64,000 bases of DNA from a bacterium D16-56 (GTDB lineage Bacteria; Bacillota; Clostridia; Lachnospirales; Lachnospiraceae), in assembly GCA_003611875.1 (NCBI GenBank), contig RAYY01000001.1, positions 310,001 to 374,000 of the forward strand, given 5' to 3'. A program made the position numbers and the translations under genes. Shown one piece after another: positions 1 through 64,000 of this stretch. The notes beneath the pieces are model-generated. The model was not told where the DNA came from. It saw nothing but the letters and a program-made list of their open reading frames with translations, and did not search any database. Numbering within the stretch: position 1 is the stretch's first letter; the number at the start of each line of letters is the position of its first letter.

Positions 1-29
1 AAATTTCTTGACATAAAGAAAATAAATAT

Positions 30-68
30 ATAAAAACCAAGCCGCCAGAACAGTTGACCTGACGGCTT
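30..68 (-). terminator. Candidate intrinsic terminator
   Basis: An inverted repeat (AAGCCGTCAG / CTGGCGGCTT on the minus strand, one G-T wobble) is followed by GGTTTTTATAT. It lies about 180 bp past the lipoprotein gene and would end its transcript or one entering from that side. The stretch 69-250 shows no gene. Confidence 0.55.
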
Positions 69-250
69 AATTCATGTTTTCATATACCCAAAATTCAGAA
101 AGAACCTTTATGCCCTTGGCTCATTTTTTCATCTGCTTTTGAAAGTATTACAGTATACCTTATACAACACATAAAGAGTCAGAAAAGCCGATCCGCTGCC
201 TTCAGCAAACGAATCTATGCTGACTCCCGCTGCTTCTCACTGCCCTGTTC

Positions 251-607
251 CTACTTACTTTCATCGGAAGCCCTGGAGGCATCCTCGCCTGTCAGGTTGT
301 CCACGCCGTCTTCCACATCCTCCATGATTCCGCCGAACACTCCGGTGCTCTCCTCCCGGCCGGTCTCACCGGCAGCCCCTGTCCCGGCGCTTCCAGTCGT
401 TCCGGTGTTTCCTGCATCACGGTTACTTTCCCCGCTTCCGGTGCTCCCAGACATCCCTGTACTTCCAGACCCTGCCTGAGAGCCGGATGTGGCCTGGGTA
501 GTGCTGGTATTAGACGGCGAATTGTCTGTATTGCTTCCACAGGCTGTCAGACAGAACAATGACAGCACAACCAGCAGAAATAGAAATGACATTCTGATCT
601 TGTTCAT
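251..607 (-). CDS. Small Ser/Thr/Gly-rich lipoprotein
   Basis: Unrecognised 118-aa secreted protein. The N-terminus is a lipoprotein signal: charged start (MNKIRMS), hydrophobic stretch, then a lipobox ending LTAC at about residue 22, so it should be lipid-anchored on the outer face of the membrane. The rest is low complexity (Ser, Thr, Gly, Asn), then an acidic tail (EDVEDGVDNLTGEDASR). I place the start at 607 because AGGAG sits 9 nt upstream; an ATG two codons earlier is too close to that site. It has no functional domain I can name and could be a cell-surface spacer protein. Confidence 0.75.
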   Translation of the reverse strand: MNKIRMSFLFLLVVLSLFCLTACGSNTDNSPSNTSTTQATSGSQAGSGSTGMSGSTGSGESNRDAGNTGTTGSAGTGAAGETGREESTGVFGGIMEDVEDGVDNLTGEDASRASDESK

Positions 608-752
608 AATCATGTTCTCCTTTCTCTTATTATCCGTTCTTTGAAACAGTCCCAAAATAACCTGTGCCGATTCCTTCGATATAATCCTCACAGGTTATCC
701 TGCAACTGTTCCTTAGTATGCTTCAAAGGAGAATATTTTATGAAAAAATTTT

Positions 753-1508
753 TTATCCGATCACATCAGCCATGGTGTAAAGTCCCGGCTTTCTTCCTGT
801 CAAAAACCTTGCTGCTTCCAGGGCTCCCTTGGCAAAAATTGCCTTGGAATAAGCTGTATGCGAAAATGTCACCACCTCGTCCTGCCCTGCAAAAATCACC
901 TCATGCTCTCCCACAATGGTGCCTCCGCGCACTGCATGAATCCCGATTTCTTTTGGATCCCGTCTTTCTCTCCGCTCAGTCCGGTCATACTCATAATGAT
1001 AGGCGTGTTCCATGGCCTCATTGATGGAATCTGCCAGGGCCAGCGCCGTGCCGCTGGGTGCGTCCAGCTTACGGTTGTGATGCTTTTCCACCACCTCAAT
1101 GTCAAATCCTGCCCCGGCCAATACCTTGGCTGCTTCCCTGAGAAGCTTAAACAGGGTATTAATGCCTAATGACATATTGGCAGAACGGAGGACTGCTGTC
1201 TTTTCTGCAGCCGCCTCTGCCTTTTTGATTTGTTCTTCCGACAGACCTGTTGTACACAAAACCAGTCCCAGCCTCTTATCTGCACAAAAATCCAAAAGAT
1301 GATCCACTGCCTTTGCCGAGGCAAAATCCACAACCACATCTGCTTCCACATCACAGACATCCAGGCTCGGAAATACCGGATAATCAAAAACAGCGTCAAT
1401 ATTTAAATCCACTCCGGCCAATACCTGCACATCCTGCATCTCCTGGGCAAGCTCAGAAACCACACGCCCCATAGCGCCGCTGCATCCATGTATAATAATC
1501 CTGGTCAT
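753..1508 (-). CDS. dapB: 4-hydroxy-tetrahydrodipicolinate reductase
   Basis: Reduces 4-hydroxy-tetrahydrodipicolinate with NAD(P)H, the second committed step of the lysine/diaminopimelate pathway, in the cytoplasm. The 251-aa length is slightly short for the family. Visible are the dinucleotide-binding loop GCSGAMGR (residues 8-15) and the catalytic signature EKHHNRKLDAPSGTA (141-155), which holds the catalytic His pair and Lys. It lies 74 bp downstream of dapA on the same strand, so it should share the lysine-riboswitch-controlled transcript. Confidence 0.96.
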   Translation of the reverse strand: MTRIIIHGCSGAMGRVVSELAQEMQDVQVLAGVDLNIDAVFDYPVFPSLDVCDVEADVVVDFASAKAVDHLLDFCADKRLGLVLCTTGLSEEQIKKAEAAAEKTAVLRSANMSLGINTLFKLLREAAKVLAGAGFDIEVVEKHHNRKLDAPSGTALALADSINEAMEHAYHYEYDRTERRERRDPKEIGIHAVRGGTIVGEHEVIFAGQDEVVTFSHTAYSKAIFAKGALEAARFLTGRKPGLYTMADVIG

Positions 1509-1582
1509 AAGTATTCTCGTCCTCTTCTCTTTTTATAATACCTGGCTTCCTAACCATTCAGACAAAGCTCAATCACCATTCT

Positions 1583-2467
1583 CTACAAAATCCCATACTC
1601 TCTCATAGCCTTGGCAAGTCTTTCCTGATTCTGAGGCTCCATCTCTGTCAAAGGCATGCGCAGAGGACCTGTCTCCTTGCCCATCAGATTCATGGCAGCC
1701 TTAACCGGAATCGGATTCACCTCGCAGAACAGAGCCTGGATCAGCGGAATCGCCTGAAGCTGCAGTTCACAGCTCTTTTTCACATCCCCTTTAAAATACG
1801 CTTCACAGATATCATGGGTCTGACGAGGCGCTACATTAGACAATACAGAGATCACCCCCCTGCCTCCCAAGGAAAGCAGCGGAACGATCTGATCATCATT
1901 GCCGGAATACAGATCCACACATCCGTCAGCCAAATTCATGATCTGGGCAATGGCGGAAAAATCTGCGCTGGCTTCCTTGATCCCTACAATGTTATCCACC
2001 TGCCTGCAGAGATTCACCATGGTCTCCGGCTTCATTGTTACCCCGGTACGTCCCGGAATATGATACAGAAGAATCGGAATCCTTACGGCATCTGCCACTG
2101 CTGTGTAGTGGGCAGCCAGTCCGGCCTGAGTAGCCTTATTATAGTAGGGCGTGACCAGCAAAAGCCCGTCGGCTCCCGCCTCCTGAGCCTCCACGGAAAG
2201 ATGGATGGCCTCCTTGGTAGAATTAGATCCGGTTCCTGCAATCACCGGAATCCTGTGTTTGACCACCTTACAGGTAAAACGCACCACATCCAGATGCTCC
2301 TCATGGCTCATGGTGGAGGATTCTCCAGTAGTTCCGCAGGAAATGACCGCGTCACTGCCTCCTGCGATCTGTTCCTCTATAAGCTCCTCCAGCTTCTCAA
2401 AATTCACTTCCCCGTTGTCTTTAAATGGAGTAATCAATGCAACTCCGGCCCCTTCAAAAATCGCCAT
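1583..2467 (-). CDS. dapA: 4-hydroxy-tetrahydrodipicolinate synthase
   Basis: Condenses pyruvate with aspartate semialdehyde, the branch-point step to lysine and the peptidoglycan precursor DAP. The 294-aa TIM-barrel protein shows GTTGES (45-50), the active-site Tyr in YHIPGRTGV (about 135) and the Schiff-base Lys in GIKEAS (about 164). The start at 2467 is set by AAGGAGG upstream; an in-frame extension to 2524 would run into the terminator region. It is the first gene after a lysine riboswitch and terminator, and dapB follows. Confidence 0.97.
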   Translation of the reverse strand: MAIFEGAGVALITPFKDNGEVNFEKLEELIEEQIAGGSDAVISCGTTGESSTMSHEEHLDVVRFTCKVVKHRIPVIAGTGSNSTKEAIHLSVEAQEAGADGLLLVTPYYNKATQAGLAAHYTAVADAVRIPILLYHIPGRTGVTMKPETMVNLCRQVDNIVGIKEASADFSAIAQIMNLADGCVDLYSGNDDQIVPLLSLGGRGVISVLSNVAPRQTHDICEAYFKGDVKKSCELQLQAIPLIQALFCEVNPIPVKAAMNLMGKETGPLRMPLTEMEPQNQERLAKAMREYGIL

Positions 2468-2539
2468 CTTCCATCCTCCTTCACATTTGTTTATCAAAAG
2501 CAAGCTCCATTTTCTGCCGAACACCGTCTTTTATTCATG

Positions 2540-2572
2540 CAAAAAGAGGAGCCTGGTCAGTATGGCTCCCCA
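2540..2572 (-). terminator. Riboswitch expression-platform terminator
   Basis: On the minus strand GGAGCC-10 nt-GGCTCC is followed by TCTTTTT. It lies between the lysine aptamer and dapA, where an L-box attenuator belongs. Lysine binding is expected to favour this hairpin and stop transcription before dapA. Confidence 0.85.
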
Positions 2573-2603
2573 AAAAAGTTATAATATTCTTATAATCCTT
2601 TTT

Positions 2604-2788
2604 AAGCAGCTCTCCATCCGACCAAAAGCACTCCACCCGGCTACGGATGACAGTCACAGAGTTCTTCACCCTGCGCCCAGACAGATACAGCCAGCCTGCA
2701 TTTGTCTTCGGCGTCCGCCCTTTTGGCTGCCATCCTCTGTCTCTGGAACATCCGGCAGCTTACTCATGCTTCACGCAACCTCTACTCT
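2604..2788 (-). promoter_or_regulatory. Lysine riboswitch (L box)
   Basis: The minus strand carries the conserved aptamer blocks in order: GAGGTTGCG, GAGTAAGC, AGAGGATGGCAGCC, GGGCGGACGCCGAAG, GTCTGGGCG, GAAGAACTCTGTGACTGTCA and GGGTGGAGTGCTTTTGG. This order matches the family I know as the lysine aptamer. The promoter lies upstream and a terminator plus dapA downstream, so this is a transcription-attenuation OFF switch for lysine synthesis. Confidence 0.95.
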
Positions 2789-2801
2789 ATTTTCAATTAA
2801 A

Positions 2802-2830
2802 ATACTAACATTATCCTGCTTTCTTGTCAA
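2802..2830 (-). promoter_or_regulatory. Sigma-A promoter for the dapA-dapB leader
   Basis: TTGACA, 17-nt spacer, TAGTAT on the minus strand, just upstream of the lysine aptamer. The perfect -35 and ideal spacing make it convincing. Confidence 0.85.
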
Positions 2831-2855
2831 CCTGAATTTCTTCTCTGCATATTTT

Positions 2856-3386
2856 CTAAAGATTGCTGCCTGAACCGTAACCATTTTCCGCTTCCCGTCC
2901 GCACCCGATCCGGGTAATCCGCTCCACCTGATCTGCCGCAGCCGCCAGCCCATCCTGAAGAATCCGTCCTGTCAGAATAACGTCGGCCGAATCCCTGCTT
3001 TCTAAAATCTGCAGAAGCTCCTGCTCCAAAAGAATCTCCTGTTCCAAAAGCCCCAGAACCTCATCCAGAATCAGCAGATCACATTCTCCCGTTGCAAGCA
3101 CCTTTCTGGCATAGTTTACACCATTGCGGATATTAATGCACTCCTCCTGCTTCTCCTGTTCCGAAAGCTCATCAAACTTGCAGCAGGCCTTTTCAAAGCA
3201 AAACAGATTCATATCCGGCTCCAGACGTCTCATTACCTTCAGGCTTTCCTCCTTCTGGTTTCCCTTAAGAAACTGGATGACAATCACCTTCTTGTGCCGG
3301 CTTAAGGCTTCCAGCCCTTTTCCCAGCGCCATTGCCGTCCTTCCGGAACCCTCGCCATAAATAATCTCGATTTTACCTGTATTCAT
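2856..3386 (-). CDS. CobO/BtuR-like ATP:corrinoid adenosyltransferase family protein
   Basis: A 176-aa P-loop protein of the family that moves the 5'-deoxyadenosyl group of ATP to the cobalt of corrinoids. Family marks are KIEIIYGEGSGRTA near the N-terminus, FLKGNQKEESLKVM, the Walker-B-like CDLLILDEVLG and DVILTGR. The Walker A is unusual: the invariant GK[ST] Lys is Arg here (GSGRTA), so activity is uncertain. The start overlaps the upstream 66-aa frame by 4 nt (ATGA), and no other cobalamin gene is nearby. It could instead be a divergent P-loop ATPase with another role. Confidence 0.75.
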   Translation of the reverse strand: MNTGKIEIIYGEGSGRTAMALGKGLEALSRHKKVIVIQFLKGNQKEESLKVMRRLEPDMNLFCFEKACCKFDELSEQEKQEECINIRNGVNYARKVLATGECDLLILDEVLGLLEQEILLEQELLQILESRDSADVILTGRILQDGLAAAADQVERITRIGCGREAENGYGSGSNL

Positions 3387-3583
3387 TTTTTACTCCTCAG
3401 TATTCCCGGTACTGCTCTTTCCAAATCCCTGTAAATTATCCGGAATTTTTCACCCGCTTTTAGCGTCAGTACCAAAGCGCGTCTGAAAATCCTTCCTGCC
3501 GTCTCCACAAAGGGACACCTGCAATCCTCCGCAAGGAGAAAGTCACATCTGGCAGAAAGCAATTTTAATCCACGCTCCGGCAC
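3383..3583 (-). CDS. Small conserved-context protein of unknown function
   Basis: A 66-aa product starting with GTG at 3583, behind a strong AGGAGG that overlaps the stop codon of the OB-fold gene; its own stop overlaps the start of the CobO-like gene. This double coupling argues it is real. It is basic (tail GILRSKK) with an N-terminal cluster of three cysteines (CDFLLAEDCRC) and a short hydrophobic stretch (ALVLTL). I do not recognise the family. The cysteines could bind metal, which is inference. Confidence 0.6.
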   Translation of the reverse strand: MPERGLKLLSARCDFLLAEDCRCPFVETAGRIFRRALVLTLKAGEKFRIIYRDLERAVPGILRSKK

Positions 3584-3592
3584 AGCATCCTC

Positions 3593-4228
3593 CTACATTT
3601 CCTCGTCCCCACACTCCAGCTTGCTGATGGACACCTCATAGGCTACCCTTTTCTCACACTCTGTCTCTGACAGCTTCTTTGTGTACTCCCGGCTCTGAAC
3701 CCTGCCCCATACACGTACCCGGGTTCCTACCTCAAAGCCTGATGCAAAGCGGGCGTTGCGCCCCCAGGCAATACAGGGGATATAGTCAGATTTCCCGTAA
3801 GGACGGTTTACAGCCAAAAGAAGATCTGCAATCTCCCTTCCCAGGGGAGTCTTTCTGTAAATCGGAGATTTACAGATGTAACCATCCAAAAAGATCTGAT
3901 TCGTCTTGGTGTAATCGGTAAATTCTTCCATAAAGTTGATCTCCCGCACAAACACGGACAGCACCAGACGGTTTTTCGCCCCTTCATGCCGGTTATAAGA
4001 ACGGAACTGCCCGATTGCCTCCACGGTACAGCCCCGGTAATCCTCCTGCACATGAATCAGCCGCTCCGAGATCATAAGAGGAATGATGTCTGCCTGCTCG
4101 CTTAAACGGCTGACCGCCACATCCACCACATAAAAACCTTCCCCAAACACCTCGTGACTAAAGGTAAACCCGGAAACAATTTCTCCAATTACGCTTACTC
4201 TGTTATTTTCAATCATTTTTTCTGCCAT
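3593..4228 (-). CDS. Single-stranded DNA-binding-like tandem OB-fold protein
   Basis: A 211-aa protein with two apparent OB-like halves. The C-terminal half is SSB-like (TNQIFLDGYICKSPIYRKTP, ADLLLAVNRPYGKSDYIPC, GTRVRVWGRVQSREY). The N-terminal half (NNRVSVIGEIVSGFTFSHE) is a diverged copy. It lacks the acidic DDDIPF-type tail of housekeeping SSB, so it is probably an accessory ssDNA-binding protein. The start at 4228 has GAGGAG upstream; an ATG at 4261 has no ribosome binding site. First gene of a tightly coupled trio with the 66-aa protein and the CobO-like ATPase. Confidence 0.8.
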   Translation of the reverse strand: MAEKMIENNRVSVIGEIVSGFTFSHEVFGEGFYVVDVAVSRLSEQADIIPLMISERLIHVQEDYRGCTVEAIGQFRSYNRHEGAKNRLVLSVFVREINFMEEFTDYTKTNQIFLDGYICKSPIYRKTPLGREIADLLLAVNRPYGKSDYIPCIAWGRNARFASGFEVGTRVRVWGRVQSREYTKKLSETECEKRVAYEVSISKLECGDEEM

Positions 4229-4375
4229 GGTACTTCTCTCCTCTTCCTTTTTCATATTCATTGATAGCTAAGGATCTCTGCACAAAGGCGGTCTGCCCTC
4301 TGCTCTTAATATGTCTATGAAAAAGAAAACGCAGATATGAGGAATTTCGTTCGCCAAATCATGACATTTTTTAAA

Positions 4376-6199
4376 TTATTTTTTAAAAGCAGCCCTTTTT
4401 CTCAAAGTCGGGTCCAGAATTTTCTTTCGTATCCGCAGGTTTGCCGGCGTTACCTCCAGCAGCTCGTCCGTGTCAATGAACTCCAGACACTGCTCCAAGC
4501 TCATCTCCTTTTTGGGAACCAGCTTTAAAGCCTCGTCTGCACTGGAGGAACGGGTATTTGTCAGCTTTTTTGTCTTGCAGACATTTACCTCAATGTCCTC
4601 AGCCTTAGGATTCTGGCCGATCACCATGCCGCCGTACACCTTCTCCCCCGGCCCCACAAACAAAATCCCTCTTTCCTGTGCATTAAAAAGCCCATAGGTA
4701 ATCGTCTCACCGCTTTCGTAGGCAATAAGAGAGCCTGTTTTCCGGTAATTTAGATCCCCCTTATAAGGCGCGTAATCATCAAAAATGGTATTCATAATCC
4801 CATTTCCCTTGGTATCTGTCATAAATTCTCCTCGATAGCCAATAAGCCCCCTGGAAGGTATGGAAAACTCCAGCCGGGTATACCCGCCGCTTACAGGACT
4901 CATGCCCTGCAGCTCCCCTTTTCTGGAAGTCAGCTTCTGGATCACCGTGCCGGTAAACTCCTCCGGCACATCAATGTACGCCAGCTCCATAGGCTCCAGC
5001 TTTTGATTCCGCTCATTGTACTTGTAAAGCACCTCTGCCTTGCTGACCGCAAACTCATAGCCCTCACGGCGCATATTCTCGATAAGCACCGACAGATGCA
5101 GCTCTCCTCTGCCGGACACCTTAAAGCAGTCGGGGGAATCCGTCTCCTCCACGCGCAGGCTCACATCTGTATTCAGCTCCTTAAACAGCCGCTCCCTGAT
5201 ATGGCGGGAGGTAACATATTTCCCCTCCTGCCCCGCCAAAGGACTGTCATTGACCATAAAATTCATGGCAATGGTAGGCTCTGAAATCTTCTGAAACGGA
5301 ATGGCCTCCGGATTCTCCGGCGAACAGATGGTATCCCCAATGTGCAGATCCGTAATGCCGGACACTGCCACAATATCTCCTACCGTGGCCTCCTGTACCT
5401 CCACCCGATTTAAACCGTCAAACTGATACAGCTTGCCGATTTTGACCTTCCGAAGCTTCTCTTGGTCATGATGATTGACAATCACACACTCCTGATTGAC
5501 ACGCACCGTTCCGTTGTCAATCTTTCCAATGCCGATGCGGCCTACATACTCATTATAATCAATGGTGCTGACCAGCATCTGGGTATCTGCCTGCTCGTCT
5601 CCCTCCGGGGCAGGGATATAATCTACAATGGTCTCAAACAGCGGACGCATATCATTCTCCGGATCGGTCAGTTCCTTCTTTGCAAAGCCTGCCCGTGCCG
5701 AGGCAAACACAAACGGACAGTCAAGCTGCTCGTCGGAGGCATCCAGATCCATAAACAGCTCCAGAACCTCGTCGATCACCTCCTTGGGCCTTGCCTCGGG
5801 CCGGTCAATCTTATTGATGCACACAATGGCCGGCAGCTCCAGCTCCAAAGCCTTTTTCAGCACAAACTTCGTCTGGGGCATGGGTCCCTCGTAGGCATCC
5901 ACCACCAGGATCACCCCGTTAACCATCTTGAGAACCCGCTCTACCTCCCCGCCGAAATCCGCATGTCCGGGAGTGTCAATAATATTGATTTTGGTATCCT
6001 TGTAAAAGACAGCCGTGTTCTTGGAAAGAATGGTGATTCCCCGCTCCCGCTCAAGATCATTGGAGTCCATGACACGCTCCACCACCTCCTGGTTGGCACG
6101 GAATACGCCGCTGCATTTTAACAGCTCATCCACCAATGTAGTCTTTCCATGGTCTACATGGGCAATAATCGCGATATTTCTTACATCTTCTCTTTTCAT
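4376..6199 (-). CDS. typA: Ribosome-associated GTPase TypA/BipA
   Basis: Translational GTPase of the EF-G class that binds the ribosome under stress and assists 50S assembly. The 607 aa match the family's usual length. Visible are G1 AHVDHGKT (13-20), RGITI (G2), [12 protein letters not shown] (G3) and NKIDRPEA (G4), then EF-G-like domains and the BipA C-terminal region ([35 protein letters not shown]). I chose the ATG at 6199, five bases after GGAGG; an upstream in-frame ATG lacks such a site. Confidence 0.97.
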
Positions 6200-6200
6200 C

Positions 6201-6312
6201 TTTTCCTCCACGCTGTGCATATTTCACAGCACAAAATGGTATGGGTGAAATATTTTTCTTTCACCCTTTTCTCCACGCTGTAAGAGCTAAGGACGATGCG
6301 GGTCCTTAGCTC
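6201..6312 (-). repeat. typA leader with repeats and hairpins
   Basis: The typA 5' region holds two direct copies of a CAGCGTGGAG(G)AAAAG motif (6201-6216 and 6267-6280), a hairpin GCTGTG/CACAGC, a hairpin GGGTGAAA/TTTCACCC (6243-6266) and a perfect 11-bp hairpin GAGCTAAGGAC/GTCCTTAGCTC (6284-6312). A related 33-bp copy occurs at 27828-27860. The role is unknown; it could be an mRNA structure controlling typA or a small dispersed repeat. Nothing else is seen up to 6453. Confidence 0.55.
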
Positions 6313-6453
6313 CTGGTAATCTTCAGTGTATTAATATAGCATTTTCGCCAAAGGATTGCAAGCAGTTCTTTCTCAATCTTCCCGTCGCCGGCCGCAGATC
6401 CCAAAACCAGACAAAAAATTTCATCAAAGCCTGTGAACTATCTGATAAATACG

Positions 6454-7101
6454 CTAAAACAAAACGATTTTTCCCTCAGCTTTCCCGTAAAACAGCGTTC
6501 CCTCATCCTCAATCATTGCCTTTCCGGCTGTCCTCTCCGTAATCTGTGACAAAAGCTTCCCGGCCTCCTCAAGAGGCGCCAAAAGCGTCATTGCCACCTG
6601 CTGTGTATACTCTGTATCCAGAATCGGGATTCCCATCTGTCCTGCCGTATACTGAATCTTTCCCATACCATTGTAATCTGTAATCACCCGAAGCCTCCTG
6701 CCGGGAATCTTCTCCACCACCACACTCTGCTTCAATCCTTCCCGGACAGCGCCTGAATAGGCACGCACCAGCCCTCCTGTGCCCAAAAGAACTCCCCCGA
6801 AATACCGAGTCACCACGGCGCACACATCCCGGACCTCCTCCCCTAAAAGCACATCCAGTATGGGTCTTCCCGCTGTCTGGGCCGGTTCCCCGTCATCGCT
6901 GCACCGGCTGATCTGTCCTCTTTCCCCGATCACATAGGCATAACAATTATGCCGGGCATCCCAATACTTCTTTTTCATTTCTTCCACAAAGGCTCCGGCC
7001 TCCTCCTCTGACCGGACCGGTCTTAGAGTAGCAATAAACCGAGACTTCTTTTCCGCCAGCTCCCCCTGGCCGCCCTGATATAAAATCTTATATCGCTCCA
7101 T
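6454..7101 (-). CDS. yigZ: YigZ/IMPACT family protein
   Basis: A 215-aa member of the UPF0029/IMPACT family, whose eukaryotic relatives modulate translation control; the bacterial role is not settled. The N-terminal IMPACT domain shows KKSRFIATL, YWDARHNCYAYVIG, SDDGEPAQTAGRPIL and TRYFGGVLLGTGGLVRAY, followed by the small C-terminal alpha/beta domain. I place the start at 7101 because AAGGTGG lies upstream and family homology begins there; the frame is open further upstream but overlaps the divergent PBP promoter. Confidence 0.9.
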   Translation of the reverse strand: MERYKILYQGGQGELAEKKSRFIATLRPVRSEEEAGAFVEEMKKKYWDARHNCYAYVIGERGQISRCSDDGEPAQTAGRPILDVLLGEEVRDVCAVVTRYFGGVLLGTGGLVRAYSGAVREGLKQSVVVEKIPGRRLRVITDYNGMGKIQYTAGQMGIPILDTEYTQQVAMTLLAPLEEAGKLLSQITERTAGKAMIEDEGTLFYGKAEGKIVLF

Positions 7102-7209
7102 CTGATCTTCCACCTTCTTATCTGGCTGAATATTCCAACATTGTACCATTCCAAACCGGCAAACGCAACCAAATATACAAGAAAGTAAAAACTTCGTAAA
7201 ACTCTCAAG

Positions 7210-7238
7210 TTGAATTGTCTCCCAATCTTTGCTATAAT
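7210..7238 (+). promoter_or_regulatory. Sigma-A promoter for the class A PBP gene
   Basis: TTGAAT, 17-nt spacer, TATAAT, 48 bp ahead of the PBP start codon. A TG-less but near-consensus promoter. Confidence 0.8.
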
Positions 7239-7286
7239 GATATCTGGGGTTTTGTATCTGCAATCCCTGTAAGGAGGAACTATCTT

Positions 7287-9959
7287 ATGAACTACGGAAA
7301 GAGTGCAACTGAAAAAAAGATAAAAGCGGCCAATTCCAATGCTGAGAAATATACCTCCCGTATATTCCTGACGATTTTTAAGACCTGTTTCGTCTTGTGT
7401 CTTTTCACGGTCTTAGTCGCCTGCAGCGCCGGCGCAGGCATGTTCATGGGCATTATAGACAGCGCCCCGGACATTGATGTGGAAAGCATTGTTCCCATGG
7501 GCTATGCCACCACCGTCTACGACAGCGCAGGCAATCTGACCGACACCCTGGTAATGGCAGGCGCCAACCGGGAGGAAGCCACCTACGATGAGCTTCCAAA
7601 GGATCTGATCAATGCTTTTGTCGCCATAGAAGATTCCCGTTTCTGGAGCCACAACGGCATTGACCTGCGCTCCATTTCCCGTGCCGCCTACGGCGTCCTG
7701 AAAAGAGAAAACTTAGGCGGAGGCAGCACCATTACCCAGCAGCTGATTAAGAACAATGTGTTCAACGGCGGCATGGAATCCAGCTTTGGGGCAAAGCTGG
7801 AAAGAAAGCTGCAGGAACAATATCTGGCCCTTCAGCTCAGCAAATCCATGGACAAGGAGTTGATCCTGACCAATTATCTGAACACCATCAATCTAGGCAA
7901 CAATGCCCTGGGCGTCAAGGTGGCTGCCCGCCGGTATTTTGACAAAGAGGTATCAGACCTTACCTTGTCCGAGGCCACGGTGCTTGCCGGGATTACCCAA
8001 AGCCCTTCCCGCTTTGACCCCATCTCCCACCCGGAGAACAATGCAGAAAAGCGGGAGATCATTCTTCAGTACATGGTGGACCAGGGCTATATTGACGAAG
8101 CACAGCAAAGAGAAGCCCTGGCTGATGATGTATATTCCCGGATTCAGAACGTCAACATTGTGGCCAGGGAGGCAGCCACCACCCCTTACAGCTATTTTAC
8201 CGACGAGCTGACTCAGCAGGTCAAGGATTCTCTGATGGAAAAGCTTGGCTACTCCGAGACGCAGGCCCACAACCTGCTTTACGGCGGCGGACTTCAGATT
8301 CAGACCACCCTAGACCCGGTTATGCAGGCCATTGTAGATGAGGAAATCAACAATCCGGCCAACTATACGGCTGCCCGGTATTCCGTGGAATATCGCCTGT
8401 CCGTGACACATGCCAACGGCGAGACAGAGCATTTTTCCGAAAAAAATATCCAGTCCTGGCACAAAAATGTACTCCATGACAGCTTTGACGGCCTGTACAA
8501 TTCAGAAGACGCCGCTCAGGCAGATGTAGATGCCTACAAGGAATATCAGCTTACAGAGGGAGACGAAATTATCGGGGAAAAGCTGACTAAGGTTCTGCAG
8601 CCCCAGGTATCCTTTGTGCTGATGGATCAGCGGACCGGACAAGTCAAGGCCATCAGCGGCGGACGAGGACAAAAGCTGGACAGCCTTACCTTAAATCGGG
8701 CCACAGGCTCTACCCGTCAGCCTGGCTCCACGTTTAAGGTGATAACCGCTTTTGCCCCGGCCATTGACACCTGCGGCGCAACCCTGGGTACGGTCTATTA
8801 TGACGAACCCTTTACCGTAGGCTCCAAGACCTTTTCCAACTGGTACAGTCAGGGCTATCTGGGCTACTCCAGCATTCGGGACGGCATTATCTATTCCATG
8901 AATATTGTGGCAGTACGCTGTCTCATGGAGACGGTGTCTCCTCAGCTTGGTGTAGAATATGCCAAGAACTTCGGCATTACCACCTTGACTGACACGGACC
9001 TAAATGCAGCCACCGCACTGGGAGGGCTTACCAGAGGCGTTACCAACCTGGAGCTGACTGCAGCCTATGCCTCCATTGCCAATGGCGGCGTGTACACTAA
9101 GCCTATCTTTTTTACCAGGATTTTAGACCACAACGGCAAAATCCTCATTGACAATGAACCGGAGACCCATCGGGTATTAAAAGATTCCACGGCCTTTCTT
9201 CTGACAGACGCATTGTCTGACTCCATGGAAAGCAACCGCAAATTCTCCCGCCCCGGCGTCAGCGTCAATGCCACTAGTGTGGCAGCCAACATTCCCGGCA
9301 TGAGCAATGCAGGAAAAAGCGGCACTACCTCCAACAATGTGGATATCTGGTTTGTAGGCTTTACCCCCTACTATACGGCAGGAATCTGGGCCGGCTGTGA
9401 CAGCAACCAGCGCTTGGGAGGACGCAACGGCAACACCTCCTTCCACAAAGCCATCTGGAGAAAGATTATGACCCGGCTCCATGAGGATCTGGCTGACCCT
9501 GGATTTGAGATTCCGGAAAGCATTGAGACTGCTGAGATCTGCCGTAAATCCGGCAAGCTGGCCATCCCCGGCGTGTGTTCGGCCGATCCTCGGGGAAATG
9601 CCACCTACACAGAGTATTTCGCCAAAGGCACTGCGCCCTCGGAAGTCTGCGATACTCATGTGCGGGCCACGGTATGCCAGGCTACCGGACTGCTTCCCGG
9701 AACCTTCTGTCCCCGGGTGGGCCGTGTCTGCATCACGCTGCCCGCGGATTCACAGGGAAGCACAGACGACTCAGCCTTTGCCATGCCTGCCCACTATTGC
9801 CCCGGCCATGCGGCAGCCATTATTGAACCTACAGACGAAACAAATCCTGCTGCAGAAAGTATAGAAAGCACCGAGCCCAGCCCCATAGGTCCCGGATATG
9901 TATCCCCTGGTTCCGAATATTCCGGCTCTGCTATATCAAAAGGACCGGGACAGGACTAA
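7287..9959 (+). CDS. Class A penicillin-binding protein (transglycosylase/transpeptidase)
   Basis: An 890-aa bifunctional peptidoglycan synthase (PBP1A type) with one N-terminal membrane anchor (TCFVLCLFTVLVACSAGAG). The GT51 glycosyltransferase domain shows EDSRFWSHNGID and GGGSTITQQLIKN. The transpeptidase domain shows the catalytic Ser in GSTFK, SMN and KSGT (AGKSGTTSNNVD). A Cys-containing C-terminal extension (CRKSGKLAIPGVC...CPRVGRVC) and a Ser/Pro-rich tail resemble other clostridial PBPs. The start at 7287 follows AAGGAGG. It is monocistronic between its own promoter and a terminator at about 10.05 kb. Confidence 0.96.
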   Translation: MNYGKSATEKKIKAANSNAEKYTSRIFLTIFKTCFVLCLFTVLVACSAGAGMFMGIIDSAPDIDVESIVPMGYATTVYDSAGNLTDTLVMAGANREEATYDELPKDLINAFVAIEDSRFWSHNGIDLRSISRAAYGVLKRENLGGGSTITQQLIKNNVFNGGMESSFGAKLERKLQEQYLALQLSKSMDKELILTNYLNTINLGNNALGVKVAARRYFDKEVSDLTLSEATVLAGITQSPSRFDPISHPENNAEKREIILQYMVDQGYIDEAQQREALADDVYSRIQNVNIVAREAATTPYSYFTDELTQQVKDSLMEKLGYSETQAHNLLYGGGLQIQTTLDPVMQAIVDEEINNPANYTAARYSVEYRLSVTHANGETEHFSEKNIQSWHKNVLHDSFDGLYNSEDAAQADVDAYKEYQLTEGDEIIGEKLTKVLQPQVSFVLMDQRTGQVKAISGGRGQKLDSLTLNRATGSTRQPGSTFKVITAFAPAIDTCGATLGTVYYDEPFTVGSKTFSNWYSQGYLGYSSIRDGIIYSMNIVAVRCLMETVSPQLGVEYAKNFGITTLTDTDLNAATALGGLTRGVTNLELTAAYASIANGGVYTKPIFFTRILDHNGKILIDNEPETHRVLKDSTAFLLTDALSDSMESNRKFSRPGVSVNATSVAANIPGMSNAGKSGTTSNNVDIWFVGFTPYYTAGIWAGCDSNQRLGGRNGNTSFHKAIWRKIMTRLHEDLADPGFEIPESIETAEICRKSGKLAIPGVCSADPRGNATYTEYFAKGTAPSEVCDTHVRATVCQATGLLPGTFCPRVGRVCITLPADSQGSTDDSAFAMPAHYCPGHAAAIIEPTDETNPAAESIESTEPSPIGPGYVSPGSEYSGSAISKGPGQD

Positions 9960-10027
9960 GGAGCAGTTCAAAATAACTTTTAATATTGTAAGCTGTCCAT
10001 TCCCTGCACTGCTTTACTCATGGTATA

Positions 10028-10083
10028 CAAAAAAGCGATGGCAGAAGTTCTATTACATGAAAACCACTGCCATCGCTCTTTTG
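10028..10083. terminator. Bidirectional terminator between PBP and spoVAE
   Basis: Perfect 11-bp stem AGCGATGGCAG/CTGCCATCGCT with A-runs on the left and T-runs on the right. It sits between two convergent genes and can serve both strands. Confidence 0.9.
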
Positions 10084-10089
10084 CTTCTG

Positions 10090-10449
10090 TCAATTCTTCA
10101 TTTTCGGCTTAAAAATAACAGAACCTAAATAACCAAAAATAATCGCGCCTGCGATCCCTGCTGAAGCGGCTGTGAGTCCGCCTTTAAAAATTCCCAAAAA
10201 GCCTTCCTCTCCCAGACTTTTTGCCACACCCTTCCACAAGGTGTTGCCAAAACCTAAAAGGGGCACAGAGGCTCCGGCGCCTGCCCATTTTGCAAAGGGC
10301 TCATAGATCCCAATCCATCCTAACACGGCCCCGGTCGTCACCAGCAGAACCATTACCCGTCCTGGCATAAGCTTTGTCTTATTCAGCAGAATCTGTACCA
10401 AGGCGCAGATCGTGCCTCCCACCAAAAATGCTTTGATTAATTCTGTCAT
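10090..10449 (-). CDS. spoVAE: Stage V sporulation protein AE
   Basis: A 119-aa membrane protein of the SpoVA channel, which imports dipicolinic acid into the forespore and releases it in germination. It has several hydrophobic segments (KAFLVGGTICALVQILL, VMVLLVTTGAVLGWIGIYEP) and the family motif GFGNTLWKGVAKSL. The start overlaps the spoVAD stop by 4 nt, indicating translational coupling. The usual partner spoVAC is not adjacent. Confidence 0.95.
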   Translation of the reverse strand: MTELIKAFLVGGTICALVQILLNKTKLMPGRVMVLLVTTGAVLGWIGIYEPFAKWAGAGASVPLLGFGNTLWKGVAKSLGEEGFLGIFKGGLTAASAGIAGAIIFGYLGSVIFKPKMKN

Positions 10450-11474
10450 TTTTTCTTTTTCCCTCCAATCCGCTCTAAGATAACCCCGTGGGCAATTCCC
10501 GGTATACTCTGTCCTTCATTATAGCTGACCGTAGACAACAAAGCGCCTGTAGGCACAAACAGCACCCGCCTCCAGGTTCCCTGCAGCATCTCCGGCAGAA
10601 TTTTGGCGCACAGGGTCACAGCCGCACATCCACAGCCGCTGCCGCCAGAATGTGTATCCTGGGTTTTGTTGTCAAAAATCTCCAATCCGCAGTCTGTATG
10701 CTTCTCGGAAAGATCATGGCCTTCATTCTTCATAAAATCCAGCAAAATCTTTTTTCCCACCTCTCCCAGATCTCCGGTAATAATCTTGTCATACCAGCTC
10801 TCGTCCACTCCAAAATCCTTAAAATTCTGCATAATGGTATCCCAGGCAGCCGGCGCCATGGCTGCCCCCATATTCATGGAATCCTTTGCCCCCAAATCCA
10901 CCATCCTTCCGGTGGTAATCCCTGTGATCCGTACCTGCTCCTCACTTCCCTTCTCCGAAAGCACAAACGCCCCGCATCCCGTAACCGTCCAGGTAGTACA
11001 CTGAGGTCTCTGGTTCCCGTATCCCAACGGAAAACGAAACTGCTTCTCTGCAGTGGCATAATGGCTGGAAGCCATGGCCATCACCTTATCCGCATGATGG
11101 GCGTCAATACACATCGCTCCTAAGCTTAATGCCTCACCGATAGTAGAACAAGCCCCGTAAAGCCCAAACAGGGGAATCTCCAAATCCACTGTGCCAAAGG
11201 AAGTGGCAATCAGCTGCCCCAAAAGATCACCGGCAAACAGATAACGAATATCCTTGCGGTGAATGTCTCCCTTTTCCAAAGCCAAATCTGCTGCCTGCTT
11301 CTGCATGGCAGACTCTGCCTGTTCCCAGTTCTCTGAGCCGAACATGGGATCCTGCTCCACCACGTCAATGGCCTTCCCCAAAGGACCTTCCCCTTCTTTT
11401 TTTCCGGCCACGGAAGCCATTCCCGTAATATAGGCCGGATGTTCAAACAACAAGCTTGCTTTTCCTTTCTGCAT
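10446..11474 (-). CDS. spoVAD: Stage V sporulation protein AD
   Basis: A 342-aa thiolase-fold SpoVA subunit that binds dipicolinic acid on the spore inner membrane. Family blocks are FEHPAYITGMASVAGKKEG, LLGQLIATSFG, GLYGACSTIGEALSLGAM, MASSHYATAEKQFRFP and HSGGSGCGCAAV. The start at 11474 is set by AAAGGAG and family length; in-frame sequence up to 11597 would run through the upstream gene's terminator. spoVAE follows with a 4-nt overlap. Confidence 0.96.
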   Translation of the reverse strand: MQKGKASLLFEHPAYITGMASVAGKKEGEGPLGKAIDVVEQDPMFGSENWEQAESAMQKQAADLALEKGDIHRKDIRYLFAGDLLGQLIATSFGTVDLEIPLFGLYGACSTIGEALSLGAMCIDAHHADKVMAMASSHYATAEKQFRFPLGYGNQRPQCTTWTVTGCGAFVLSEKGSEEQVRITGITTGRMVDLGAKDSMNMGAAMAPAAWDTIMQNFKDFGVDESWYDKIITGDLGEVGKKILLDFMKNEGHDLSEKHTDCGLEIFDNKTQDTHSGGSGCGCAAVTLCAKILPEMLQGTWRRVLFVPTGALLSTVSYNEGQSIPGIAHGVILERIGGKKKK

Positions 11475-11594
11475 CTTCTCTGGCTCCTTTTCATTCCGCT
11501 TTTTTATTACTTTAACCATTTTCCAATGCCATATTCGTGCCAGAACCATGCATTTTTTTGGATATTCCGCACCATAGGCAATCAAACCTTCTCC

Positions 11595-11628
11595 CAAAAA
11601 GAAAAAAGGCTGTCATATAGCAGCCCTT
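11595..11628 (-). terminator. Intrinsic terminator after the Memo/AMMECR1 gene
   Basis: Hairpin GGCTG/CAGCC on the minus strand followed by TTTTTTCTTTTT, 26 bp past the stop codon. It separates this gene from spoVAD. Confidence 0.85.
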
Positions 11629-11653
11629 TCCTGTTCTTTACTTTTTTCGAATT

Positions 11654-13039
11654 TTAAAAATGCCTTACTACCTGAAACCGCTCCAACTGAATCTCCTCCT
11701 GCTCACCGATTCCCGCCTTCTGCTTTGCTATGTCGATCTGCTCCTGGACTGTATCCACCCCATCCAGATTGGGAAGCAGAAGACCTCGGCCGTTTTCATT
11801 GGATACGATGACTCCATACCTCTTTACATCCAGATCCTCCAAGGATCCTGCCTTCTCCACCTCTCCCAGCACATCCACTGTAATTGTGAGCCGGTCCAAT
11901 TCTTCCGGTTCGATCGGAGAAAACCTGGGATCTCTGGAGGATGCGCTGACTGCATTATAAATAATCTCTCTGGCCAGAGAACTCTCCGCAGGCTGTACGG
12001 TCCCGATACAGCCCCTCAGGCTCCCATTTTCCTTAATGGATACAAATACCCCGGCACAGGTCTTATACATTTCCTCAGGCAGACCCTCCGGCACCTCTAA
12101 GACATCCTTCGTGCGGGCATAATGCTCAATGGTCCTGCGGGCAAGCCTTACATAAGCATCCTGCCGTTCCATCTCCTCCTTTACCCGTTGCCTCTCCTTT
12201 TCCTCGTGCTTTTCTTTAAAATTCCGATGGGTATTTTCGCCCTGAACCAAATATTCACAAATCCCATATCCTACCCCAAAGGTTCCCTCATAGGACAGAC
12301 GTCTGGCTATAACCTCCCTTCTGTCCAAAGCCCCGGCCATCATGACAATGGCACGATGACCGCACTCTCCAGCCTTGTTGCACAGCTCCTCCGGGAACTC
12401 GAAAAGCTCCCCAAAAGCGCCTCTCTCAAGGGCATACATCACACGGCTGTCATATTCCGGCCCCTCCTTTTGGAATCCATACGGTCCCTCTTTTTTCAGC
12501 TTGTGGGACAGATCTCCGCTGGCAATCACCACTGCCTTTCTTCTGCACTGTTCAGCCGCCTTCTGAATACATTGCCCCAGCTCATAATGCTTCATCAGAG
12601 ACAGCCCGGACAGTCCAATGCGTACCAACTGATACTTTTTCCAGAACCGGTTTACAAAATAAAGCGGCACCATGGTTCCGTGGTCAAGCTCTTTGTCCAC
12701 CTCCCCTTCTGTCCCTGCCGGCAGCCTCCGCTCTGCTGCCAGGCTGCCTAAAGCTGCCGTCAGCTCCTCATCATAAGAAACCTCAAACCTGACCTGCTCT
12801 GCCTGAAATCTCCCAAAATCTCCCCTGGCTCTCTCCCCCGGTGAAATATGGAAATAATTGGCATACATAACCTGATGAGAAGAAATCATAATAATCGTCT
12901 CTGGCTGGAGCTCACAGATCCTGCGGGCAACCGCCTCATAAGCATCCATCGTTTTTTGAATCGCACTCTCCTGCCCTTTTCCAATCTCTGACACGATCAA
13001 CGGCGGATGAGGAACTACAAATGCTGCCTGAATCCCCAT
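11654..13039 (-). CDS. Memo/LigB-like and AMMECR1 fusion (AmmeMemoRadiSam system A/B)
   Basis: A 461-aa two-domain protein. Residues about 1-265 form an extradiol-dioxygenase class III/Memo-like domain (FVVPHPPLIVSEIGKGQE, SSHQVMYANYFHISPG, DHGTMVPLYF, IASGDLSHKLKKEGPYGF). After a charged linker (KEKHEEKERQRVKEEMERQD) comes an AMMECR1 domain (GVFVSIKENGSLRGCIGT, ASSRDPRFSPIEPEELDRLTI). These two families occur with a radical SAM enzyme in a conserved trio of unknown chemistry, but no radical SAM gene is seen in this window. The start has AGGAGA upstream, and the gene has its own promoter and terminator. Confidence 0.9.
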   Translation of the reverse strand: MGIQAAFVVPHPPLIVSEIGKGQESAIQKTMDAYEAVARRICELQPETIIMISSHQVMYANYFHISPGERARGDFGRFQAEQVRFEVSYDEELTAALGSLAAERRLPAGTEGEVDKELDHGTMVPLYFVNRFWKKYQLVRIGLSGLSLMKHYELGQCIQKAAEQCRRKAVVIASGDLSHKLKKEGPYGFQKEGPEYDSRVMYALERGAFGELFEFPEELCNKAGECGHRAIVMMAGALDRREVIARRLSYEGTFGVGYGICEYLVQGENTHRNFKEKHEEKERQRVKEEMERQDAYVRLARRTIEHYARTKDVLEVPEGLPEEMYKTCAGVFVSIKENGSLRGCIGTVQPAESSLAREIIYNAVSASSRDPRFSPIEPEELDRLTITVDVLGEVEKAGSLEDLDVKRYGVIVSNENGRGLLLPNLDGVDTVQEQIDIAKQKAGIGEQEEIQLERFQVVRHF

Positions 13040-13068
13040 AACAAAATCTCCTTTTCTTAAGTGTTCCT

Positions 13069-13097
13069 ATTATATCATGGCAAACAAAACAAGGCAA
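13069..13097 (-). promoter_or_regulatory. Sigma-A promoter for the Memo/AMMECR1 gene
   Basis: TTGCCT, 17-nt spacer, TATAAT on the minus strand, 30 bp before the start codon. The rest of 13098-13319 shows no gene, only an imperfect hairpin just before the next gene's ribosome binding site. Confidence 0.75.
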
Positions 13098-13319
13098 GGT
13101 ATAAGTCCGATTAACACTGCACATTCTATATACAGGTATGATTGCTCATGGAGGCATCTTTTTTTCGGCCGGGTACTGGCTATGCTCCTCTTGAAACGAA
13201 CACGGCCAGACAAGAAGCCGCCCCTCCCCCAGAAGCAGCCTGCATGATTACCAAAACATTTTAGGAGCGATTCAGAAATAACCTGTGAATGGTTCCTAGC
13301 CCCAAGGAGGAATCCCAAA

Positions 13320-14552
13320 ATGTCGCTACATGTAATGGATGAAGCCAACCGCTGTCTGCAGTGTAAAGTCCCCCAATGTCAAAAAGGATGCCCCATCAGC
13401 ACCGACATTCCTAAAGCCATCCGCCTTTTAAAGGAAAACCGCCTGGATGAAGCCGGCAAAATGCTGTTTGAAAACAATCCCCTTACCACGGTCTGCAGCC
13501 TGGTCTGCAATCATGAAAAGCAATGCGAGGGGCACTGTGTATTAGGAAAAAAAGGTACGCCTGTTCATTTTTCCACAATTGAAAATTATATTTCTTCCAC
13601 CTATGCCAACAAAATGACCAAGGGACCTGCTGTCTCCAACGGAATGCGGGTTGCCATCATAGGCTCCGGTCCGGCCGGCATTACCATTGCCATCATTCTG
13701 GCCCGGTACGGCTACCAGGTAACGATCTTTGAAGGCAAGGATAAAATCGGCGGCGTACTCCGCTACGGAATCCCGGAGTTTCGTCTGCCCAGAAATGTTC
13801 TGGATGATATCCAATACCGCCATCTGGAAATGAAAGGAATCAAAATCCGTCCCAACACCACCATCGGCGGCGGCGCCATCGGAATCGAAGATCTGTTCCG
13901 TGACGGATATAAGGCAATCTTTATCGGAACCGGCGTGTGGAATCCCTGTTCCCTTCACATAAAAGGAGAAACCTTTGGAAATGTCCATTTTGGAATCCAT
14001 TATCTGAATAATCCGGACAGCTATAAGCTTGGAGAAAAGGTGATTGTCATCGGAGCCGGAAATACAGCCATGGATGTGGCCAGAACTGCCGTCCGGAAAG
14101 GCGTACAGCGGCTCACCTGCTTCTCCCTGACCAAGCAGCCGGCAGCAAGCGATTATGAAATCAATTATGCCAAGCTGGAGGGCGTACACTTTGAATATAA
14201 TAAAATACCTGTGGAAATCAAAGAGGAAGGTGTTATTTTCCGAGATGTACTGGAGGATGAAAATGGCAGCATAACCCAAGTCCCGAACTCTGACCGCCTT
14301 TATGAATCGGACAGTGTGATCATATGCATCAGCCAGGGACCAAGAAATCGGATCGTCAGTACTACAGAAGGGCTGAAGGTCAACGACAAAGGGCTTTTGG
14401 TTGCCGACGAGACAGGGCATACCTCAAGACCGGGGATCTTTGCCTCTGGTGATGTGGTCAACGGAGCCAGAACCGTGGTGGAAGCAGTGGCACACAGCAA
14501 AACAGTAGCAGAAGCCATGCACCAGTATATGCAGAGCCTGCCGTCTCAATAG
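13320..14552 (+). CDS. GltD-like NAD(P)H oxidoreductase (FAD, Fe-S)
   Basis: A 410-aa flavoprotein resembling the glutamate synthase small subunit. The N-terminal Fe-S domain has cysteine sets CLQCKVPQCQKGCP (residues 12-25) and CSLVCNHEKQCEGHC. An FAD loop follows (VAIIGSGPAGITIAIILARYG), then IGGVLRYGIPEFRLPR, an NAD(P)H loop (VIVIGAGNTAMDVARTA) and the closing FAD motif PGIFASGDVVNGARTVVEA. No large GltB subunit is adjacent, so it could serve another electron acceptor. AAGGAGG lies 9 nt before the start; the gene stands alone before a strong terminator. Confidence 0.88.
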   Translation: MSLHVMDEANRCLQCKVPQCQKGCPISTDIPKAIRLLKENRLDEAGKMLFENNPLTTVCSLVCNHEKQCEGHCVLGKKGTPVHFSTIENYISSTYANKMTKGPAVSNGMRVAIIGSGPAGITIAIILARYGYQVTIFEGKDKIGGVLRYGIPEFRLPRNVLDDIQYRHLEMKGIKIRPNTTIGGGAIGIEDLFRDGYKAIFIGTGVWNPCSLHIKGETFGNVHFGIHYLNNPDSYKLGEKVIVIGAGNTAMDVARTAVRKGVQRLTCFSLTKQPAASDYEINYAKLEGVHFEYNKIPVEIKEEGVIFRDVLEDENGSITQVPNSDRLYESDSVIICISQGPRNRIVSTTEGLKVNDKGLLVADETGHTSRPGIFASGDVVNGARTVVEAVAHSKTVAEAMHQYMQSLPSQ

Positions 14553-14554
14553 TC

Positions 14555-14583
14555 TAAAAAGCGGGGCTGCCCCCGCTTTTTAT
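14555..14583. terminator. Bidirectional terminator
   Basis: AAAAAGCGGGG-CTGC-CCCCGCTTTTT, a perfect symmetric hairpin between two convergent genes. Confidence 0.92.
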
Positions 14584-14612
14584 TGAAACACTTTGTTTCA
14601 CAAGAGCTCCTC

Positions 14613-16235
14613 CTATTCTTCCAGCAGCCGGTTCAGCTCTCTTACTCCCTCCAAACAGGACAGCTCATTCCCATCCAAATCATAAAGCTGTCCGTCCTGT
14701 ACAAAATTATACACATTTACATTGTCCAGATACACATCGCCGTCCGAACGGAACCGTACCTGACGGTACTCGGCACACCCAAAATTCAGGTCGTACTGTC
14801 CTTTTCCGTCCACCACTACCTCCTGGGTATCCCCTCCCAGAATAACAGACAGCTTTACGGGCCTGTCACTGTCTGCCGTAAACCGCACATGATTCTCAAA
14901 CTTCTGCTTTACAGAGAGCCGATGTCCCACATCCTGAGAAATACTTCCGCCCTCCTGAAACCATGCCTGATTGCTTCCGTCCCGCTGTACGATGCTTACC
15001 CTGCTGGTCTCCCAGCCCTGATCTCCCAAGGCAAACTGACTGTTGAAAACAGCATTATTGGCATAATTGCGATAGCTCCATACTGCATATCCGTTGGTGT
15101 AGGTACGCAGAATCTGTGGAATCCCGGTCAGATAGGCATTTCTTTCTTCCACGGCAAGCCGAGGATTGTGCTCAAATCCTGGCGTCTCGTCCATATAGAG
15201 AAGCTGGTCAATAAATATCGGCTTTCCTTTGTTATGTTCCTTTACCAGCCTTAACTGCTGCTCCATCATGGACACTGCCTCTGAGACTGTGATCACACGG
15301 CCAAATTCCTGCCCCATGGTAACACTGTACATCAGCGCCGTATAGGCAGCATCTCCACAGGGAAAAGTCTGGTAATGGGCCGCTCCTACCTTGCCTCCTC
15401 CTACTCCCTCCACCGGATCTACATCCAGCCGGACCTCCATGGACAGCCCTGGAAACACCTGCTGGGTATCTTCAAGCAGCCTCATCAAAAAATCATCGTA
15501 ATATTCAAAAAACAGCTTGTATGCCGGACTGTCTCTCTTAGGAATGCCCACCTGCCCAAAGCTGTCATAGGGCCTTCCAGGGGAAAAATACTCATTGACC
15601 TGTTCTAACGTATAATGCTCCTCCAGATACTGCTGGAAACCAATTCTTCTTGCTTCATCGATTCCTGCCCGATCAGAGTCAAACAATCCCGGAGCATCCT
15701 CCATATAATTCCAGAAATCCTCCCATGCAAGAAATCCGCCGTAAAAATTCTCATAACCGGATACGGCCTCATACAGCTCTTTTGCATAATCCAGCCACAC
15801 GGACCGGGTTTTCTCATCCCCCAGCAGCTTCCGGTAGCGAATCTGCGGAACCTCTCCCCCACAATGATCCCAGGTATACCCCACTCTCAAAGACACCCAT
15901 AATCCCTGATCTCTGGCTGCCCTCATAATCCGATCCAGCTTCGCAAAGGCATAATCACTGTACTGAATCGGGGCTGTATCCGGCTGAAACTCCCGCCACG
16001 GAACGGCCAGAATAATGCTGTTAAAGCCATCCTCTGCGATCTGTGCCAATTCCTCCTCCAAATGGTCGCTTTCAGAATTCCAGAAATTCATGACCCAGGC
16101 ATCTGACACATAGGTAACAGACCTTAACTGCTCCGGCAGCGTCCTGTCTGCGCTCCCATAAGATAAAAATCCCGCTGCAAGAGCCATACACCCTGCCGCA
16201 ATTGCACACCGTTTCCAATGGAATATTTTTTTCAT
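14613..16235 (-). CDS. Secreted glycoside-hydrolase-like TIM-barrel protein
   Basis: A 540-aa exported protein. The N-terminus MKKIFHWKRC plus a hydrophobic stretch is a signal peptide. The body resembles GH42/GH5-type barrels: EDGFNSIILAVPWREFQPD, WVSLRVGYTWDHCGG, GGFLAWEDFWNYMED (the Glu here may be the acid/base) and PIFIDQLLYMDETPGF. The C-terminal about 130 residues look like a beta-sandwich carbohydrate-binding region. I cannot name the substrate. The start at 16235 follows TTGGAGA. It is monocistronic with no transporter nearby. Confidence 0.7.
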   Translation of the reverse strand: MKKIFHWKRCAIAAGCMALAAGFLSYGSADRTLPEQLRSVTYVSDAWVMNFWNSESDHLEEELAQIAEDGFNSIILAVPWREFQPDTAPIQYSDYAFAKLDRIMRAARDQGLWVSLRVGYTWDHCGGEVPQIRYRKLLGDEKTRSVWLDYAKELYEAVSGYENFYGGFLAWEDFWNYMEDAPGLFDSDRAGIDEARRIGFQQYLEEHYTLEQVNEYFSPGRPYDSFGQVGIPKRDSPAYKLFFEYYDDFLMRLLEDTQQVFPGLSMEVRLDVDPVEGVGGGKVGAAHYQTFPCGDAAYTALMYSVTMGQEFGRVITVSEAVSMMEQQLRLVKEHNKGKPIFIDQLLYMDETPGFEHNPRLAVEERNAYLTGIPQILRTYTNGYAVWSYRNYANNAVFNSQFALGDQGWETSRVSIVQRDGSNQAWFQEGGSISQDVGHRLSVKQKFENHVRFTADSDRPVKLSVILGGDTQEVVVDGKGQYDLNFGCAEYRQVRFRSDGDVYLDNVNVYNFVQDGQLYDLDGNELSCLEGVRELNRLLEE

Positions 16236-16460
16236 AGGTATCTCCAAAATCAGCAATCTCCAATCATCCAAGTAAATTGCTTTTTCAATATGTAAGAGAA
16301 AAACAAAAATGTCTCTCTTCCATTCCTAAAAGAAAGCCGGAATAAATGAGACATTTTTGTTTATCATTGACAGTTGCTGCTAATTTTCTGCTGACATCCC
16401 GTTTTATTTTGTTTATGCCCAAGGATATACTTCTTTGCCATAGGATTGAGAATTGTCCTT

Positions 16461-16632
16461 AATCCATGCTCTTTCAGAGCGGGGGCACTTCGTGCCACAT
16501 GGTATACCCGCAGGGCATACCTTAATCCATGCTCTTTCAGAGCGGGGGCACTTCGTGCCACATGGTATACCCGCAGGGCATACCCTAATCCATGCTCTTT
16601 CAGAGCGGGGGCACTTCGTGCCACATGGTATA
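16461..16632. repeat. 63-bp tandem repeat with three hairpins per unit
   Basis: Two full and one partial (46-nt) nearly identical copies with a 63-bp period (units start at 16461, 16524 and 16587). Each full unit contains three short hairpins in a row: GCTCT-TTC-AGAGC, GGCAC-TTC-GTGCC, and GGTAT-CCC/GGG-ATACC. Because 63 is a multiple of three, frames stay open across the array, but no start site or homology supports a protein. It lies just past the ssrA terminator. Function unknown. Confidence 0.9.
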
Positions 16633-16685
16633 AAAAGAAAATGAAGCAGACACATTCCTGTACGAACTCTGTTCGTGGTGTCTGC
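16628..16685 (-). terminator. ssrA terminator
   Basis: On the minus strand an 8-bp outer stem GCAGACAC/GTGTCTGC (16646-16685) encloses a 6-bp inner stem ACGAAC/GTTCGT and is followed by TTCATTTTCTTTTT. It starts about 50 nt past the mature tmRNA 3' end. Confidence 0.75.
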
Positions 16686-16736
16686 TTGGTGATAAGGCAT
16701 CCTCCTGCTTGGCGAACCTCTCCTTACCACAAGTGA

Positions 16737-17073
16737 TGGAGCTGAGGGGAATCGAACCCCTGTCCGAAAACCAATCCCCTGTTCTTCTACTATCATAGCC
16801 TGTTCTTTCACATTCCCTCCACCCTGCGGAAACAAGCATCCTCAGGGCTTTAGTAGCTTCATCATACGCCCGTATACGCAAAGCTTAATATACGTCGTTT
16901 CTCACAAAGTCGATGCCAGATTCTTAATGTGTGAGTGCACTAAGGCTGACAGCAGCAATTAAGCTGCGTATGCTAAATTATCTTCAGCGTTTAATTTTAA
17001 TTTTGCCGTTTAACGCACCGCATACGGATAGCTTCACCAGCTTCATGACCCCCGTCGAAACCAGTACAACCCC
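16737..17073 (-). ncRNA. ssrA: Transfer-messenger RNA (tmRNA)
   Basis: Rescues stalled ribosomes and tags the incomplete protein for proteolysis. The minus strand shows the tRNA-like 5' part (GGGGTTGTACTGGTTTCGACG), the 3' T-arm GGACAGGGGTTCGATTCCCC and an acceptor stem GGGGUUG pairing with CAGCUCC. The tag frame reads from GCA at 17006 to the stop at 16959-16961 and would encode AKLKLNAEDNLAYAA; the resume codon is inferred, the AEDNLAYAA end is secure. CCA is not encoded. A promoter lies upstream. Confidence 0.97.
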
Positions 17074-17106
17074 TTACTGGATCACCGTGACTCATCGGTG
17101 AATCTT

Positions 17107-17135
17107 ATTGTATCATCCCGAAAAACATTTGTCAA
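17107..17135 (-). promoter_or_regulatory. Sigma-A promoter for ssrA
   Basis: TTGACA, 17-nt spacer, TACAAT on the minus strand. The transcript would start near 17100, then a short CACCG/CGGTG leader hairpin, then mature tmRNA. Confidence 0.85.
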
Positions 17136-17187
17136 CTATCAGAAAAATCAAAATCCAGGCAAATTTTACCAGAATTCCTCTTAATGT

Positions 17188-17231
17188 AATACTTTGGGAT
17201 ATGGTACTCTTTAGGCATACCCCAAAGCATT
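17188..17231 (-). terminator. Inverted repeat past ilvE, candidate terminator
   Basis: A 16-bp stem (AATGCTTTGGGGTATG with its partner) closes fully with two G-U pairs in minus-strand RNA. It starts 18 bp past the ilvE stop. There is no clear T-run after it, so termination is only likely. Confidence 0.5.
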
Positions 17232-17248
17232 CTCTCTTTTTCCTGAAT

Positions 17249-18274
17249 TTACAGAATCTTCCGAATCCATCCTTGTGGAGCTTCTATGGTTCCCATCTGG
17301 ATTCCGGTCAAGGTATCGTAAAGCTTCTTGGTGATTTCTCCCATCTGCTCCATGCCGCTGTCAAAGCAGATCTCCTTCCCGTGATCCACAATCTTTCCCA
17401 CCGGAGAAATCACTGCCGCCGTACCGCACAGCCCACACTCTGCAAAATCCGAAAGCTCGGAAAGCTTTACCTGTCTCTGTGTCACCTTCAGCCCCAAATA
17501 ATGCTCCGCCACATACACAAGAGAGCGCCGGGTAATGGAAGGAAGAATGGAATCCGACGCCGGCGTCACGATCTCACGATCCTTGGTCACAAACAGAAAA
17601 TTAGCGCCGCCTGTCTCCTCCACATAGGTCCGGGTAGCAGAATCCGGGAACAGATTCTCATCATAGCCATGCATATGGGCTAGCACAGAGGCATGTATGC
17701 TCATAGCATAATTAAGCCCTGCCTTAATATGGCCGGTACCATGGGGAGCCGCCCGGTCAAAATCGGATACACAAAGGGTCAGGGGCTTTACCCCTCCTTT
17801 AAAATACGGTCCTACCGGTGTCCCAAACAGGCGGAACTGATATTCAGAAGACGGCTTCACTCCGATCACAGGCCCTGTGGCAAACATGTAGGGACGCAGA
17901 TACAAGGTTGCGCCGCTTCCATAAGGCGGAACCCAGGCCGCGTTGGCGGACACTACCTGATCCACTGCCTCTAAAAAACGCTCCTTAGGAAACATCGGCA
18001 TCTCCAGCCATGACGCAGACCCCATCATCCGCTCTGCATTCAGATCCGGACGAAAGGTCACAATGCTTCCGTCTGCCGTCGTATATGCCTTCAGCCCTTC
18101 AAAACACTCCTGACAGTACTGCAGAATCCCTGCACACTCGTTCAATACTACCGTAGAATCCTCTGTCAGCGCTCCTGCATCCCACTTTCCGTTTTTAAAG
18201 TTGGACACATAACGCTTGTCTGTGGTCATGTAGGTAAAACCGATATTGCTCCAATCCAGATTTTTCTTTTCCAT
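17249..18274 (-). CDS. ilvE: Branched-chain amino acid aminotransferase
   Basis: Transfers the amino group between glutamate and the keto acids of leucine, isoleucine and valine, using PLP. The 341-aa fold-type IV enzyme shows YFEGLKAY, RPDLNAERM, LYLRPYMFATGPVIGVKPS, the PLP lysine context GTGHIKAGLNYA, YVEETGGANFLFV and SILPSITRRSLV. GGAGG lies before the ATG. It has its own promoter 76 bp upstream and no other branched-chain gene nearby. Confidence 0.95.
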   Translation of the reverse strand: MEKKNLDWSNIGFTYMTTDKRYVSNFKNGKWDAGALTEDSTVVLNECAGILQYCQECFEGLKAYTTADGSIVTFRPDLNAERMMGSASWLEMPMFPKERFLEAVDQVVSANAAWVPPYGSGATLYLRPYMFATGPVIGVKPSSEYQFRLFGTPVGPYFKGGVKPLTLCVSDFDRAAPHGTGHIKAGLNYAMSIHASVLAHMHGYDENLFPDSATRTYVEETGGANFLFVTKDREIVTPASDSILPSITRRSLVYVAEHYLGLKVTQRQVKLSELSDFAECGLCGTAAVISPVGKIVDHGKEICFDSGMEQMGEITKKLYDTLTGIQMGTIEAPQGWIRKIL

Positions 18275-18349
18275 AAAAACTGCCTCCGTTCCGGTGTCTC
18301 CATTTGTATTTTTCTATCTCTATAAGGAAAGAGCCTGGTGTTGGGAATT

Positions 18350-18378
18350 ATTATAAGCTTATTACCAAAGAAAATCAA
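18350..18378 (-). promoter_or_regulatory. Sigma-A promoter for ilvE
   Basis: TTGATT, 17-nt spacer, TATAAT on the minus strand, about 75 bp ahead of ilvE. No T-box sequence is visible in the leader. Confidence 0.7.
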
Positions 18379-18415
18379 CAACTCTTTTCGATTTGGCCCA
18401 AATATCCCAAGAGAT

Positions 18416-18456
18416 GCCTTCGGTGTGCCGCAAAATGGAACGTACACACCGAAGGC
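18416..18456. repeat. 12-bp perfect inverted repeat after glcT
   Basis: GCCTTCGGTGTG and CACACCGAAGGC separated by 17 nt, between the antiterminator stop codon and the ilvE promoter. No T-run follows on either strand, so it may be an mRNA 3'-end structure or an operator for ilvE. Confidence 0.65.
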
Positions 18457-18497
18457 GTCCCATATGGAAATGGCGGAAACGAATTTTCGGACACGCT

Positions 18498-19322
18498 CTA
18501 ACCTCGCAGCCTCTCAATATGTATCCCCAAATGCCCCACTGCCTCCCTGGGTACTGTTCTGTGAAGCTCCTCTCCCAGCTTGACGCAGATTTTCTCCGCC
18601 AGCTTATAGGATTGGGGGAAATGGATCCGCGCATACTCATCCATATCCAGGGTAATAGGTTCTCCGTCCCGGATGCGGGCCACCAGATAACGAAGATGAG
18701 CCATAAATCTCTCAAACATGAAAGAATGGGGATCCAGCTTAATCCCCAGGCCCTCCTCAATCATCATTGCTGCCATCCTGAGAACAGAAACCGTCTGAAT
18801 AGAATCCTCCAGCTTCTCATCCATCCGCCCTGCCTGGATGTGGAGGGCAATATACCCTACCTCATCCTCACAGAGCAGACAGCCGGATGCCTTCTGAATC
18901 ATATCCCGGCCTTTTAATGCAATCCGGTATTCCTCCGGATAGAGGACGCGGATATCCCCATGAAAAGGGTTCTTCAGCAGGATTCCGTTCTGCATTCGTT
19001 CCACAGCCACTGCAATATGATCTGCTAAGGGAATCAGGATATTAGGATTCAGCTCCCCCAGCTCATTCTTGGCCAGCTCCACGATCTTTCCTGCCAGCTC
19101 AAGAAATTTCGGATTCATGCCGCTTATTACCTGCCTTCCGGTCCTTCTCTTTTCCTCCCGGTCAACGATTGCATAACGCTTCGTATTTTCGTCCCGCTCA
19201 AACCGCTCATTTACCCGTTTTCCGAAGCCAATGCCGCTCCCCAGCAAAATCGCTTCTTCCTGTCGCTTCATATCGTAAACCAGTACGCCGTTATTATTCA
19301 GCACCTTTATCACGCGATACAT
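18498..19322 (-). CDS. GlcT/LicT-family transcriptional antiterminator
   Basis: A 274-aa RNA-binding antiterminator of the BglG class. The N-terminal about 55 residues form the co-antiterminator RNA-binding domain (YRVIKVLNNNGVLVYD, LLGSGIGFGKR). Two PTS regulation domains follow, with conserved His in LADHIAVAVERMQNG, ALHIQAGRM and GHLGIHIERLRG. It lies downstream of a PTS EIICBA gene whose leader carries a RAT hairpin and terminator, so that PTS is its likely target. The start at 19322 is an ATG behind GGGGGA. Two copies of CACATAACAGTAT (19421 and 19462) lie in the gap before it. Confidence 0.92.
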   Translation of the reverse strand: MYRVIKVLNNNGVLVYDMKRQEEAILLGSGIGFGKRVNERFERDENTKRYAIVDREEKRRTGRQVISGMNPKFLELAGKIVELAKNELGELNPNILIPLADHIAVAVERMQNGILLKNPFHGDIRVLYPEEYRIALKGRDMIQKASGCLLCEDEVGYIALHIQAGRMDEKLEDSIQTVSVLRMAAMMIEEGLGIKLDPHSFMFERFMAHLRYLVARIRDGEPITLDMDEYARIHFPQSYKLAEKICVKLGEELHRTVPREAVGHLGIHIERLRG

Positions 19323-19478
19323 CCGCAATCCCCCATTTAATGTTTCTTCGTCCGTATTTTATTTCAATCGTACTCCCCGCATTTCTCATGCTTTCCTTCA
19401 TTCTGTACACGCTTTTTCAGCACATAACAGTATAAACCCGCACGATGTCTGCGTTTCTCATCACATAACAGTATGTGC

Positions 19479-21722
19479 CTACACCCCAATCAAATCCGCC
19501 GCATGATCCAAGGCCTTGATCTCCTTCTCCTCCGGCACCTCCACAGACGCCCCTTCCGGCAAAGCCGTATAGATGACCATACATGCCTCAGAAACAGCAT
19601 TATTTTTCACATATTCCAGATCAAACTGCATCAGCTTTTGGCCGCGCTTTACATGGTCCCCGTCCTTTACCAGAGGTTCAAAGCCCTTGCCCTCCAGCTT
19701 CACTGTATCCACACCGATGTGAAGCATAAACTCTGTGCCGTCTGCTGTCTTTAATCCCACTGCATGACCGGTAGGAAATACAAATGCCACATCCAGGTCG
19801 CAGGGCGCAAGCACCTCTCCGTTTGCCGGCATTACCATAAATCCGTCCCCAATCATTTTCTGGGCAAAGGTCACATCCGGCGCATGCTCAATAGATTCCA
19901 CCTTTCCGTTAAAGGGGCTGTAAAGAGGAACACGCTTACCAGAAGCCGCCTTCTTCTCACTGCCTCCCTTATTCTTGCCAGCCCCTGTATCTGCTTCTGA
20001 GCTTTCCGGCGCTGCTGTTTTCTTGTCATTCTCCTCATGGTACTCCACATCCGGCGCTGTTGCCATATAGGATACTAAGTCCGCCTTGATGTTGGGGACC
20101 GTCGGTCCATAGATCACCTGAATCCCCTGTCCTTTTTTGATCACACCGGCTGCTCCGGTCTTTTTTAAGATTCCTTCATTGACCAGCTCCGGCTTGCTGA
20201 CCGTACATCTGAGACGGGTAATGCAGCAATCCACATCCACCACATTCTTTTTGCCGCCAAGACCGTTTAAGATCATCTGGGAGCGCTCATCCACTGCCTC
20301 CTGGCCTTCCGCAGCGCCCTGCTTCTTTGCATTCACATCACTTCTCCGGTAGAGCTTCACTTCTTCACTGTCATCCCGCCCCGGAGTCTTTAAATCAAAC
20401 TTTAAGATCAAAAACCGGAACAGGAAGAAATACACGACAAAATACACCGCTCCCACCACAGGAATCCAGTACCAGCTAGTCTTGGATGCTCCCGGCAGAA
20501 TACCAAACATCACCAGGTCAATAATACCGCCGGAAAAGGTCATACCTACACCTACGTTCAACATGTGCATCAGCATATATGCCGCTCCTGCCAGCACACT
20601 GTGAACCCCATACAAAAACGGAGCCACAAAGATAAAGGTAAATTCCAAAGGCTCTGTGATTCCTGTAAGCATAGCCGTCAGGGCCGCTGACGCTAAAAGG
20701 CTTCCGGCCGCCTGCTTTTTTTCAGGCTTGGACACCTGATACATGGCAAGAGCTGCCCCCGGCAGTCCGAAAATCATAAACGGGAATTTTCCTGTCATAA
20801 ACCTGGTTCCCGGATTCACGCTGAAATGAGCGATCTCTCCCATATGGCCCAACTGGGCAAAAAAGATGTTCTGAGCGCCGTAGACCATCTGGCCTGCCAC
20901 CTCAAGCTGGCCTCCCACAGCAGTCTGCCAGAAAGGCATATAAAACACATGATGAAGTCCAAAAGGAATCAGCGCTCTCTCAATAATCCCATAAATCCAG
21001 GTTCCCACATAGCCAGAGCTGTTGACTAATGCTCCCAGGCTGTAGATTCCATTCTGAATCACCGGCCACACAAAATACATCAAAATCCCCACAAAAATAT
21101 ACGCCACACTACAGACAATGGGCACAAAACGAGTTCCGCCAAAGAAAGAAAGTACTTGCGGAAGCTGGATTTTATAATACTTATTGTGCAGCGCCGCCAC
21201 GCCCAGCCCGACGATCACACCGCCGAATACCCCCATCTGCAGAGAAGATATTCCCAGAACCTTAGTCACGGAACCATCCAGCATCCCCACGGTCTGCTCT
21301 ACTGAGCCGACTACCCCTGCCAGGGCATTCCCTGCGGCGTCCATCATTTCAGGGGCTGTCACCAGCTTGCCGGAAATCACCAAAAGAGCATGAATCGCCG
21401 TATGCATAATAAAAAACGCAATCACGCTGGCAAGAGCCGCCACCTCCTTCTCCTGCTTTGCCATACCTACGGCCACACCGATGGCAAACAGCAGAGGAAG
21501 ATTCTCAAACACCACATTACCGCAGCTGTTCAAAATGTTCAGAAAACCGTTTAACAGTGTTCCCGGTCCCAAAACCGCTTCCAGATGATAAGCGCTGATC
21601 ATGGTGGCATTGGTAAAGGAACCGCCGATTCCCAGCAGAAGGCCTGCTACGGGAAGGATTGCAATCGGAAGCATAAAGGAACGTCCGACCCGCTGTAATA
21701 CGCCAAAAATCTTGTCTTTCAT
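19479..21722 (-). CDS. PTS sugar transporter EIICBA (glucose family)
   Basis: A 747-aa membrane permease that imports and phosphorylates a sugar. Order: EIIC (about residues 1-420; RSFMLPIAILPVAGLLLGIG, FGLHHVFYMPFW, GITEPLEFTFIF), EIIB with the phospho-Cys in CCITRLRCTV, a linker rich in Lys, Glu and Ala, then EIIA of the Crr type (SPFNGKVESIEHAPDVTFAQ, phospho-His in FMLHIGVDTVKL). The glucose/N-acetylglucosamine branch is clear but exact sugar is not. Expression should depend on the upstream RAT and terminator and on the adjacent antiterminator. Confidence 0.93.
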   Translation of the reverse strand: MKDKIFGVLQRVGRSFMLPIAILPVAGLLLGIGGSFTNATMISAYHLEAVLGPGTLLNGFLNILNSCGNVVFENLPLLFAIGVAVGMAKQEKEVAALASVIAFFIMHTAIHALLVISGKLVTAPEMMDAAGNALAGVVGSVEQTVGMLDGSVTKVLGISSLQMGVFGGVIVGLGVAALHNKYYKIQLPQVLSFFGGTRFVPIVCSVAYIFVGILMYFVWPVIQNGIYSLGALVNSSGYVGTWIYGIIERALIPFGLHHVFYMPFWQTAVGGQLEVAGQMVYGAQNIFFAQLGHMGEIAHFSVNPGTRFMTGKFPFMIFGLPGAALAMYQVSKPEKKQAAGSLLASAALTAMLTGITEPLEFTFIFVAPFLYGVHSVLAGAAYMLMHMLNVGVGMTFSGGIIDLVMFGILPGASKTSWYWIPVVGAVYFVVYFFLFRFLILKFDLKTPGRDDSEEVKLYRRSDVNAKKQGAAEGQEAVDERSQMILNGLGGKKNVVDVDCCITRLRCTVSKPELVNEGILKKTGAAGVIKKGQGIQVIYGPTVPNIKADLVSYMATAPDVEYHEENDKKTAAPESSEADTGAGKNKGGSEKKAASGKRVPLYSPFNGKVESIEHAPDVTFAQKMIGDGFMVMPANGEVLAPCDLDVAFVFPTGHAVGLKTADGTEFMLHIGVDTVKLEGKGFEPLVKDGDHVKRGQKLMQFDLEYVKNNAVSEACMVIYTALPEGASVEVPEEKEIKALDHAADLIGV

Positions 21723-21773
21723 TTCTTTTCCCTGCTTTCTTTTCAATTTGTGCGGACAATCAACTGCCTATAT

Positions 21774-21839
21774 ACGACAAAAAGGCATAAACTCCCCCCT
21801 TTCCAACGCTATCTGTCCGTATATGGGTAGTTTATGCCT
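21774..21839 (-). terminator. PTS leader terminator
   Basis: Perfect 11-bp stem AGGCATAAACT/AGTTTATGCCT (21783-21839) with TTTTTGTCG after it on the minus strand. Its 5' arm overlaps the 3' part of the RAT, so the two structures exclude each other. Confidence 0.9.
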
Positions 21840-21868
21840 GATAGTATTTTCTTATCAGTAACACACTG
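21829..21868 (-). promoter_or_regulatory. Ribonucleic antiterminator (RAT), GlcT type
   Basis: The minus strand reads GTGTGTTACTGATA, a short loop, then TATCAGGCATAAAC, matching the GlcT/LicT RAT pattern (TGTTACTG...CAGGCA). Binding of the antiterminator would hold this hairpin and block the overlapping terminator. Confidence 0.88.
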
Positions 21869-21873
21869 ATTTG

Positions 21874-21902
21874 AGTATAGATGAAAATGAAGATTTTGTC
21901 AA
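21874..21902 (-). promoter_or_regulatory. Sigma-A promoter for the PTS gene
   Basis: TTGACA, 17-nt spacer, TATACT on the minus strand. Transcription would start just before the RAT. Confidence 0.85.
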
Positions 21903-21954
21903 TGGAGAAATCTCTCTCCATTTATCTTCCCCATTTCCATATTTTCCCTTCTGT

Positions 21955-23020
21955 TTACCCTTCTTTAAACACCTGCATTGCCGCTTCCTCTTCAAACTGC
22001 CTGAAATACAAGTCATAATAATAGCCTTCCTGTTTCAGCAGCTCCTCATGACTTTCCTGCTTGATGCTCCTTCCGTCCTTCACCACCAATATCAAATCCG
22101 CCTGCCGAATTGCAGAAAGCCGATGGGCAATAATAAAAGACGTGTGCCCCTTCAGCACATGCCTGATTGCCTTCTGAATCAACTGCTCTGTCTCAGCAGC
22201 AATGGAGGATGTGGCCTCATCCAGCACAAAAACAGCCGGATCAGCCAAAATCGCCCTGGCAAATAAGATCAGCTGCTTTTCTCCCACTGACAGCCTGCCT
22301 CCGCTCTCTCCCACATTACTCTCATACCCATGCTCTAACCGGGCTGCCGCTGCATCTGCAGAAACCTGCCGGGCCGCCTCCTCCACTTCCTGGTCAGAGG
22401 CATCCAAACGGCCAAACCGGATATTTTCCCGCACAGTCCCAAAGAACATATAAAAACTTTGCAGCACATAACCGATCTGGCTGTGAAGCCATAGCTGTGA
22501 CCGTTCCCGGTAATCCACACCGTCAATCAGAATCCGTCCCTCTGTGGGCTCAAAAAAAACGCCCCATCAGGTTCACCAAGGTAGATTTGCCTGCTCTGGT
22601 CTCACCCACAATCGCCACATTCATCCCTGCAGGTACATGAAGATGAAAATGCTCCAGCACATCTTCGCCTTCCCTCTTCACAGCCACACCCTTGCCGGCT
22701 TCTGAATATTTCGCATTTCCCTCAATATCCACCTCATATAAGCGTGTTAAAGCTGTACGATCGTAGACTTCCCGCTCCGGTGCCGCCCAAAATGCCAAAT
22801 CCCTGTCCCTGGGGAATCGAAAAGGTCACATCCTCCAACACCCTTTTCCCCTGTTCATAAGCAAAGGATACATGGGAAAAAAGCAATATCCATACTTATG
22901 GGAAGCTGCCCCTTCTCTCCTTCCTCTTGATATGGCTCCTCTTTCCCTTGAATAATATAGCCCACACGTTCAAAGGACACTCCCGCCTTACTCATATCGA
23001 AAAGGATATTTATGATGCGG
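21955..23020 (-). pseudogene. Decayed heterodimeric ABC exporter remnant
   Basis: Reading down the minus strand: the end of a membrane domain (DMSKAGVSFERV), the start of an ATPase domain (VSFAYEQGKRVLEDVTFSIP, then GGTGAG) broken by single-base indels, then abruptly a second ATPase domain (DVLEHFHLHVPAGMN, Walker A GETRAGKST, then GRFF). A run of eight Ts at 22552-22559 (seven would keep frame) shifts it again. The remainder (21955-22518) has GRLSVGEKQL and FVLDEATSSI. The membrane domains are gone. It looks like two adjacent exporter genes collapsed by deletion. Single-base errors in the assembly could explain the frameshifts but not the missing parts. Confidence 0.88.
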
Positions 23021-23296
23021 ACATGGCTGTCTTTTTTGATTACCAGGAAATCAATCTCCAGTGGTTTAGTATTCAAGTTGTATTCTTTCTCTGCTATTAA
23101 AAATATCATATACTTGAATAAGCAGAAGGAAACCTTTTTCTTGGTTTTGATGCTCTTTATGAATAAGAAGCTGTTCTATGACAAAATCATTTAAAGGGAC
23201 AATCCTCTTGGAGATTGCCAGCAGTCAGTTCCCGTTGCAGTAAGGTTGCAGTACATAGCCAAAAGAAGCGTAACCGGCTTTCCCGGCCATCGGACG

Positions 23297-23345
23297 ACAA
23301 AAGACCCCCGAAGCCTCGTAAATCGAGGCCTCGGGGGCTCTTTTC
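23297..23345 (-). terminator. Strong terminator after tRNA-Leu
   Basis: A long GC-rich stem (CCCCCGA-GCCTCG with loop ATTTA) followed by TCTTTT on the minus strand, starting about 10 nt after the tRNA. The gap 23021-23296 has no recognisable gene. Confidence 0.92.
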
Positions 23346-23349
23346 GACC

Positions 23350-23433
23350 TGCGGGAGATGGGACTTGAACCCACACGACCATACAGCCACTAGATCCTTA
23401 GTCTAGCCTGTCTGCCAATTCCAGCACTCCCGC
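23350..23433 (-). tRNA. tRNA-Leu (anticodon AAG)
   Basis: Cloverleaf on the minus strand: acceptor GCGGGAG/CTCCCGC plus A discriminator, D-arm TGGCAGACAGGC, anticodon stem CTAGA/TCTAG with loop CTAAGGA (anticodon AAG, codon CTT), a long variable arm typical of Leu, and T-arm GGGTTCAAGTCCC. CCA is not encoded. Confidence 0.95.
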
Positions 23434-23443
23434 GAACTTAGAT

Positions 23444-23472
23444 AGTATACCATATATTTACGATTATGGCAA
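23444..23472 (-). promoter_or_regulatory. Promoter for tRNA-Leu
   Basis: TTGCCA, 17-nt spacer, TATACT on the minus strand, about 10 nt before the mature tRNA 5' end. Confidence 0.75.
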
Positions 23473-23569
23473 CTACTTTTTTCAATCTAAACATACAAAT
23501 CTAAGCTTTCTATCAAAACCTTCCATTTTAAATCTTATTTCAATCTTATAATTTTAAACCTTATATTTG

Positions 23570-23633
23570 TACAAGAAAACACATTTACAAAGTGAAGACA
23601 CCACAAGACAAACCGCATCTTCACTCTGTAAAT
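23570..23633 (-). terminator. Terminator of the infC-rpmI-rplT operon
   Basis: Stem ATTTACAGAGTGAAGA with its partner (about 16 bp, one G-U pair) at 23583-23633, then GTGTTTTCTTGT on the minus strand, 24 bp past the rplT stop. Confidence 0.8.
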
Positions 23634-23657
23634 ACCACACCAAATAATCTCTGCTGT

Positions 23658-24014
23658 CTATGCCACCTTGCTCTTAGCCAGCTCAGCCAGCTTTGCAAAT
23701 CCTTCTGCATCATGAATCGCCATATCAGACAGAACCTTCCGGTTCATCTCCACGCCTGCCAGCTTCAGCCCATACATAAATCTGCTGTAGGACAGACCAT
23801 TGATTCTGGCCGCTGCATTGATACGGGCAATCCAGAGCTGACGGAACTGTCTCTTTCTCTGCTTCCGGCCTGCATAAGAGCTGGTTAATGCCCTCATTAC
23901 AGACTGCTTTGCAACTCTATACTGTTTGGAACGGGCGCCTCTGTATCCCTTTGCCAGCTTCAGGACTCTGTTATGCTTTTTCTTTGCGTTCAAACCGCCT
24001 TTAATTCTTGCCAT
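23658..24014 (-). CDS. rplT: 50S ribosomal protein L20
   Basis: A 118-aa basic 23S rRNA-binding protein, needed early in 50S assembly and known in Firmicutes to repress its own operon by binding the leader. Shows the family start MARIKGG, RHN-type [35 protein letters not shown] and NGLSYSRFM. Last gene of the operon, 25 bp after rpmI, with AAGGAGG. Confidence 0.99.
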
Positions 24015-24039
24015 CGATTCTTCCTCCTTTTCTCACGCC

Positions 24040-24237
24040 TTACAGGTACGGCAAAATCTTCTTCATCACTTTTGCATTCGTAGCATCCGTAACAATGTCT
24101 TTGCGAAGATTTCTTTTCCTCTTGGTAGACTTTTTCGTCAGGATATGAGACTTATATGCTTTGCTCCTTACCAGCTTGCCGGTACCGGTCTTCTTAAAAC
24201 GCTTTGCAGCCGCTTTGCTTGTCTTTAACTTAGGCAT
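24040..24237 (-). CDS. rpmI: 50S ribosomal protein L35
   Basis: A 65-aa very basic ribosomal protein. [20 protein letters not shown] is the family's N-terminus and [10 protein letters not shown] its end. It lies between infC and rplT, the standard order, behind AAGGAGG. Confidence 0.99.
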
Positions 24238-24267
24238 GATATTTCCTCCTTAATCTTCACTTACCGT

Positions 24268-24774
24268 TTACTTTTTCGCAGACAAAAACATGACCATGCT
24301 TCTTCCTTCCACCTTGGACGGCTTATCGACAACCGCAATATCCTTCAGATTCTCCGCGAAATCATCCAGGATATATCGGGACTTGGACATATGCGCCATC
24401 TCACGGCCCCGAAAACGAAGAGTAACCTTGACCTTATCGCCCTTCTCCAGGAACTTCCGCGCCGCGCCCATCTTGGTATTCAAATCGTTTGTATCAATAT
24501 TGGGGGACAGCCGTACCTCCTTGATCTCGATCACCTTCTGCTTTTTCTTGGCTTCCTTTTCTTTTCTGGCCAGCTCATAGCGGTATTTGCCGTAATCGAT
24601 GATCTTACAAACCGGCGGCTTTGCTGTCGGCGCAATCTTGACCAGATCCAGCTCCGCTTCCAACGCCAGCTTAAATGCTTCCTTGGCAGACATAATGCCA
24701 AGCTGCTGTCCGTCCTCGCCAATCAACCGAACTTCCTTATCTCTGATCTGTTCGTTAATCATTAAATCGCTAAT
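24268..24774 (-). CDS. infC: Translation initiation factor IF-3 (ATT start)
   Basis: Binds the 30S subunit and proofreads start-codon pairing. The 168-aa protein shows INEQIRDKEVRLIGEDGQQLG, VKIAPTAKPPVCKIIDYGKYR and KVKVTLRFRGREMAH. I place the start at an ATT at 24774, nine bases after GGAGG, matching the rare AUU start by which IF-3 controls itself in other bacteria. An ATG at 24804 gives an N-terminus (MFIKKWRCTT) unlike the family, and the ribosome binding site would lie inside it; an in-frame ATG four codons after the ATT is a weaker choice. Confidence 0.95.
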   Translation of the reverse strand: MSDLMINEQIRDKEVRLIGEDGQQLGIMSAKEAFKLALEAELDLVKIAPTAKPPVCKIIDYGKYRYELARKEKEAKKKQKVIEIKEVRLSPNIDTNDLNTKMGAARKFLEKGDKVKVTLRFRGREMAHMSKSRYILDDFAENLKDIAVVDKPSKVEGRSMVMFLSAKK

Positions 24775-24819
24775 TGTCGTACACCTCCATTTTTTAATAA
24801 ACATGGCCTGCTTTTCTGC

Positions 24820-24975
24820 ACAAAAAAAGTAGATAGAATAACTCTATCCACCCTCTAAAACCACTTCAAGCGCAAAAGCGCCGACAAATCGTGTTCTCGA
24901 TTATGAACCCGGGTCACTGCTTCGTGCCAGGGTGAGGTGGATACCTACTTTCCTGTATGCTGCTTTCACAGCCGT
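24820..24975 (-). promoter_or_regulatory. L20-type ribosomal protein leader with attenuator
   Basis: About 155 nt of structured leader before infC, ending in a terminator (24820-24852: GATAGA/TCTATC stem then CTACTTTTTTT). Paired segments such as GGTGGATAC and GGGTGGATAG and a GCGC-TTTT-GCGC hairpin are visible. By position and terminator it fits the Firmicutes L20 leader, in which excess L20 promotes termination. I infer the family from context rather than an alignment. Confidence 0.82.
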
Positions 24976-24980
24976 CTATA

Positions 24981-25009
24981 ACTATACTATCCCAGGCAGA
25001 AAATGTCAA
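24981..25009 (-). promoter_or_regulatory. Sigma-A promoter for infC-rpmI-rplT
   Basis: TTGACA, 17-nt spacer, TATAGT on the minus strand. It overlaps the stop end of the neighbouring RHH gene (25006). Confidence 0.88.
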
Positions 25010-25197
25010 GTATTTTTTCCCATGTTTTGATTTTCTGCTTTTTCCCCTTCCTTTTTTAAGGCCTCCAGACCCAGCCGGATCAGCTCTACCGTAGCCTCTG
25101 ACCGTGTCTGAAAACGCTTCTCAAACCGGAAGTCCTCAATCCTTTTAAATAATTCCTCATCTACAGAAACCGTGTACCGCGGCCTGTTTGTCGCCAT
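25006..25197 (-). CDS. Ribbon-helix-helix DNA-binding protein
   Basis: A 63-aa protein with the CopG/Arc layout: a beta strand (RPRYTVSVDEEL), helix A (FKRIEDFRFEKRF) and helix B (TRSEATVELIRLGLEALKKE), then a charged tail. Such proteins bind DNA as dimers through the paired strands. The start at 25197 has GAGGTG upstream; a GTG three codons earlier overlaps that site. It is divergent from another 63-aa RHH gene, with facing promoters and shared repeats between them, so mutual or self-repression is likely. Confidence 0.85.
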   Translation of the reverse strand: MATNRPRYTVSVDEELFKRIEDFRFEKRFQTRSEATVELIRLGLEALKKEGEKAENQNMGKNT

Positions 25198-25216
25198 AAT
25201 GATCACCTCATCTGTT

Positions 25217-25245
25217 ATTATACATGAGTGAATCAGAGATGTAAA
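25217..25245 (-). promoter_or_regulatory. Promoter of the leftward RHH gene
   Basis: TTTACA, 17-nt spacer, TATAAT on the minus strand. The spacer contains CTGATTCACTC, a copy of the operator core found twice in the facing promoter. Confidence 0.8.
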
Positions 25246-25271
25246 GATGCTAAATTATTTAATCTTATCTC

Positions 25272-25300
25272 TTGACAGTGATTCAGTGAACCACTATAAT
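25272..25300 (+). promoter_or_regulatory. Promoter of the rightward RHH gene
   Basis: TTGACA, 17-nt spacer, TATAAT: a perfect consensus promoter. Its spacer is filled by operator copy 1 (GTGATTCAGTGAACC). Confidence 0.9.
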
Positions 25301-25325
25301 TAGTATAACAGGTTCAGTGAATCAC
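25278..25325. promoter_or_regulatory. Paired operator for RHH regulators
   Basis: GTGATTCAGTGAACC (25278-25292) and GGTTCAGTGAATCAC (25311-25325) form an inverted repeat with one central mismatch; each arm has its own TTCA-N-TGAA palindrome. They flank the -10 box, placed to block polymerase. A related site is GAGTGAATCAG at 25226-25236. Confidence 0.75.
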
Positions 25326-25354
25326 CACAAGTATAAACGAGAGGAGGGACTTGA

Positions 25355-25546
25355 ATGGCTGCAAATGACAGACGGTTTACCATATCCGTTTCTCCATGCA
25401 TGAACGAGGAACTGATTTTGGCAAAAGAAGGGAAATACCGCAATACGACTCAAAATGAGATGCTTCGGGAGCTTATTCTGAAGGGATTAGAATCTCTTCA
25501 GGGAGAGCATCCAACGCTTTCATGCCACCATGAACAGACTGCATAA
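25355..25546 (+). CDS. Ribbon-helix-helix-like protein
   Basis: A 63-aa protein with the same layout as its divergent neighbour: strand DRRFTISVS, helix A (NEELILAKEGKY) and helix B (TQNEMLRELILKGLESLQ), then a His/Cys-containing tail (SCHHEQTA). GGAGG precedes the ATG. The shared length, fold and operators suggest a related pair of regulators. It is 232 bp upstream of the surface-protein gene on the same strand; that gap has no gene, only an 8-bp hairpin CGGAAAGG/CCTTTCCG. Whether it also controls that gene is inference. Confidence 0.72.
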   Translation: MAANDRRFTISVSPCMNEELILAKEGKYRNTTQNEMLRELILKGLESLQGEHPTLSCHHEQTA

Positions 25547-25778
25547 GGGTTTTGCGTGGCGGAAAGGTTTCCGTTTGTCTGCCTTTCCGTCATCACACAG
25601 CATGTCCTAAAATGCAGTTCATGAAAGTCGGAAAGCAAAGATCCCTATGCAGGCAGCCAAAAAGCCCAGAAATCTTTCGGTATTTGTGATTCCATCCATG
25701 GGCTGATAAAAGGATTAACCGATTTGCTGAACTTTGGATACTTATTCATTGCCGAAGTGAATTTTAGGAGGAACTCGT

Positions 25779-27719
25779 ATGAAAAAATATTTTAAGCAGT
25801 ATAAACAGGCTCTAAGCGCTGTCCTCATATCCATGATGGTGCTGCAGCCCATAAGCTCGCTGCCTTCTGCATGGGCGACGGAATATGACCCTGAGGCTGT
25901 TTTTGACATTGAAGATGAAGACGCATGGCTGTACGAAGACGAGGAGGACGGAAATATTTATTCCCGGGCTGCAGTCGCAACCGATTCCAATGCAGGGAAA
26001 TGGGGTGTCACCGGATTTACCCTCAGCGCAGGCGGCACTGCCAAAGCCGGAGAAAGCTATACCATAACCGGCACCATTACTGCCGCTGACCCGGCATCCC
26101 CAAGCAATTCAAGCTGGACTTCCTGGGCATCTGCCTCCAACGCAGCCAGTCCAGAGGATGCGGTCAGCAAGGCTAACATCTCTGTCAACAGTAATGGTTT
26201 GTTTGCAGATGACGCGAGCCTTGCAAAAACTTTAAGCGGCAGCGGATATACGGATCTGACCATTACCGGAACAACTGCCGCCGAGCTGACAACATCCCAA
26301 TATACGGTGACAGTCACCATGTTTGGGGTGGATGAAATGGTTACGATAACTGCCGAAGCCACATCTCCTGAGGATCCCACGACCCCGGAAGAAGGCGAAA
26401 TCACAGGCTCTTTCGATCCGGAAGAACTGATCCTTTCTCCCGGACAGGAAGGAGAATCTACCTTAACCATCCATAATACGATGGCATCTCCGTCAGATGC
26501 TGTTATCATCGAAGCAGTTACATATCAGTCAAACGATGAGAATGTGGCAGTTGTATCAGGCCATGGAACAAACAAGGTTGTGGTAACAGCAAAAGAACTT
26601 GCAGAGGGAGACGACCTTGCAGAGACAACGATTTCTGCAATGCTTGGAGAGACGAAAATTGCTTCCCTCCGGGTAGAAGTCAACAACGACGTAAAAGTAA
26701 AATCTTCTGAAGTCAATACTGACAGTGCAAAACCCGATTTCGGCAATGCACCGGACGATGTGTTAGAAGACATGCAGTCCGAATATGAGTCTGCAGTTGC
26801 AGATATTGCCGGGAATAGGGCAGTGACCGCAGTGGCCCCTTCATTAGATCCTGGCAGCGGCGGCTGGGCCAGATATGGGATTCCGGCCGAAAGCATCGTT
26901 TATCCGTTACAAACCTTAGGAACCATCAGCATGGGCTATTACCGGGACACAGACGGATCCTACAAAACATTTGTAGAAAAGGTGGATTTTGATATTGATT
27001 TGTATTGGAAATCCTCCGATGAAGATGAAGGCAAAAAAGCAAACGATGTAAAAGACGGAAAATTCACCTTCCGGATTCCGGTTCCCTCGAATATCCGCCA
27101 GGGAATGAATTATGCAGTCGTAAAGCATGAGGGCAAAAACGTAGAAAACAGCAATAGCGGCTACCTTCCAATCAATAAGCACCAGGATGGTTGGTATGTT
27201 CAGGTAACGGTATCCCATCTCAGCCCCTTTGAGCTTACGTTTGCGGCTGAACAGCCGAAGCCGAGTACTCCTGTTTTTGGCGGTGGCAGCAGCAGCGGCG
27301 GTGGCGGCGGGAGCCGGTCTGTTTCCAGCTCTATCCCCAACTTGTCCGGACAGTGGATTTTAGATGCCAACCAGAGATGGTGGTTCTCCCTTACCGGCGG
27401 CGGTTATCCGGCTAATGCCTGGGGACGGATCAACAACAAGTGGTACTATTTTGACGAATTTGGCTACATGATGATCGGATGGCTCAAACTGGCCGACACA
27501 TGGTATTTCCTGCAGCCAGCCGGCGATATGGTGGAAAACGACTGGGTATTCTACAATAATCAGTGGTATTTCCTGGAAGCAAACGGCGCTATGGCTGCCA
27601 ACAAATGGATCTCATACAAGAACAATTGGTATTATTTTAATGCCAACGGAGATATGGCTGTCAGCACAATTACCCCTGACGGATATATGGTTGACGCAAA
27701 TGGGGCATGGATCCAATAA
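25779..27719 (+). CDS. Surface protein with cell-wall-binding repeats
   Basis: A 646-aa exported protein. Signal peptide at residues 1-33 (KKYFKQYKQALSAVLIS... ending AWA). Then an acidic segment (FDIEDEDAWLYEDEEDG), Thr/Ser-rich beta-type regions with an Ig-like stretch (LILSPGQEGESTLTIHN), a conserved domain (about 360-490), a Gly-Ser linker (GGGSSSGGGGGS), and four or five C-terminal choline-binding-type repeats (NKWYYFDEFGYMMIGW, DTWYFLQPAGDMVENDW, NQWYFLEANGAMAANKW, NNWYYFNANGDMAVST). These repeats anchor proteins non-covalently to wall polymers; there is no LPXTG. Ligand unknown. TTAGGAGG sets the start. Confidence 0.88.
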   Translation: MKKYFKQYKQALSAVLISMMVLQPISSLPSAWATEYDPEAVFDIEDEDAWLYEDEEDGNIYSRAAVATDSNAGKWGVTGFTLSAGGTAKAGESYTITGTITAADPASPSNSSWTSWASASNAASPEDAVSKANISVNSNGLFADDASLAKTLSGSGYTDLTITGTTAAELTTSQYTVTVTMFGVDEMVTITAEATSPEDPTTPEEGEITGSFDPEELILSPGQEGESTLTIHNTMASPSDAVIIEAVTYQSNDENVAVVSGHGTNKVVVTAKELAEGDDLAETTISAMLGETKIASLRVEVNNDVKVKSSEVNTDSAKPDFGNAPDDVLEDMQSEYESAVADIAGNRAVTAVAPSLDPGSGGWARYGIPAESIVYPLQTLGTISMGYYRDTDGSYKTFVEKVDFDIDLYWKSSDEDEGKKANDVKDGKFTFRIPVPSNIRQGMNYAVVKHEGKNVENSNSGYLPINKHQDGWYVQVTVSHLSPFELTFAAEQPKPSTPVFGGGSSSGGGGGSRSVSSSIPNLSGQWILDANQRWWFSLTGGGYPANAWGRINNKWYYFDEFGYMMIGWLKLADTWYFLQPAGDMVENDWVFYNNQWYFLEANGAMAANKWISYKNNWYYFNANGDMAVSTITPDGYMVDANGAWIQ

Positions 27720-27778
27720 CCTTATCAGAACGAAAATCTAAAAACCAGATAAAAACCAATACTTCGGCAAAAAAGGGA

Positions 27779-27811
27779 GGCGGCTGCAGGAAAATGCAGC
27801 CGCCTTTCTTT
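27779..27811 (+). terminator. Terminator after the surface protein gene
   Basis: Perfect 10-bp stem GGCGGCTGCA/TGCAGCCGCC followed by TTTCTTT, 60 bp past the stop codon. Confidence 0.9.
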
Positions 27812-27827
27812 CCCTCAAATCTCCATC

Positions 27828-27860
27828 TTTTCCTCCACACTGTATATCCTTCACAGCATA
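27828..27860 (-). repeat. Copy of the typA-leader motif
   Basis: A 33-bp segment agreeing at 27 positions with 6201-6233. On the minus strand it carries GTGGAGGAAAAG and an ATG but the frame ends after three codons. It sits just past the GH36 stop. Origin unknown. Confidence 0.5.
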
Positions 27861-27890
27861 TCGTATTCTGGAAGGATTGCATCCCCCGCT

Positions 27891-30125
27891 TTATGGGGTA
27901 TCGCATGGCTTACACTCCACCCAGATCAGACGCGCCGTATCATCCCCCTGCACGGCCGTGGATCCCCGAACCCCGCTGGCCAGGTCAGACAGAATCAGTC
28001 CTATCTCCATCAGCTCATCTCCAAAGCAGCAGTAATCCCGGTCACTGATCGTATACTCCCACTCCGGGCAAAGCCCTGCCAGCCGCAGCCGGTCATACCC
28101 CCGGTTTACCGGCTGCCTGCAGCGGAACACCGCCACCAGCGCCTGTTTCCTGTCCTCAGAAACCACCGTCCAGGCAGCCTCATTTTCCTCAAAAGGACTT
28201 CTGAGCCGATAAAAGATCCCGGTGTGAAGGAATCTTCGGTGCTCCTTTACAAAACGCACCTGCTCCCTGACCTGCTCCTGTTCTTCCTTTGTCAAAAGAT
28301 TTAGATCCAGCTCGTACCCAAATGCGCCGAAATAAGCACAAGCCGCCCTTGCAGCCAGGGGCACACTCCGAAAGGTCTGGTGATTGGGTACTGCCGACAC
28401 ATGATTCCCCATGCTGCTGATCGGATAAACATAAGAGGTGCCGTACTGTATCTTCACCCGCTCCGCCCCGTCTGTGTCGTCGGACAGCCATCCCTGGGGC
28501 GCATAATAAAGAATCCCCGGATCAAACCGCCCGCCTCCGCTGGCGCAGGACTCAAAAAGAATCTTAGGAAAATCCCTGGTCAGCCGGTCATACAGCCGGT
28601 AAATGCCCAAAATCTGACGGTGGTACACGGTTCCCTGATGCTCCCGTCCCCTTCCCACGGAAAACAGGTCAGAAATACTCCGGTTCATATCCCATTTTAC
28701 ATAGGAGATCGGACTGCTCCTTAAAATGTCCTCCATCCTGTCTCCGATATACTCCACTACCTCATCCTTGGAAAAATCCAGCACATACTGATGCCTGCCC
28801 ATGCAAAGCCTTCTCTCACTGCTCCCCAGAATCCAGTCCGGATGCGCCTGATAAAGCTCACTCCTTTGGCTGACCATCTCCGGCTCAAACCATAGCCCGA
28901 ACTGCATCCCCAGCTCTGTCACCGACCGGGCAATTCCCTGGATTCCGCCGGGAAGCTTTTCCCGGTTGGGCGTCCAGTCCCCCAGAGACGAGGTATCGTC
29001 GTCCCGCTTTCCAAACCACCCGTCATCCAGTACAAACAGCTCAATTCCCAGCTCCTTGGCCTTCTTGGCGATCCCATAGATGGTCTGCTCATCAAACTTC
29101 ATATAAGTAGCTTCCCAGTTGTTCACCAGTATGGGCCTTTCCCGGTCTCTCCAATATCCCCGGGCCAGCCTGGTGCGGTACAGCTTGTGAAACACCTGGC
29201 TCATACCGTTAAGCCCCTGATCCGAGTACACTAAAACAGCCTCCGGTGTCTGGAACTGCTCTCCCTTCCCCAGACACCAGCAAAAGCCCTCCGGGTGAAT
29301 CCCGGCCATGACCCGCAGCGTTCCCATGGTATCCACCTCTGCCTGAGCCAGAAAATTGCCGCTGTACACCAGGCTGATCCCTATCACCTCCCCGGTATTC
29401 TCATCCCCATTCTCCCGCTTTAAGGCCAGGAATGGATTGAACTGGTGGCTGCTGTGTCCCCGCATACTATGTATACTCTGCACACCCAGATGAAGACGAT
29501 GAAAATCCGCATACCTTTCCCGCAGCGAAGCCCCTGCCAGGTCCAGCATCTCATACCGGCAGTCCGGCAAATCCAGGCTGATGCTCATAGCCCTGTTCAG
29601 CTCCCATGGGGTCTCTTGCTCATTCTCGAACCGGGCGCTGCGCACGATCACAGGAACATCCTCAAATATGGTGTACAACAGTGTCAGCTTTCCCCCTATC
29701 ACTGGATCCTCCAGCTCAATCTCCAGCGTAGACGCCTCATCCTCTGACTCTGCATACACTGCCGGAAGGCCGGCAAGCGCCGGCTTTCCCCCAGCCACAC
29801 GATGTCCCCGATAGCAAAAGCTGCTGATACGGCTTCCGTTTTCCCGGCAAATCTCATAGGCCGGATAACGCATATCCCCTGTCCCGAAAGCCGGGTACTC
29901 CTGCTTCAAATGCTCCAGTGAAAACGTGGTATCCCCCGGAAATACGCAAGGCGCCATATCCCGATGGGCCCGCTCCAAAAGATGGGGAAAATCCTCCCGG
30001 TCTCTGATACGCCTTCCAAAATAAAGCTGCCCCATCTGCCCGTTGTCCATCCGCTTCATCAGATAACTGATCCTGTCATTGCACAGATGGAACACCCCTG
30101 CCGCCTCATGCACAATAATTCCCAT
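27891..30125 (-). CDS. Alpha-galactosidase, GH36
   Basis: Hydrolyses terminal alpha-galactosyl residues (raffinose-type or glycan-type). The 744-aa intracellular enzyme has the GH36 beta-sandwich N-domain and TIM barrel: LVNNWEATYMKFDEQ, LFVLDDGWFGKRDDD, GLWFEPEMVS, the nucleophile Asp in YVKWDMNRS, FESCASGGGRFDPGIL and the acid/base Asp in LSDDTDG. AGAGGG precedes the ATG. It is the last gene of an operon with GH13, GH38 and a CUT1 transporter, 37 bp after GH13. Confidence 0.95.
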   Translation of the reverse strand: MGIIVHEAAGVFHLCNDRISYLMKRMDNGQMGQLYFGRRIRDREDFPHLLERAHRDMAPCVFPGDTTFSLEHLKQEYPAFGTGDMRYPAYEICRENGSRISSFCYRGHRVAGGKPALAGLPAVYAESEDEASTLEIELEDPVIGGKLTLLYTIFEDVPVIVRSARFENEQETPWELNRAMSISLDLPDCRYEMLDLAGASLRERYADFHRLHLGVQSIHSMRGHSSHQFNPFLALKRENGDENTGEVIGISLVYSGNFLAQAEVDTMGTLRVMAGIHPEGFCWCLGKGEQFQTPEAVLVYSDQGLNGMSQVFHKLYRTRLARGYWRDRERPILVNNWEATYMKFDEQTIYGIAKKAKELGIELFVLDDGWFGKRDDDTSSLGDWTPNREKLPGGIQGIARSVTELGMQFGLWFEPEMVSQRSELYQAHPDWILGSSERRLCMGRHQYVLDFSKDEVVEYIGDRMEDILRSSPISYVKWDMNRSISDLFSVGRGREHQGTVYHRQILGIYRLYDRLTRDFPKILFESCASGGGRFDPGILYYAPQGWLSDDTDGAERVKIQYGTSYVYPISSMGNHVSAVPNHQTFRSVPLAARAACAYFGAFGYELDLNLLTKEEQEQVREQVRFVKEHRRFLHTGIFYRLRSPFEENEAAWTVVSEDRKQALVAVFRCRQPVNRGYDRLRLAGLCPEWEYTISDRDYCCFGDELMEIGLILSDLASGVRGSTAVQGDDTARLIWVECKPCDTP

Positions 30126-30162
30126 GTCCCGCCCTCTCTTTCATGATTACACCTCCATCCAT

Positions 30163-31851
30163 TTAACCAATATGATTTCCCTCCGTCCATGCCGCCCCCT
30201 CATATGGCCTCAGCCCTGTGCCTTCCGGAGCCGTCTCATAATTCCCCAGCCAAAGCTTTGCTTCTCCCAGCCCCCATCCTGGCACTTTCAGCTCCTGCCA
30301 TTGATCCGTAAAGTTACACGCCACCAGCATCCGCTCTCCTTCCCATGCCCGCTCATAGACAAACAATCCTGGATGCTCCGGAAGCAGCAGACAGTACGTC
30401 CCCTCCTTAACCACCCACGAAGCCTTCCGCAGCCTAAACAATTTCTGATAGAACCCATACACCGAATCCTCCCGTGCCACCTGTTCTTTGGCATGGATCC
30501 TTTTGTAATTCTGGTTTTCCCGGATCCAGGGAGTCCCTTCCGTAAATCCTCCGTGAGCAGAATCATCCCACTGCATCGGCGTCCGCGCATTGTCCCGCCC
30601 CGTATGGCGGATATACCCCATCATCTCCTCATGGCTTACCTTTCCTCCCTCCACCATTTCCCTGTACACCTGATGGATCTCAATGTCACGAAAATCCTTT
30701 AGCTCCTGGAAATCACAGTTGGTCATGCCCAGCTCCTGCCCCTGATACACATAAGGCGTCCCCTTCATCAGATAGAGACAGATTGCCAGCATTTTTGCAG
30801 ACAATTCCCGATACTGCGAACCGTCATTGCCAAACCTGGAAACCACTCTGGGATAATCATGGTTTTCCCAAAACAGGCTGTTCCACGCCCGCCCATCCAG
30901 CTCCTGCTGCCAGCGGCTAAGCACCTGCTTGAGCTGCACCAGGTCTACCGGATTCACATTCCACTTGCCATAAGGCCCCGGACACAGCTCCATATGCTCA
31001 AAGTGGAACATCATATTCAGCTCCCCGGAATCAAAGCCTGCATACTCCAGAGCCTCCTTTGTCCCCACGCCTACTCCCTCCCCCACTGTCATCCAGTCAA
31101 ATCGGGACAATACCTTCTGATTCATCTCCTTCAAAAACTCATGAATCCGGGGCCCGTTGGTATAATAAGGCTGACCGTCCCCATAAGGGTTTCCGTCCTT
31201 CAGCTCCCCGTCCGGATAGGACAGATCCTTGGAAAGCATGGAAATCACATCCATGCGGAAACCGTCGATTCCCTTTTGCCCCCACCATGTCATCATATCA
31301 TAAATCCTTTGCCGCACCTGGGGATTCTCCCAGTTCAAGTCCGGCTGCTTTGCCGAAAAAATGTGCAGATAGTACATCCCTGTCTGTTCATCCCAGGACC
31401 AGGCCGGCCCCCGAAACCGGGAAGCCCAGTTATTCGGCATTCCTCCTGCCTTTGGCTCCTTCCATATATAATAATCCCGATAAGGATTCTCACGGCTCCT
31501 TCTACTCTCCTGAAACCAGGGATGTTCATCCGACGTATGGTTGACCACCAGATCCATCACCAGCTTCATCCCCAGCCCATGCACCTCCCCAAGCAAGGCG
31601 TCAAAATCCTCCATGGTGCCGAATTGCTCCATGATTGCCTGATAATCACTGATGTCATACCCATTATCATCATTGGGCGACTGATAGACCGGAGACAGCC
31701 AGATCACATCCACCCCCAGCTCCTTCAGATAAGCAAGCCTCTGCCGGATCCCGTTCAGATCCCCGATCCCGTCCCCGTTGCTGTCCTGAAAGCTTCGGGG
31801 ATAGATCTGATACACCAGGCTGTCCTTCCACCATTCTCGTTTTCCGCTCAT
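30163..31851 (-). CDS. Alpha-glucosidase, GH13 (oligo-1,6-glucosidase type)
   Basis: A 562-aa intracellular glucosidase acting on short alpha-glucosides. The four GH13 regions are visible: DLVVNHTS, GFRMDVISM (nucleophile Asp), TVGEG (acid/base Glu) and FWENHDYPR (transition-state His-Asp). The N-terminus WWKDSLVYQIYPRSFQDSNGDGIGDL is typical of the oligo-1,6-glucosidase subfamily. The ATG at 31851 follows AAGGAG. It lies 24 bp after GH38 and 37 bp before GH36. Confidence 0.95.
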   Translation of the reverse strand: MSGKREWWKDSLVYQIYPRSFQDSNGDGIGDLNGIRQRLAYLKELGVDVIWLSPVYQSPNDDNGYDISDYQAIMEQFGTMEDFDALLGEVHGLGMKLVMDLVVNHTSDEHPWFQESRRSRENPYRDYYIWKEPKAGGMPNNWASRFRGPAWSWDEQTGMYYLHIFSAKQPDLNWENPQVRQRIYDMMTWWGQKGIDGFRMDVISMLSKDLSYPDGELKDGNPYGDGQPYYTNGPRIHEFLKEMNQKVLSRFDWMTVGEGVGVGTKEALEYAGFDSGELNMMFHFEHMELCPGPYGKWNVNPVDLVQLKQVLSRWQQELDGRAWNSLFWENHDYPRVVSRFGNDGSQYRELSAKMLAICLYLMKGTPYVYQGQELGMTNCDFQELKDFRDIEIHQVYREMVEGGKVSHEEMMGYIRHTGRDNARTPMQWDDSAHGGFTEGTPWIRENQNYKRIHAKEQVAREDSVYGFYQKLFRLRKASWVVKEGTYCLLLPEHPGLFVYERAWEGERMLVACNFTDQWQELKVPGWGLGEAKLWLGNYETAPEGTGLRPYEGAAWTEGNHIG

Positions 31852-31875
31852 CAAAGCACTCCTTTCCTGACACCC

Positions 31876-34800
31876 CTAGGATACCCCTTCTGTCCTGATC
31901 CGATAGGTCTTAATCTCATAAGGCTTAATAAAATCACAAAAACCATATTCCTGAAAATCCACCTGCCCCACAGGCCGCTCCAAAAGATCACACTCCTCCA
32001 CCGACTGCACCGCAAACCCAAGCTTCACCTTCATCCAGGTTCTCACATTGCGGTTTTCATAGATCCGCAGAATATAGCCGTCCCCGTCCTCTGCCCTCTT
32101 GATCGTTTCAAAAAAGCAGTTTGGCTTGTCAATGGAAACCATGCTCCAGGCATCCCCTGCCCTTCTTCCCGGCGCCGGCGCTGTCACCAGCGGCACATTC
32201 AGGTCATAAGCCATCTCCACGGTGGCTGCCTCCTGCCACCGCCCAGGATGAGGATAAAGGGAATAGGTAAATTCATGCACCCCCATATCTGCATCCGGAT
32301 TAGGATAGGTCCCTGCTTTAATAAGAGTCAGGCCCATCTCGCCATGCTTCACACTATGGCCATATTTACAATCATTAAGCATACTGACCCCCAGCCCATT
32401 TTCCGACAAATCCGCCCACTTGTGAGCACAGACCTCAAACTTTGCCGTATCCCAGCTATGGTTGCTGGTAGTCTCCCGCTCCACATTGCCGAACTGGATT
32501 TCATAAGAAGCCTTGGAAGCATTGATGTTCACCGGGAAATTCACACGCAGAAGCAAATGATGGTTCTTCCACACTGCCCGGCTGACAAAATCAATGCGGG
32601 GCAGGTCCGGATACAGCACAATGTCCTGCTCTACCACCGAATCCGCAAATACCATACGGATGCCGATCACCGTGCGTACCGGCCCCCTTTCCTTCAGAAC
32701 CGGAGCTGACACCTGATCCGGTCCATAAGGCTTCTTTTGATAAAACATGTCCACATCCCAATTATCCCAGTTCATAGGACGATCCTCATAGGTCAGAAGC
32801 TGATTGCCCACCCGGCCCTCCTTCAAAAGCTGACAATTACTCTCCTTTTCCACCAGGGAAGTCAGCTCCATCCGCTCATTAAACTCTGCCCGGTACCAGA
32901 GATTCTCAAACACTCCCTCCCACACATCCGGCAATGGCCGCGCCCTGTTTTGGTCAGCCTCCTCATCCCTGACCAGCTCAAACACCCGTGCGCCCACCGA
33001 CGGAAGCCCCCGGGCAAAAAACAGCAGCCGCCCGTCACCGGTATACTGCATGGGACAATCCTTCCCAGCCCCGTCCCGGACCCGGCAGACATCCGGTCCC
33101 GCTCCCACAGCCTCAGCCACACCGTCCCGCACAAAGCCCAAAGTATTCACTGCCATGAGGGCATGCGTATCTCCATGTCCATCCTCTTCTCCTGTTTTTC
33201 CCAAATATTCAGCCAGGCTCTGCACCCTGCAGGCACCGGCTGTCAGAATCTCCTCATACTCCTGATCCGTCTGATCATATACCGGTCCAACCGCACTCCC
33301 CGGAATAATATCATGGAACTGATTCAGCAAAATCACATCCCAGCCGCGCCGAAGTACACTTTCCGGATAGGGACAGCCTGCCTGCTCTGCCATTACCCCC
33401 AGAATCTCCAGCTGCTCATACAAAATCTCACTTTTTCGGTTGTTCCGCTTATTTTTGCCCATAGAGGTCAATGTGCCTCGGTGATACTCAAAATACAGCT
33501 CCCCGTCCCACACCGGCATCCCTGGCTTGTCTGCAATTTTCTCATACGTTCTGTCAAAAAAATGCCGCTCCGGCTCCTGGATAAACCGGGGGATTCCCGG
33601 CAGTCCATACTGCAGACGCTTTGCCTCCTCCAGCATTTCCTTGGTGGGCCCGCCCCCGCCGTCCCCAAATCCAAAAAGCATCAGGGTATCCTCTGTCAAA
33701 TCCCGGTTCTGAAAACGCTTAAAGGTTCCCAGCACCATATTCGGATTCACGATCCCGGTATAGGTCGTCGTATTCCGGGTGTCTGTAAACGACACATTCA
33801 GTCCCAGGGTTTTGTCAAAATCACAGGTCGTAGGCATAAACACAAAGACCTGACTGCCATCGATCCCCCTCCAGAGAAAGGTGTCATTAGGAAGCTGATT
33901 AAACTGATTCCAGGCAATCTTAGTGGTAAGGAAATAGGGAATGCCGCACTTTTTCAAAATCTGCGGAATTGCTGCCGAGTACCCAAACACATCCGGCAGC
34001 CACAGACATTGGCTGCCAATGCCGAACTCCTTCTGGAAAAACTGCTCCCCCTTCAGAATCTGGCGCACCAGCGACTCCCCGGAAGGCAGGTTGCAGTCCG
34101 CCTCCAGCCACATGGCTCCGTCCACCTCCCAGCGCCCTTCCTTTACCTTCTCCTGGATTTTCCCGTAAAGCTCCGGTTCCTGCTCCTTGACAAACTGATA
34201 CAAAATCGGCTGGCTGGACATAAAACGATAATCCGGATACTGCTCCATCAGCTCCAGCACCGTAGAAAAGCTCCGCAGCGCCTTTTCCCGTGTCTGCTCC
34301 ACGGTCCACAGCCAGGCAATGTCAATATGGGTATGGCCAACACCGCTGACCGTTGGCCCTTCTTTCTGCACACACGTATAGAACGCTGTCCTCAAAAGCT
34401 CCTCCGCCCTTTCCAGAGAATCATAAAACCGCTCCGAATAGGGCTGCCGCAGATCCAGCACGTCAGCTGCCTGCCCCAGTCTCTCTAAGATCCTTCGGTA
34501 ATTCTCCGGATCCGGTTTCTTCAAAAGCCGGGCCGCCTTTACCGGCACCAGAAAGTCATAGTACACCTTCTCCACACGATCCTCTGCTGTCACCAGCTCC
34601 GTGTGCAGGATCAAATCCCCCGGAACACTTCCGCTGAACACAAGAAAAGCGACCTCATACTCCTCCCCTGCTTTCGCCTTCCTGTCAATGCAGATCTCCC
34701 GGTGATTGACATCCGCCCCCTGAATCATTTTCCCGTTCAAATAAAACAGCATCTGAGGATTGGTTGCATCCCACTGCCCCTCTCTCCCCGTAGTAATCAA

Positions 34801-35052
34801 AAATTCCACATGGCAGCCGTCAAACTCCTTTGGAATCCTGACCACAGTCCGATACCACCGATGGCTCTCCAACACTCTCCACGGCTCCCGGATATCACAT
34901 TTCTCCCATCCTTCCAGAGAACCGGACGCACTCCCTTCCCCCTTCCCCTCCTTGCGGTAATACTCTGTCACCGAAACTCTTTTCGGCCTCCGAAGCGCAT
35001 CCAGATCCGCTGCCAGACGCTCCATCCGCTCCAGTTCAAATAAAATGCTCAT
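31876..35052 (-). CDS. Alpha-mannosidase, GH38
   Basis: Removes alpha-mannose from oligomannosides, probably in the cytoplasm (no signal peptide). The 1058-aa protein has the full GH38 order: N-terminal domain, catalytic barrel with HIDIAWLWTVEQTREK, the nucleophile Asp in WLEADCNLPSGESLVRQ, GYSAAIPQILKKCGI and LNQFHDIIPGS, then the C-terminal beta domains (HSWDTAKFEV). I chose the start at 35052 behind AGGAGGG. The 200-bp gap to the permease holds a 7-bp hairpin GCAGTCC/GGACTGC at 35181-35201 and no gene. Confidence 0.95.
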   Translation of the reverse strand: MSILFELERMERLAADLDALRRPKRVSVTEYYRKEGKGEGSASGSLEGWEKCDIREPWRVLESHRWYRTVVRIPKEFDGCHVEFLITTGREGQWDATNPQMLFYLNGKMIQGADVNHREICIDRKAKAGEEYEVAFLVFSGSVPGDLILHTELVTAEDRVEKVYYDFLVPVKAARLLKKPDPENYRRILERLGQAADVLDLRQPYSERFYDSLERAEELLRTAFYTCVQKEGPTVSGVGHTHIDIAWLWTVEQTREKALRSFSTVLELMEQYPDYRFMSSQPILYQFVKEQEPELYGKIQEKVKEGRWEVDGAMWLEADCNLPSGESLVRQILKGEQFFQKEFGIGSQCLWLPDVFGYSAAIPQILKKCGIPYFLTTKIAWNQFNQLPNDTFLWRGIDGSQVFVFMPTTCDFDKTLGLNVSFTDTRNTTTYTGIVNPNMVLGTFKRFQNRDLTEDTLMLFGFGDGGGGPTKEMLEEAKRLQYGLPGIPRFIQEPERHFFDRTYEKIADKPGMPVWDGELYFEYHRGTLTSMGKNKRNNRKSEILYEQLEILGVMAEQAGCPYPESVLRRGWDVILLNQFHDIIPGSAVGPVYDQTDQEYEEILTAGACRVQSLAEYLGKTGEEDGHGDTHALMAVNTLGFVRDGVAEAVGAGPDVCRVRDGAGKDCPMQYTGDGRLLFFARGLPSVGARVFELVRDEEADQNRARPLPDVWEGVFENLWYRAEFNERMELTSLVEKESNCQLLKEGRVGNQLLTYEDRPMNWDNWDVDMFYQKKPYGPDQVSAPVLKERGPVRTVIGIRMVFADSVVEQDIVLYPDLPRIDFVSRAVWKNHHLLLRVNFPVNINASKASYEIQFGNVERETTSNHSWDTAKFEVCAHKWADLSENGLGVSMLNDCKYGHSVKHGEMGLTLIKAGTYPNPDADMGVHEFTYSLYPHPGRWQEAATVEMAYDLNVPLVTAPAPGRRAGDAWSMVSIDKPNCFFETIKRAEDGDGYILRIYENRNVRTWMKVKLGFAVQSVEECDLLERPVGQVDFQEYGFCDFIKPYEIKTYRIRTEGVS

Positions 35053-35254
35053 CCCGTCTCCCTCCTGCCGCCCGTTGTCAAAGATTTGGAAGGCGGCTGT
35101 CAAAAAAGGGAAGGCGCTGCAGAACATGGCAGCTTTTCATCAGGCCAGTCCCGGCAGTACCTCCCCCGTTACTTTTCACAGCAGTCCCCTATTCGGACTG
35201 CCTATATCATCCTAAACTATTTTCATACGATTTCTTTCCCCTTGTGGGTTGTTG

Positions 35255-36097
35255 TCATCCCTTCACGGCTCCGGCTGTCAGCCCCTCAATCATATACTTC
35301 TGTGCAAATGCAAACAGGCACATGGTGGGAATCAGGGACATGATCGTTCCGGCCGCCATCTCACCCCACTTAATATCATACTTTAGAATCAGGCCATTCA
35401 GTCCCACTGGTATGGTTTTATACTTATCCACATCAATAAACATGACTGCCATAAACAGCTCGTTCCAGGAGTTGATAAAAGCAAAAATAATGCTGGCCGC
35501 AATACCCGGCTTAATCACCGGAACCGCCACCCGGAACAAGGCAGACAGATATCCGCACCCGTCAATCCACGCCGCTTCCTCCAGTGATTTCGGTACATTG
35601 TCGAAAAAACCGCAAAGTGTCACCACCGAAAACGGAATCATCATGTTGGTGTACAAAAAGGCCAGGCTCCACAGATTATTCAGCATCTTGGCCTTGGCTA
35701 ACATCTGGTAAAGCGGGGCCAGCATAATAAACATCGGAATCATCTGGGTAATCAGGAAAAACAGCAGCAATACTCCCTTAAACCTGAAACGGAAACGGCT
35801 GATCACATAGCTGGCCAGAATCGCAATAAACACCGAACAAAGAGCAGCCACGGAGGAACAGAGCAGGGAATTAAGCATATACCTGGCAAAGCTCCCCTTC
35901 CACAGCATCTCCACATAGTTCACAAAGGAAACCGGATTGGGCAGATACTTTACCGGAAATGCATAGATTTCCCCCTGGGATCCTTTTAAGGAGGTCAGCA
36001 GCATCCACACAAAAGGAAACATAACCAGAATCAAAAAAACTCCCAGCACAATAAACTTCACAGCCAGCGCCAGCTTTCTCTTATTCTTTGCTGTCAT
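35255..36097 (-). CDS. CUT1 sugar ABC transporter permease (MalG type)
   Basis: A 280-aa inner-membrane permease of a carbohydrate uptake ABC transporter. Six hydrophobic segments are seen and the ATPase-contact EAA loop reads SLEEAAWIDGCGYLSALFRVAVP. The start at 36097 is 1 nt past the MalF-type stop, with GGAGG inside the end of that gene, so translation is coupled. No ATPase gene is in the operon; a shared MsmK-type ATPase elsewhere is likely. Confidence 0.94.
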   Translation of the reverse strand: MTAKNKRKLALAVKFIVLGVFLILVMFPFVWMLLTSLKGSQGEIYAFPVKYLPNPVSFVNYVEMLWKGSFARYMLNSLLCSSVAALCSVFIAILASYVISRFRFRFKGVLLLFFLITQMIPMFIMLAPLYQMLAKAKMLNNLWSLAFLYTNMMIPFSVVTLCGFFDNVPKSLEEAAWIDGCGYLSALFRVAVPVIKPGIAASIIFAFINSWNELFMAVMFIDVDKYKTIPVGLNGLILKYDIKWGEMAAGTIMSLIPTMCLFAFAQKYMIEGLTAGAVKG

Positions 36098-36098
36098 A

Positions 36099-37004
36099 CT
36101 ACGCCTCCTCCTGTGCATATTTTGTTATGGACATATAGACTACCACAAACGTAACCAAAAACAGAATACACAGCACACCTACTGCTGATGCCATTCCATA
36201 ATCCAGGCTCTGAACCAGCTGCATCATATAGGAAGTAACAATGTTGGAAGATCCTGCCGGGCCGCCCTGTGTCATGGAATAAATCAAATCCGGGAAATTG
36301 AAAATCCAGATCACCCGCAAAAGCACAGTCAAAAGCAGTACAGAACGGATACAAGGCACCGTAATATTGGTAAATTTCTGCATCGCGCTGGCTCCGTCCA
36401 CATCTGCAGCCTCATACAGATCCTCAGACACGCCCCGAAGCGCTGCAGTAATCATTATGGTAAAATACGGAATCCCATACCAGATATTTGCCGCGATACA
36501 GGAATAAAGGGCTGTCCCCTTATCCGCCAGCCAGCCCACCGGCTGGCTGATCAGATGCATCTTCATCAAAATATCATTGATTACCCCCGAGGTGCCGTTA
36601 AACATCCAGCGCCACATGATGCCGATAATAAATCCTGACACGGCCCATGGGAAAAAGATCAGCGCCTGATAGATGCTGGCTCCCCGAAACTTTTTCTTCA
36701 AAAGCAGCGCAATGCCGAAGCCGCAGGTAAACTGGAAAAACAGGGATAATCCCACCCACTTCACCGTATTCATCATGGTGGTGTAAAAGGAATTGCTTGC
36801 ACTGTGCGAAAACAGCTTTCCAAAATTTTCCAAACCAATCCATTTGATGTTTTTCACATTCATCAGATTATAGCTCTGAAATGCCATCATGGAGCCCTTC
36901 AGCATCGGATAATAAGTAAAAATCATTGGAATGACGACGGCAGGAAGAACCATAAAAAAGATAAACCGCGTTCGCCTCATTCGTAGCCTTGACTTTTGTT
37001 TCAT
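36099..37004 (-). CDS. CUT1 sugar ABC transporter permease (MalF type)
   Basis: A 301-aa membrane partner of the next permease. It has six predicted helices (FIFFMVLPAVVIPMIFTYYP first) and the EAA loop DLYEAADVDGASAMQKFTNITVP. GGAGGG precedes the ATG. It follows the binding-protein gene by 78 bp; that gap has short hairpins (GTTCAA/TTGAAC), a common place for an mRNA structure that keeps the binding protein more abundant than the permeases. Confidence 0.94.
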   Translation of the reverse strand: MKQKSRLRMRRTRFIFFMVLPAVVIPMIFTYYPMLKGSMMAFQSYNLMNVKNIKWIGLENFGKLFSHSASNSFYTTMMNTVKWVGLSLFFQFTCGFGIALLLKKKFRGASIYQALIFFPWAVSGFIIGIMWRWMFNGTSGVINDILMKMHLISQPVGWLADKGTALYSCIAANIWYGIPYFTIMITAALRGVSEDLYEAADVDGASAMQKFTNITVPCIRSVLLLTVLLRVIWIFNFPDLIYSMTQGGPAGSSNIVTSYMMQLVQSLDYGMASAVGVLCILFLVTFVVVYMSITKYAQEEA

Positions 37005-37082
37005 TCCATACCCTCCTCTTCCCTGTTCAATTTCGGTCTTGAACCTTTATACCTGCAAATCCGGTGATTGGCCGGCAGATTT

Positions 37083-38462
37083 TTACCACTTCTCTCCTTC
37101 GTCCTCATAAGCCTTTGTCCAGAACTCATCAAGCCAGCTAAGCAGATCGTCATCTGAAATCTCATCGGTAAGATATTTCTGATACATCACATCCACCTCG
37201 GTCTTATAGGTGGCAAACGCCTCATACATCTGAGGATATGCTGCATGACGGTATACGTCCGGCTCAGCCGCCATATCCATGTACATGGCAAAACGTCCCT
37301 CTGAGAAATAGGAATCCTTCTCCGCCGCATTGTTGTGAATCGGGATGGTGGAGTAGTTCTTTGCAAAATACGTGTTGTTCTCAGAATTTGACAAAAACAG
37401 CAAAAAGTCAGCCGTCTCAGCCGGATGCTCGGTAAAGGAGGTCATGCCCCAGCCGGCAAATCCGTTGGGGAATACAGCCTGTCCGGACGGTCCCTTGGGG
37501 AACGGCACCAGAGCCCACTGATCGTCTCCCATATCTGCGGAACAGGTGGCAATAACCTCCGGATCCTGGATCAGCATAGCTGTCGTTCCTCCCACAAAGC
37601 CCTGCACCATCTCCGAGAATCCCCAGGCAATGGAGTCTGTAGGACAGGTGTTTTTAAACAGGTCTTTATAAAAATGAAGGGCTTCCTTGACCTCAGGAAG
37701 GGTAAAGATCGTAGCGCCGTTTCCGTCCTTGAGATAATATCCGGCCGTAGGATCTGCGATCTTATCCGTCCCCAGCCAGCTCCAGTAGATGGTATCCGCA
37801 TACTGGTATCCGCTTGTGCCTCCCCGGAAGGAATAACCAAACCGGCTGCTTGCCGGATCTGTAATGGCCACACCTGCATCATACACATCCTGCCAGGTCT
37901 CCGGCTTATCCAGTCCCTTTTCCTCAAACCAGTCTGTGCGGTAGAAAAGCCCTCTCTGATAGAAACCATACGGCATCATATAAGCCGTGTCCTGGAAATA
38001 ATGGATCACCTCATCGGCCGACTCTGTCAGGGTGTCCTTCTCGTCCCAAGCATCAATATACTGCTGCAGATCTGCAATCCAGCCGTTGGTGGCATACTGG
38101 GTGATCGTGGAATCACGCACCTCCACAATGTCGGCACCGCTTCCGTTCATCAGCATCTGGGTAATCTTGGAATCCGCATTCTCCAACGGCGGGGAAATGA
38201 TCTCAATGGTAACATTAGGATGGTCTGCCTGATACTTGTCTGCAATCTCCCGAAGTACTGCCGTCCGCTCCGGGCTGGTCAAAGACTCTACCAAGGTGAT
38301 GGTCACAGACTCCCCGGAAGCCGCAGTTCCTGCCCCCTGCTCTGCCGGAGCTGCCCCGTCGCCGCCTGCCGGAGCCGGCGCCGCACTTCCTCCGCCCCCA
38401 CCGCCGCAGCCAGTCAGCATCACCGCTGCCAGTGCCATTGCCGCAATTCTTTTCTTATTCAT
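37083..38462 (-). CDS. Extracellular sugar-binding lipoprotein (CUT1)
   Basis: A 459-aa solute-binding protein. The signal peptide ends in lipobox LTGC (residues 16-19), followed by a Gly/Ala/Pro linker. Family blocks include DIVEVRDSTITQYATNGWIADLQ, YRTDWFEEKGLDKPETWQDVYDAG and FAGWGMTSF. It captures an oligosaccharide outside the cell for the two permeases downstream. The co-transcribed GH38, GH13 and GH36 suggest an alpha-linked oligosaccharide; specificity is inferred. First gene of this operon, behind AGGAGG. Confidence 0.93.
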   Translation of the reverse strand: MNKKRIAAMALAAVMLTGCGGGGGGSAAPAPAGGDGAAPAEQGAGTAASGESVTITLVESLTSPERTAVLREIADKYQADHPNVTIEIISPPLENADSKITQMLMNGSGADIVEVRDSTITQYATNGWIADLQQYIDAWDEKDTLTESADEVIHYFQDTAYMMPYGFYQRGLFYRTDWFEEKGLDKPETWQDVYDAGVAITDPASSRFGYSFRGGTSGYQYADTIYWSWLGTDKIADPTAGYYLKDGNGATIFTLPEVKEALHFYKDLFKNTCPTDSIAWGFSEMVQGFVGGTTAMLIQDPEVIATCSADMGDDQWALVPFPKGPSGQAVFPNGFAGWGMTSFTEHPAETADFLLFLSNSENNTYFAKNYSTIPIHNNAAEKDSYFSEGRFAMYMDMAAEPDVYRHAAYPQMYEAFATYKTEVDVMYQKYLTDEISDDDLLSWLDEFWTKAYEDEGEKW

Positions 38463-38486
38463 GTATTCTCCTCCTTTTTTTATTTA

Positions 38487-38536
38487 AAGAGCATTTCCGA
38501 AAATTCTTTTGTCCGGATTTTTCAAAAAATGCTCTT
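38487..38536. repeat. Inverted repeat before the binding-protein gene
   Basis: AAGAGCATTT and AAATGCTCTT 30 nt apart, between the PLP-enzyme stop and the binding-protein start. It may be the PLP gene's terminator or an operator/leader hairpin of the sugar operon; no strong T-run follows. Confidence 0.6.
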
Positions 38537-38558
38537 AAATTTACAACAGGGCCTCCCT

Positions 38559-39743
38559 CTATATCTGCAAGAAGGCATTCTCCAAATCCGAAATCAAAGC
38601 CTCCGTGCCTTCCAGCCCGCAATGGATCCGTATAATATTTTTATCTCCCCGCAGCAGCCTGCAGCTTTCCTCAGTCAGCCTTGCATGAGGCAGGAAAACC
38701 AGGCTCTCAAAACCGCCCCAGGAAACCCCGATCTTAAATATCTTCAGGCTTTCCGCCAGCTTTGCCGCGTCCTCTGCCGTTCCCTTGATCTCAAAGCTCA
38801 AAAGCCCCGTATTCCCGCTCTGCTGCCGCTTCATCAGTTCATACTGGGGATGAGAGGGCAGCCCCGGATAGTTCACCTTTCTCACCTTGGGATGCTGCTC
38901 CAAAAAACGGGCCACTGCCATGGCAGACGCCTGATGCTGCTCAATCCGCACCTCCATGGTCCGCAGTCCCCGGATCATCAGCCATGCCTCCATAGGACCG
39001 GGAATCCCTCCAAAAAGCTCCCGGTAAGACAAAAGCCGTTTCATCAGCTCCGGATCCTTTACTGCCAGCATTCCGCCGATCACATCACTGTGGCCGCCGA
39101 TATACTTAGATGTGGTGTGCATCACAATGTCCGCCCCCAAATCAAGGGGCTGCTGATAAACAGAGGTACAGAAGGTATTGTCAATATAGACCCTGGCTCC
39201 CCTCCTTCCGGCAATCTCTGCCACCCCCCGAATATCCTGAAGGGAAAAGACCACCGACGAGGGACTTTCCAAAATAACCAGGTCCGTTCCCTCAGAGATG
39301 CTTTCCTCAAACTCCTCCAGACGGTCTCCGTCCACATAGGTGGTGGCAATATTCATGTGCTCCCGGCAATAACCGCTCAGAAAATCCTTAAGAGGCCCAT
39401 AAGCATTGCGGATACAGACCACATGGCTTCCCGCCCTGCACACCGTCAGAACCGCCGTGACGGCTGCCGCCATACCCGAGGAAAAGGCCAGCGCACCCAC
39501 CCCATGCTCCAGCGCACAGATCTTATCCTCCAAGATGCGCACAGTAGGGTTCTGCACCCTTCCATAACAGTATTTATGCTTGTCCCTCCGGTCAAAATCA
39601 TAATAATCATCCAGGGTCTCAAATACATTCAGAGAATTCATGAAAATCGGAGGAACCACTGCATTATAATAATGCTCATATTCCTCCCCATAGTGAGCCG
39701 CAATCAAACGGCTGCTTTTTAAATATTGATTCTGATCAGACAT
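38559..39743 (-). CDS. Cys/Met metabolism PLP-dependent enzyme
   Basis: A 394-aa trans-sulfuration family enzyme (cystathionine gamma-synthase/lyase or methionine gamma-lyase). The fold-type I marks are YGRVQNPTVRILEDKI, ALAFSSGMAAAVTAVL, VYIDNTFCTSVYQQPLDLGADIV and the PLP lysine in HTTSKYIGGHSDVIGG. The substrate cannot be fixed from motifs. AAGGAG precedes the ATG. The FadR-type regulator gene lies 119 bp upstream on the same strand and may control it. Confidence 0.9.
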   Translation of the reverse strand: MSDQNQYLKSSRLIAAHYGEEYEHYYNAVVPPIFMNSLNVFETLDDYYDFDRRDKHKYCYGRVQNPTVRILEDKICALEHGVGALAFSSGMAAAVTAVLTVCRAGSHVVCIRNAYGPLKDFLSGYCREHMNIATTYVDGDRLEEFEESISEGTDLVILESPSSVVFSLQDIRGVAEIAGRRGARVYIDNTFCTSVYQQPLDLGADIVMHTTSKYIGGHSDVIGGMLAVKDPELMKRLLSYRELFGGIPGPMEAWLMIRGLRTMEVRIEQHQASAMAVARFLEQHPKVRKVNYPGLPSHPQYELMKRQQSGNTGLLSFEIKGTAEDAAKLAESLKIFKIGVSWGGFESLVFLPHARLTEESCRLLRGDKNIIRIHCGLEGTEALISDLENAFLQI

Positions 39744-39862
39744 GGCAGTCTCCTTAACTATATGCTATATGATAGGTACTGAAACAATATCAAATCCTTA
39801 TGGGGGACTGCACACTGGGACCGCCCCTGCCGGCGGCAAAATGCCTTCCCCCCAATTCACCC

Positions 39863-40546
39863 TTATCTCTGATTCTGAATATCCTGATAAATGGCATTCA
39901 AAAGCTTCTCGTTAATCGCCTGCGCCTTCTTGACATTTTTCTCACAGATCGCCTGATAAAGCTCCTCATGAAGGGGCAGGCTGGCTAAAAACGGGTCTTC
40001 CATATCCAAGGGAAACTCCCAAAACTGGTCAATAATATTGCTGATGCAGGAAATCAGATGGCACATCACCTGATTGTGGGACAGACGGTAAATGGTGTAA
40101 TGGAACTTCTTATCCTCTGCTGTCTGCGGTTCCCCCCTGCGGAACTTGCCCATCAGCTCCCCGGTGATCTCCCCTAATTCCTGAATCTCCTCCGGAGCAG
40201 CCCTGTGGATGACCATCCTGAGAATCTCCTGCTCCAGAACCCGTCTGACCTCAAGCGTATCTAAAAGCTTCTCCTTCTCCCTGGCAAAATCCAAAAGGTT
40301 CAGCATGGCGCTGTCCTTATTCTCATTCACGAAGATTCCCTTGCCGTTCTGCACCTTGATGATCTGTCTGGCTTCCAGGGTCTTCATGGCCTCGCGCAGA
40401 GAGGTCCGGCTTACTCCCATCATTTGAATCAGCTGCCCTTGGGATGGCAGCCGGTCTCCTGCTTCCAGATGGTTTTCTTCTATGTACTCCTGAATATATC
40501 GGATAATCTCCGACTGAAGGGGGGTTCGTTTGATTTTATCAGCCAT
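39863..40546 (-). CDS. FadR-subfamily GntR transcriptional regulator
   Basis: A 227-aa regulator: winged helix at residues 10-75 (EIIRYIQEYIEENHLEAGDR, LPSQGQLIQMMGVSRTSLRE) and an all-helical FCD ligand domain with metal-type histidines (KKFHYTIYRLSHN, SLPLHEELYQAI). It likely responds to a small acid or sugar metabolite. The neighbours are the PLP enzyme and the sugar operon downstream on the same strand; either is a possible target. A TTGACA at 40613-40618 suggests an upstream promoter, but its -10 is weak. Confidence 0.9.
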   Translation of the reverse strand: MADKIKRTPLQSEIIRYIQEYIEENHLEAGDRLPSQGQLIQMMGVSRTSLREAMKTLEARQIIKVQNGKGIFVNENKDSAMLNLLDFAREKEKLLDTLEVRRVLEQEILRMVIHRAAPEEIQELGEITGELMGKFRRGEPQTAEDKKFHYTIYRLSHNQVMCHLISCISNIIDQFWEFPLDMEDPFLASLPLHEELYQAICEKNVKKAQAINEKLLNAIYQDIQNQR

Positions 40547-40709
40547 CTTGTGTTCTCACATACTTTTTTGTCATATATTACAATTTTAACCTTATCACAT
40601 TTCTAATATTCTGTCAATATTTATTATTCGTTTTTCCTGAATATATGTTTCATTATCTATTTTGTACAACATCAAATTTCAAACAGCCGCCGCCAAAGCA
40701 TATTTCTTT

Positions 40710-41921
40710 CTATTCATACCGCAGAGCCTCAATGGGATCCTTCTTGGCTGCCTTGGAGGCCGGGTACATTCCGAAAAAGATCCCTACCATAGCCGAAAAT
40801 CCCACTGCCAGAAGCACGACTCCCGGCTTCACGATGGCCTGTACGCCCAAAAGCGTACCGCCGATCATCACCAGGCCGCCTCCTAACAGGATCCCCACAA
40901 TCCCCCCGCAGGCCGAGAGAATCGCAGACTCTGTGAGAAACTGAATCATAATATCCCGGGTCCTGGCCCCTAAGCTCTTGCGGATTCCTATCTCCCGGGT
41001 GCGCTCTGTCACGGACACCAGCATGATATTCATGATCCCGATTCCGCCCACCAGCAGGGATATGGCGGCAATGCCACCTACAGCAGCCGCCAATCCTCCC
41101 ATCATGCTGTCCATCTGCCCCATTTCATCCTTGGCGCTGTTCAGACGAAAGTCCTCCGGCGCCCGGTTCTTGCTCTTTGCCACATACAGCTTAAGCCTGT
41201 TATAAAATTCATCCATGGTCGCCTCATCTTTCGCATAGATGCGTATGGCATAAAAGTAATCATTGGGCCAGGTAAGAATCGTGTAAGGCAGAAATGCCTC
41301 GCCGCCCTCTGTGTTGGCTCCCAGCATCATAGCCTGAAAGGGACTTAGCTTTTTGCGGTATATCCCCACCACGGTGTATTCCTCCGTGGTCCCGTAAAGG
41401 GTGGTCCGAAATGTCCTTCCCACTGCATTCTCCACCCCGAACAGATTCATGGCGCTTGTGGTGTCCATCACCACATTCTTACGCCGCCCCAGCACATCCC
41501 CTTCATTCAGATACCGGCCATATACCATATTGACCGGCTGCACCTCCTGATAATTATAATCAATTCCCGTAAAACTGAACTTGATCTTGGTCCTGCCGCT
41601 GACAACATCCGCAGAGACATAAGCTCTGCTGTCAATATAAGCGATCTGATCTCCAAACACATCCTTGATCCGCTCCATCTCATCCAGCGTAAAATAATCG
41701 CTCTGACGCACATTATCCACCCAATAGCCAATGGACAAGTATGCCTGAGTCACCCCGATCTCCCTGTAAAGCCCTTCAAACATACTCCTCATGGTATCTC
41801 CGATAGACACAATGGAAATCACGGAACCGATTCCAATGATGATGCCTAACATGGTCAGAAACGAGCGCATTTTATTGGCACGAATGGCTGAAAATGCCAT
41901 TTTCATATTCTCTATCAGCAT
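40710..41921 (-). CDS. MacB-type ABC transporter permease (copy 2)
   Basis: A 403-aa FtsX/MacB-type permease: N-terminal helix (MRSFLTMLGIIIGIGSVISI), a large extracytoplasmic domain, then three C-terminal helices (AAISLLVGGIGIMNIMLVSVTERTREIG). It uses ATP-driven mechanotransmission rather than transport through the membrane. It is highly similar along its length to the preceding gene, including YNYQEVQPVNMVYGRYLNEG, so it is a tandem duplicate. The start is at 41921. Last gene of the exporter operon. Confidence 0.93.
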   Translation of the reverse strand: MLIENMKMAFSAIRANKMRSFLTMLGIIIGIGSVISIVSIGDTMRSMFEGLYREIGVTQAYLSIGYWVDNVRQSDYFTLDEMERIKDVFGDQIAYIDSRAYVSADVVSGRTKIKFSFTGIDYNYQEVQPVNMVYGRYLNEGDVLGRRKNVVMDTTSAMNLFGVENAVGRTFRTTLYGTTEEYTVVGIYRKKLSPFQAMMLGANTEGGEAFLPYTILTWPNDYFYAIRIYAKDEATMDEFYNRLKLYVAKSKNRAPEDFRLNSAKDEMGQMDSMMGGLAAAVGGIAAISLLVGGIGIMNIMLVSVTERTREIGIRKSLGARTRDIMIQFLTESAILSACGGIVGILLGGGLVMIGGTLLGVQAIVKPGVVLLAVGFSAMVGIFFGMYPASKAAKKDPIEALRYE

Positions 41922-42013
41922 AATATCACTTTCCTTCCGGCATTTTTCCACACGTTTTCCCGTTATGACAGGCTTTCCCCGGATCCCGCCTTACCCATTT
42001 ACAATTTTGTTCT

Positions 42014-43225
42014 TTATTCATACCGCAATGCCTCAATGGGATCCTTTTTTGCTGCCTTCGACGCCGGATAAATTCCAAAAAAGATCCCCACCATAGCGGA
42101 AAATCCCACAGCCAGCACCACTACCCCCGGCTTCACAATGGCCTTTACCCCCAAAAGACTGCCTCCTAAGGTTACTATTCCCCCTCCCAGCAAAATTCCC
42201 AAAATTCCGCCGCAGGCAGACAGTATAGCTGACTCTGTTAAAAACTGTACCATAATATCCCTGGTTCTGGCTCCCAAACTTTTGCGTACCCCGATCTCCC
42301 TGGTACGCTCTGTCACAGACACCAACATAATATTCATGATTCCGATTCCGCCCACCAAAAGAGAGATGGCGGCAATGCCTCCGACCGCTGTAGCCAGGCC
42401 GCCCATCATACTGTCCCACTGTCCCATCTGATCCTTAGCGGATATCATACGGAAATCTTCCGGGTTTCTGTCTTTTGATTTGGCTACATAATTTTTAATA
42501 TTTTCAAAAAGCGCATCCATGGTCTCCTCATCCTTGGCAAAAAACCGGATATCGTAGAAACGGTCATTGGGCCAGGTCAGGATAGTATATGGAAGAAACG
42601 CCTCACCGCCTTCTGTGTTGGCGCCCAACATCATGGCCTGAAACGGGTTCAGATCCTTGCGGTATACCCCTACCACGGTGTACTCATCTGTAGTGCCGTA
42701 AATGGTGGTGCGGAAGGTCTTTCCCACCGCATTCTCCACACCGAACAAATTCATGGCGCTTACCGTATCCATCACCACATTCTTACGTCTCCCCAGCACA
42801 TCCCCTTCATTGAGATACCGGCCATATACCATATTGACCGGCTGCACCTCCTGATAATTATAATCAATTCCCGTGTAGCTGAAATTCACGGTGGTTCTGG
42901 CACAGACTGCAGCTCCGGATGTCATGGCGTCACTGTCAATATAAGCAATCTCGTCTCCGAAAATTTCCTTGATCCGTTCCATCTCATCCAGAGTAAAGTA
43001 ATCGCTTTCCCGCCAGTCATCCACCCAGTAGCCAATGGCAATATATGCTTGAGTAATCCCTATCTTCCGGTACAATTCCTCAAACATGCCCCGCATGGTA
43101 TCTCCAATGGACACAATCGCGATCACGGAACCGATTCCGATAATAATTCCCAGCATAGTCAGAAAGGAACGCATTTTATTGGCACGGATGGCTGAAAATG
43201 CCATTAACATATTCTCTATCAGCAT
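42014..43225 (-). CDS. MacB-type ABC transporter permease (copy 1)
   Basis: A 403-aa FtsX-family permease with the same layout as its duplicate: MRSFLTMLGIIIGIGSVIAI, a periplasmic-type MacB_PCD domain (residues about 45-260) and three helices at the end. Differences from the copy cluster in the outer domain (DSDAMTSGAAVCARTTVNFS against DSRAYVSADVVSGRTKIKFS), as if the pair has diverged in partner or ligand contacts. The ATPase gene ends 4 nt upstream. May form a heterodimer with the other copy. Confidence 0.93.
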   Translation of the reverse strand: MLIENMLMAFSAIRANKMRSFLTMLGIIIGIGSVIAIVSIGDTMRGMFEELYRKIGITQAYIAIGYWVDDWRESDYFTLDEMERIKEIFGDEIAYIDSDAMTSGAAVCARTTVNFSYTGIDYNYQEVQPVNMVYGRYLNEGDVLGRRKNVVMDTVSAMNLFGVENAVGKTFRTTIYGTTDEYTVVGVYRKDLNPFQAMMLGANTEGGEAFLPYTILTWPNDRFYDIRFFAKDEETMDALFENIKNYVAKSKDRNPEDFRMISAKDQMGQWDSMMGGLATAVGGIAAISLLVGGIGIMNIMLVSVTERTREIGVRKSLGARTRDIMVQFLTESAILSACGGILGILLGGGIVTLGGSLLGVKAIVKPGVVVLAVGFSAMVGIFFGIYPASKAAKKDPIEALRYE

Positions 43226-43228
43226 AAC

Positions 43229-44083
43229 TCACCCTTCTTCCCCTGGCTTTCTCGGCACATTCGGACAGTCGCTGAGGATCTGCCCGTCCCGAAACCGGAT
43301 AATCCGCTCCGTAAACGCCGCGATCTCCTCCTCATGAGTCACAACCACCACCGTAGTCCCCTCCTTATGAAGCTGGGAAAACAGCTCCATAATCTCAACA
43401 GAAGCCGCTGTATCCAGATTTCCTGTAGGCTCGTCAGCCAGCAGGAGAGGCGGCTCATTTGCCAGTGCACGGGCAATGGCCACTCTCTGACGCTGGCCGC
43501 CGGACAGTTCATTAGGCATATGCTCTGCCCGCTTTCCAAGGCCCACCCGCTCTAAAAGCTCCCTGGCCCTCTGCTCCCGAAACCGTTTATTCTTGCGGGC
43601 ATAGGTCATAGGCAGCTCTACATTTTTAAGAGCCGAGGTTCTGGAGATCAGATTAAATGACTGAAAGACAAATCCGATCTTCCTGTTCCGTATCAAAGAC
43701 AGCTCATCTGGATTCATAGCCGCCACATCCACCCCGTCCAGATAATAATGGCCCATGGAAGGCCGATCCAAGCATCCCAAAATATTCATGAGCGTAGATT
43801 TTCCTGATCCGGACTGACCCATGATTGCCACAAATTCCCCCCGGTGTATGGTCAAGTTGATTCTCTTTAATCCTAATACCTTTAAAGCCCCTGTATCATA
43901 GATCTTCACCAGATCCTCCAGGTGAATCAGCTCCTCGCTGACATTTTCCGTTATGTATTCCGGAAGCTTTTGATTCTTCTTAAGCCCTTTTATCCATGCG
44001 CCGGAAAGCTTCGGCAAAGCTTTCCCTGGCTTATGCATCCTGTCAGGCTTTTCCTTTATATTTCCACGATTCAACAGTCCCAT
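43229..44083 (-). CDS. MacB/LolD-type ABC transporter ATPase
   Basis: A 284-aa ATPase that drives the two FtsX-type permeases. It has Walker A GQSGSGKST, Q-loop FVFQSFNLI, signature LSGGQRQRVAIARAL, Walker B LLLADEPTGNLD and switch His VVVVTHE. An unusual N-terminal extension of about 50 residues (basic, KGLKKNQKLPEYI) precedes the ATPase fold. GGAGG sets the first ATG, so the extension is probably real. It follows the adaptor gene by 16 bp. Confidence 0.94.
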   Translation of the reverse strand: MGLLNRGNIKEKPDRMHKPGKALPKLSGAWIKGLKKNQKLPEYITENVSEELIHLEDLVKIYDTGALKVLGLKRINLTIHRGEFVAIMGQSGSGKSTLMNILGCLDRPSMGHYYLDGVDVAAMNPDELSLIRNRKIGFVFQSFNLISRTSALKNVELPMTYARKNKRFREQRARELLERVGLGKRAEHMPNELSGGQRQRVAIARALANEPPLLLADEPTGNLDTAASVEIMELFSQLHKEGTTVVVVTHEEEIAAFTERIIRFRDGQILSDCPNVPRKPGEEG

Positions 44084-44099
44084 TAGCTATCCTCCGCTG

Positions 44100-45425
44100 T
44101 CATTGAACCGGGGATGCTGCAACGGTCATGCCATCCTCCAGAAAAGCCATAGGCGAAGCAATATAGAAAAGCCCTTCTGTCAGGCCATCCCCCTTCACTT
44201 CCACCTCCACGTCACTTTCCACTCCGGTCTCCACAGGAATCATTTTCACCACATTATTTTCCACTGAAGCCAGATAAGTGCCTCCTTCCTTTTCAATCAA
44301 AGCTCCCATGGGCACCACCCAGGTATCCTTTGACTCATTAAGCACAATCTGCGCCCTGGCCGTAATCCCTGCAATCAACTTGGTATTTTTGTTCTGGATC
44401 TGAATCGTAGTAGGAATGACCCTTTCTGTGGAGCCGCCTCCCTTTTCCTCACCTGTAGGAGAAATGGAGGTTATGAGCCCTTCTTCTGTCTCCCCGCCAA
44501 GAATATCCGCCGAGATCTCTGCCTTCTGCCCCACCTTTACCTTGCCGATGGAATACTCGCTGACATTGATCTTCATTTCCAGTTTTTCCAGGTTATCAAT
44601 CACAAATAAAGGCCGGTCATCATCCACGGTATCCGCAAAACGTCCGACCCTGGAGTTTACCCTCACAACCGTGCCGTCAATGGGGCTTTTCACCTCCACA
44701 TCCTCCAGCTCCTTTTTCTTCTTCTCCAGCTCAAACTCCGCATTCCGAATCCTTAAGTCATAGGACTCATTAGCCGCCGGCTTCCCGCCCTGAAGATGAA
44801 ATGCCGAAACTTGTCTTGACGCTTCTGCCAGCACGTCCCTGGCCGCCTCCAGCTCCATCTGGGAAACATCGCCTCCCGCATAAAGCATAGCCTTTCGGTC
44901 ATAATCCCTCTTTGCCGCCAGTTCATCCTGCCTGGCCTTTGCATACCCGATCTCAGCCTGAAGCTGTGCTTCATTCCTCTCTGCAACTGCCAGATTATAG
45001 GCGTTCTGCGCTATTTCCACCTCTTTCTGCACATCTTCCGAGTCCAGCCGGGCAAGCACCTGTCCTGCTGTCACCTTATCCCCTTCCTTTACAAGAATCT
45101 CCAGGATCTCCGCATGAAGGCGGGATACCACTTCTGCACTGTCTGTACCGGAAACAGGGCCGCTGATGGAAAGCACCTCCTCCACGTCTCCCTTCTCAAG
45201 AGGAACTGTGGAAACCATCACTGCCCCGTCGTTTCCTCCCCCCTTCATCTTCATCACCACAAACAGAGCAGCAGCCACAGCCACCACTCCTACAACAATC
45301 TTCCTTCTCCTGCTCCAGTTCTTCCATCCCTTAAGCTTCCCTGACTTTTTCTTTCCCTTCTTTTTCCCCGTCCCATCCTCTGCCATCAACTCCGCCAACC
45401 CCTTCTCAAATTCCTGGTCTGTCAT
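44100..45425 (-). CDS. MacA/HlyD-type efflux adaptor
   Basis: A 441-aa membrane fusion protein. It starts with an acidic cytoplasmic segment and a Lys-rich stretch (KKKGKKKSGKLKG), one transmembrane helix (IVVGVVAVAAALFVVMKM), then a biotinyl-lipoyl half (LHAEILEILVKEGDKVTAGQVLARLD), a coiled coil and the second half (VKSPIDGTVVRVNSRVGRF). In Gram-positive cells such adaptors dock the MacB-type complex without an outer-membrane channel. I chose the ATG at 45425, six bases after AGGAG. First gene of a four-gene operon. Confidence 0.92.
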   Translation of the reverse strand: MTDQEFEKGLAELMAEDGTGKKKGKKKSGKLKGWKNWSRRRKIVVGVVAVAAALFVVMKMKGGGNDGAVMVSTVPLEKGDVEEVLSISGPVSGTDSAEVVSRLHAEILEILVKEGDKVTAGQVLARLDSEDVQKEVEIAQNAYNLAVAERNEAQLQAEIGYAKARQDELAAKRDYDRKAMLYAGGDVSQMELEAARDVLAEASRQVSAFHLQGGKPAANESYDLRIRNAEFELEKKKKELEDVEVKSPIDGTVVRVNSRVGRFADTVDDDRPLFVIDNLEKLEMKINVSEYSIGKVKVGQKAEISADILGGETEEGLITSISPTGEEKGGGSTERVIPTTIQIQNKNTKLIAGITARAQIVLNESKDTWVVPMGALIEKEGGTYLASVENNVVKMIPVETGVESDVEVEVKGDGLTEGLFYIASPMAFLEDGMTVAASPVQ

Positions 45426-45467
45426 CTCAAACTCCTTTTCCGTCCTTTCTCCCCAAATCCTTCTCCT

Positions 45468-45510
45468 CCCACCCCACCCCACCCTACCCTACCCTACCCT
45501 ACCCTATCCT
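45468..45510 (-). repeat. Telomere-like GGGTA/GGGGT repeat, potential G-quadruplex
   Basis: The minus strand reads five GGGTA-type units then three GGGGT-type units without interruption. It lies exactly where the macA transcript should begin and fills its 5' untranslated region. Runs of three or four Gs with 1-2-nt loops can fold into G-quadruplexes in DNA or RNA. Confidence 0.92.
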
Positions 45511-45534
45511 ACTCCCTTTTTTTCCATCTGTCAA
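45506..45534 (-). promoter_or_regulatory. Promoter of the macA operon, fused to the G-repeat
   Basis: TTGACA, 17-nt spacer, TAGGAT on the minus strand. The -10 box is itself the edge of the GGGTA repeat, so initial transcription runs through G-triplets. Confidence 0.7.
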
Positions 45535-45604
45535 TTCATTTTACCCCCATCTTGTCCCCCTCCCCAAGCCCACCAACAGCAGCCTCCAAAAGCCCACCCC
45601 CGGA

Positions 45605-45810
45605 GTGCCAAGGGATGAGGACAGGGTCCGGCGGTATTTGCAGGTTTTGCTGTATCTTAGGGAAAAAGGCGGCAGTTGTACGACTCCGTCACGATAGCGG
45701 CTGTGCCTGACACAGCCGCGTAAGACACCCTCACCGTGACTGTTGTCTTTTTCCCTTAGAGACAGCAGAACCGAAACCCTGAGCCGAACCCTGTCCTCAT
45801 CCCCTGGCAC
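45605..45810. repeat. 206-bp imperfect palindrome
   Basis: The outer arms (GTGCCA, GGGATGAGGACAGGGT and their complements) match over about 28 bp with two mismatches. Middle arms (GGTTYTGCTGT, AGGGAAAAAG) also pair, and the centre is a perfect 9-bp hairpin GCGGCTGTG-CCTGA-CACAGCCGC (45697-45719). All levels share the same centre near 45708. It occupies most of the 446-bp gap before macA and has no coding potential I trust. It could be a small non-autonomous element or a structured RNA. Confidence 0.85.
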
Positions 45811-45871
45811 ACCTGCGCTACTCTTCCCAGGCTGCGTCCCTCTCACCACCTCCACCGGCATCAAAAATCCT

Positions 45872-48217
45872 TCACTCTCTCTCCCAAATATACCCCGGTA
45901 CTCTTCCCTCCGGAAAGCTCACCGGCACACTCACATTCCAATTCCCCTCCTCTCCATCCTCATAGCTCTTATCCAAATCCTCCCCCGACTCCGGCTCCCA
46001 AGCCATCAAACAAACCTTCAGCTCCTCCGCCCTATAAAACGGATTATAATAACACAAGGCCCTTGACACCAGCACCTGCCGAAGCTCCGAAACCTTCTCC
46101 TTATCCCGGATATGAAACCGTATCTCCGGTCTCAGCTCCTCATACTCCTCATCAAAAAACTCTGGATCCATATTCCCAATATACTCCTGATAACCCCTCA
46201 CAAAGCTATCATCCAGCTCCACCCGGACTGCCCTCACATCCAGACCGTCCAGATACCCGCCACATGAAACACCCTGATCCTCCAAAAGCCTGATCGTCTC
46301 CGTAAAGGACGGATACACCGGATAAAAATCCCGGTCCCATAAATCGTTCCTGGCCCAAGACCCATATCTTCCATTCTTCCGATACCACTCCTCAGCCCTG
46401 TCTCCCAAAGCCTCCTGCCTTTCCCACCAATCCATAGCCTCATCATCAGCAGGCTTGCAGAATCGAATCAATCCCACAGGCGCCTCATTCTCCATCCTCT
46501 CCACCGTCATAGCCTGAAACTCTCTCTGATAGGTCTCCAGAAACTGCGCCTTTTCCTGCTCTGACAAAGTATCCATACAAATCTCCTGTTTCTTACTGTC
46601 ATCCTTCGCATATTCTCCCCGGAAGCGGACCGAAGACACCTGATCCGCTGTCAAGGACAGCAAAGGAAAGACCCCTTTCTGATAATCCTCATTCTCATAC
46701 AATCTCCAGATTATTGGCTGCACCCTCTCACTGCTGATCGGCATATGATAAATACGGCTTACCTTTCTTCCGCTGTTTAAGGTATAACAGATCTCCACCG
46801 TGCTCCAAACCACATTGCTGTCCGCCACACTCCAGCTATCCACATAGCTCCCGAAACTGTCATTTTCCTCCAGACTCTCAATTCCCGCCGAAGCAAGGGC
46901 CAGCAGATTCTCCGTATCATGATACTTCATATTTTTCATAACATTTTCACGAAGCGAATACTCATCCACCCATTCGTAATGTCCATCCGGATACTGCTGT
47001 GTATATCCATAAGACACCCAGTCGGCCAGCGAGTCCACATTCACCGACGCCTCCCGAATCTGCCCTGCCTTCGGAAGATACCGGTCATATCCCAGCAGAT
47101 CAAACCGAAACACCATCATAATCAAAACCGACACCGCCAGGCAGCATACCAGCTGCAGCTTGTGAGAAAACAATTTCCGAAAATCAAAATGATAAATGAT
47201 CTCCACCACACAGTGGCAGATTCCTCCGCCGAACACAATTCCGAAAATCCCCCAGCCCATAGAGCTGCGCACAACATAGAAAAACAGACCCAGCCCCATG
47301 GCCGACAGTATGGTCAGCAAAATCCGGATAACCGGACAGGACACAGAAAACGCCATTGCCTTTCCTGCTGCCTCTGAGGGACGTTTCCGATACAAAACAC
47401 AGGCCAGCACTGCCAGGCACAAGGATACTACCCAGGCGACCAGCACCGGCACTGCCATTGACACCGGAACCTGATACTGCTGCCCGTTTCTTATTCCAAG
47501 CTGGTAAATGTATTCTGCAGCCGGCGACATCCGAATCCCATACATCAAAATACGCTCTGAAAAAATTCCCGGCAGATAGGAGGCATAGGTCTTAAAAAAA
47601 CTAGAAAAATACCCTACCAGGATTCCCACAGCCATAGGCATATAAGACGCAAACACCACCGCTCCCAAAAATCCGATGACCAGATGCCCTGTCATCATGG
47701 CTGCCACCACCACGGTAGCATACATTAAAATAAAGTACGTAATATGGAGTCCATAGGCAGCCAGCGCCACCTGCCACAGCCTCATACCGTTTGCCCCGTT
47801 GGAGATTCCCACCAGCACGGCAAGAACCTGGCAGATTCCATACGGCACTGTCAAAATTAAAATTCCGTCCAGAAAGTTAACGGCAAACAGCTTTTCCCTT
47901 CTCACCGGAATCCCATGATAAAAATCCACCTTGCTTTTGGAGTTCAGAAACGAAAAGCTGCTGAGCCCGCAGATCAAAGAAGACAGCATCATGAAAAATA
48001 CGGTCATCCCACAATTAAAGGACAGCCACCGGACAAGCCCGGTCTCATAGCTGGCCACTCCCTTGGCATGATCCATATATTCCTTAATCTCGCCTGCCGT
48101 AAATGCCGCCACCACGGGATAGAACAAAAAGAACCCCAAACTAAGCAGCGCCACTGCCCAGATCCGTCTTTTCAAATCCTCCCTCATCAGCTTAAAAAAT
48201 AAGTTTCTTGATGTCAT
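45872..48217 (-). CDS. Large ABC transporter membrane protein
   Basis: A 781-aa membrane protein, partner of the ATPase upstream. The N-terminal about 400 residues carry many hydrophobic helices (LLSLGFFLFYPVVAAF, VVVAAMMTGHLVIGFLGAVVFASY, VSVLIMMVFRFDLLGY); the C-terminal half is soluble and acidic (EDGEEGNWNVSV near the end). This resembles the bacteriocin/antibiotic-type permeases in YtrA-controlled operons. The start at 48217 lies 26 nt inside the ATPase gene, with GGAGG upstream of it. Substrate unknown. Confidence 0.82.
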   Translation of the reverse strand: MTSRNLFFKLMREDLKRRIWAVALLSLGFFLFYPVVAAFTAGEIKEYMDHAKGVASYETGLVRWLSFNCGMTVFFMMLSSLICGLSSFSFLNSKSKVDFYHGIPVRREKLFAVNFLDGILILTVPYGICQVLAVLVGISNGANGMRLWQVALAAYGLHITYFILMYATVVVAAMMTGHLVIGFLGAVVFASYMPMAVGILVGYFSSFFKTYASYLPGIFSERILMYGIRMSPAAEYIYQLGIRNGQQYQVPVSMAVPVLVAWVVSLCLAVLACVLYRKRPSEAAGKAMAFSVSCPVIRILLTILSAMGLGLFFYVVRSSMGWGIFGIVFGGGICHCVVEIIYHFDFRKLFSHKLQLVCCLAVSVLIMMVFRFDLLGYDRYLPKAGQIREASVNVDSLADWVSYGYTQQYPDGHYEWVDEYSLRENVMKNMKYHDTENLLALASAGIESLEENDSFGSYVDSWSVADSNVVWSTVEICYTLNSGRKVSRIYHMPISSERVQPIIWRLYENEDYQKGVFPLLSLTADQVSSVRFRGEYAKDDSKKQEICMDTLSEQEKAQFLETYQREFQAMTVERMENEAPVGLIRFCKPADDEAMDWWERQEALGDRAEEWYRKNGRYGSWARNDLWDRDFYPVYPSFTETIRLLEDQGVSCGGYLDGLDVRAVRVELDDSFVRGYQEYIGNMDPEFFDEEYEELRPEIRFHIRDKEKVSELRQVLVSRALCYYNPFYRAEELKVCLMAWEPESGEDLDKSYEDGEEGNWNVSVPVSFPEGRVPGYIWERE

Positions 48218-49091
48218 AGCCCACAACCTCCGTTTCACTGATAAAGATTTCCTCCAAGGACAGAGGAATGGTCTCATAAAATACGGGATTTGCTGTCTGC
48301 ATCACATGCTCGACCCGGCTTAGATCTCCCCGCACGGTCAAAGTCAGAAGCCTGCCCCTTCTCTCCGTCTTCATGATCTCCATTCCCACCAGTTCTTCTG
48401 GCTCCATGCCCTCTGCAAGTACGCACTGAACCTTATGAATGTTCATTTTCATCTCATCCAGATCCCGGCTGAGAAGGATCCCTCCCTTATGGAGAAGTCC
48501 CACATGATCGCAGATATCCTCCAGCTCCCGCAGATTGTGGGATGCAATAATGGGCGTCAGGTGGCGCTCCTGCATATCATTGGCAAAAATGCTCTTGACT
48601 GCCTGACGCATCACTGGATCCAGCCCGTCAAAGGTCTCGTCGCAAAACAGATAATCGGTTCCTGCACAGACGCCGCAGATCACGGACACCTGCTTTTTCA
48701 TCCCCTTGGAAAAGGTATTGATCTTACGGCTCTCATCCAAATCAAAGCTCCGCATCAGCCCATGAAACCGCTCCTTGTTAAAAGAAGGATACACGATCCT
48801 GTAATAAGCCATCATATCCCTGGGTGTAGAATTGCTGAAAAAATACTGGTCGTCTGATATATAGAAAAACTTTCTCTTGGCCTCCTCATTCTCAAACACC
48901 TCCATCCCGTCTATGGTAATGGTTCCTCCATCCGGCCTCAGCACTCCTGCTGCCATCCGAAGAAAGGTGCTCTTTCCTGCGCCATTGGTTCCGATCAGTC
49001 CAAACACACTGCCGTCCCGAATCTGGGCATTAATATGATCCACTGCCACAATATCATCAAACCGCTTTGTCAGGTTCACTGCCTCGATCAT
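48192..49091 (-). CDS. ABC transporter ATPase (YtrB type)
   Basis: A 299-aa ATPase with Walker A GTNGAGKST, a signature region reading TFSKGMKKQVSVICGV (a degenerate form common in this branch), Walker B DYLFCDETFDGLD and switch SHNLREL. A C-terminal extension of about 80 residues follows. It sits between the GntR regulator and the large membrane protein, overlapping the latter by 26 nt. Confidence 0.92.
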   Translation of the reverse strand: MIEAVNLTKRFDDIVAVDHINAQIRDGSVFGLIGTNGAGKSTFLRMAAGVLRPDGGTITIDGMEVFENEEAKRKFFYISDDQYFFSNSTPRDMMAYYRIVYPSFNKERFHGLMRSFDLDESRKINTFSKGMKKQVSVICGVCAGTDYLFCDETFDGLDPVMRQAVKSIFANDMQERHLTPIIASHNLRELEDICDHVGLLHKGGILLSRDLDEMKMNIHKVQCVLAEGMEPEELVGMEIMKTERRGRLLTLTVRGDLSRVEHVMQTANPVFYETIPLSLEEIFISETEVVGYDIKKLIF

Positions 49092-49106
49092 CCTGTCATC
49101 CCTCCT

Positions 49107-49580
49107 TTATTCACTCTCGACCCGCAGCGCTTCGCCGCTTTCCTGCCGGGATATGAAAGGCATGTTCACCGGCTCCTCCTGTACAGGCTCCTTCTCCCTG
49201 TCTTCGATTTCCCTCGGATGTCCGTCATATGCCTGACCGGCAGCCGTCACAAATTCGTCCCGCATCATGCCAATGGTCTTTGCCTCCTTAGCCAACCCCC
49301 CCAGCTTCTTTTCCATCTCCTCTTTTCTTGCCTGCCGTAGCTTGCGGATGCTTCCCACAAAGCTGCCCCGGCCTTTGATCGAATACGTATATCCCCTGCG
49401 CTCCAGCTCTCCGTAGGCACGCTGAATCGTATTGGGATTAATCGACAACTCCATGGCAAGGCTTCTCACAGAGGGCATCTGACTGTCCTCCTCCAAAATT
49501 CCCAGCATCATCAGCTCCTGAAGCCGTTCTGCCACCTGCTCATAGATTGGCCGGCTGTCTTTTAAATCCAGCAGAATCAT
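49107..49580 (-). CDS. GntR regulator, YtrA subfamily
   Basis: A 157-aa regulator with an N-terminal winged helix (DSRPIYEQVAERLQELM, MPSVRSLAMELSINPNTIQRAY, RGRGSF-type wing GRGSFVGS) and a short C-terminal tail, the YtrA layout. These proteins repress their own ABC operon and are released by cell-wall antibiotics in some Firmicutes. A near-perfect palindrome lies 30 bp upstream. AAAGGAG precedes the ATG. First gene of the three-gene operon. Confidence 0.92.
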   Translation of the reverse strand: MILLDLKDSRPIYEQVAERLQELMMLGILEEDSQMPSVRSLAMELSINPNTIQRAYGELERRGYTYSIKGRGSFVGSIRKLRQARKEEMEKKLGGLAKEAKTIGMMRDEFVTAAGQAYDGHPREIEDREKEPVQEEPVNMPFISRQESGEALRVESE

Positions 49581-49610
49581 CTATATTCTCCTTTCTTTCC
49601 AGCCTTTGTT

Positions 49611-49643
49611 TATAAGTGTACTAACATTGTTAATACACTTATA
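49611..49643. promoter_or_regulatory. Operator of the YtrA-type regulator
   Basis: TATAAGTGTACTAAC-ATT-GTTAATACACTTATA: 15-bp arms with one mismatch, 30 bp ahead of the regulator start. GTGTACTAA-type dyads are typical of YtrA-family sites. Confidence 0.82.
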
Positions 49644-49699
49644 CCATACATTTCCACCCTGCACAAGAGCAAAATACTTAAGAAATTGTTAAATTCCAA

Positions 49700-49731
49700 A
49701 ACAAAAAGCCGGATTCCTCCGACCTTTTTGC
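49700..49731 (-). terminator. aroD terminator
   Basis: GGTCGGA/TCCGGC stem with AAAAA before and TTTTTGTTTT after on the minus strand, 16 bp past the aroD stop. Confidence 0.85.
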
Positions 49732-49746
49732 TTTTCCATATCCCTT

Positions 49747-50508
49747 CTACTCCAGATTCCGGTGAATTACCTCCAAAACCTCCGAAAGCTCCTTTGCCCC
49801 AGGCTGTCCGGGGGCAGATCTCTGTCCTATGGCACCAAAGGTAAGAGCCGAACCAAAGGTCTCTCCCACCAGCCGGCTGACCATGCCGATGGAGGACATG
49901 GACATGGTGACAATGGGACACTCCAAGGCCTGGCTCATCTCCAAGGTAACTGCAAGCAATGCCAGCACATCCCACTTTGACTGGGGCATTACCGCCAGCT
50001 TAGGGATATCTGCGCCGGCCTGATACATTTTCTGCAGGCGTCCCATCATCTCCTCCTTGGTAGGAGTCTTAAAAAATTCATGGCTGGACATCATCACCCG
50101 CACCCGCGCCCTGCGGGCTTCCTGAACCATCTGCCCGATTCGGTCCCCTGCGGTAAACAGCTCCAAATCCACCAAATCCACAGTCCCGCTTTTTATGGCA
50201 GCAAGATTCAGCTCTATGTACTCCTCAAAAGGCAGCGATTTCTCTCCGCCCTCCTTCTCTGTGCGGAAGGTAAATAAAAGCGGCATCTCTCCCAGAACCT
50301 GTCTTAGACAGCCGGCCAGCCGGATCACCTTCTCTGGGCTGGCAGCATCCTCATACCAATCCACCCGCCACTCCGCTATATCCACCGGAAGATCTGCAAA
50401 CCCCTTTGCTGCCTCTAAAATTCCGTCTGCCGAAGAAGCTACAATTGGTACACAAATCTTCGGTCTTCCCTGTCCGATTGCAATATTTCTTATCATCACT
50501 GGTTTCAT
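49747..50508 (-). CDS. aroD: 3-dehydroquinate dehydratase, type I
   Basis: Dehydrates 3-dehydroquinate in the shikimate pathway through a Schiff base. The 253-aa protein shows ICVPIVASS, EWRVDWYED, the catalytic His in MMSSHEFFKTP, the Schiff-base Lys in DIPKLAVMPQS and SMSSIGMVSRLVGETFGSALTFG. I set the start at 50508, behind GGGAGG; open frame upstream to 50697 has no homology. It is a single gene, not next to other aro genes. The gap 50509-50812 otherwise holds only the SASP terminator. Confidence 0.95.
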   Translation of the reverse strand: MKPVMIRNIAIGQGRPKICVPIVASSADGILEAAKGFADLPVDIAEWRVDWYEDAASPEKVIRLAGCLRQVLGEMPLLFTFRTEKEGGEKSLPFEEYIELNLAAIKSGTVDLVDLELFTAGDRIGQMVQEARRARVRVMMSSHEFFKTPTKEEMMGRLQKMYQAGADIPKLAVMPQSKWDVLALLAVTLEMSQALECPIVTMSMSSIGMVSRLVGETFGSALTFGAIGQRSAPGQPGAKELSEVLEVIHRNLE

Positions 50509-50721
50509 CCAAGTCCTCCCTTCCGGATCTATCCTATGCCTGTTTCTTCCTTTCCATGTTTTTGCAAAAAAAGTATACCACAAATCTCCTCTTTTGTATA
50601 CTCCCGGCATCCTCTGAGCCTGTTTCCAATCCTTTCCCAAGGCCCGGACACCATAGGCAGGCAAACAACATCGTCTGTTCCATTGCCCACTCTCCACAAA
50701 AAAACCATCCTGCAGAAATAA

Positions 50722-50766
50722 AAAGCCCCCTGACGAAGATTCCTTCGCCAGGAGACCCTTTTTTCA
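50722..50766 (-). terminator. SASP gene terminator
   Basis: Stem CTGGCGAAG-GAAT-CTTCGTCAG with flanking G/C pairs, followed by GGGGGCTTTTT on the minus strand. A T-run on the other side allows bidirectional use. Confidence 0.9.
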
Positions 50767-50812
50767 GATAATCTTTAATGACTGACAGCTTTTATTTGCA
50801 TTCTGCCGAAAT

Positions 50813-51019
50813 TTACTTGCCGGCCATCTGCTTTTCCTGAGCTTCGATCATCTTCTTGACCATATAACCGCCCACAGAACCATTCTGTGCGGAAGTCAGG
50901 TTGCCGTTGTAGCCGTTAGATAACGGAACTCCCAGTTCCTGCGCTACTTCCATTTTGAAACGATCCAGTGCCTCTTTTGCCTCCGGTACTTCAGCTCTGT
51001 TAGAAGATCTGCTTGCCAT
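50813..51019 (-). CDS. Alpha/beta-type small acid-soluble spore protein
   Basis: A 68-aa spore DNA-coating protein that shields DNA from UV and serves as an amino acid store at germination. Family marks: EALDRFKMEVAQELGVPL, NGYNGNLTSAQNGSVGGYMVKKMIEAQE. The start at 51019 has AAGGAGGG upstream and matches family length. Confidence 0.96.
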   Translation of the reverse strand: MASRSSNRAEVPEAKEALDRFKMEVAQELGVPLSNGYNGNLTSAQNGSVGGYMVKKMIEAQEKQMAGK

Positions 51020-51035
51020 GATAAAAGCCCTCCTT

Positions 51036-51120
51036 TTCTTGTTAGCCTGCCGTAAGGCAGGCTCTTTAGAAAAGTTCTGCCCCACGACATGTTTGTTTTT
51101 TGTTACGCTCATAGTATATG
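51036..51120 (-). promoter_or_regulatory. SASP leader hairpin and candidate sigma-G promoter
   Basis: A perfect 8-bp hairpin AGCCTGCC-TTAC-GGCAGGCT precedes the SASP ribosome binding site. About 50 bp further upstream CATATACTA resembles a forespore sigma-G -10 box; the -35 is not clear. The rest up to 51283 shows nothing. Confidence 0.45.
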
Positions 51121-51283
51121 TGTTCAAAAAAATAATACACTAGAAGCTTCTGCGTAATTTGTCAGAAATTTGAAACTTTTCATCATGGCTGGAAATTACA
51201 AAAAACTGCTTTATACTAATACATCGCTGCACTAATCTCGAAGTAAATAGTGCTTGATATTCGTGCCAGCCTTCCCATAGGAT

Positions 51284-52339
51284 CTACATGGTAGTAAAGC
51301 GGTAGATGGTGGTAGTTCTGTATTCTTCCCCTGCCTTCAAAAACGGCGACGGGAACTGCGGCTTATTGACAGCGTCCGGAAAATGCTGTGTCTCAAAGCA
51401 ATATCCGTGGCGGGCCTGATATTCCACCCCATCCTTTCCGATTCCATCCAGCATATTGCCTGTATAGAATTGTACCCCTGGCAGATCCGTATAAACCTCC
51501 ATCACACGTCCGCTGGCTTCGTCCACTGCCTTTAAGGACAAGGCCAGCTCTCCTGCCGGATGGTTCAGCGCCCAGTTATGGTCATATCCTTTTCCAAAAA
51601 TCAGCGGTTCATAGTCTGCTGCGATATCCTGCCCGATTGTCTTTAAGGAGGTGAAATCCATGGGAGTTCCCTTTACCGGAACCAGCTCTCCGGTGGGAAT
51701 GGAATCCTTATCTGTAACCGTGAAGAAATCCGCGTCGATCCACACCTTCTGATTCAGTACGCTGCCTGACTGATGGCCTGCAAGATTAAAATATGCATGA
51801 TTGGTAAAATTTGCCACTGTATCCGCATCTGCCTTCATAAAATAGTCCAGGCGAAGGCTGTTGTTCTTTGTCAGGGTATAACTTACATGAATATCGGCAT
51901 TTCCCGGATATCCCTGATCTTTGTCAGGGCTGAACAGCGAAAAGCAGATCCTGATGCCGTCCTCTGTCTCCTCCACCTTGGTATCCCACAGCCGGTCACG
52001 GTAATAGTTCAATCCGCTGTGCAGATTGTGATGGTCTCCTGAATTAACATCCAGGGTATAAGTATGACCGTTAAGCGTAAAGGATGCGCCGCCGACCCGG
52101 TTGGCATTGCGCCCTACAATCTCCCCCAAATGGCCGGATAAGGTCAGGCAGCCCTCTGCCGTTCCCCTGCCCAGAAGAACATCCTCCATCTTCCCGTTCT
52201 TGTCCGGCACGATCATAGAAAGCCAGATACCGCCCAAATTGGTAAATGACGCAGATACGCCGTTTTCATTGGTCAGGATGTATTTTTCTGCCTTCTCACC
52301 ATTCTTCAATGTGCCGAAGCCTTCCTTTTTCCACCCCAT
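51284..52339 (-). CDS. galM: Aldose 1-epimerase
   Basis: Interconverts alpha and beta anomers of aldoses such as galactose and glucose. The 351-aa beta-sandwich enzyme shows GRNANRVGGASFTLNG, DHHNLHSG, the catalytic His in FTNHAYFNLAG, FGKGYDHNWAL and PGVQFYTGNML. AAGGAGG precedes the ATG. It follows the RNA-repair-like operon by 139 bp but has its own promoter there. Confidence 0.96.
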   Translation of the reverse strand: MGWKKEGFGTLKNGEKAEKYILTNENGVSASFTNLGGIWLSMIVPDKNGKMEDVLLGRGTAEGCLTLSGHLGEIVGRNANRVGGASFTLNGHTYTLDVNSGDHHNLHSGLNYYRDRLWDTKVEETEDGIRICFSLFSPDKDQGYPGNADIHVSYTLTKNNSLRLDYFMKADADTVANFTNHAYFNLAGHQSGSVLNQKVWIDADFFTVTDKDSIPTGELVPVKGTPMDFTSLKTIGQDIAADYEPLIFGKGYDHNWALNHPAGELALSLKAVDEASGRVMEVYTDLPGVQFYTGNMLDGIGKDGVEYQARHGYCFETQHFPDAVNKPQFPSPFLKAGEEYRTTTIYRFTTM

Positions 52340-52389
52340 AAGCCAAAATCCTCCTTAAATTATTGTGAATTTTATTCAGAACCTTTTTC

Positions 52390-52418
52390 ATTATAACGCA
52401 AGACCTTCCATTCGTAAA
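52390..52418 (-). promoter_or_regulatory. Promoter of galM
   Basis: TTTACG, 17-nt spacer, TATAAT on the minus strand, 50 bp before the galM start. Confidence 0.7.
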
Positions 52419-52478
52419 GGGAAGACATTCTTTCATTCTGCGATGCTTGCCTTAAGAGTGATCCAGGATAGATCATCC

Positions 52479-53024
52479 TTACATTTTTTCCAAATATTCA
52501 GCAGGAACAGCTTTTATGAGCCAGACGCCGTTTACCGACCGATAAAACACACCTCCGTGGTTCTCCATCTGCCTGCTCTTAACCCGGTATACCACCGGAC
52601 TTCCATGGCGGCTTCCTACCTGTCTGGCTGTATCCTCGTCTTGAGACAGGTGTACATACAGCCTGCTCTTTGGAAGAAGACCGGTTCTGTCAATGGATTC
52701 CGCAAATTTTGCTCCGGTTCCATGGTACAGGTACTCCGGCGGCGACACCACCGAAAGCTCTACATCCACGGGAATGGAATGCCCCTGGTTTGCCCGGATC
52801 AGGGTTTTATCTTCATTGAAGGAATACCGCATTTTCCTGTCCGTCCGCACAATTTCCTCCAGCATTTCCCTGTCAAACGGCCTTGACCTTCTGATTCCCT
52901 CAATCAACGCCTCCACCTCTGCCCAGCCATGCTCGTCCAGGGTAATTCCCGCTGCATCCGGATGGTGGCGCAGTATCAGGCTGATGAATTTGCTGATGCT
53001 GTTTAAATCAGATTGCTTACTCAT
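52479..53024 (-). CDS. kptA: RNA 2'-phosphotransferase, Tpt1/KptA family
   Basis: Transfers an internal RNA 2'-phosphate to NAD, giving ADP-ribose 1'',2''-cyclic phosphate; in fungi this finishes tRNA splicing, while bacterial targets are unknown. The 181-aa protein shows LRHHP (18-22), RANQGHS (77-83), YHGT (100-103) and YVHLS (123-127), the conserved RNA- and NAD-binding set. It ends an operon with two RlaP-type nucleotidyltransferases, TatD and DUF503; the DUF503 gene stops 6 nt upstream. Confidence 0.95.
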   Translation of the reverse strand: MSKQSDLNSISKFISLILRHHPDAAGITLDEHGWAEVEALIEGIRRSRPFDREMLEEIVRTDRKMRYSFNEDKTLIRANQGHSIPVDVELSVVSPPEYLYHGTGAKFAESIDRTGLLPKSRLYVHLSQDEDTARQVGSRHGSPVVYRVKSRQMENHGGVFYRSVNGVWLIKAVPAEYLEKM

Positions 53025-53030
53025 GGATCT

Positions 53031-53312
53031 CTACCTTATTTCCCTTTCCTCTGCCACAATCTCCGCCTCTGTATTCTCCTCTGTAAAATGAAGGATCTCA
53101 TCCATCACACGGTCTGCCTGGGCGCTGTGAGGCACAATCGCCGCCACGCCGATGACAATGGACTGGTGAATGTCCTGATCCTCCACCTCTGCGGCTGATA
53201 TCTGAAATTTGTTTCGGATTTTCGCCAAAATGCTTTTCACAACCATTCTCTTTTCCTTCAGGGAATGAACCCAGGGAGCATACAGCTTTAGCTTCATCAC
53301 TGCCACCTTCAT
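53031..53312 (-). CDS. DUF503 family protein (YlxP-like)
   Basis: A 93-aa protein of the DUF503 family. VMKLKLYAPWVHSLKEKRMVVKSILAKIRNKFQISAAEVED is typical, as is the alternating alpha/beta rest. The relative in the nusA-infB-rbfA operon of Bacillus is thought to work near the ribosome; the biochemical role is unknown. Here it sits 6 nt before kptA and 63 nt after tatD, an unusual location. Confidence 0.88.
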   Translation of the reverse strand: MKVAVMKLKLYAPWVHSLKEKRMVVKSILAKIRNKFQISAAEVEDQDIHQSIVIGVAAIVPHSAQADRVMDEILHFTEENTEAEIVAEEREIR

Positions 53313-53375
53313 AAACTTCCCCCTTCTTCTCTCATCAAAATTTCCCCCTTCCTCCAGCCATGCTTTAAAAGCCTT

Positions 53376-54158
53376 CTATTGGATTCCAAAAATCCTCTCT
53401 GTATTCTGCCTTGCATGCAGAATCAGCTCATCCTCCGCTATGCCCATGTACTTGGCCAGCTCCCTTGCCACATACACAATATTTTCCGGCACATTGATCC
53501 TTCCCAGTCCCGGCACATCGCGGGGTGTCAGGTAAGGAGCATCGGTCTCGATCAAAATCCGGTCAAGAGGGATGATTTTCACTGCCTCCCGCAGCTCCTT
53601 TCCTCTCCTGTCATCACAGATCCATCCGGTAATTCCAATGGAAAAGCCCATGGACAGATATTGATCCAGCACCTTTTTATCCCCGGTAAAGCAGTGAACC
53701 ACCGATTTTCTGCAAATGTCAGGATGCTTCTTAAACCTTCTGACAAACTCCTCCGCAGCCCCGCGTTCATGAAGAAACAAAGGCTTGTCAAGCCCCTCTG
53801 CCAGCACGATATGCTTTTCCAGACACCGGATCTGATTCTCCCGCGACGAAAACATTCGGTCAAAATCAAGTCCGCATTCCCCCACTGCAAGGATCCTGTC
53901 ATTTTCCCCCATCAGACGCTTAATCTGCTCAAAATCCTCTTTTCTCGCAGAATCCGCATTGTGAGGATGGATTCCGGCTGTCCCATAAGCCTTATGGGTT
54001 CTGAGAAAGGCATCAATCTGTTGATTTTCTCGTCGGTCCGTGCCTGTCAGAATACAGCACACGCCATTTGCCAGACCATTCTCCACAATCCTTTCCGGAT
54101 CCGGGAATTGTCTGCAGAACAGATTCACCCCGATATCATAATACTTGATCTCATTCAT
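53376..54158 (-). CDS. tatD: TatD-family nuclease
   Basis: A 260-aa metal-dependent hydrolase with 3'-5' exonuclease activity in characterised relatives, on DNA and RNA. It carries the E. coli TatD-type start DIGVNLF in place of the HxH motif, then GIHPHNAD, GECGLDFDRMFSS, VVHCFTGDKK, SIGITGWICDDRRG and ETDAPYL. These match TatD itself rather than YcfH/YjjV. It lies between an RlaP-type gene (34 nt upstream) and DUF503. Confidence 0.93.
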   Translation of the reverse strand: MNEIKYYDIGVNLFCRQFPDPERIVENGLANGVCCILTGTDRRENQQIDAFLRTHKAYGTAGIHPHNADSARKEDFEQIKRLMGENDRILAVGECGLDFDRMFSSRENQIRCLEKHIVLAEGLDKPLFLHERGAAEEFVRRFKKHPDICRKSVVHCFTGDKKVLDQYLSMGFSIGITGWICDDRRGKELREAVKIIPLDRILIETDAPYLTPRDVPGLGRINVPENIVYVARELAKYMGIAEDELILHARQNTERIFGIQ

Positions 54159-54192
54159 TTTTTACCATCCCTTTCTCATTCTCAACCGTTTT

Positions 54193-54996
54193 CTATATAT
54201 CTTCCTGAAAACCAGTTATTTCCGTCAGCCGAAGCATCCTTTGAAAGCATTCATTCAGTTTCTTCCAATCCTTGTTATGATCATCCCTCATCCTGTGAAC
54301 AATCCCCTTCTGCCTTTCCAGCTCCGTTTCGATAAATCGAAGAATGACCGGTAAATGTGGCTTTAATTCCTTCTCTTTGGTAAACCTTTTCTTCTCCAAA
54401 AGCTCTTCCATTGCCTCCCGCAGCTCCTTTTCCGGCTCCGCCGCACGTAACAATTCTGCGAAAAGAACCGGCGGCGCCTGGTGAAACTGCTCAATATAGA
54501 CCGCAGCAAGCAATGGCCGCAATGCATAAAAATACTTCTTATAGCTGACCAGTTCACCGCAAAGCGCATCACAATAGGTATTGCTGGCAGTTCCATAATA
54601 GTGGCCGGCTGCCGACTTCTCCGAAAAATAAGCCTTGGAAACCTCCTTGATCTGCTCCCACTCCTCTGTGGTCCGATAGATCTCCGGAGAATTGCTCCAC
54701 TCAAAAAGCGTGGCGTTTCCTCTGTAAAACTGCTTCAGCGCCTTTTTCAAATCCCATCCGTTTATATCCAGCACCTCATCCATCTGCCATTCAATTACAT
54801 CCCGCGGTTCGTCCAGCCGCAGGTAATCTCTCATGGACCTTACATAGATAAACCGTACATCATAGTCACTGTCCGGCGACGCAAATCCCCATGCCCGGCT
54901 TCCGGACTCAACAGCATGGAGAATCCGGACGCCCTCGTGCCCTTCTATCTCGGTCAGCTTTTTGTCAATTTCCTGTCTGATATTGTACCTTTCCAT
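54193..54996 (-). CDS. RlaP-type nucleotidyltransferase (copy 1)
   Basis: A 267-aa member of the DNA polymerase beta-like fold called RlaP, known from RNA-ligase and RNA-repair neighbourhoods. The active site reads GSRAWG (32-37) with the metal pair DYD (44-46), then IEWQMDEVLDINGWDLKKALK, WSNSP and a helical C-terminus. No ribosome binding site is close to the ATG: GGAGG lies 21 nt upstream at the end of the previous gene, so coupled or weak initiation is likely. Confidence 0.88.
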   Translation of the reverse strand: MERYNIRQEIDKKLTEIEGHEGVRILHAVESGSRAWGFASPDSDYDVRFIYVRSMRDYLRLDEPRDVIEWQMDEVLDINGWDLKKALKQFYRGNATLFEWSNSPEIYRTTEEWEQIKEVSKAYFSEKSAAGHYYGTASNTYCDALCGELVSYKKYFYALRPLLAAVYIEQFHQAPPVLFAELLRAAEPEKELREAMEELLEKKRFTKEKELKPHLPVILRFIETELERQKGIVHRMRDDHNKDWKKLNECFQRMLRLTEITGFQEDI

Positions 54997-55012
54997 TTTT
55001 ATTATACTTGTT

Positions 55013-56044
55013 TCAGTCCTCCTGTCCCTGCCCTGTCACCACATACCGGTTGACCCGCTCCACATACGTCTCCACCAGCCTCATATCCGGGTTATCCGGC
55101 AGCCGGGTCTTTCTGGCTGCTTCCTCCATCCTGCGCTCATAATCTTCCAGGATTTCATAGAACTCCGGGGAAAAGCCGCCGTCTGTCTGACGAAATTCTC
55201 CCCGGCGAATTTTCATAAGAAGCTCTGCCTCCTCCCTGCGGTGGGTGCGGATTTCCCTCAGCTCCAGAATATCCACAGCCATCATAAACAAACGGATCAA
55301 ATGCATGGCATGCTTATTCAAATGCATTTCATCCTTCTTTTTGTTTCTTTTTCCGATCTTGTCATAATCCTTTACCACCGACCGCATAATCCCCAGCATA
55401 TTGCTGTAATCCCTGAGCGGAAGATGCTGATAGGACGCATCCATAAAAATCTCGGTATCCAGCCCGGGATTTTCTGCCTTGTCAATGTAGAGGCGGATGG
55501 TTCCCTTTTTGAAAACGCCGTATCTCCGGTTAAAATCCTCCATGGCATTTCGGACGGACTTTAAAATGTGGATCTCCCGCTCGCTCTGAGCCATCGAATC
55601 CCTTGCTAAAGCATTCTGCAGGCGGCGAAGCTGGGCATCCGCATATCCGCCAAAGGACTGAATCGCCCTCTTGGAAAGAAAAAGACCGCGGTTGGCAGCC
55701 AATTCCTTTCCCAGCTCCGACTGAATCAGGTACTGATCCTCATCCAGCCCCAGGATCTCACAGGTGTTGGGATTGCATTCCAGCAAAAGCCGGATGATTT
55801 TATTAAAACCATAGATCACGGTGTCTGTATGTTCATCCTCATACTGCTCAAACCGGGTCATGCCAATCAGATCCGAAGGAAGCTGCAGTGTAACTCCCCG
55901 GAAATCAATATCACTGCTCTCCTGGCTGGTCCCATATGCATGGCTTCCCCCAAGACCCAGAAGCATCACTCTGCCTCCCAGACGGGGATGGATCCGAAGA
56001 AAATCATATTCCTTTGTTTGTATGATTTGGTTAAAATTCAACAT
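55013..56044 (-). CDS. RlaP-type nucleotidyltransferase (copy 2)
   Basis: A 343-aa second RlaP-type enzyme, diverged from its neighbour. Active-site pattern GGSHAYG (32-38) with DID (45-47), then FNKIIRLLLECNPNTCEILGLDEDQYL and a long helical C-terminus rich in Arg/Glu. I chose the ATG at 56044 (GGGAG 8 nt upstream) over 56059, because the promoter would leave the earlier ATG only about 8 nt of leader. First gene of the operon RlaP-RlaP-TatD-DUF503-KptA. Confidence 0.87.
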   Translation of the reverse strand: MLNFNQIIQTKEYDFLRIHPRLGGRVMLLGLGGSHAYGTSQESSDIDFRGVTLQLPSDLIGMTRFEQYEDEHTDTVIYGFNKIIRLLLECNPNTCEILGLDEDQYLIQSELGKELAANRGLFLSKRAIQSFGGYADAQLRRLQNALARDSMAQSEREIHILKSVRNAMEDFNRRYGVFKKGTIRLYIDKAENPGLDTEIFMDASYQHLPLRDYSNMLGIMRSVVKDYDKIGKRNKKKDEMHLNKHAMHLIRLFMMAVDILELREIRTHRREEAELLMKIRRGEFRQTDGGFSPEFYEILEDYERRMEEAARKTRLPDNPDMRLVETYVERVNRYVVTGQGQED

Positions 56045-56073
56045 CCTCTGTACTCCCATTCTATAACAGCTCT

Positions 56074-56102
56074 ATTGTATCGCGAAAAGGTAAGAAATGC
56101 AA
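56074..56102 (-). promoter_or_regulatory. Promoter of the RlaP-TatD-KptA operon
   Basis: TTGCAT, 17-nt spacer, TACAAT on the minus strand, about 30 bp ahead of the first RlaP start. It shows the operon is separate from uxaC. Confidence 0.75.
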
Positions 56103-56342
56103 TCCATTTGATTTTCTGCTCAGCCTCAAAATGCCCGCTCTTGGCATTTTGGGACGTCATATGGTCAGCGCAGCCAGCACCCTGGCTTTGTTGGGGCAGG
56201 TCCTGCGCAGACCTGCAGTAAAAATCCGAGACTTTCACAGCCGCTGGCAAAGATCCATGAAAATCGGAATTTTCCAGGAAAAGCAAAAGGCCGCGCCCTG
56301 CCAGTCTTTTGACAGAACGCAGCCCAACTCTCTTTCTTTCAC
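56103..56342. other. Hairpin-rich intergenic region
   Basis: Between uxaC and the RlaP operon. Two perfect hairpins are seen: CAAAATGCC-7 nt-GGCATTTTG (56127-56151) and GCAGGTC-7 nt-GACCTGC near 56195-56218. A minus-strand frame of 113 codons crosses the region but has no ribosome binding site and overlaps both promoter and neighbouring gene. Could be a structured RNA, repeat or terminator set. Confidence 0.5.
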
Positions 56343-57743
56343 TCAAAATCCAAAAAACTCCTTCACATTCCCATAACAAATATCTTCAATGATACCCTTT
56401 AAATCTTCTTCGCTGCCAAAGTATTCTCCCCGCTCTGCCAGCCGTCCGAAATAATCGCACAGCACCCTTCGGTACAGCTCATGGCGGGGATAGCTGATAA
56501 AGCTTCGGCTGTCTGTAAGCATTCCCACGGAAAGAGACACCGGATACAGATTGGCGCATGCCTCAAACTGGCGCTGGATCCCAAATGCCTGGTCATTGAA
56601 CCACCAGGGAGCTCCCAACTGCACCTTGGCCTTTGTGCCGCCCTCGCAGAATCCTGCTGCCAGCACAGCCCAATTCTCGATCTTTGTCCCGTCAAGAGGA
56701 TACAGAATCGTCTTCGGCAGCTCTCCCATTCTGGTCAGGGCATCCAAAAGCTGACCTACGCTGTATACGCTGGTACGGTTGTCCGTACAGTCAAAGCCTG
56801 TGGATTTGCCGACAACAGCCACCTTTGCCGTGTTGGCATTTAAATAGGTGCCGATGTGAAGCTGCATCACAAAACCGTTGCGGCTGTACATGCGTCCCAT
56901 CTCCACAAGAAAAGCGCTTCGGTACTGGTCGCATTCCCTTTCTGTCAGCTTTCTCCCCTCATACGCCTTTTCCCAGATCGCCTCGATCTCTGAATCCGTA
57001 TAATCCTCCCACTTAAAGTAAGGGACTCCATTGTCTGATACCGTGGTTCCGATCTGGCGGAAAAACCTTAGCCGTTCCTCTAAAGCCGCCAGCATCTGCG
57101 CAAAGCATCCCACCTGCCTGCCTGCGCTTTTTTCCAAAAGCCCCATATAAGGGCCAAACTCCGGATCCTCCAGAAACATGGCCCGATCCGGGCGGAATGC
57201 GCTGATCACCCGGGTCTTCATGGTCGGATCCTCTCTCATCCTCTGATGATATTCCAGAGTGTCAATCGGATCCTCTGTGGTTGACACCAGCTCCACATGA
57301 GAGTGCTCCATACACCAGCGGCGGGTCATATGCTTTTGGACAATCATGGCTTTGGTCCTGTCATAAATCTCCTGGGCGTTGGCCGCTGTCACCGGCTGAT
57401 CGATACCAAAATAACGCTTCAGCTCCAGAGCGCACCAGATATAGACAGGGTTTCCGATCATCTTGGGAAGTATGGACGCAAATGCCATATATTTCTCATA
57501 ATAGCCTGCATCTCCGGTAATATATTTTTCTTCAATGCCAAAACAGCGCATGGCCCGCCATTTATAGTGATCCCCCCGCAGCCACATTTCCCCCAGATCC
57601 TCAAATTCCTGGTTCTCATACATTTCCTGCGGCTGCAGATGACAGTGATAATCAATAATCGGCAGATCTTCCGCATACTCGTGGTACAGGCGGCTTCCGG
57701 TCTTATTGGTCAAAAACAACTCCTCGCTGAATGTTCCTCTCAT
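56343..57743 (-). CDS. uxaC: Glucuronate isomerase
   Basis: Isomerises D-glucuronate to fructuronate and D-galacturonate to tagaturonate, the first step of hexuronate breakdown. The 466-aa TIM-barrel enzyme shows the metal motif DYHCHLQP, GDHYKWRAMRCFGI, STTEDPIDTLEYHQ, MQLHIGTYLNAN and GMLTDSRSFISYPRHELYRR. The start at 57743 follows AAGGAG. It is the last gene of the hexuronate operon. Confidence 0.96.
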   Translation of the reverse strand: MRGTFSEELFLTNKTGSRLYHEYAEDLPIIDYHCHLQPQEMYENQEFEDLGEMWLRGDHYKWRAMRCFGIEEKYITGDAGYYEKYMAFASILPKMIGNPVYIWCALELKRYFGIDQPVTAANAQEIYDRTKAMIVQKHMTRRWCMEHSHVELVSTTEDPIDTLEYHQRMREDPTMKTRVISAFRPDRAMFLEDPEFGPYMGLLEKSAGRQVGCFAQMLAALEERLRFFRQIGTTVSDNGVPYFKWEDYTDSEIEAIWEKAYEGRKLTERECDQYRSAFLVEMGRMYSRNGFVMQLHIGTYLNANTAKVAVVGKSTGFDCTDNRTSVYSVGQLLDALTRMGELPKTILYPLDGTKIENWAVLAAGFCEGGTKAKVQLGAPWWFNDQAFGIQRQFEACANLYPVSLSVGMLTDSRSFISYPRHELYRRVLCDYFGRLAERGEYFGSEEDLKGIIEDICYGNVKEFFGF

Positions 57744-57797
57744 CTCGGGACTCTCCTTCCAGTTTTTCAATCAGATTCCTTCCAAAATCCAATTCTC

Positions 57798-58598
57798 CTA
57801 AAACCCAATCAGTGCTCCCCCGTCAACCGGAATGCAGGCGCCGCTGATATACCGCGCCGCCTCACTGCACAGAAACGCCGCGCACATTCCCACATCCATG
57901 GGATCCCCCACACTCTTAGCCGGAATCCGGCCTAAGATCTTGGCCAGCCTTGGCGGATCATTGTCTGTAGCCTTATGAAACATGGGCGTGTCAATCCATC
58001 CAGGGGCAATGGCATTTACCGTGATCCCGTATTCTGCCAGTTCTGCAGTCAGTGTATGAATCAGTCCCAGATACCCGGCTTTAGCCGTAGAATACCCGGC
58101 CACCTGCGGCTGCCCGATGTAGCTGGTCATGGAAGCCTGGAACAGAATCCGCCCCCGGCCTAGCTCCTTCATCTGAGGGACCAGCGCTTTGGTCAGGGCA
58201 AAAGCCCCCACCAGATGCACATTCAGCACACTTACATACTCTTCCACACTCATATCCCAGATATATTTTTTGCAGTGATTTCCGGCATTGTTAACCAGAA
58301 TACTGACAGGCCCCTGCTCGGCTACGATCCGGTCTGCCATCTCCTGGGCATGGTCGGTATCCGTAATATCGAACGAATAATACACTGCCCGTCCGCCAAA
58401 CTCTGCCAAAGCCTCCATCGCCTGCTCCGGGGCCTCAAAGCTCAGCACCACAACCTTTGCCCCTGCACTTACCAGACACCGGGTAACTGCCAATCCCAGC
58501 CCGGTAGCACCTCCGGTTATGACCGCAGTCTGTCCTTTCAGACTGTAATAATCCGCCATAGAAAATGCCTTCCTTTGTTCCTCTGTAAAAGCTGCCAT
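57798..58598 (-). CDS. SDR oxidoreductase, probably hexuronate pathway
   Basis: A 266-aa short-chain dehydrogenase: cofactor motif TGGATGLGLAVTR, NNAGNHCKKY, catalytic Ser and YSTAK (Tyr-Lys) in the usual order, PGWIDTPM and the C-terminal VDGGALIGF. By position between UxaA and UxaC it likely reduces fructuronate or tagaturonate (the YjmF-type mannonate oxidoreductases are SDRs) or acts as a KduD-like enzyme. The start at 58598 has AAAGGAG and lies 13 nt past the uxaA stop. Confidence 0.9.
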   Translation of the reverse strand: MAAFTEEQRKAFSMADYYSLKGQTAVITGGATGLGLAVTRCLVSAGAKVVVLSFEAPEQAMEALAEFGGRAVYYSFDITDTDHAQEMADRIVAEQGPVSILVNNAGNHCKKYIWDMSVEEYVSVLNVHLVGAFALTKALVPQMKELGRGRILFQASMTSYIGQPQVAGYSTAKAGYLGLIHTLTAELAEYGITVNAIAPGWIDTPMFHKATDNDPPRLAKILGRIPAKSVGDPMDVGMCAAFLCSEAARYISGACIPVDGGALIGF

Positions 58599-58611
58599 AT
58601 TCCTCTCTCCT

Positions 58612-59973
58612 TTAACCTGAATCTTTGTCATAAACCGTGTCACATGGCCGTTCTCTAAACACCACGGTCTTCTCCTGATATTTATAAGGGATAAAAAATT
58701 CCTTATGCCCCAAGGACTCGCTCTTAGACAGACCTCCGGAGGCCACATCTGCCGCCAGCCGCGCCAGCCGAAATGCCAGCTCCTTCTGGCTGCACTGTCC
58801 CCGCAGCACCGGACTGGCATCAAAATCCATATCCTCCTCCATGTGCCGAAAGGTCTCCTGATTCCCCGTAATTTTAATACAGGGACTTACTGCGCTTCCC
58901 ACCACATTTCCCCGCCCTGTCACCAGGAATACCACATGGGCTCCTGCGCTGATCAAATCCATCAGCCCTTCATTATCATTGGGATTGGTAATGCCAAACT
59001 GCATCCAATAAGGGTCTGGCGTAGAATCCAGCAGCCAAAGTCCCGGACGAGGCGGCGTACAGGCCACCTTGATCACCCCCTGAATGGGACGGCTTCCGCT
59101 CTTTATCACGGCTCCCATACTCTTTTCTTCTATTGTAGAAAGCCCTCCCGCAAAATTGCCCGGGCTGACGGAGTACTGACGCACATCCCTGCAGTATTTC
59201 AGCGCCTTGTCATAGGTATGCCGGATCTCCTTTTTCGCCTGCTGGTTTGCTCCCCTGGAAATCAGAAGCGTATCTAGGCCCACTGCTTCCACGATTTCCT
59301 CAAAAATCGCCGTGCCTCCCATATCCACCAGCAGATCAAAAAAATTTCCTACTGCCACATTGCCTGCCAAGCCGCTGGTAAAGTCACTGCCTCCGCATTC
59401 CGCTCCCACAACCAGATCCTTCATGCCCATGCTCCTTCTGGGCGTGTGCTCCAGCTCCTTCCGCATTTGATCCGCCCATTTGACCCCCTGCTCAATGGCC
59501 TTCCGGGTGCCTCCCGCCTGCTGAATGAACATCCACCGGGCCGGCTTTTTTTCCTTCTGGGCAATCCTTGCCAGCCACTCCGGCTGCACATACTCGCACC
59601 CTAGGCCGACTGCCAGCACTGCCCCTACATTGGGATGGCGTATCATGCTGATCAGCAGATTCACTGCATATTGATTGTCCGTACATCCGTCAAATCCGAT
59701 CAGCTCCACATCCGGATGCCCGCAGCGCCGTACAATGGCATCTGCTACAAATTCACTGCATTTTACCGTATAAATCACCAGCAGGCGGTTACGGATCCCC
59801 AGCTTTCCATTTTCCCTTGCATACCCCTGCCAGGATAATGCCTCCAGCTCCGATTCTCCCTGCACAAACCGCTTTTTCGGCTCCTGATCTTCTTGCCCGA
59901 ACTGCTTCTCCGGCTCCGATTCTCCCTGCACGAACCGCTCCTTTTCCTGAATCATTTCCTCCCCCCTACTCAT
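58612..59973 (-). CDS. Altronate dehydratase large part (UxaA C-terminal type)
   Basis: Dehydrates altronate (or a related sugar acid) to 2-keto-3-deoxygluconate. The 453-aa catalytic part shows GYARENGKLGIRNRLLVIYTV, GAECGGSDFTSGLAGN and VAVGNFFDLL. The N-terminus holds three 11-residue repeats (ERFVQGESEPE, KQFGQEDQEPK, KRFVQGESELE; residues 12-44) that are not part of the family fold. The ATG overlaps the small-subunit stop by 8 nt; AAGGA lies 8 nt before it. Confidence 0.9.
   Translation of the reverse strand: MSRGEEMIQEKERFVQGESEPEKQFGQEDQEPKKRFVQGESELEALSWQGYARENGKLGIRNRLLVIYTVKCSEFVADAIVRRCGHPDVELIGFDGCTDNQYAVNLLISMIRHPNVGAVLAVGLGCEYVQPEWLARIAQKEKKPARWMFIQQAGGTRKAIEQGVKWADQMRKELEHTPRRSMGMKDLVVGAECGGSDFTSGLAGNVAVGNFFDLLVDMGGTAIFEEIVEAVGLDTLLISRGANQQAKKEIRHTYDKALKYCRDVRQYSVSPGNFAGGLSTIEEKSMGAVIKSGSRPIQGVIKVACTPPRPGLWLLDSTPDPYWMQFGITNPNDNEGLMDLISAGAHVVFLVTGRGNVVGSAVSPCIKITGNQETFRHMEEDMDFDASPVLRGQCSQKELAFRLARLAADVASGGLSKSESLGHKEFFIPYKYQEKTVVFRERPCDTVYDKDSG
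59840..59940 (-). repeat. 33-bp in-frame triplication in uxaA
   Basis: Three consecutive 33-bp units encode the 11-residue repeats near the start of the UxaA large part. Copies 1 and 3 are the most alike, copy 2 more diverged. An in-frame coding minisatellite. Confidence 0.85.
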
Positions 59974-60298
59974 ACCTGATATCCTTCGGCGTACCGGTCA
60001 CAGCATCCAAATGGCCGGACCGCTCATCATAATTACTCTCCATCACATGAAGATGCACCCAGCTTCCCTTTTTTATGGGTGCGGTGCTTCTGCCTATTAC
60101 CACTCCATATTTGATAATTGGCTGGCCGGCTTCCATGTCACAAAGCGCGATCTTATGCCCCATGGGAATCTCTGTCACTGCTTCGACGAAAAAATCCCCG
60201 CAATCTCCCAAAAGACCTACGGTTCCCGGCTTCAGCTCCTGTAAAGCCGTAGCCACATTATCCTTTCTGCTGATCTGAAACGCATTCTGCTCTGTCAT
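59966..60298 (-). CDS. Altronate dehydratase small part (SAF domain)
   Basis: A 110-aa SAF-domain protein that equals the N-terminal part of one-piece UxaA. AFQISRKDNVATALQ, IPMGHKIAL, IIKYGVVIGRST and GSWVHLHVMESNYDER are typical. It should pair with the large part encoded next, whose start overlaps its stop. Start at 60298 behind AAGGGG; another ATG directly upstream is possible. Confidence 0.9.
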   Translation of the reverse strand: MTEQNAFQISRKDNVATALQELKPGTVGLLGDCGDFFVEAVTEIPMGHKIALCDMEAGQPIIKYGVVIGRSTAPIKKGSWVHLHVMESNYDERSGHLDAVTGTPKDIRYE

Positions 60299-60431
60299 CA
60301 TTCCCCTTTCCGTAAGTGTGTCAAAAAGCAATCCTCAGACACACTCCGCCGTTCCGCCTTTCTTCTGGTGCCAGTGCTCCATCCGGACAGAAACCGGACT
60401 CCTAATCTGTCTGGTATGCGCCACTGGGTTT

Positions 60432-61094
60432 TTAAAGAATCCCGAACACCCGAAATGCCTCTGTGGCAGACATGCCGCCCTCAATGGCCTTACGCACCCT
60501 CTTTTCCCCTGCCGCCTTTTCCAGAGAGCGCTCAATACATTCCTCTGCTGCTTCCTTTGGAATAATCAGCACCCCGTCCATGTCTCCAAATACCAGATCC
60601 CCGTCATGGATCACCACTTTTCCGATCTCAACAGTACACCGAAAGTCAATCACATTGGTACGGATGGAAGAATCCTGAGCCCATCTGTCTGCTGCAAACA
60701 CGGGAAAATTCTGAGCCAGCACCTGGGGCGTATCCCGTGTGTATCCGTCCAGCACGGCTCCCACTGCTCCCCGGGTCTTTGCCGTAGCTGTCAAAAGCTC
60801 ACCCCACAGGGCAGAGTTATGAGCACCGGTAGCCACATAAACCTCGTTCCTCTGAAGCTGGTCCAGAGCCTCCGTCAACAGCCCAAAAGGCTTTTTCTGC
60901 GGCTCAAACACATCACATTCCAGCACTGTACATGCCTTTCCTGCCAGCCTCATATCATCCCTCAAGGGATGAATGGAAGGCGGCAGAAACTGATGGCTGT
61001 ATCCCATCATATCCAGAATATCCCCCACCACCGGGGTGTACAGCTTTTTCTTCATCAGTGCAAACAGTTCTTCCTCATCTTTCCAAATCGCCAT
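60432..61094 (-). CDS. RraA-family aldolase/decarboxylase-like protein
   Basis: A 220-aa RraA-fold protein. YTPVVGDILDMMG, GKACTVLECDVF, GAHNSALWGELLTATAKTRGAVGAVLDGYTRD (the GGxxR-type site) and DGVLIIPKE are visible. Family members cleave 4-hydroxy-4-methyl-2-oxoglutarate or related acids. Its place between the TRAP transporter and UxaA suggests a step in sugar-acid breakdown, but the reaction is not known. Start at 61094 behind AGGAG. Confidence 0.88.
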   Translation of the reverse strand: MAIWKDEEELFALMKKKLYTPVVGDILDMMGYSHQFLPPSIHPLRDDMRLAGKACTVLECDVFEPQKKPFGLLTEALDQLQRNEVYVATGAHNSALWGELLTATAKTRGAVGAVLDGYTRDTPQVLAQNFPVFAADRWAQDSSIRTNVIDFRCTVEIGKVVIHDGDLVFGDMDGVLIIPKEAAEECIERSLEKAAGEKRVRKAIEGGMSATEAFRVFGIL

Positions 61095-61191
61095 AGCCTT
61101 TTCTCCTCTATGTATCATGAACGATTATTATAAAATTTTCAATTTCCTTTATTTAAAGCCTTCTGAACAGCAATTTTCGTCCTTTTCACCA

Positions 61192-62496
61192 TCAGCCTGC
61201 TGCCACCGGCATAATAATATTAGGCAGGGTCATGGTAAAGGCCGGCCAGTAGGTGACGATCGCCAGCACCACCAGCATTACCACAAAAAACGGAATCAAA
61301 CTTTTTCCCAGACGCTCGATGGGCACCTTGGAAATCGCTGACCCGATAAACAGGGTAGATCCTACCGGCGGCGTGATCAGGCCGATTCCCAGATTCAGGA
61401 TCATTATACATCCAAACTGTACCGGATCCACTCCGATCTGCTGTGCAATAGGCAGCAGAATGGGGGTCAGAAGCAGAATGTTGCAGCTCATATCCATCAT
61501 GGTTCCGAAAATAAGCATAATTACATTCATCATCAACAGAATCAGGATCTTATTGTGGGTAATGCTCATCACTGCCGTTGCCATAATGGACGGCACCTTT
61601 AAATACGTCAAACACCAAGAAAAGGCGCTGGAGGTGGCAATCAGAATCAGCACGATCGCCAGGGTATTCAAAGCATTTTCCAAAACCTTCCAGAAATCCT
61701 TAATGGTAAGCTGCTTATAGATAAAGGCTCCGCAGAACAGCGCCCAGATCACGGCCACTGCCGCAGACTCCGTGGCAGTAAACACACCGGCCACCACGCC
61801 CACCACCACAATCAGAACCGTAAACAAGCCCCAGATCGCATCCAGCCCTACCTTAAGGAAATTCTTCAGGTTAAATGCCTCACCCTTGGGATAATTCTTT
61901 TTCACGGATATGTAAAAGCTGTAGACCATCAGGGCAATTCCCAGCAGAATGCCAGGCATATAACCGGCAATAAAAAGCCGTCCAATGGATACGCTTCCTG
62001 CAACCGTGGCATAGATTACCATATTATGGCTGGGCGGAATCAGAATGCCCTGCACAGAAGACGTCATGGTCACATTTGCAGAAAAATCATCATCATATCC
62101 CTGATCCACCATCATGGGAATCAAAATGGTGCCAAGAGACGCACAGTCTGCCGCAGAGGAACCGGAAATGCCGCCAAAGAACATAGAAGCCACAATATTT
62201 ACCATAGCCAGCCCTCCATGCATCCATCCTACCAAAGAGTCTGACAGCTTAATCAGACGGTCCGAGATTCCTCCCTTCCCCATGATCTCGCCTGCTATGA
62301 TAAAGAAAGGCACTGCCATCAAGGAAAAGCTGAACACGCCCTTTACCATAAGCTGAACGATCTGCTGCAGATTCAGTCCCATGTACATCATTCCTACAAC
62401 AGACGCAATGCCAATGGCATAGGCCACAGGAAAGCTTAAAAAAATCAGCACAAAAAAGGTAATAACCAAAATCCAGATTGCTACGGTCGCATTCAT
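61192..62496 (-). CDS. dctM: TRAP transporter large permease (DctM)
   Basis: A 434-aa integral membrane protein with 12 or so helices that moves an organic acid into the cell using an ion gradient. Typical stretches: FFGGISGSSAADCASLGTI, MTSSVQGILIPPSHNMVIYA, DMSCNILLLTPILLPIAQQIG and NLGIGLITPPVGSTLFIG. It works with DctQ and DctP encoded just upstream; the hexuronate genes downstream suggest hexuronates as cargo. Confidence 0.96.
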   Translation of the reverse strand: MNATVAIWILVITFFVLIFLSFPVAYAIGIASVVGMMYMGLNLQQIVQLMVKGVFSFSLMAVPFFIIAGEIMGKGGISDRLIKLSDSLVGWMHGGLAMVNIVASMFFGGISGSSAADCASLGTILIPMMVDQGYDDDFSANVTMTSSVQGILIPPSHNMVIYATVAGSVSIGRLFIAGYMPGILLGIALMVYSFYISVKKNYPKGEAFNLKNFLKVGLDAIWGLFTVLIVVVGVVAGVFTATESAAVAVIWALFCGAFIYKQLTIKDFWKVLENALNTLAIVLILIATSSAFSWCLTYLKVPSIMATAVMSITHNKILILLMMNVIMLIFGTMMDMSCNILLLTPILLPIAQQIGVDPVQFGCIMILNLGIGLITPPVGSTLFIGSAISKVPIERLGKSLIPFFVVMLVVLAIVTYWPAFTMTLPNIIMPVAAG

Positions 62497-62507
62497 CCTC
62501 TTACCCC

Positions 62508-63029
62508 CTATTCCGTCGGCAGGCCGTTCTCATAACCCGGAATGGTTTTGCCTGCCAGCTTTGCCATAAACACAAAGAAACGTTCGCTCTGCATCAGCAG
62601 CATACACACACCTGCAATGGGAACCGGCGCATACATAATACTGTTCTTAACCGGCAGCCCGGACATGACGCTTTTAGACATCAGCATGGTAAACTGATAC
62701 CCATAGATAATCATAAACAGACTGAACAGAAAGATGGTCACTTGAGACAATCCATGGAGAACCGACATTACCCTCTCTCGGATGGCCTCCGGAAACAAGT
62801 ACTGGATCAGAACCACCCGGATATGCTTGTCAGTACGGATGGCCAGACTTGCGCTGATCAGCGCCATATATACCATACACAAAAGAATGCTCTGTTCGCC
62901 CCAACGCGGCGTCTTGGACAGGATATATCTGCAGAATACCACATAAGACGTAATGCAGATGGAAATAATAAACAAAATCTTGCAGAACGTCATAAACAGC
63001 CAATAAATGAAATCATAAAATTTCTTCAT
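62508..63029 (-). CDS. dctQ: TRAP transporter small permease (DctQ)
   Basis: A 173-aa four-helix membrane subunit: ILFIISICITSYVVFCRYI, RWGEQSILLCMVYMALISASLAIRTDKHIRV (family core) and two more helices. It holds DctM and receives DctP. AAGGGG precedes the ATG; dctM starts 12 nt later. Confidence 0.94.
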   Translation of the reverse strand: MKKFYDFIYWLFMTFCKILFIISICITSYVVFCRYILSKTPRWGEQSILLCMVYMALISASLAIRTDKHIRVVLIQYLFPEAIRERVMSVLHGLSQVTIFLFSLFMIIYGYQFTMLMSKSVMSGLPVKNSIMYAPVPIAGVCMLLMQSERFFVFMAKLAGKTIPGYENGLPTE

Positions 63030-63096
63030 CTTGCTTCCCCTTTAGTCTGATAAAAACGCATGAACAGTTCTTTGAATCTTCCCCTTTGATAAAATC

Positions 63097-63123
63097 GGGG
63101 GACAGGGCCGTTCCCTGTCCCCC
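63097..63123 (-). ncRNA. Intercistronic stem-loop between dctP and dctQ
   Basis: A perfect 11-bp GC-rich hairpin GGGGGACAGGG-5 nt-CCCTGTCCCCC followed by GATTTTATC. Such structures after binding-protein genes often stabilise the upstream mRNA or stop part of the polymerases. Reported as a structure, not a separate gene. Confidence 0.75.
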
Positions 63124-63150
63124 GGCTTTCTATTCCTTAGGAACGGTTCC

Positions 63151-64000
63151 TTACTGCTGAATATCCACGATTGCCTGCAAAACATCCTCAATCCCCTCAG
63201 AGTAGTCTGCCCACACATCCTTACATGCTGCCTGTGCTGCCGCCTTATCCTCTGCAGGACACTCAATGATGGTAACTCCCTTACCCTCCAAAGAAGCTCT
63301 CAGAGCCTTTTCCTCATCCTCTATAGCTGCCTTGTTCCACTCCGATGCCTTCCTTCCGGCCTCCAGAAGAATCTCCTGATCCTCTGGGGAAAGCTTGGCC
63401 CACTGCGCCTCTGCCATCAGGATAATGCCCGGGCTGAAGGTATGGGCATCCAGCAGATAATACGGAGCAACCTCATAGAACTTGTTGGAATCATATCCCG
63501 GATATCCGTTCTCGGCGCCGTCCACCACACCGGTCTGCAGAGAGCTGTATAGCTCACTGTAGGAGATGGGAGTGGGCTCTGCGCCCAGGGCAGACATGGT
63601 ATCCATCATCAGCGTTGTCTCCGGCACACGAATCTTCTTTCCCTTTACATCTGCCAGGCTGGTAATCTCGGCAGAGGTAAACAGATTTCTTGCACCCTCA
63701 TCTGTATAAGCAATGCCTACCATACCTGCACCTACCTCAACCCCCTCATTGAGGAATGCCTGTCCCAGTTCCTCTGACTCCAGTACCTTCCACATTCCTT
63801 CCCGGCTCCCGAAAATGTAGGGAAGCCCAAACAGGTTCAGCTTGCGGAAGCCGTAATCCGAAAGACTGTTGGTATTTCCTCTGTAAAAATCTACCGTGCC
63901 GCCGCCCATCTGCAAAGCATTCAGGCAGGTTTTCTCATCACCCAGGATAGATGCAGAATTGACATCAATCTCAATCCGCCCGCCGGACAGCTCTGCCACA
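63151..64000 (-). CDS. dctP: TRAP transporter substrate-binding protein (DctP), partial
   Basis: At least 282 C-terminal residues; the N-terminus with its signal peptide lies beyond the window. DctP-type features: SGGRIEIDVNSASILGDEKTC, GLPYIFGSREGMWKVLES, KGKKIRVPETTLMMDTMSALGAEPTPISYSELYSSLQTGVVDGAENG (the conserved Arg and Asn that bind the acid carboxylate). It is the first TRAP gene and feeds DctQM. Confidence 0.95.
   Translation of the reverse strand, partial: VAELSGGRIEIDVNSASILGDEKTCLNALQMGGGTVDFYRGNTNSLSDYGFRKLNLFGLPYIFGSREGMWKVLESEELGQAFLNEGVEVGAGMVGIAYTDEGARNLFTSAEITSLADVKGKKIRVPETTLMMDTMSALGAEPTPISYSELYSSLQTGVVDGAENGYPGYDSNKFYEVAPYYLLDAHTFSPGIILMAEAQWAKLSPEDQEILLEAGRKASEWNKAAIEDEEKALRASLEGKGVTIIECPAEDKAAAQAACKDVWADYSEGIEDVLQAIVDIQQ

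Follow-up and report, generated by a model that had tools for sequence, protein, structure and literature searches.

Bacterial RNA repair operons include the E. coli rtcBA type. Jumbo phages carry larger sets of RNA repair parts, described as RlaP, RNA ligases, KptA, a CCA-adding enzyme and Thg1, and the predicted role of RlaP is to put back missing nucleotides ahead of ligation (available part of PMC7824862). The available text on KptA/Tpt1 states that the substrate of this enzyme in bacteria is unknown (PMC6333775). In this study, we analyzed a locus in the Lachnospiraceae gut bacterium D16-56 that encodes two RlaP-type proteins beside a KptA. We believe, with somewhat more confidence than doubt, that it serves the end repair of RNA, most likely tRNA, as an accessory cluster whose core is the two RlaP proteins and which works with RtcB.

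The window, a stretch of 64,000 nucleotides of contig RAYY01000001.1, contains five genes on the minus strand. They are transcribed in the order RlaPA (56059-55013, 348 aa as listed), RlaPB (54996-54193, 267 aa), TatD (54158-53376, 260 aa), DUF503 (53312-53031, 93 aa) and KptA (53024-52479, 181 aa), with intergenic gaps of 16, 34, 63 and 6 nt. A sequence-only reading of the window had described five same-strand genes with gaps of 6-63 nt and had named the family of each protein. All five open reading frames were real, and each protein matched its Pfam family above the cut-off. The single promoter of that reading was only weakly supported. The promoter-like TTGCAT-17-TACAAT upstream of RlaPA (56102-56074, minus strand) was recognized by eye and missed by the promoter scan of 51100-58000, which returned nothing upstream of RlaPA and whose 10 promoter-like matches equal chance (7.8, sd 3.1). 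A terminator-like hairpin with 16 pairs and a T-rich tail (56325-56288, minus strand) lies between uxaC and RlaPA; the seven such hairpins in the scanned region are at chance level (6.0, sd 2.1). Translation of RlaPA probably begins at its second ATG (56044), because the reading frames of several relatives open with Met at about the same column (some N-termini in this set were trimmed by the alignment) and a GGGAG seen by eye precedes it. The five cluster genes and five flanking genes contained no RNA ligase in the Pfam scan, in agreement with the earlier remark that no ligase was visible. That remark holds locally and not genome-wide: two RtcB ligase genes lie elsewhere in the genome, both outside the cluster.

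RlaPA is a Pol-beta nucleotidyltransferase of the RlaP/phrog_388 type. It matched Pfam PF10127 (RlaP) with 64.2 bits (cut-off 23) over residues 17-148, and phrog_388 over residues 28-344 (E 1.6e-54). The motif G38 S39 ... D50 x D52 was invariant in a 27-row alignment that included the window protein. RlaPB is a full-length RlaP of the phrog_14344 type, with 271 bits against PF10127 (cut-off 23) covering 1-248 of 249. In its 24-row alignment G32, S33 and D46 were invariant and D44 nearly so. The structure models reached pLDDT 85.7 for RlaPA and 92.8 for RlaPB. VIA-align matched the RlaPB model to nucleotidyltransferases over most of its length and to HEPN domains over about 124-238, so the C-terminal half appears helical and HEPN-like. 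The nearest folds of the RlaP models were adenylyltransferases acting on small molecules or proteins, and HalB; the similarity was low. As far as models can indicate, these fold neighbours would fit non-RNA substrates equally, and this counts against the RNA-repair reading. RlaPA and RlaPB could be small-molecule nucleotidyltransferases similar to antibiotic adenylyltransferases and unrelated to RNA. We regard this as highly improbable, because the fold similarity is generic for the superfamily (Foldseek TM about 0.4 or less, identity 8-14%) and the gene context is RNA-directed both in virus contigs and in bacteria.

The same comparisons raise the question of whether the pair serves in defence or works like a toxin-antitoxin system, in which one nucleotidyltransferase would modify host tRNA, a protein or an oligonucleotide signal and the other would balance it. 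HalB of the Hailong defence system and MNT/HEPN toxin-antitoxin proteins were among the structural matches, and the RlaPB model is similar to HEPN bundles in its C-terminal half. HEPN RNases carry an Rx4-6H motif; RlaPB lacks this pair as an invariant feature in the 24-row alignment. The catalytic motif is kept in both RlaPA and RlaPB, and virus relatives of RlaPA adjoin tRNA-maintenance genes, both of which argue against such a system. The only PADLOC match of the RlaP pair was PDC-S09 (E 0.005), confined to one short stretch of RlaPA. MenT nucleotidyltransferase toxins, which are described as extending tRNA acceptor ends (available part of PMC11541572), fit the defence interpretation. The TatD protein also matched the PADLOC model of QatD (E 7e-17, for which PADLOC gives no cut-off), but its score against NCBIfam QatD was 73.2 bits, far below the curated cut-off of 230. 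Overall, we consider a defence role improbable.

The other three proteins have clear family assignments. TatD scored 199.3 bits against Pfam PF01026 (TatD_DNase, cut-off 27). Its best NCBIfam model, TatD PRK10425, gave 213.7 bits and did not reach the equivalog cut-off of 395; despite this, by its PF01026 match the protein is classed as a TatD-family metal-dependent nuclease, an accessory paralogue. The DUF503 protein scored 109 bits against Pfam PF04456 (cut-off 22.4), and its best solved match was T. thermophilus TT1725 (1j27, E 0.0034). KptA matched Pfam PF01885 (PTS_2-RNA) with 145 bits (cut-off 26), and a 10-row profile matched the solved tRNA 2'-phosphotransferase 7kw8 (6e-64). Its residues R19, H20, R66 and R121, together with H101, G102 and T103 (HGT), were invariant in the 10 rows. 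The tetrad was equated, from its position and conserved block rather than from a superposition, with Arg18, His19, Arg68 and Arg121 given for CthTpt1 (PMC6333775, available part). Judged from sequence, the Arg-His-Arg-Arg active-site tetrad is intact.

The widely conserved unit is the RlaPA-RlaPB pair, on which KptA, DUF503 and TatD are riders. Among the best 80 of 432 bacterial RlaPA loci, a set biased to close relatives, RlaPB lay directly downstream on the same strand in 67, and 41 of these showed a 4-nt overlap, with the RlaPB start picked by script. The other 13 include two loci that end too early and were counted as misses (L178 and L180), and two in which RlaPB lies upstream of RlaPA on the same strand (L171 and L167). 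In the family sample, 16 of the 17 genomes with both types had them in tandem. Acetatifactor muris DSM 23669 also carries the pair (L149). Since the reversed order also occurs (G240, G048 and G060), the pairing survives rearrangement. The five genes in precisely this order are a local arrangement. The sequence-only reading had proposed a fixed five-gene operon, to be given up if the order was not conserved in relatives. The order was not conserved: the riders are shuffled among the closest relatives, and the fixed operon is not supported.

It could be argued that only RlaPA and RlaPB are functionally connected, and that KptA, TatD and DUF503 are chance neighbours in one clade with housekeeping or accessory roles of their own. 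A close relative of TatD (70% or more) occurred in 11 of the 24 genomes of the genus, and in 7 of these 11 it stood without the other four genes in the 7-13 kb fetched (in two of the seven it lies near a contig end). TatD was found in an RlaPA locus only in the RlaPA clade of the window. DUF503 showed no genome-level co-occurrence with RlaP (2 of 29, expected 2.03). The lack of wide linkage for TatD and DUF503 counts against the repair reading. In G016, the gene after KptA is of the acetamidase/formamidase type, without RlaP. On the other side, all five genes recur in G023 in a different order, and at least one rider stays beside the pair or its remnant in G000, G012, G021, G022 and G023; G021 has only an RlaPA fragment and was left out of the RlaPA tree. 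KptA was near RlaPAB in 3 lineages against 0.047 expected (2 without the clade of the window, p 0.001), and DUF503 at 3 loci against 0.022 expected (2 without that clade, p 0.0002); these chance estimates, calculated once the loci were known, presuppose random placement in a genome of 3.3 Mb. On this evidence we think chance neighbourhood of all three riders rather unlikely.

KptA and RlaP are linked at genome level. The two occurred together in 14 of the 200 family-sample genomes (199 genera) against 4.35 expected (Fisher p 2.6e-6, or 8.5e-6 without the window genome), with no correction for genome size or phylogeny. At order level the association was less strong: 8 of 392 had both, where 3.7 would be expected (p 0.02). 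Only one of the 14, the window's own genome, showed KptA beside RlaP, which speaks against the repair reading; fragmentation leaves adjacency possible in several of the remaining assemblies. On the RlaPA tree, KptA lies near RlaPA in three separate places: the clade of the window, L168 and L206. L195 and L206 could come from the genus of the window or from a sister genus, and might represent one event.

RtcB shared the strand of RlaPA and lay within 6 kb of it in 5 of the 80 bacterial loci, three of which form one clade, and additionally in L054 and L076. In virus contigs (best 80 of 221 RlaPA loci, also biased to close relatives), a CCA-adding enzyme gene was present in 43 loci and directly downstream of the RlaPA relative in 28. 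One representative enzyme was confirmed (PF01743, PF13735, HD). These loci include near copies: clustering at 90% left 63 clusters, 23 with an adjacent CCA gene, and at 70% left 24, 9 with one. Thg1 was near RlaPA in 13 of the 80, and a scan of 40 loci for RNA genes found tRNA genes in 11 and tmRNA in one. Macro-like and Band-7 genes were also among the neighbours. The distances to these RtcB, CCA-adding enzyme and Thg1 genes are approximate, since they were counted from where the RlaPA profile match ends to where the called ORF begins. KptA was absent from all 80 virus RlaPA loci within up to 8 kb on each side, and of 45 whole virus records with RlaPA only 4 contained it, one of them by a weak match. 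An RlaPA match was present in 10 of 80 virus KptA loci (best 80 of 133), a set likewise skewed to close relatives and holding near copies. The RNA-repair context of the sequence-only reading is supported for the RlaP proteins and KptA by RtcB proximity, KptA co-occurrence and virus neighbours.

The end-repair reading is based on the families, the intact motifs, the conserved, often overlapping pairing and the recurrent linkage to RtcB, to KptA and, in virus contigs, to CCA-adding enzyme and Thg1 genes, from which we infer substrates, order of steps and joint action. An RNase would cut the RNA and might take off further nucleotides. KptA, using NAD+, would strip a 2'-phosphate where the end is blocked. 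RlaPA and RlaPB would each restore missing nucleotides, one at other RNA ends or positions than the other, and RtcB, encoded elsewhere in the genome, would seal the break. A role for TatD in trimming frayed 3' ends is conceivable, as is one for DUF503 as a helper that binds RNA; of all the parts, these two have the weakest support. The co-occurrence of KptA and RlaP suggests that one pathway would both generate 2'-phosphates and take them off. More speculatively, and on present evidence unlikely, RlaPA and a co-translated second nucleotidyltransferase may form a general two-polymerase RNA end-rebuilding unit (RlaPA-X), whose slot is filled by the CCA-adding enzyme in many phages and by RlaPB in Lachnospiraceae and their kin. 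If so, RlaPB would act as another polymerase that rebuilds RNA 3' ends, doing for other ends what the CCA enzyme does, and the unit would be fed by KptA-type end cleaners and RtcB.

Compared with known systems, the cluster shares RlaP and KptA with the jumbo-phage suites described in the available part of PMC7824862, with RtcB here encoded elsewhere in the genome. It differs from them in being bacterial and chromosomal, with two RlaP types in tandem and the ligase outside the cluster. Neither an RlaP-RlaP pair nor an RlaP-CCA gene pair is described in that part of the paper, in which RlaP chemistry is a prediction, a point against the end-repair reading; the tightly coupled RlaP pair and its virus version with the CCA enzyme offer a concrete two-enzyme system. 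Both proteins resemble the RlaP family in exceeding the PF10127 cut-off and in carrying the GS...DxD motif, whereas the PF10127 match of RlaPA is limited to the N-terminal part and phrog_388 covers it better. The TatD protein differs from the Qat defence system in falling below the QatD equivalog cut-off. The E. coli rtcBA-type operon is similar in that broken RNA would be the target, if our reading holds, and in that RtcB is present in the genome; it differs in that the window cluster itself has no ligase. The KptA of the cluster agrees with KptA/Tpt1 in domain, tetrad and HGT motif, and its tandem RlaP neighbourhood is not met in the available KptA/Tpt1 text (PMC6333775).

Five ORFs lie on the minus strand at 56059-52479, in the order RlaPA, RlaPB, TatD, DUF503 and KptA, with gaps of 16, 34, 63 and 6 nt. 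All five exceeded the Pfam cut-offs for the families named in the sequence-only reading, whose account of five genes on one strand was thus confirmed. The probable true start of RlaPA is at 56044, 15 nt inside the first-ATG ORF. By Pfam, the upstream neighbours are uxaC and a short-chain dehydrogenase, and the downstream neighbours are aldose 1-epimerase, a small acid-soluble spore protein and type I 3-dehydroquinase. A single promoter had been proposed for the cluster. A promoter-like stretch, TTGCAT-17-TACAAT, was read by eye before RlaPA, but no promoter upstream of RlaPA was over the threshold of the scan. The scan of the region gave a terminator-like hairpin after uxaC; its promoter and terminator matches were both at chance level. 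Elsewhere on the minus strand of the window, a lysine riboswitch (Rfam RF00168, 2618-2792) and a tmRNA (16734-17073) were found.

RlaPA was present in 12/61 genomes, counting the window's own genome and fragments, and RlaP in 29 of 200 genomes of the family sample (199 genera). Both RlaP types occurred in 17 family-sample genomes, in tandem in 16; in the exception, G158, they were on two separate contigs. RlaPB was directly downstream of RlaPA on the same strand in 67 of the 80 best bacterial loci of the named genome collection. The commonest layout of these direct pairs was a 4-nt overlap (41/67); the window's own spacing is a 16-nt gap. Reversed pairs, RlaPB then RlaPA, were found in G240, G048 and G060. 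The overlaps suggest translational coupling, so the unit is the pair and not the five genes. Broken or truncated RlaPA copies occurred in L052 (G021), L055 (G047) and L129 (G002 contig C6), and in G002 a DUF503 gene lies some 2.7 kb away from the fragment. Such copies suggest repeated loss.

The other three genes were arranged less regularly. The window's RlaPA clade had tree support of 100/98 and comprised L137, L138, L139 and the window, standing for G012, G023, G022 and the window's own genome. Gene order was shuffled within it, and the window's five-gene order was not kept among the closest relatives: G023 carries uxaC-TatD-DUF503-EamA-RlaPA-RlaPB-KptA, G022 carries RlaPA-RlaPB-KptA, G012 carries RlaPA-RlaPB followed after about 550 nt by TatD, and G021 carries TatD-DUF503, a 112-residue RlaPA remnant and then KptA. 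TatD was found within an RlaPA locus in the window's clade only. KptA was present in 19/61 genomes, own genome included. In G016, a genome without an RlaPA match, the gene after KptA is of the formamidase/acetamidase type, and a member of that gene's cluster also follows KptA in G021, G022 and G023, in some with small ORFs between; because of this, the five-gene arrangement of the window may be younger than the KptA site.

Outside the window's clade, KptA was near RlaPA in two loci. In L168:4058-7805, one strand carries KptA, a small ORF, SfsA, RlaPA and RlaPB consecutively, SfsA being an unexplained neighbour; in L206, KptA is on the strand opposite to RlaPA. DUF503 was near RlaPB in L206 and in L195, where its match starts at about the RlaPB stop; since these loci are near kin on the RlaPA tree, they may represent one event. 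Three KptA lineages were observed near RlaPA against 0.047 expected under random placement, and three DUF503 loci near RlaPA or RlaPB against 0.022. Without the window's clade, two of each were left (p 0.001 for KptA and 0.0002 for DUF503).

In tests that ignore genome size and kinship, RlaP and KptA (the latter in 30/200 family-sample genomes) occurred together in 14 genomes against 4.35 expected (Fisher p 2.6e-6, or 8.5e-6 when the window genome is left out). The comparison gene, DUF503, had no genome-level link to RlaP in these 200 genomes (2 together, 2.03 expected). The same kind of test on 392 genomes sampled across the order gave a weaker link: KptA was in 8 of the 29 genomes with strong RlaPA matches (E under 1e-20) against 3.7 expected (p 0.02), leaving out 10 genomes with weaker matches, of which G287 and G430 have KptA. 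Of the 14 family-sample genomes with both, 13 did not show RlaP and KptA side by side, some assemblies being too fragmented to tell. No RNA ligase was visible in the sequence-only reading, but the genome carries two RtcB genes elsewhere: the first is on contig C179, and the second, at C111:101643, shares the window's contig and is about 260 kb from the cluster. The latter adjoins a Suv3-like RNA helicase gene (L058, C111:95000-110000). Of the 80 best bacterial loci, 5, three of them one clade, have RtcB on the strand of RlaPA and no more than 6 kb from it; the same holds for G049 (L054) and G091 (L076).

RlaPA resembles phrog_388 proteins, with tblastn matches in 338 of 50,697 phage records, 8 of them covering at least 80% of the query; RlaPB resembles phrog_14344 (86 phage records). 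Among the best 80 of 221 virus-contig RlaPA relatives, a CCA-adding enzyme gene was in 43 loci, directly downstream of RlaPA in 28 (spaced -43 to +3 nt, as measured from the profile match), and RlaPB in none. When the loci were clustered at 90% identity, 23 of the 63 clusters had the abutting or overlapping RlaPA-CCA pair (L217-L296; e.g., L283:4471-6850). Thus, in phages the gene after RlaPA is often also a second nucleotidyltransferase, but a different one from RlaPB. The same 80 loci held Thg1 (13), calcineurin-like phosphoesterase (14), Band-7 (11) and Macro-like (8) genes; when one representative of each neighbour type, the CCA gene included, was run against Pfam, only the Macro one fell short of the cut-off, by a small margin. 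tRNA genes were in 11 and tmRNA in 1 of 40 scanned loci. An RlaPA match was inside the locus in 10 of the best 80 of 133 KptA relatives, these 10 apparently belonging to four phage lineages; Thg1 was in 5 of the 80. The reverse link was weaker, with KptA in 0 of the 80 best virus RlaPA loci and in 4/45 whole RlaPA virus records, one match being weak. In virus contigs L386 and L387, a stretch of about 6 kb carries a CCA enzyme, an RlaP relative and KptA on one strand, and an annotated kptA lies about 5 kb from an RlaPA relative, on one strand, in Clostridioides phage AR1086-1 (L086).

What was observed is a coupled nucleotidyltransferase pair with intact motifs, a KptA whose active site is intact, RtcB elsewhere in the genome, and recurrent neighbours acting on RNA ends. 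On this base, we infer that the substrate is broken RNA, probably tRNA, which KptA would clean, RlaPA and RlaPB would rebuild and RtcB would seal. As a guess, TatD might be a trimmer and DUF503 a helper. The tandem RlaPA-RlaPB, the same tandem with KptA, and the RlaPA-CCA pair of phages had no description in the literature covered, to which the main RlaP paper does not belong, and may already be in print. RlaP-bearing RNA-repair suites are of a kind already known: in PMC7824862 and PMC9503650, RlaP of jumbo phages is predicted to restore nucleotides ahead of ligation, and KptA to clear 2'-phosphates.
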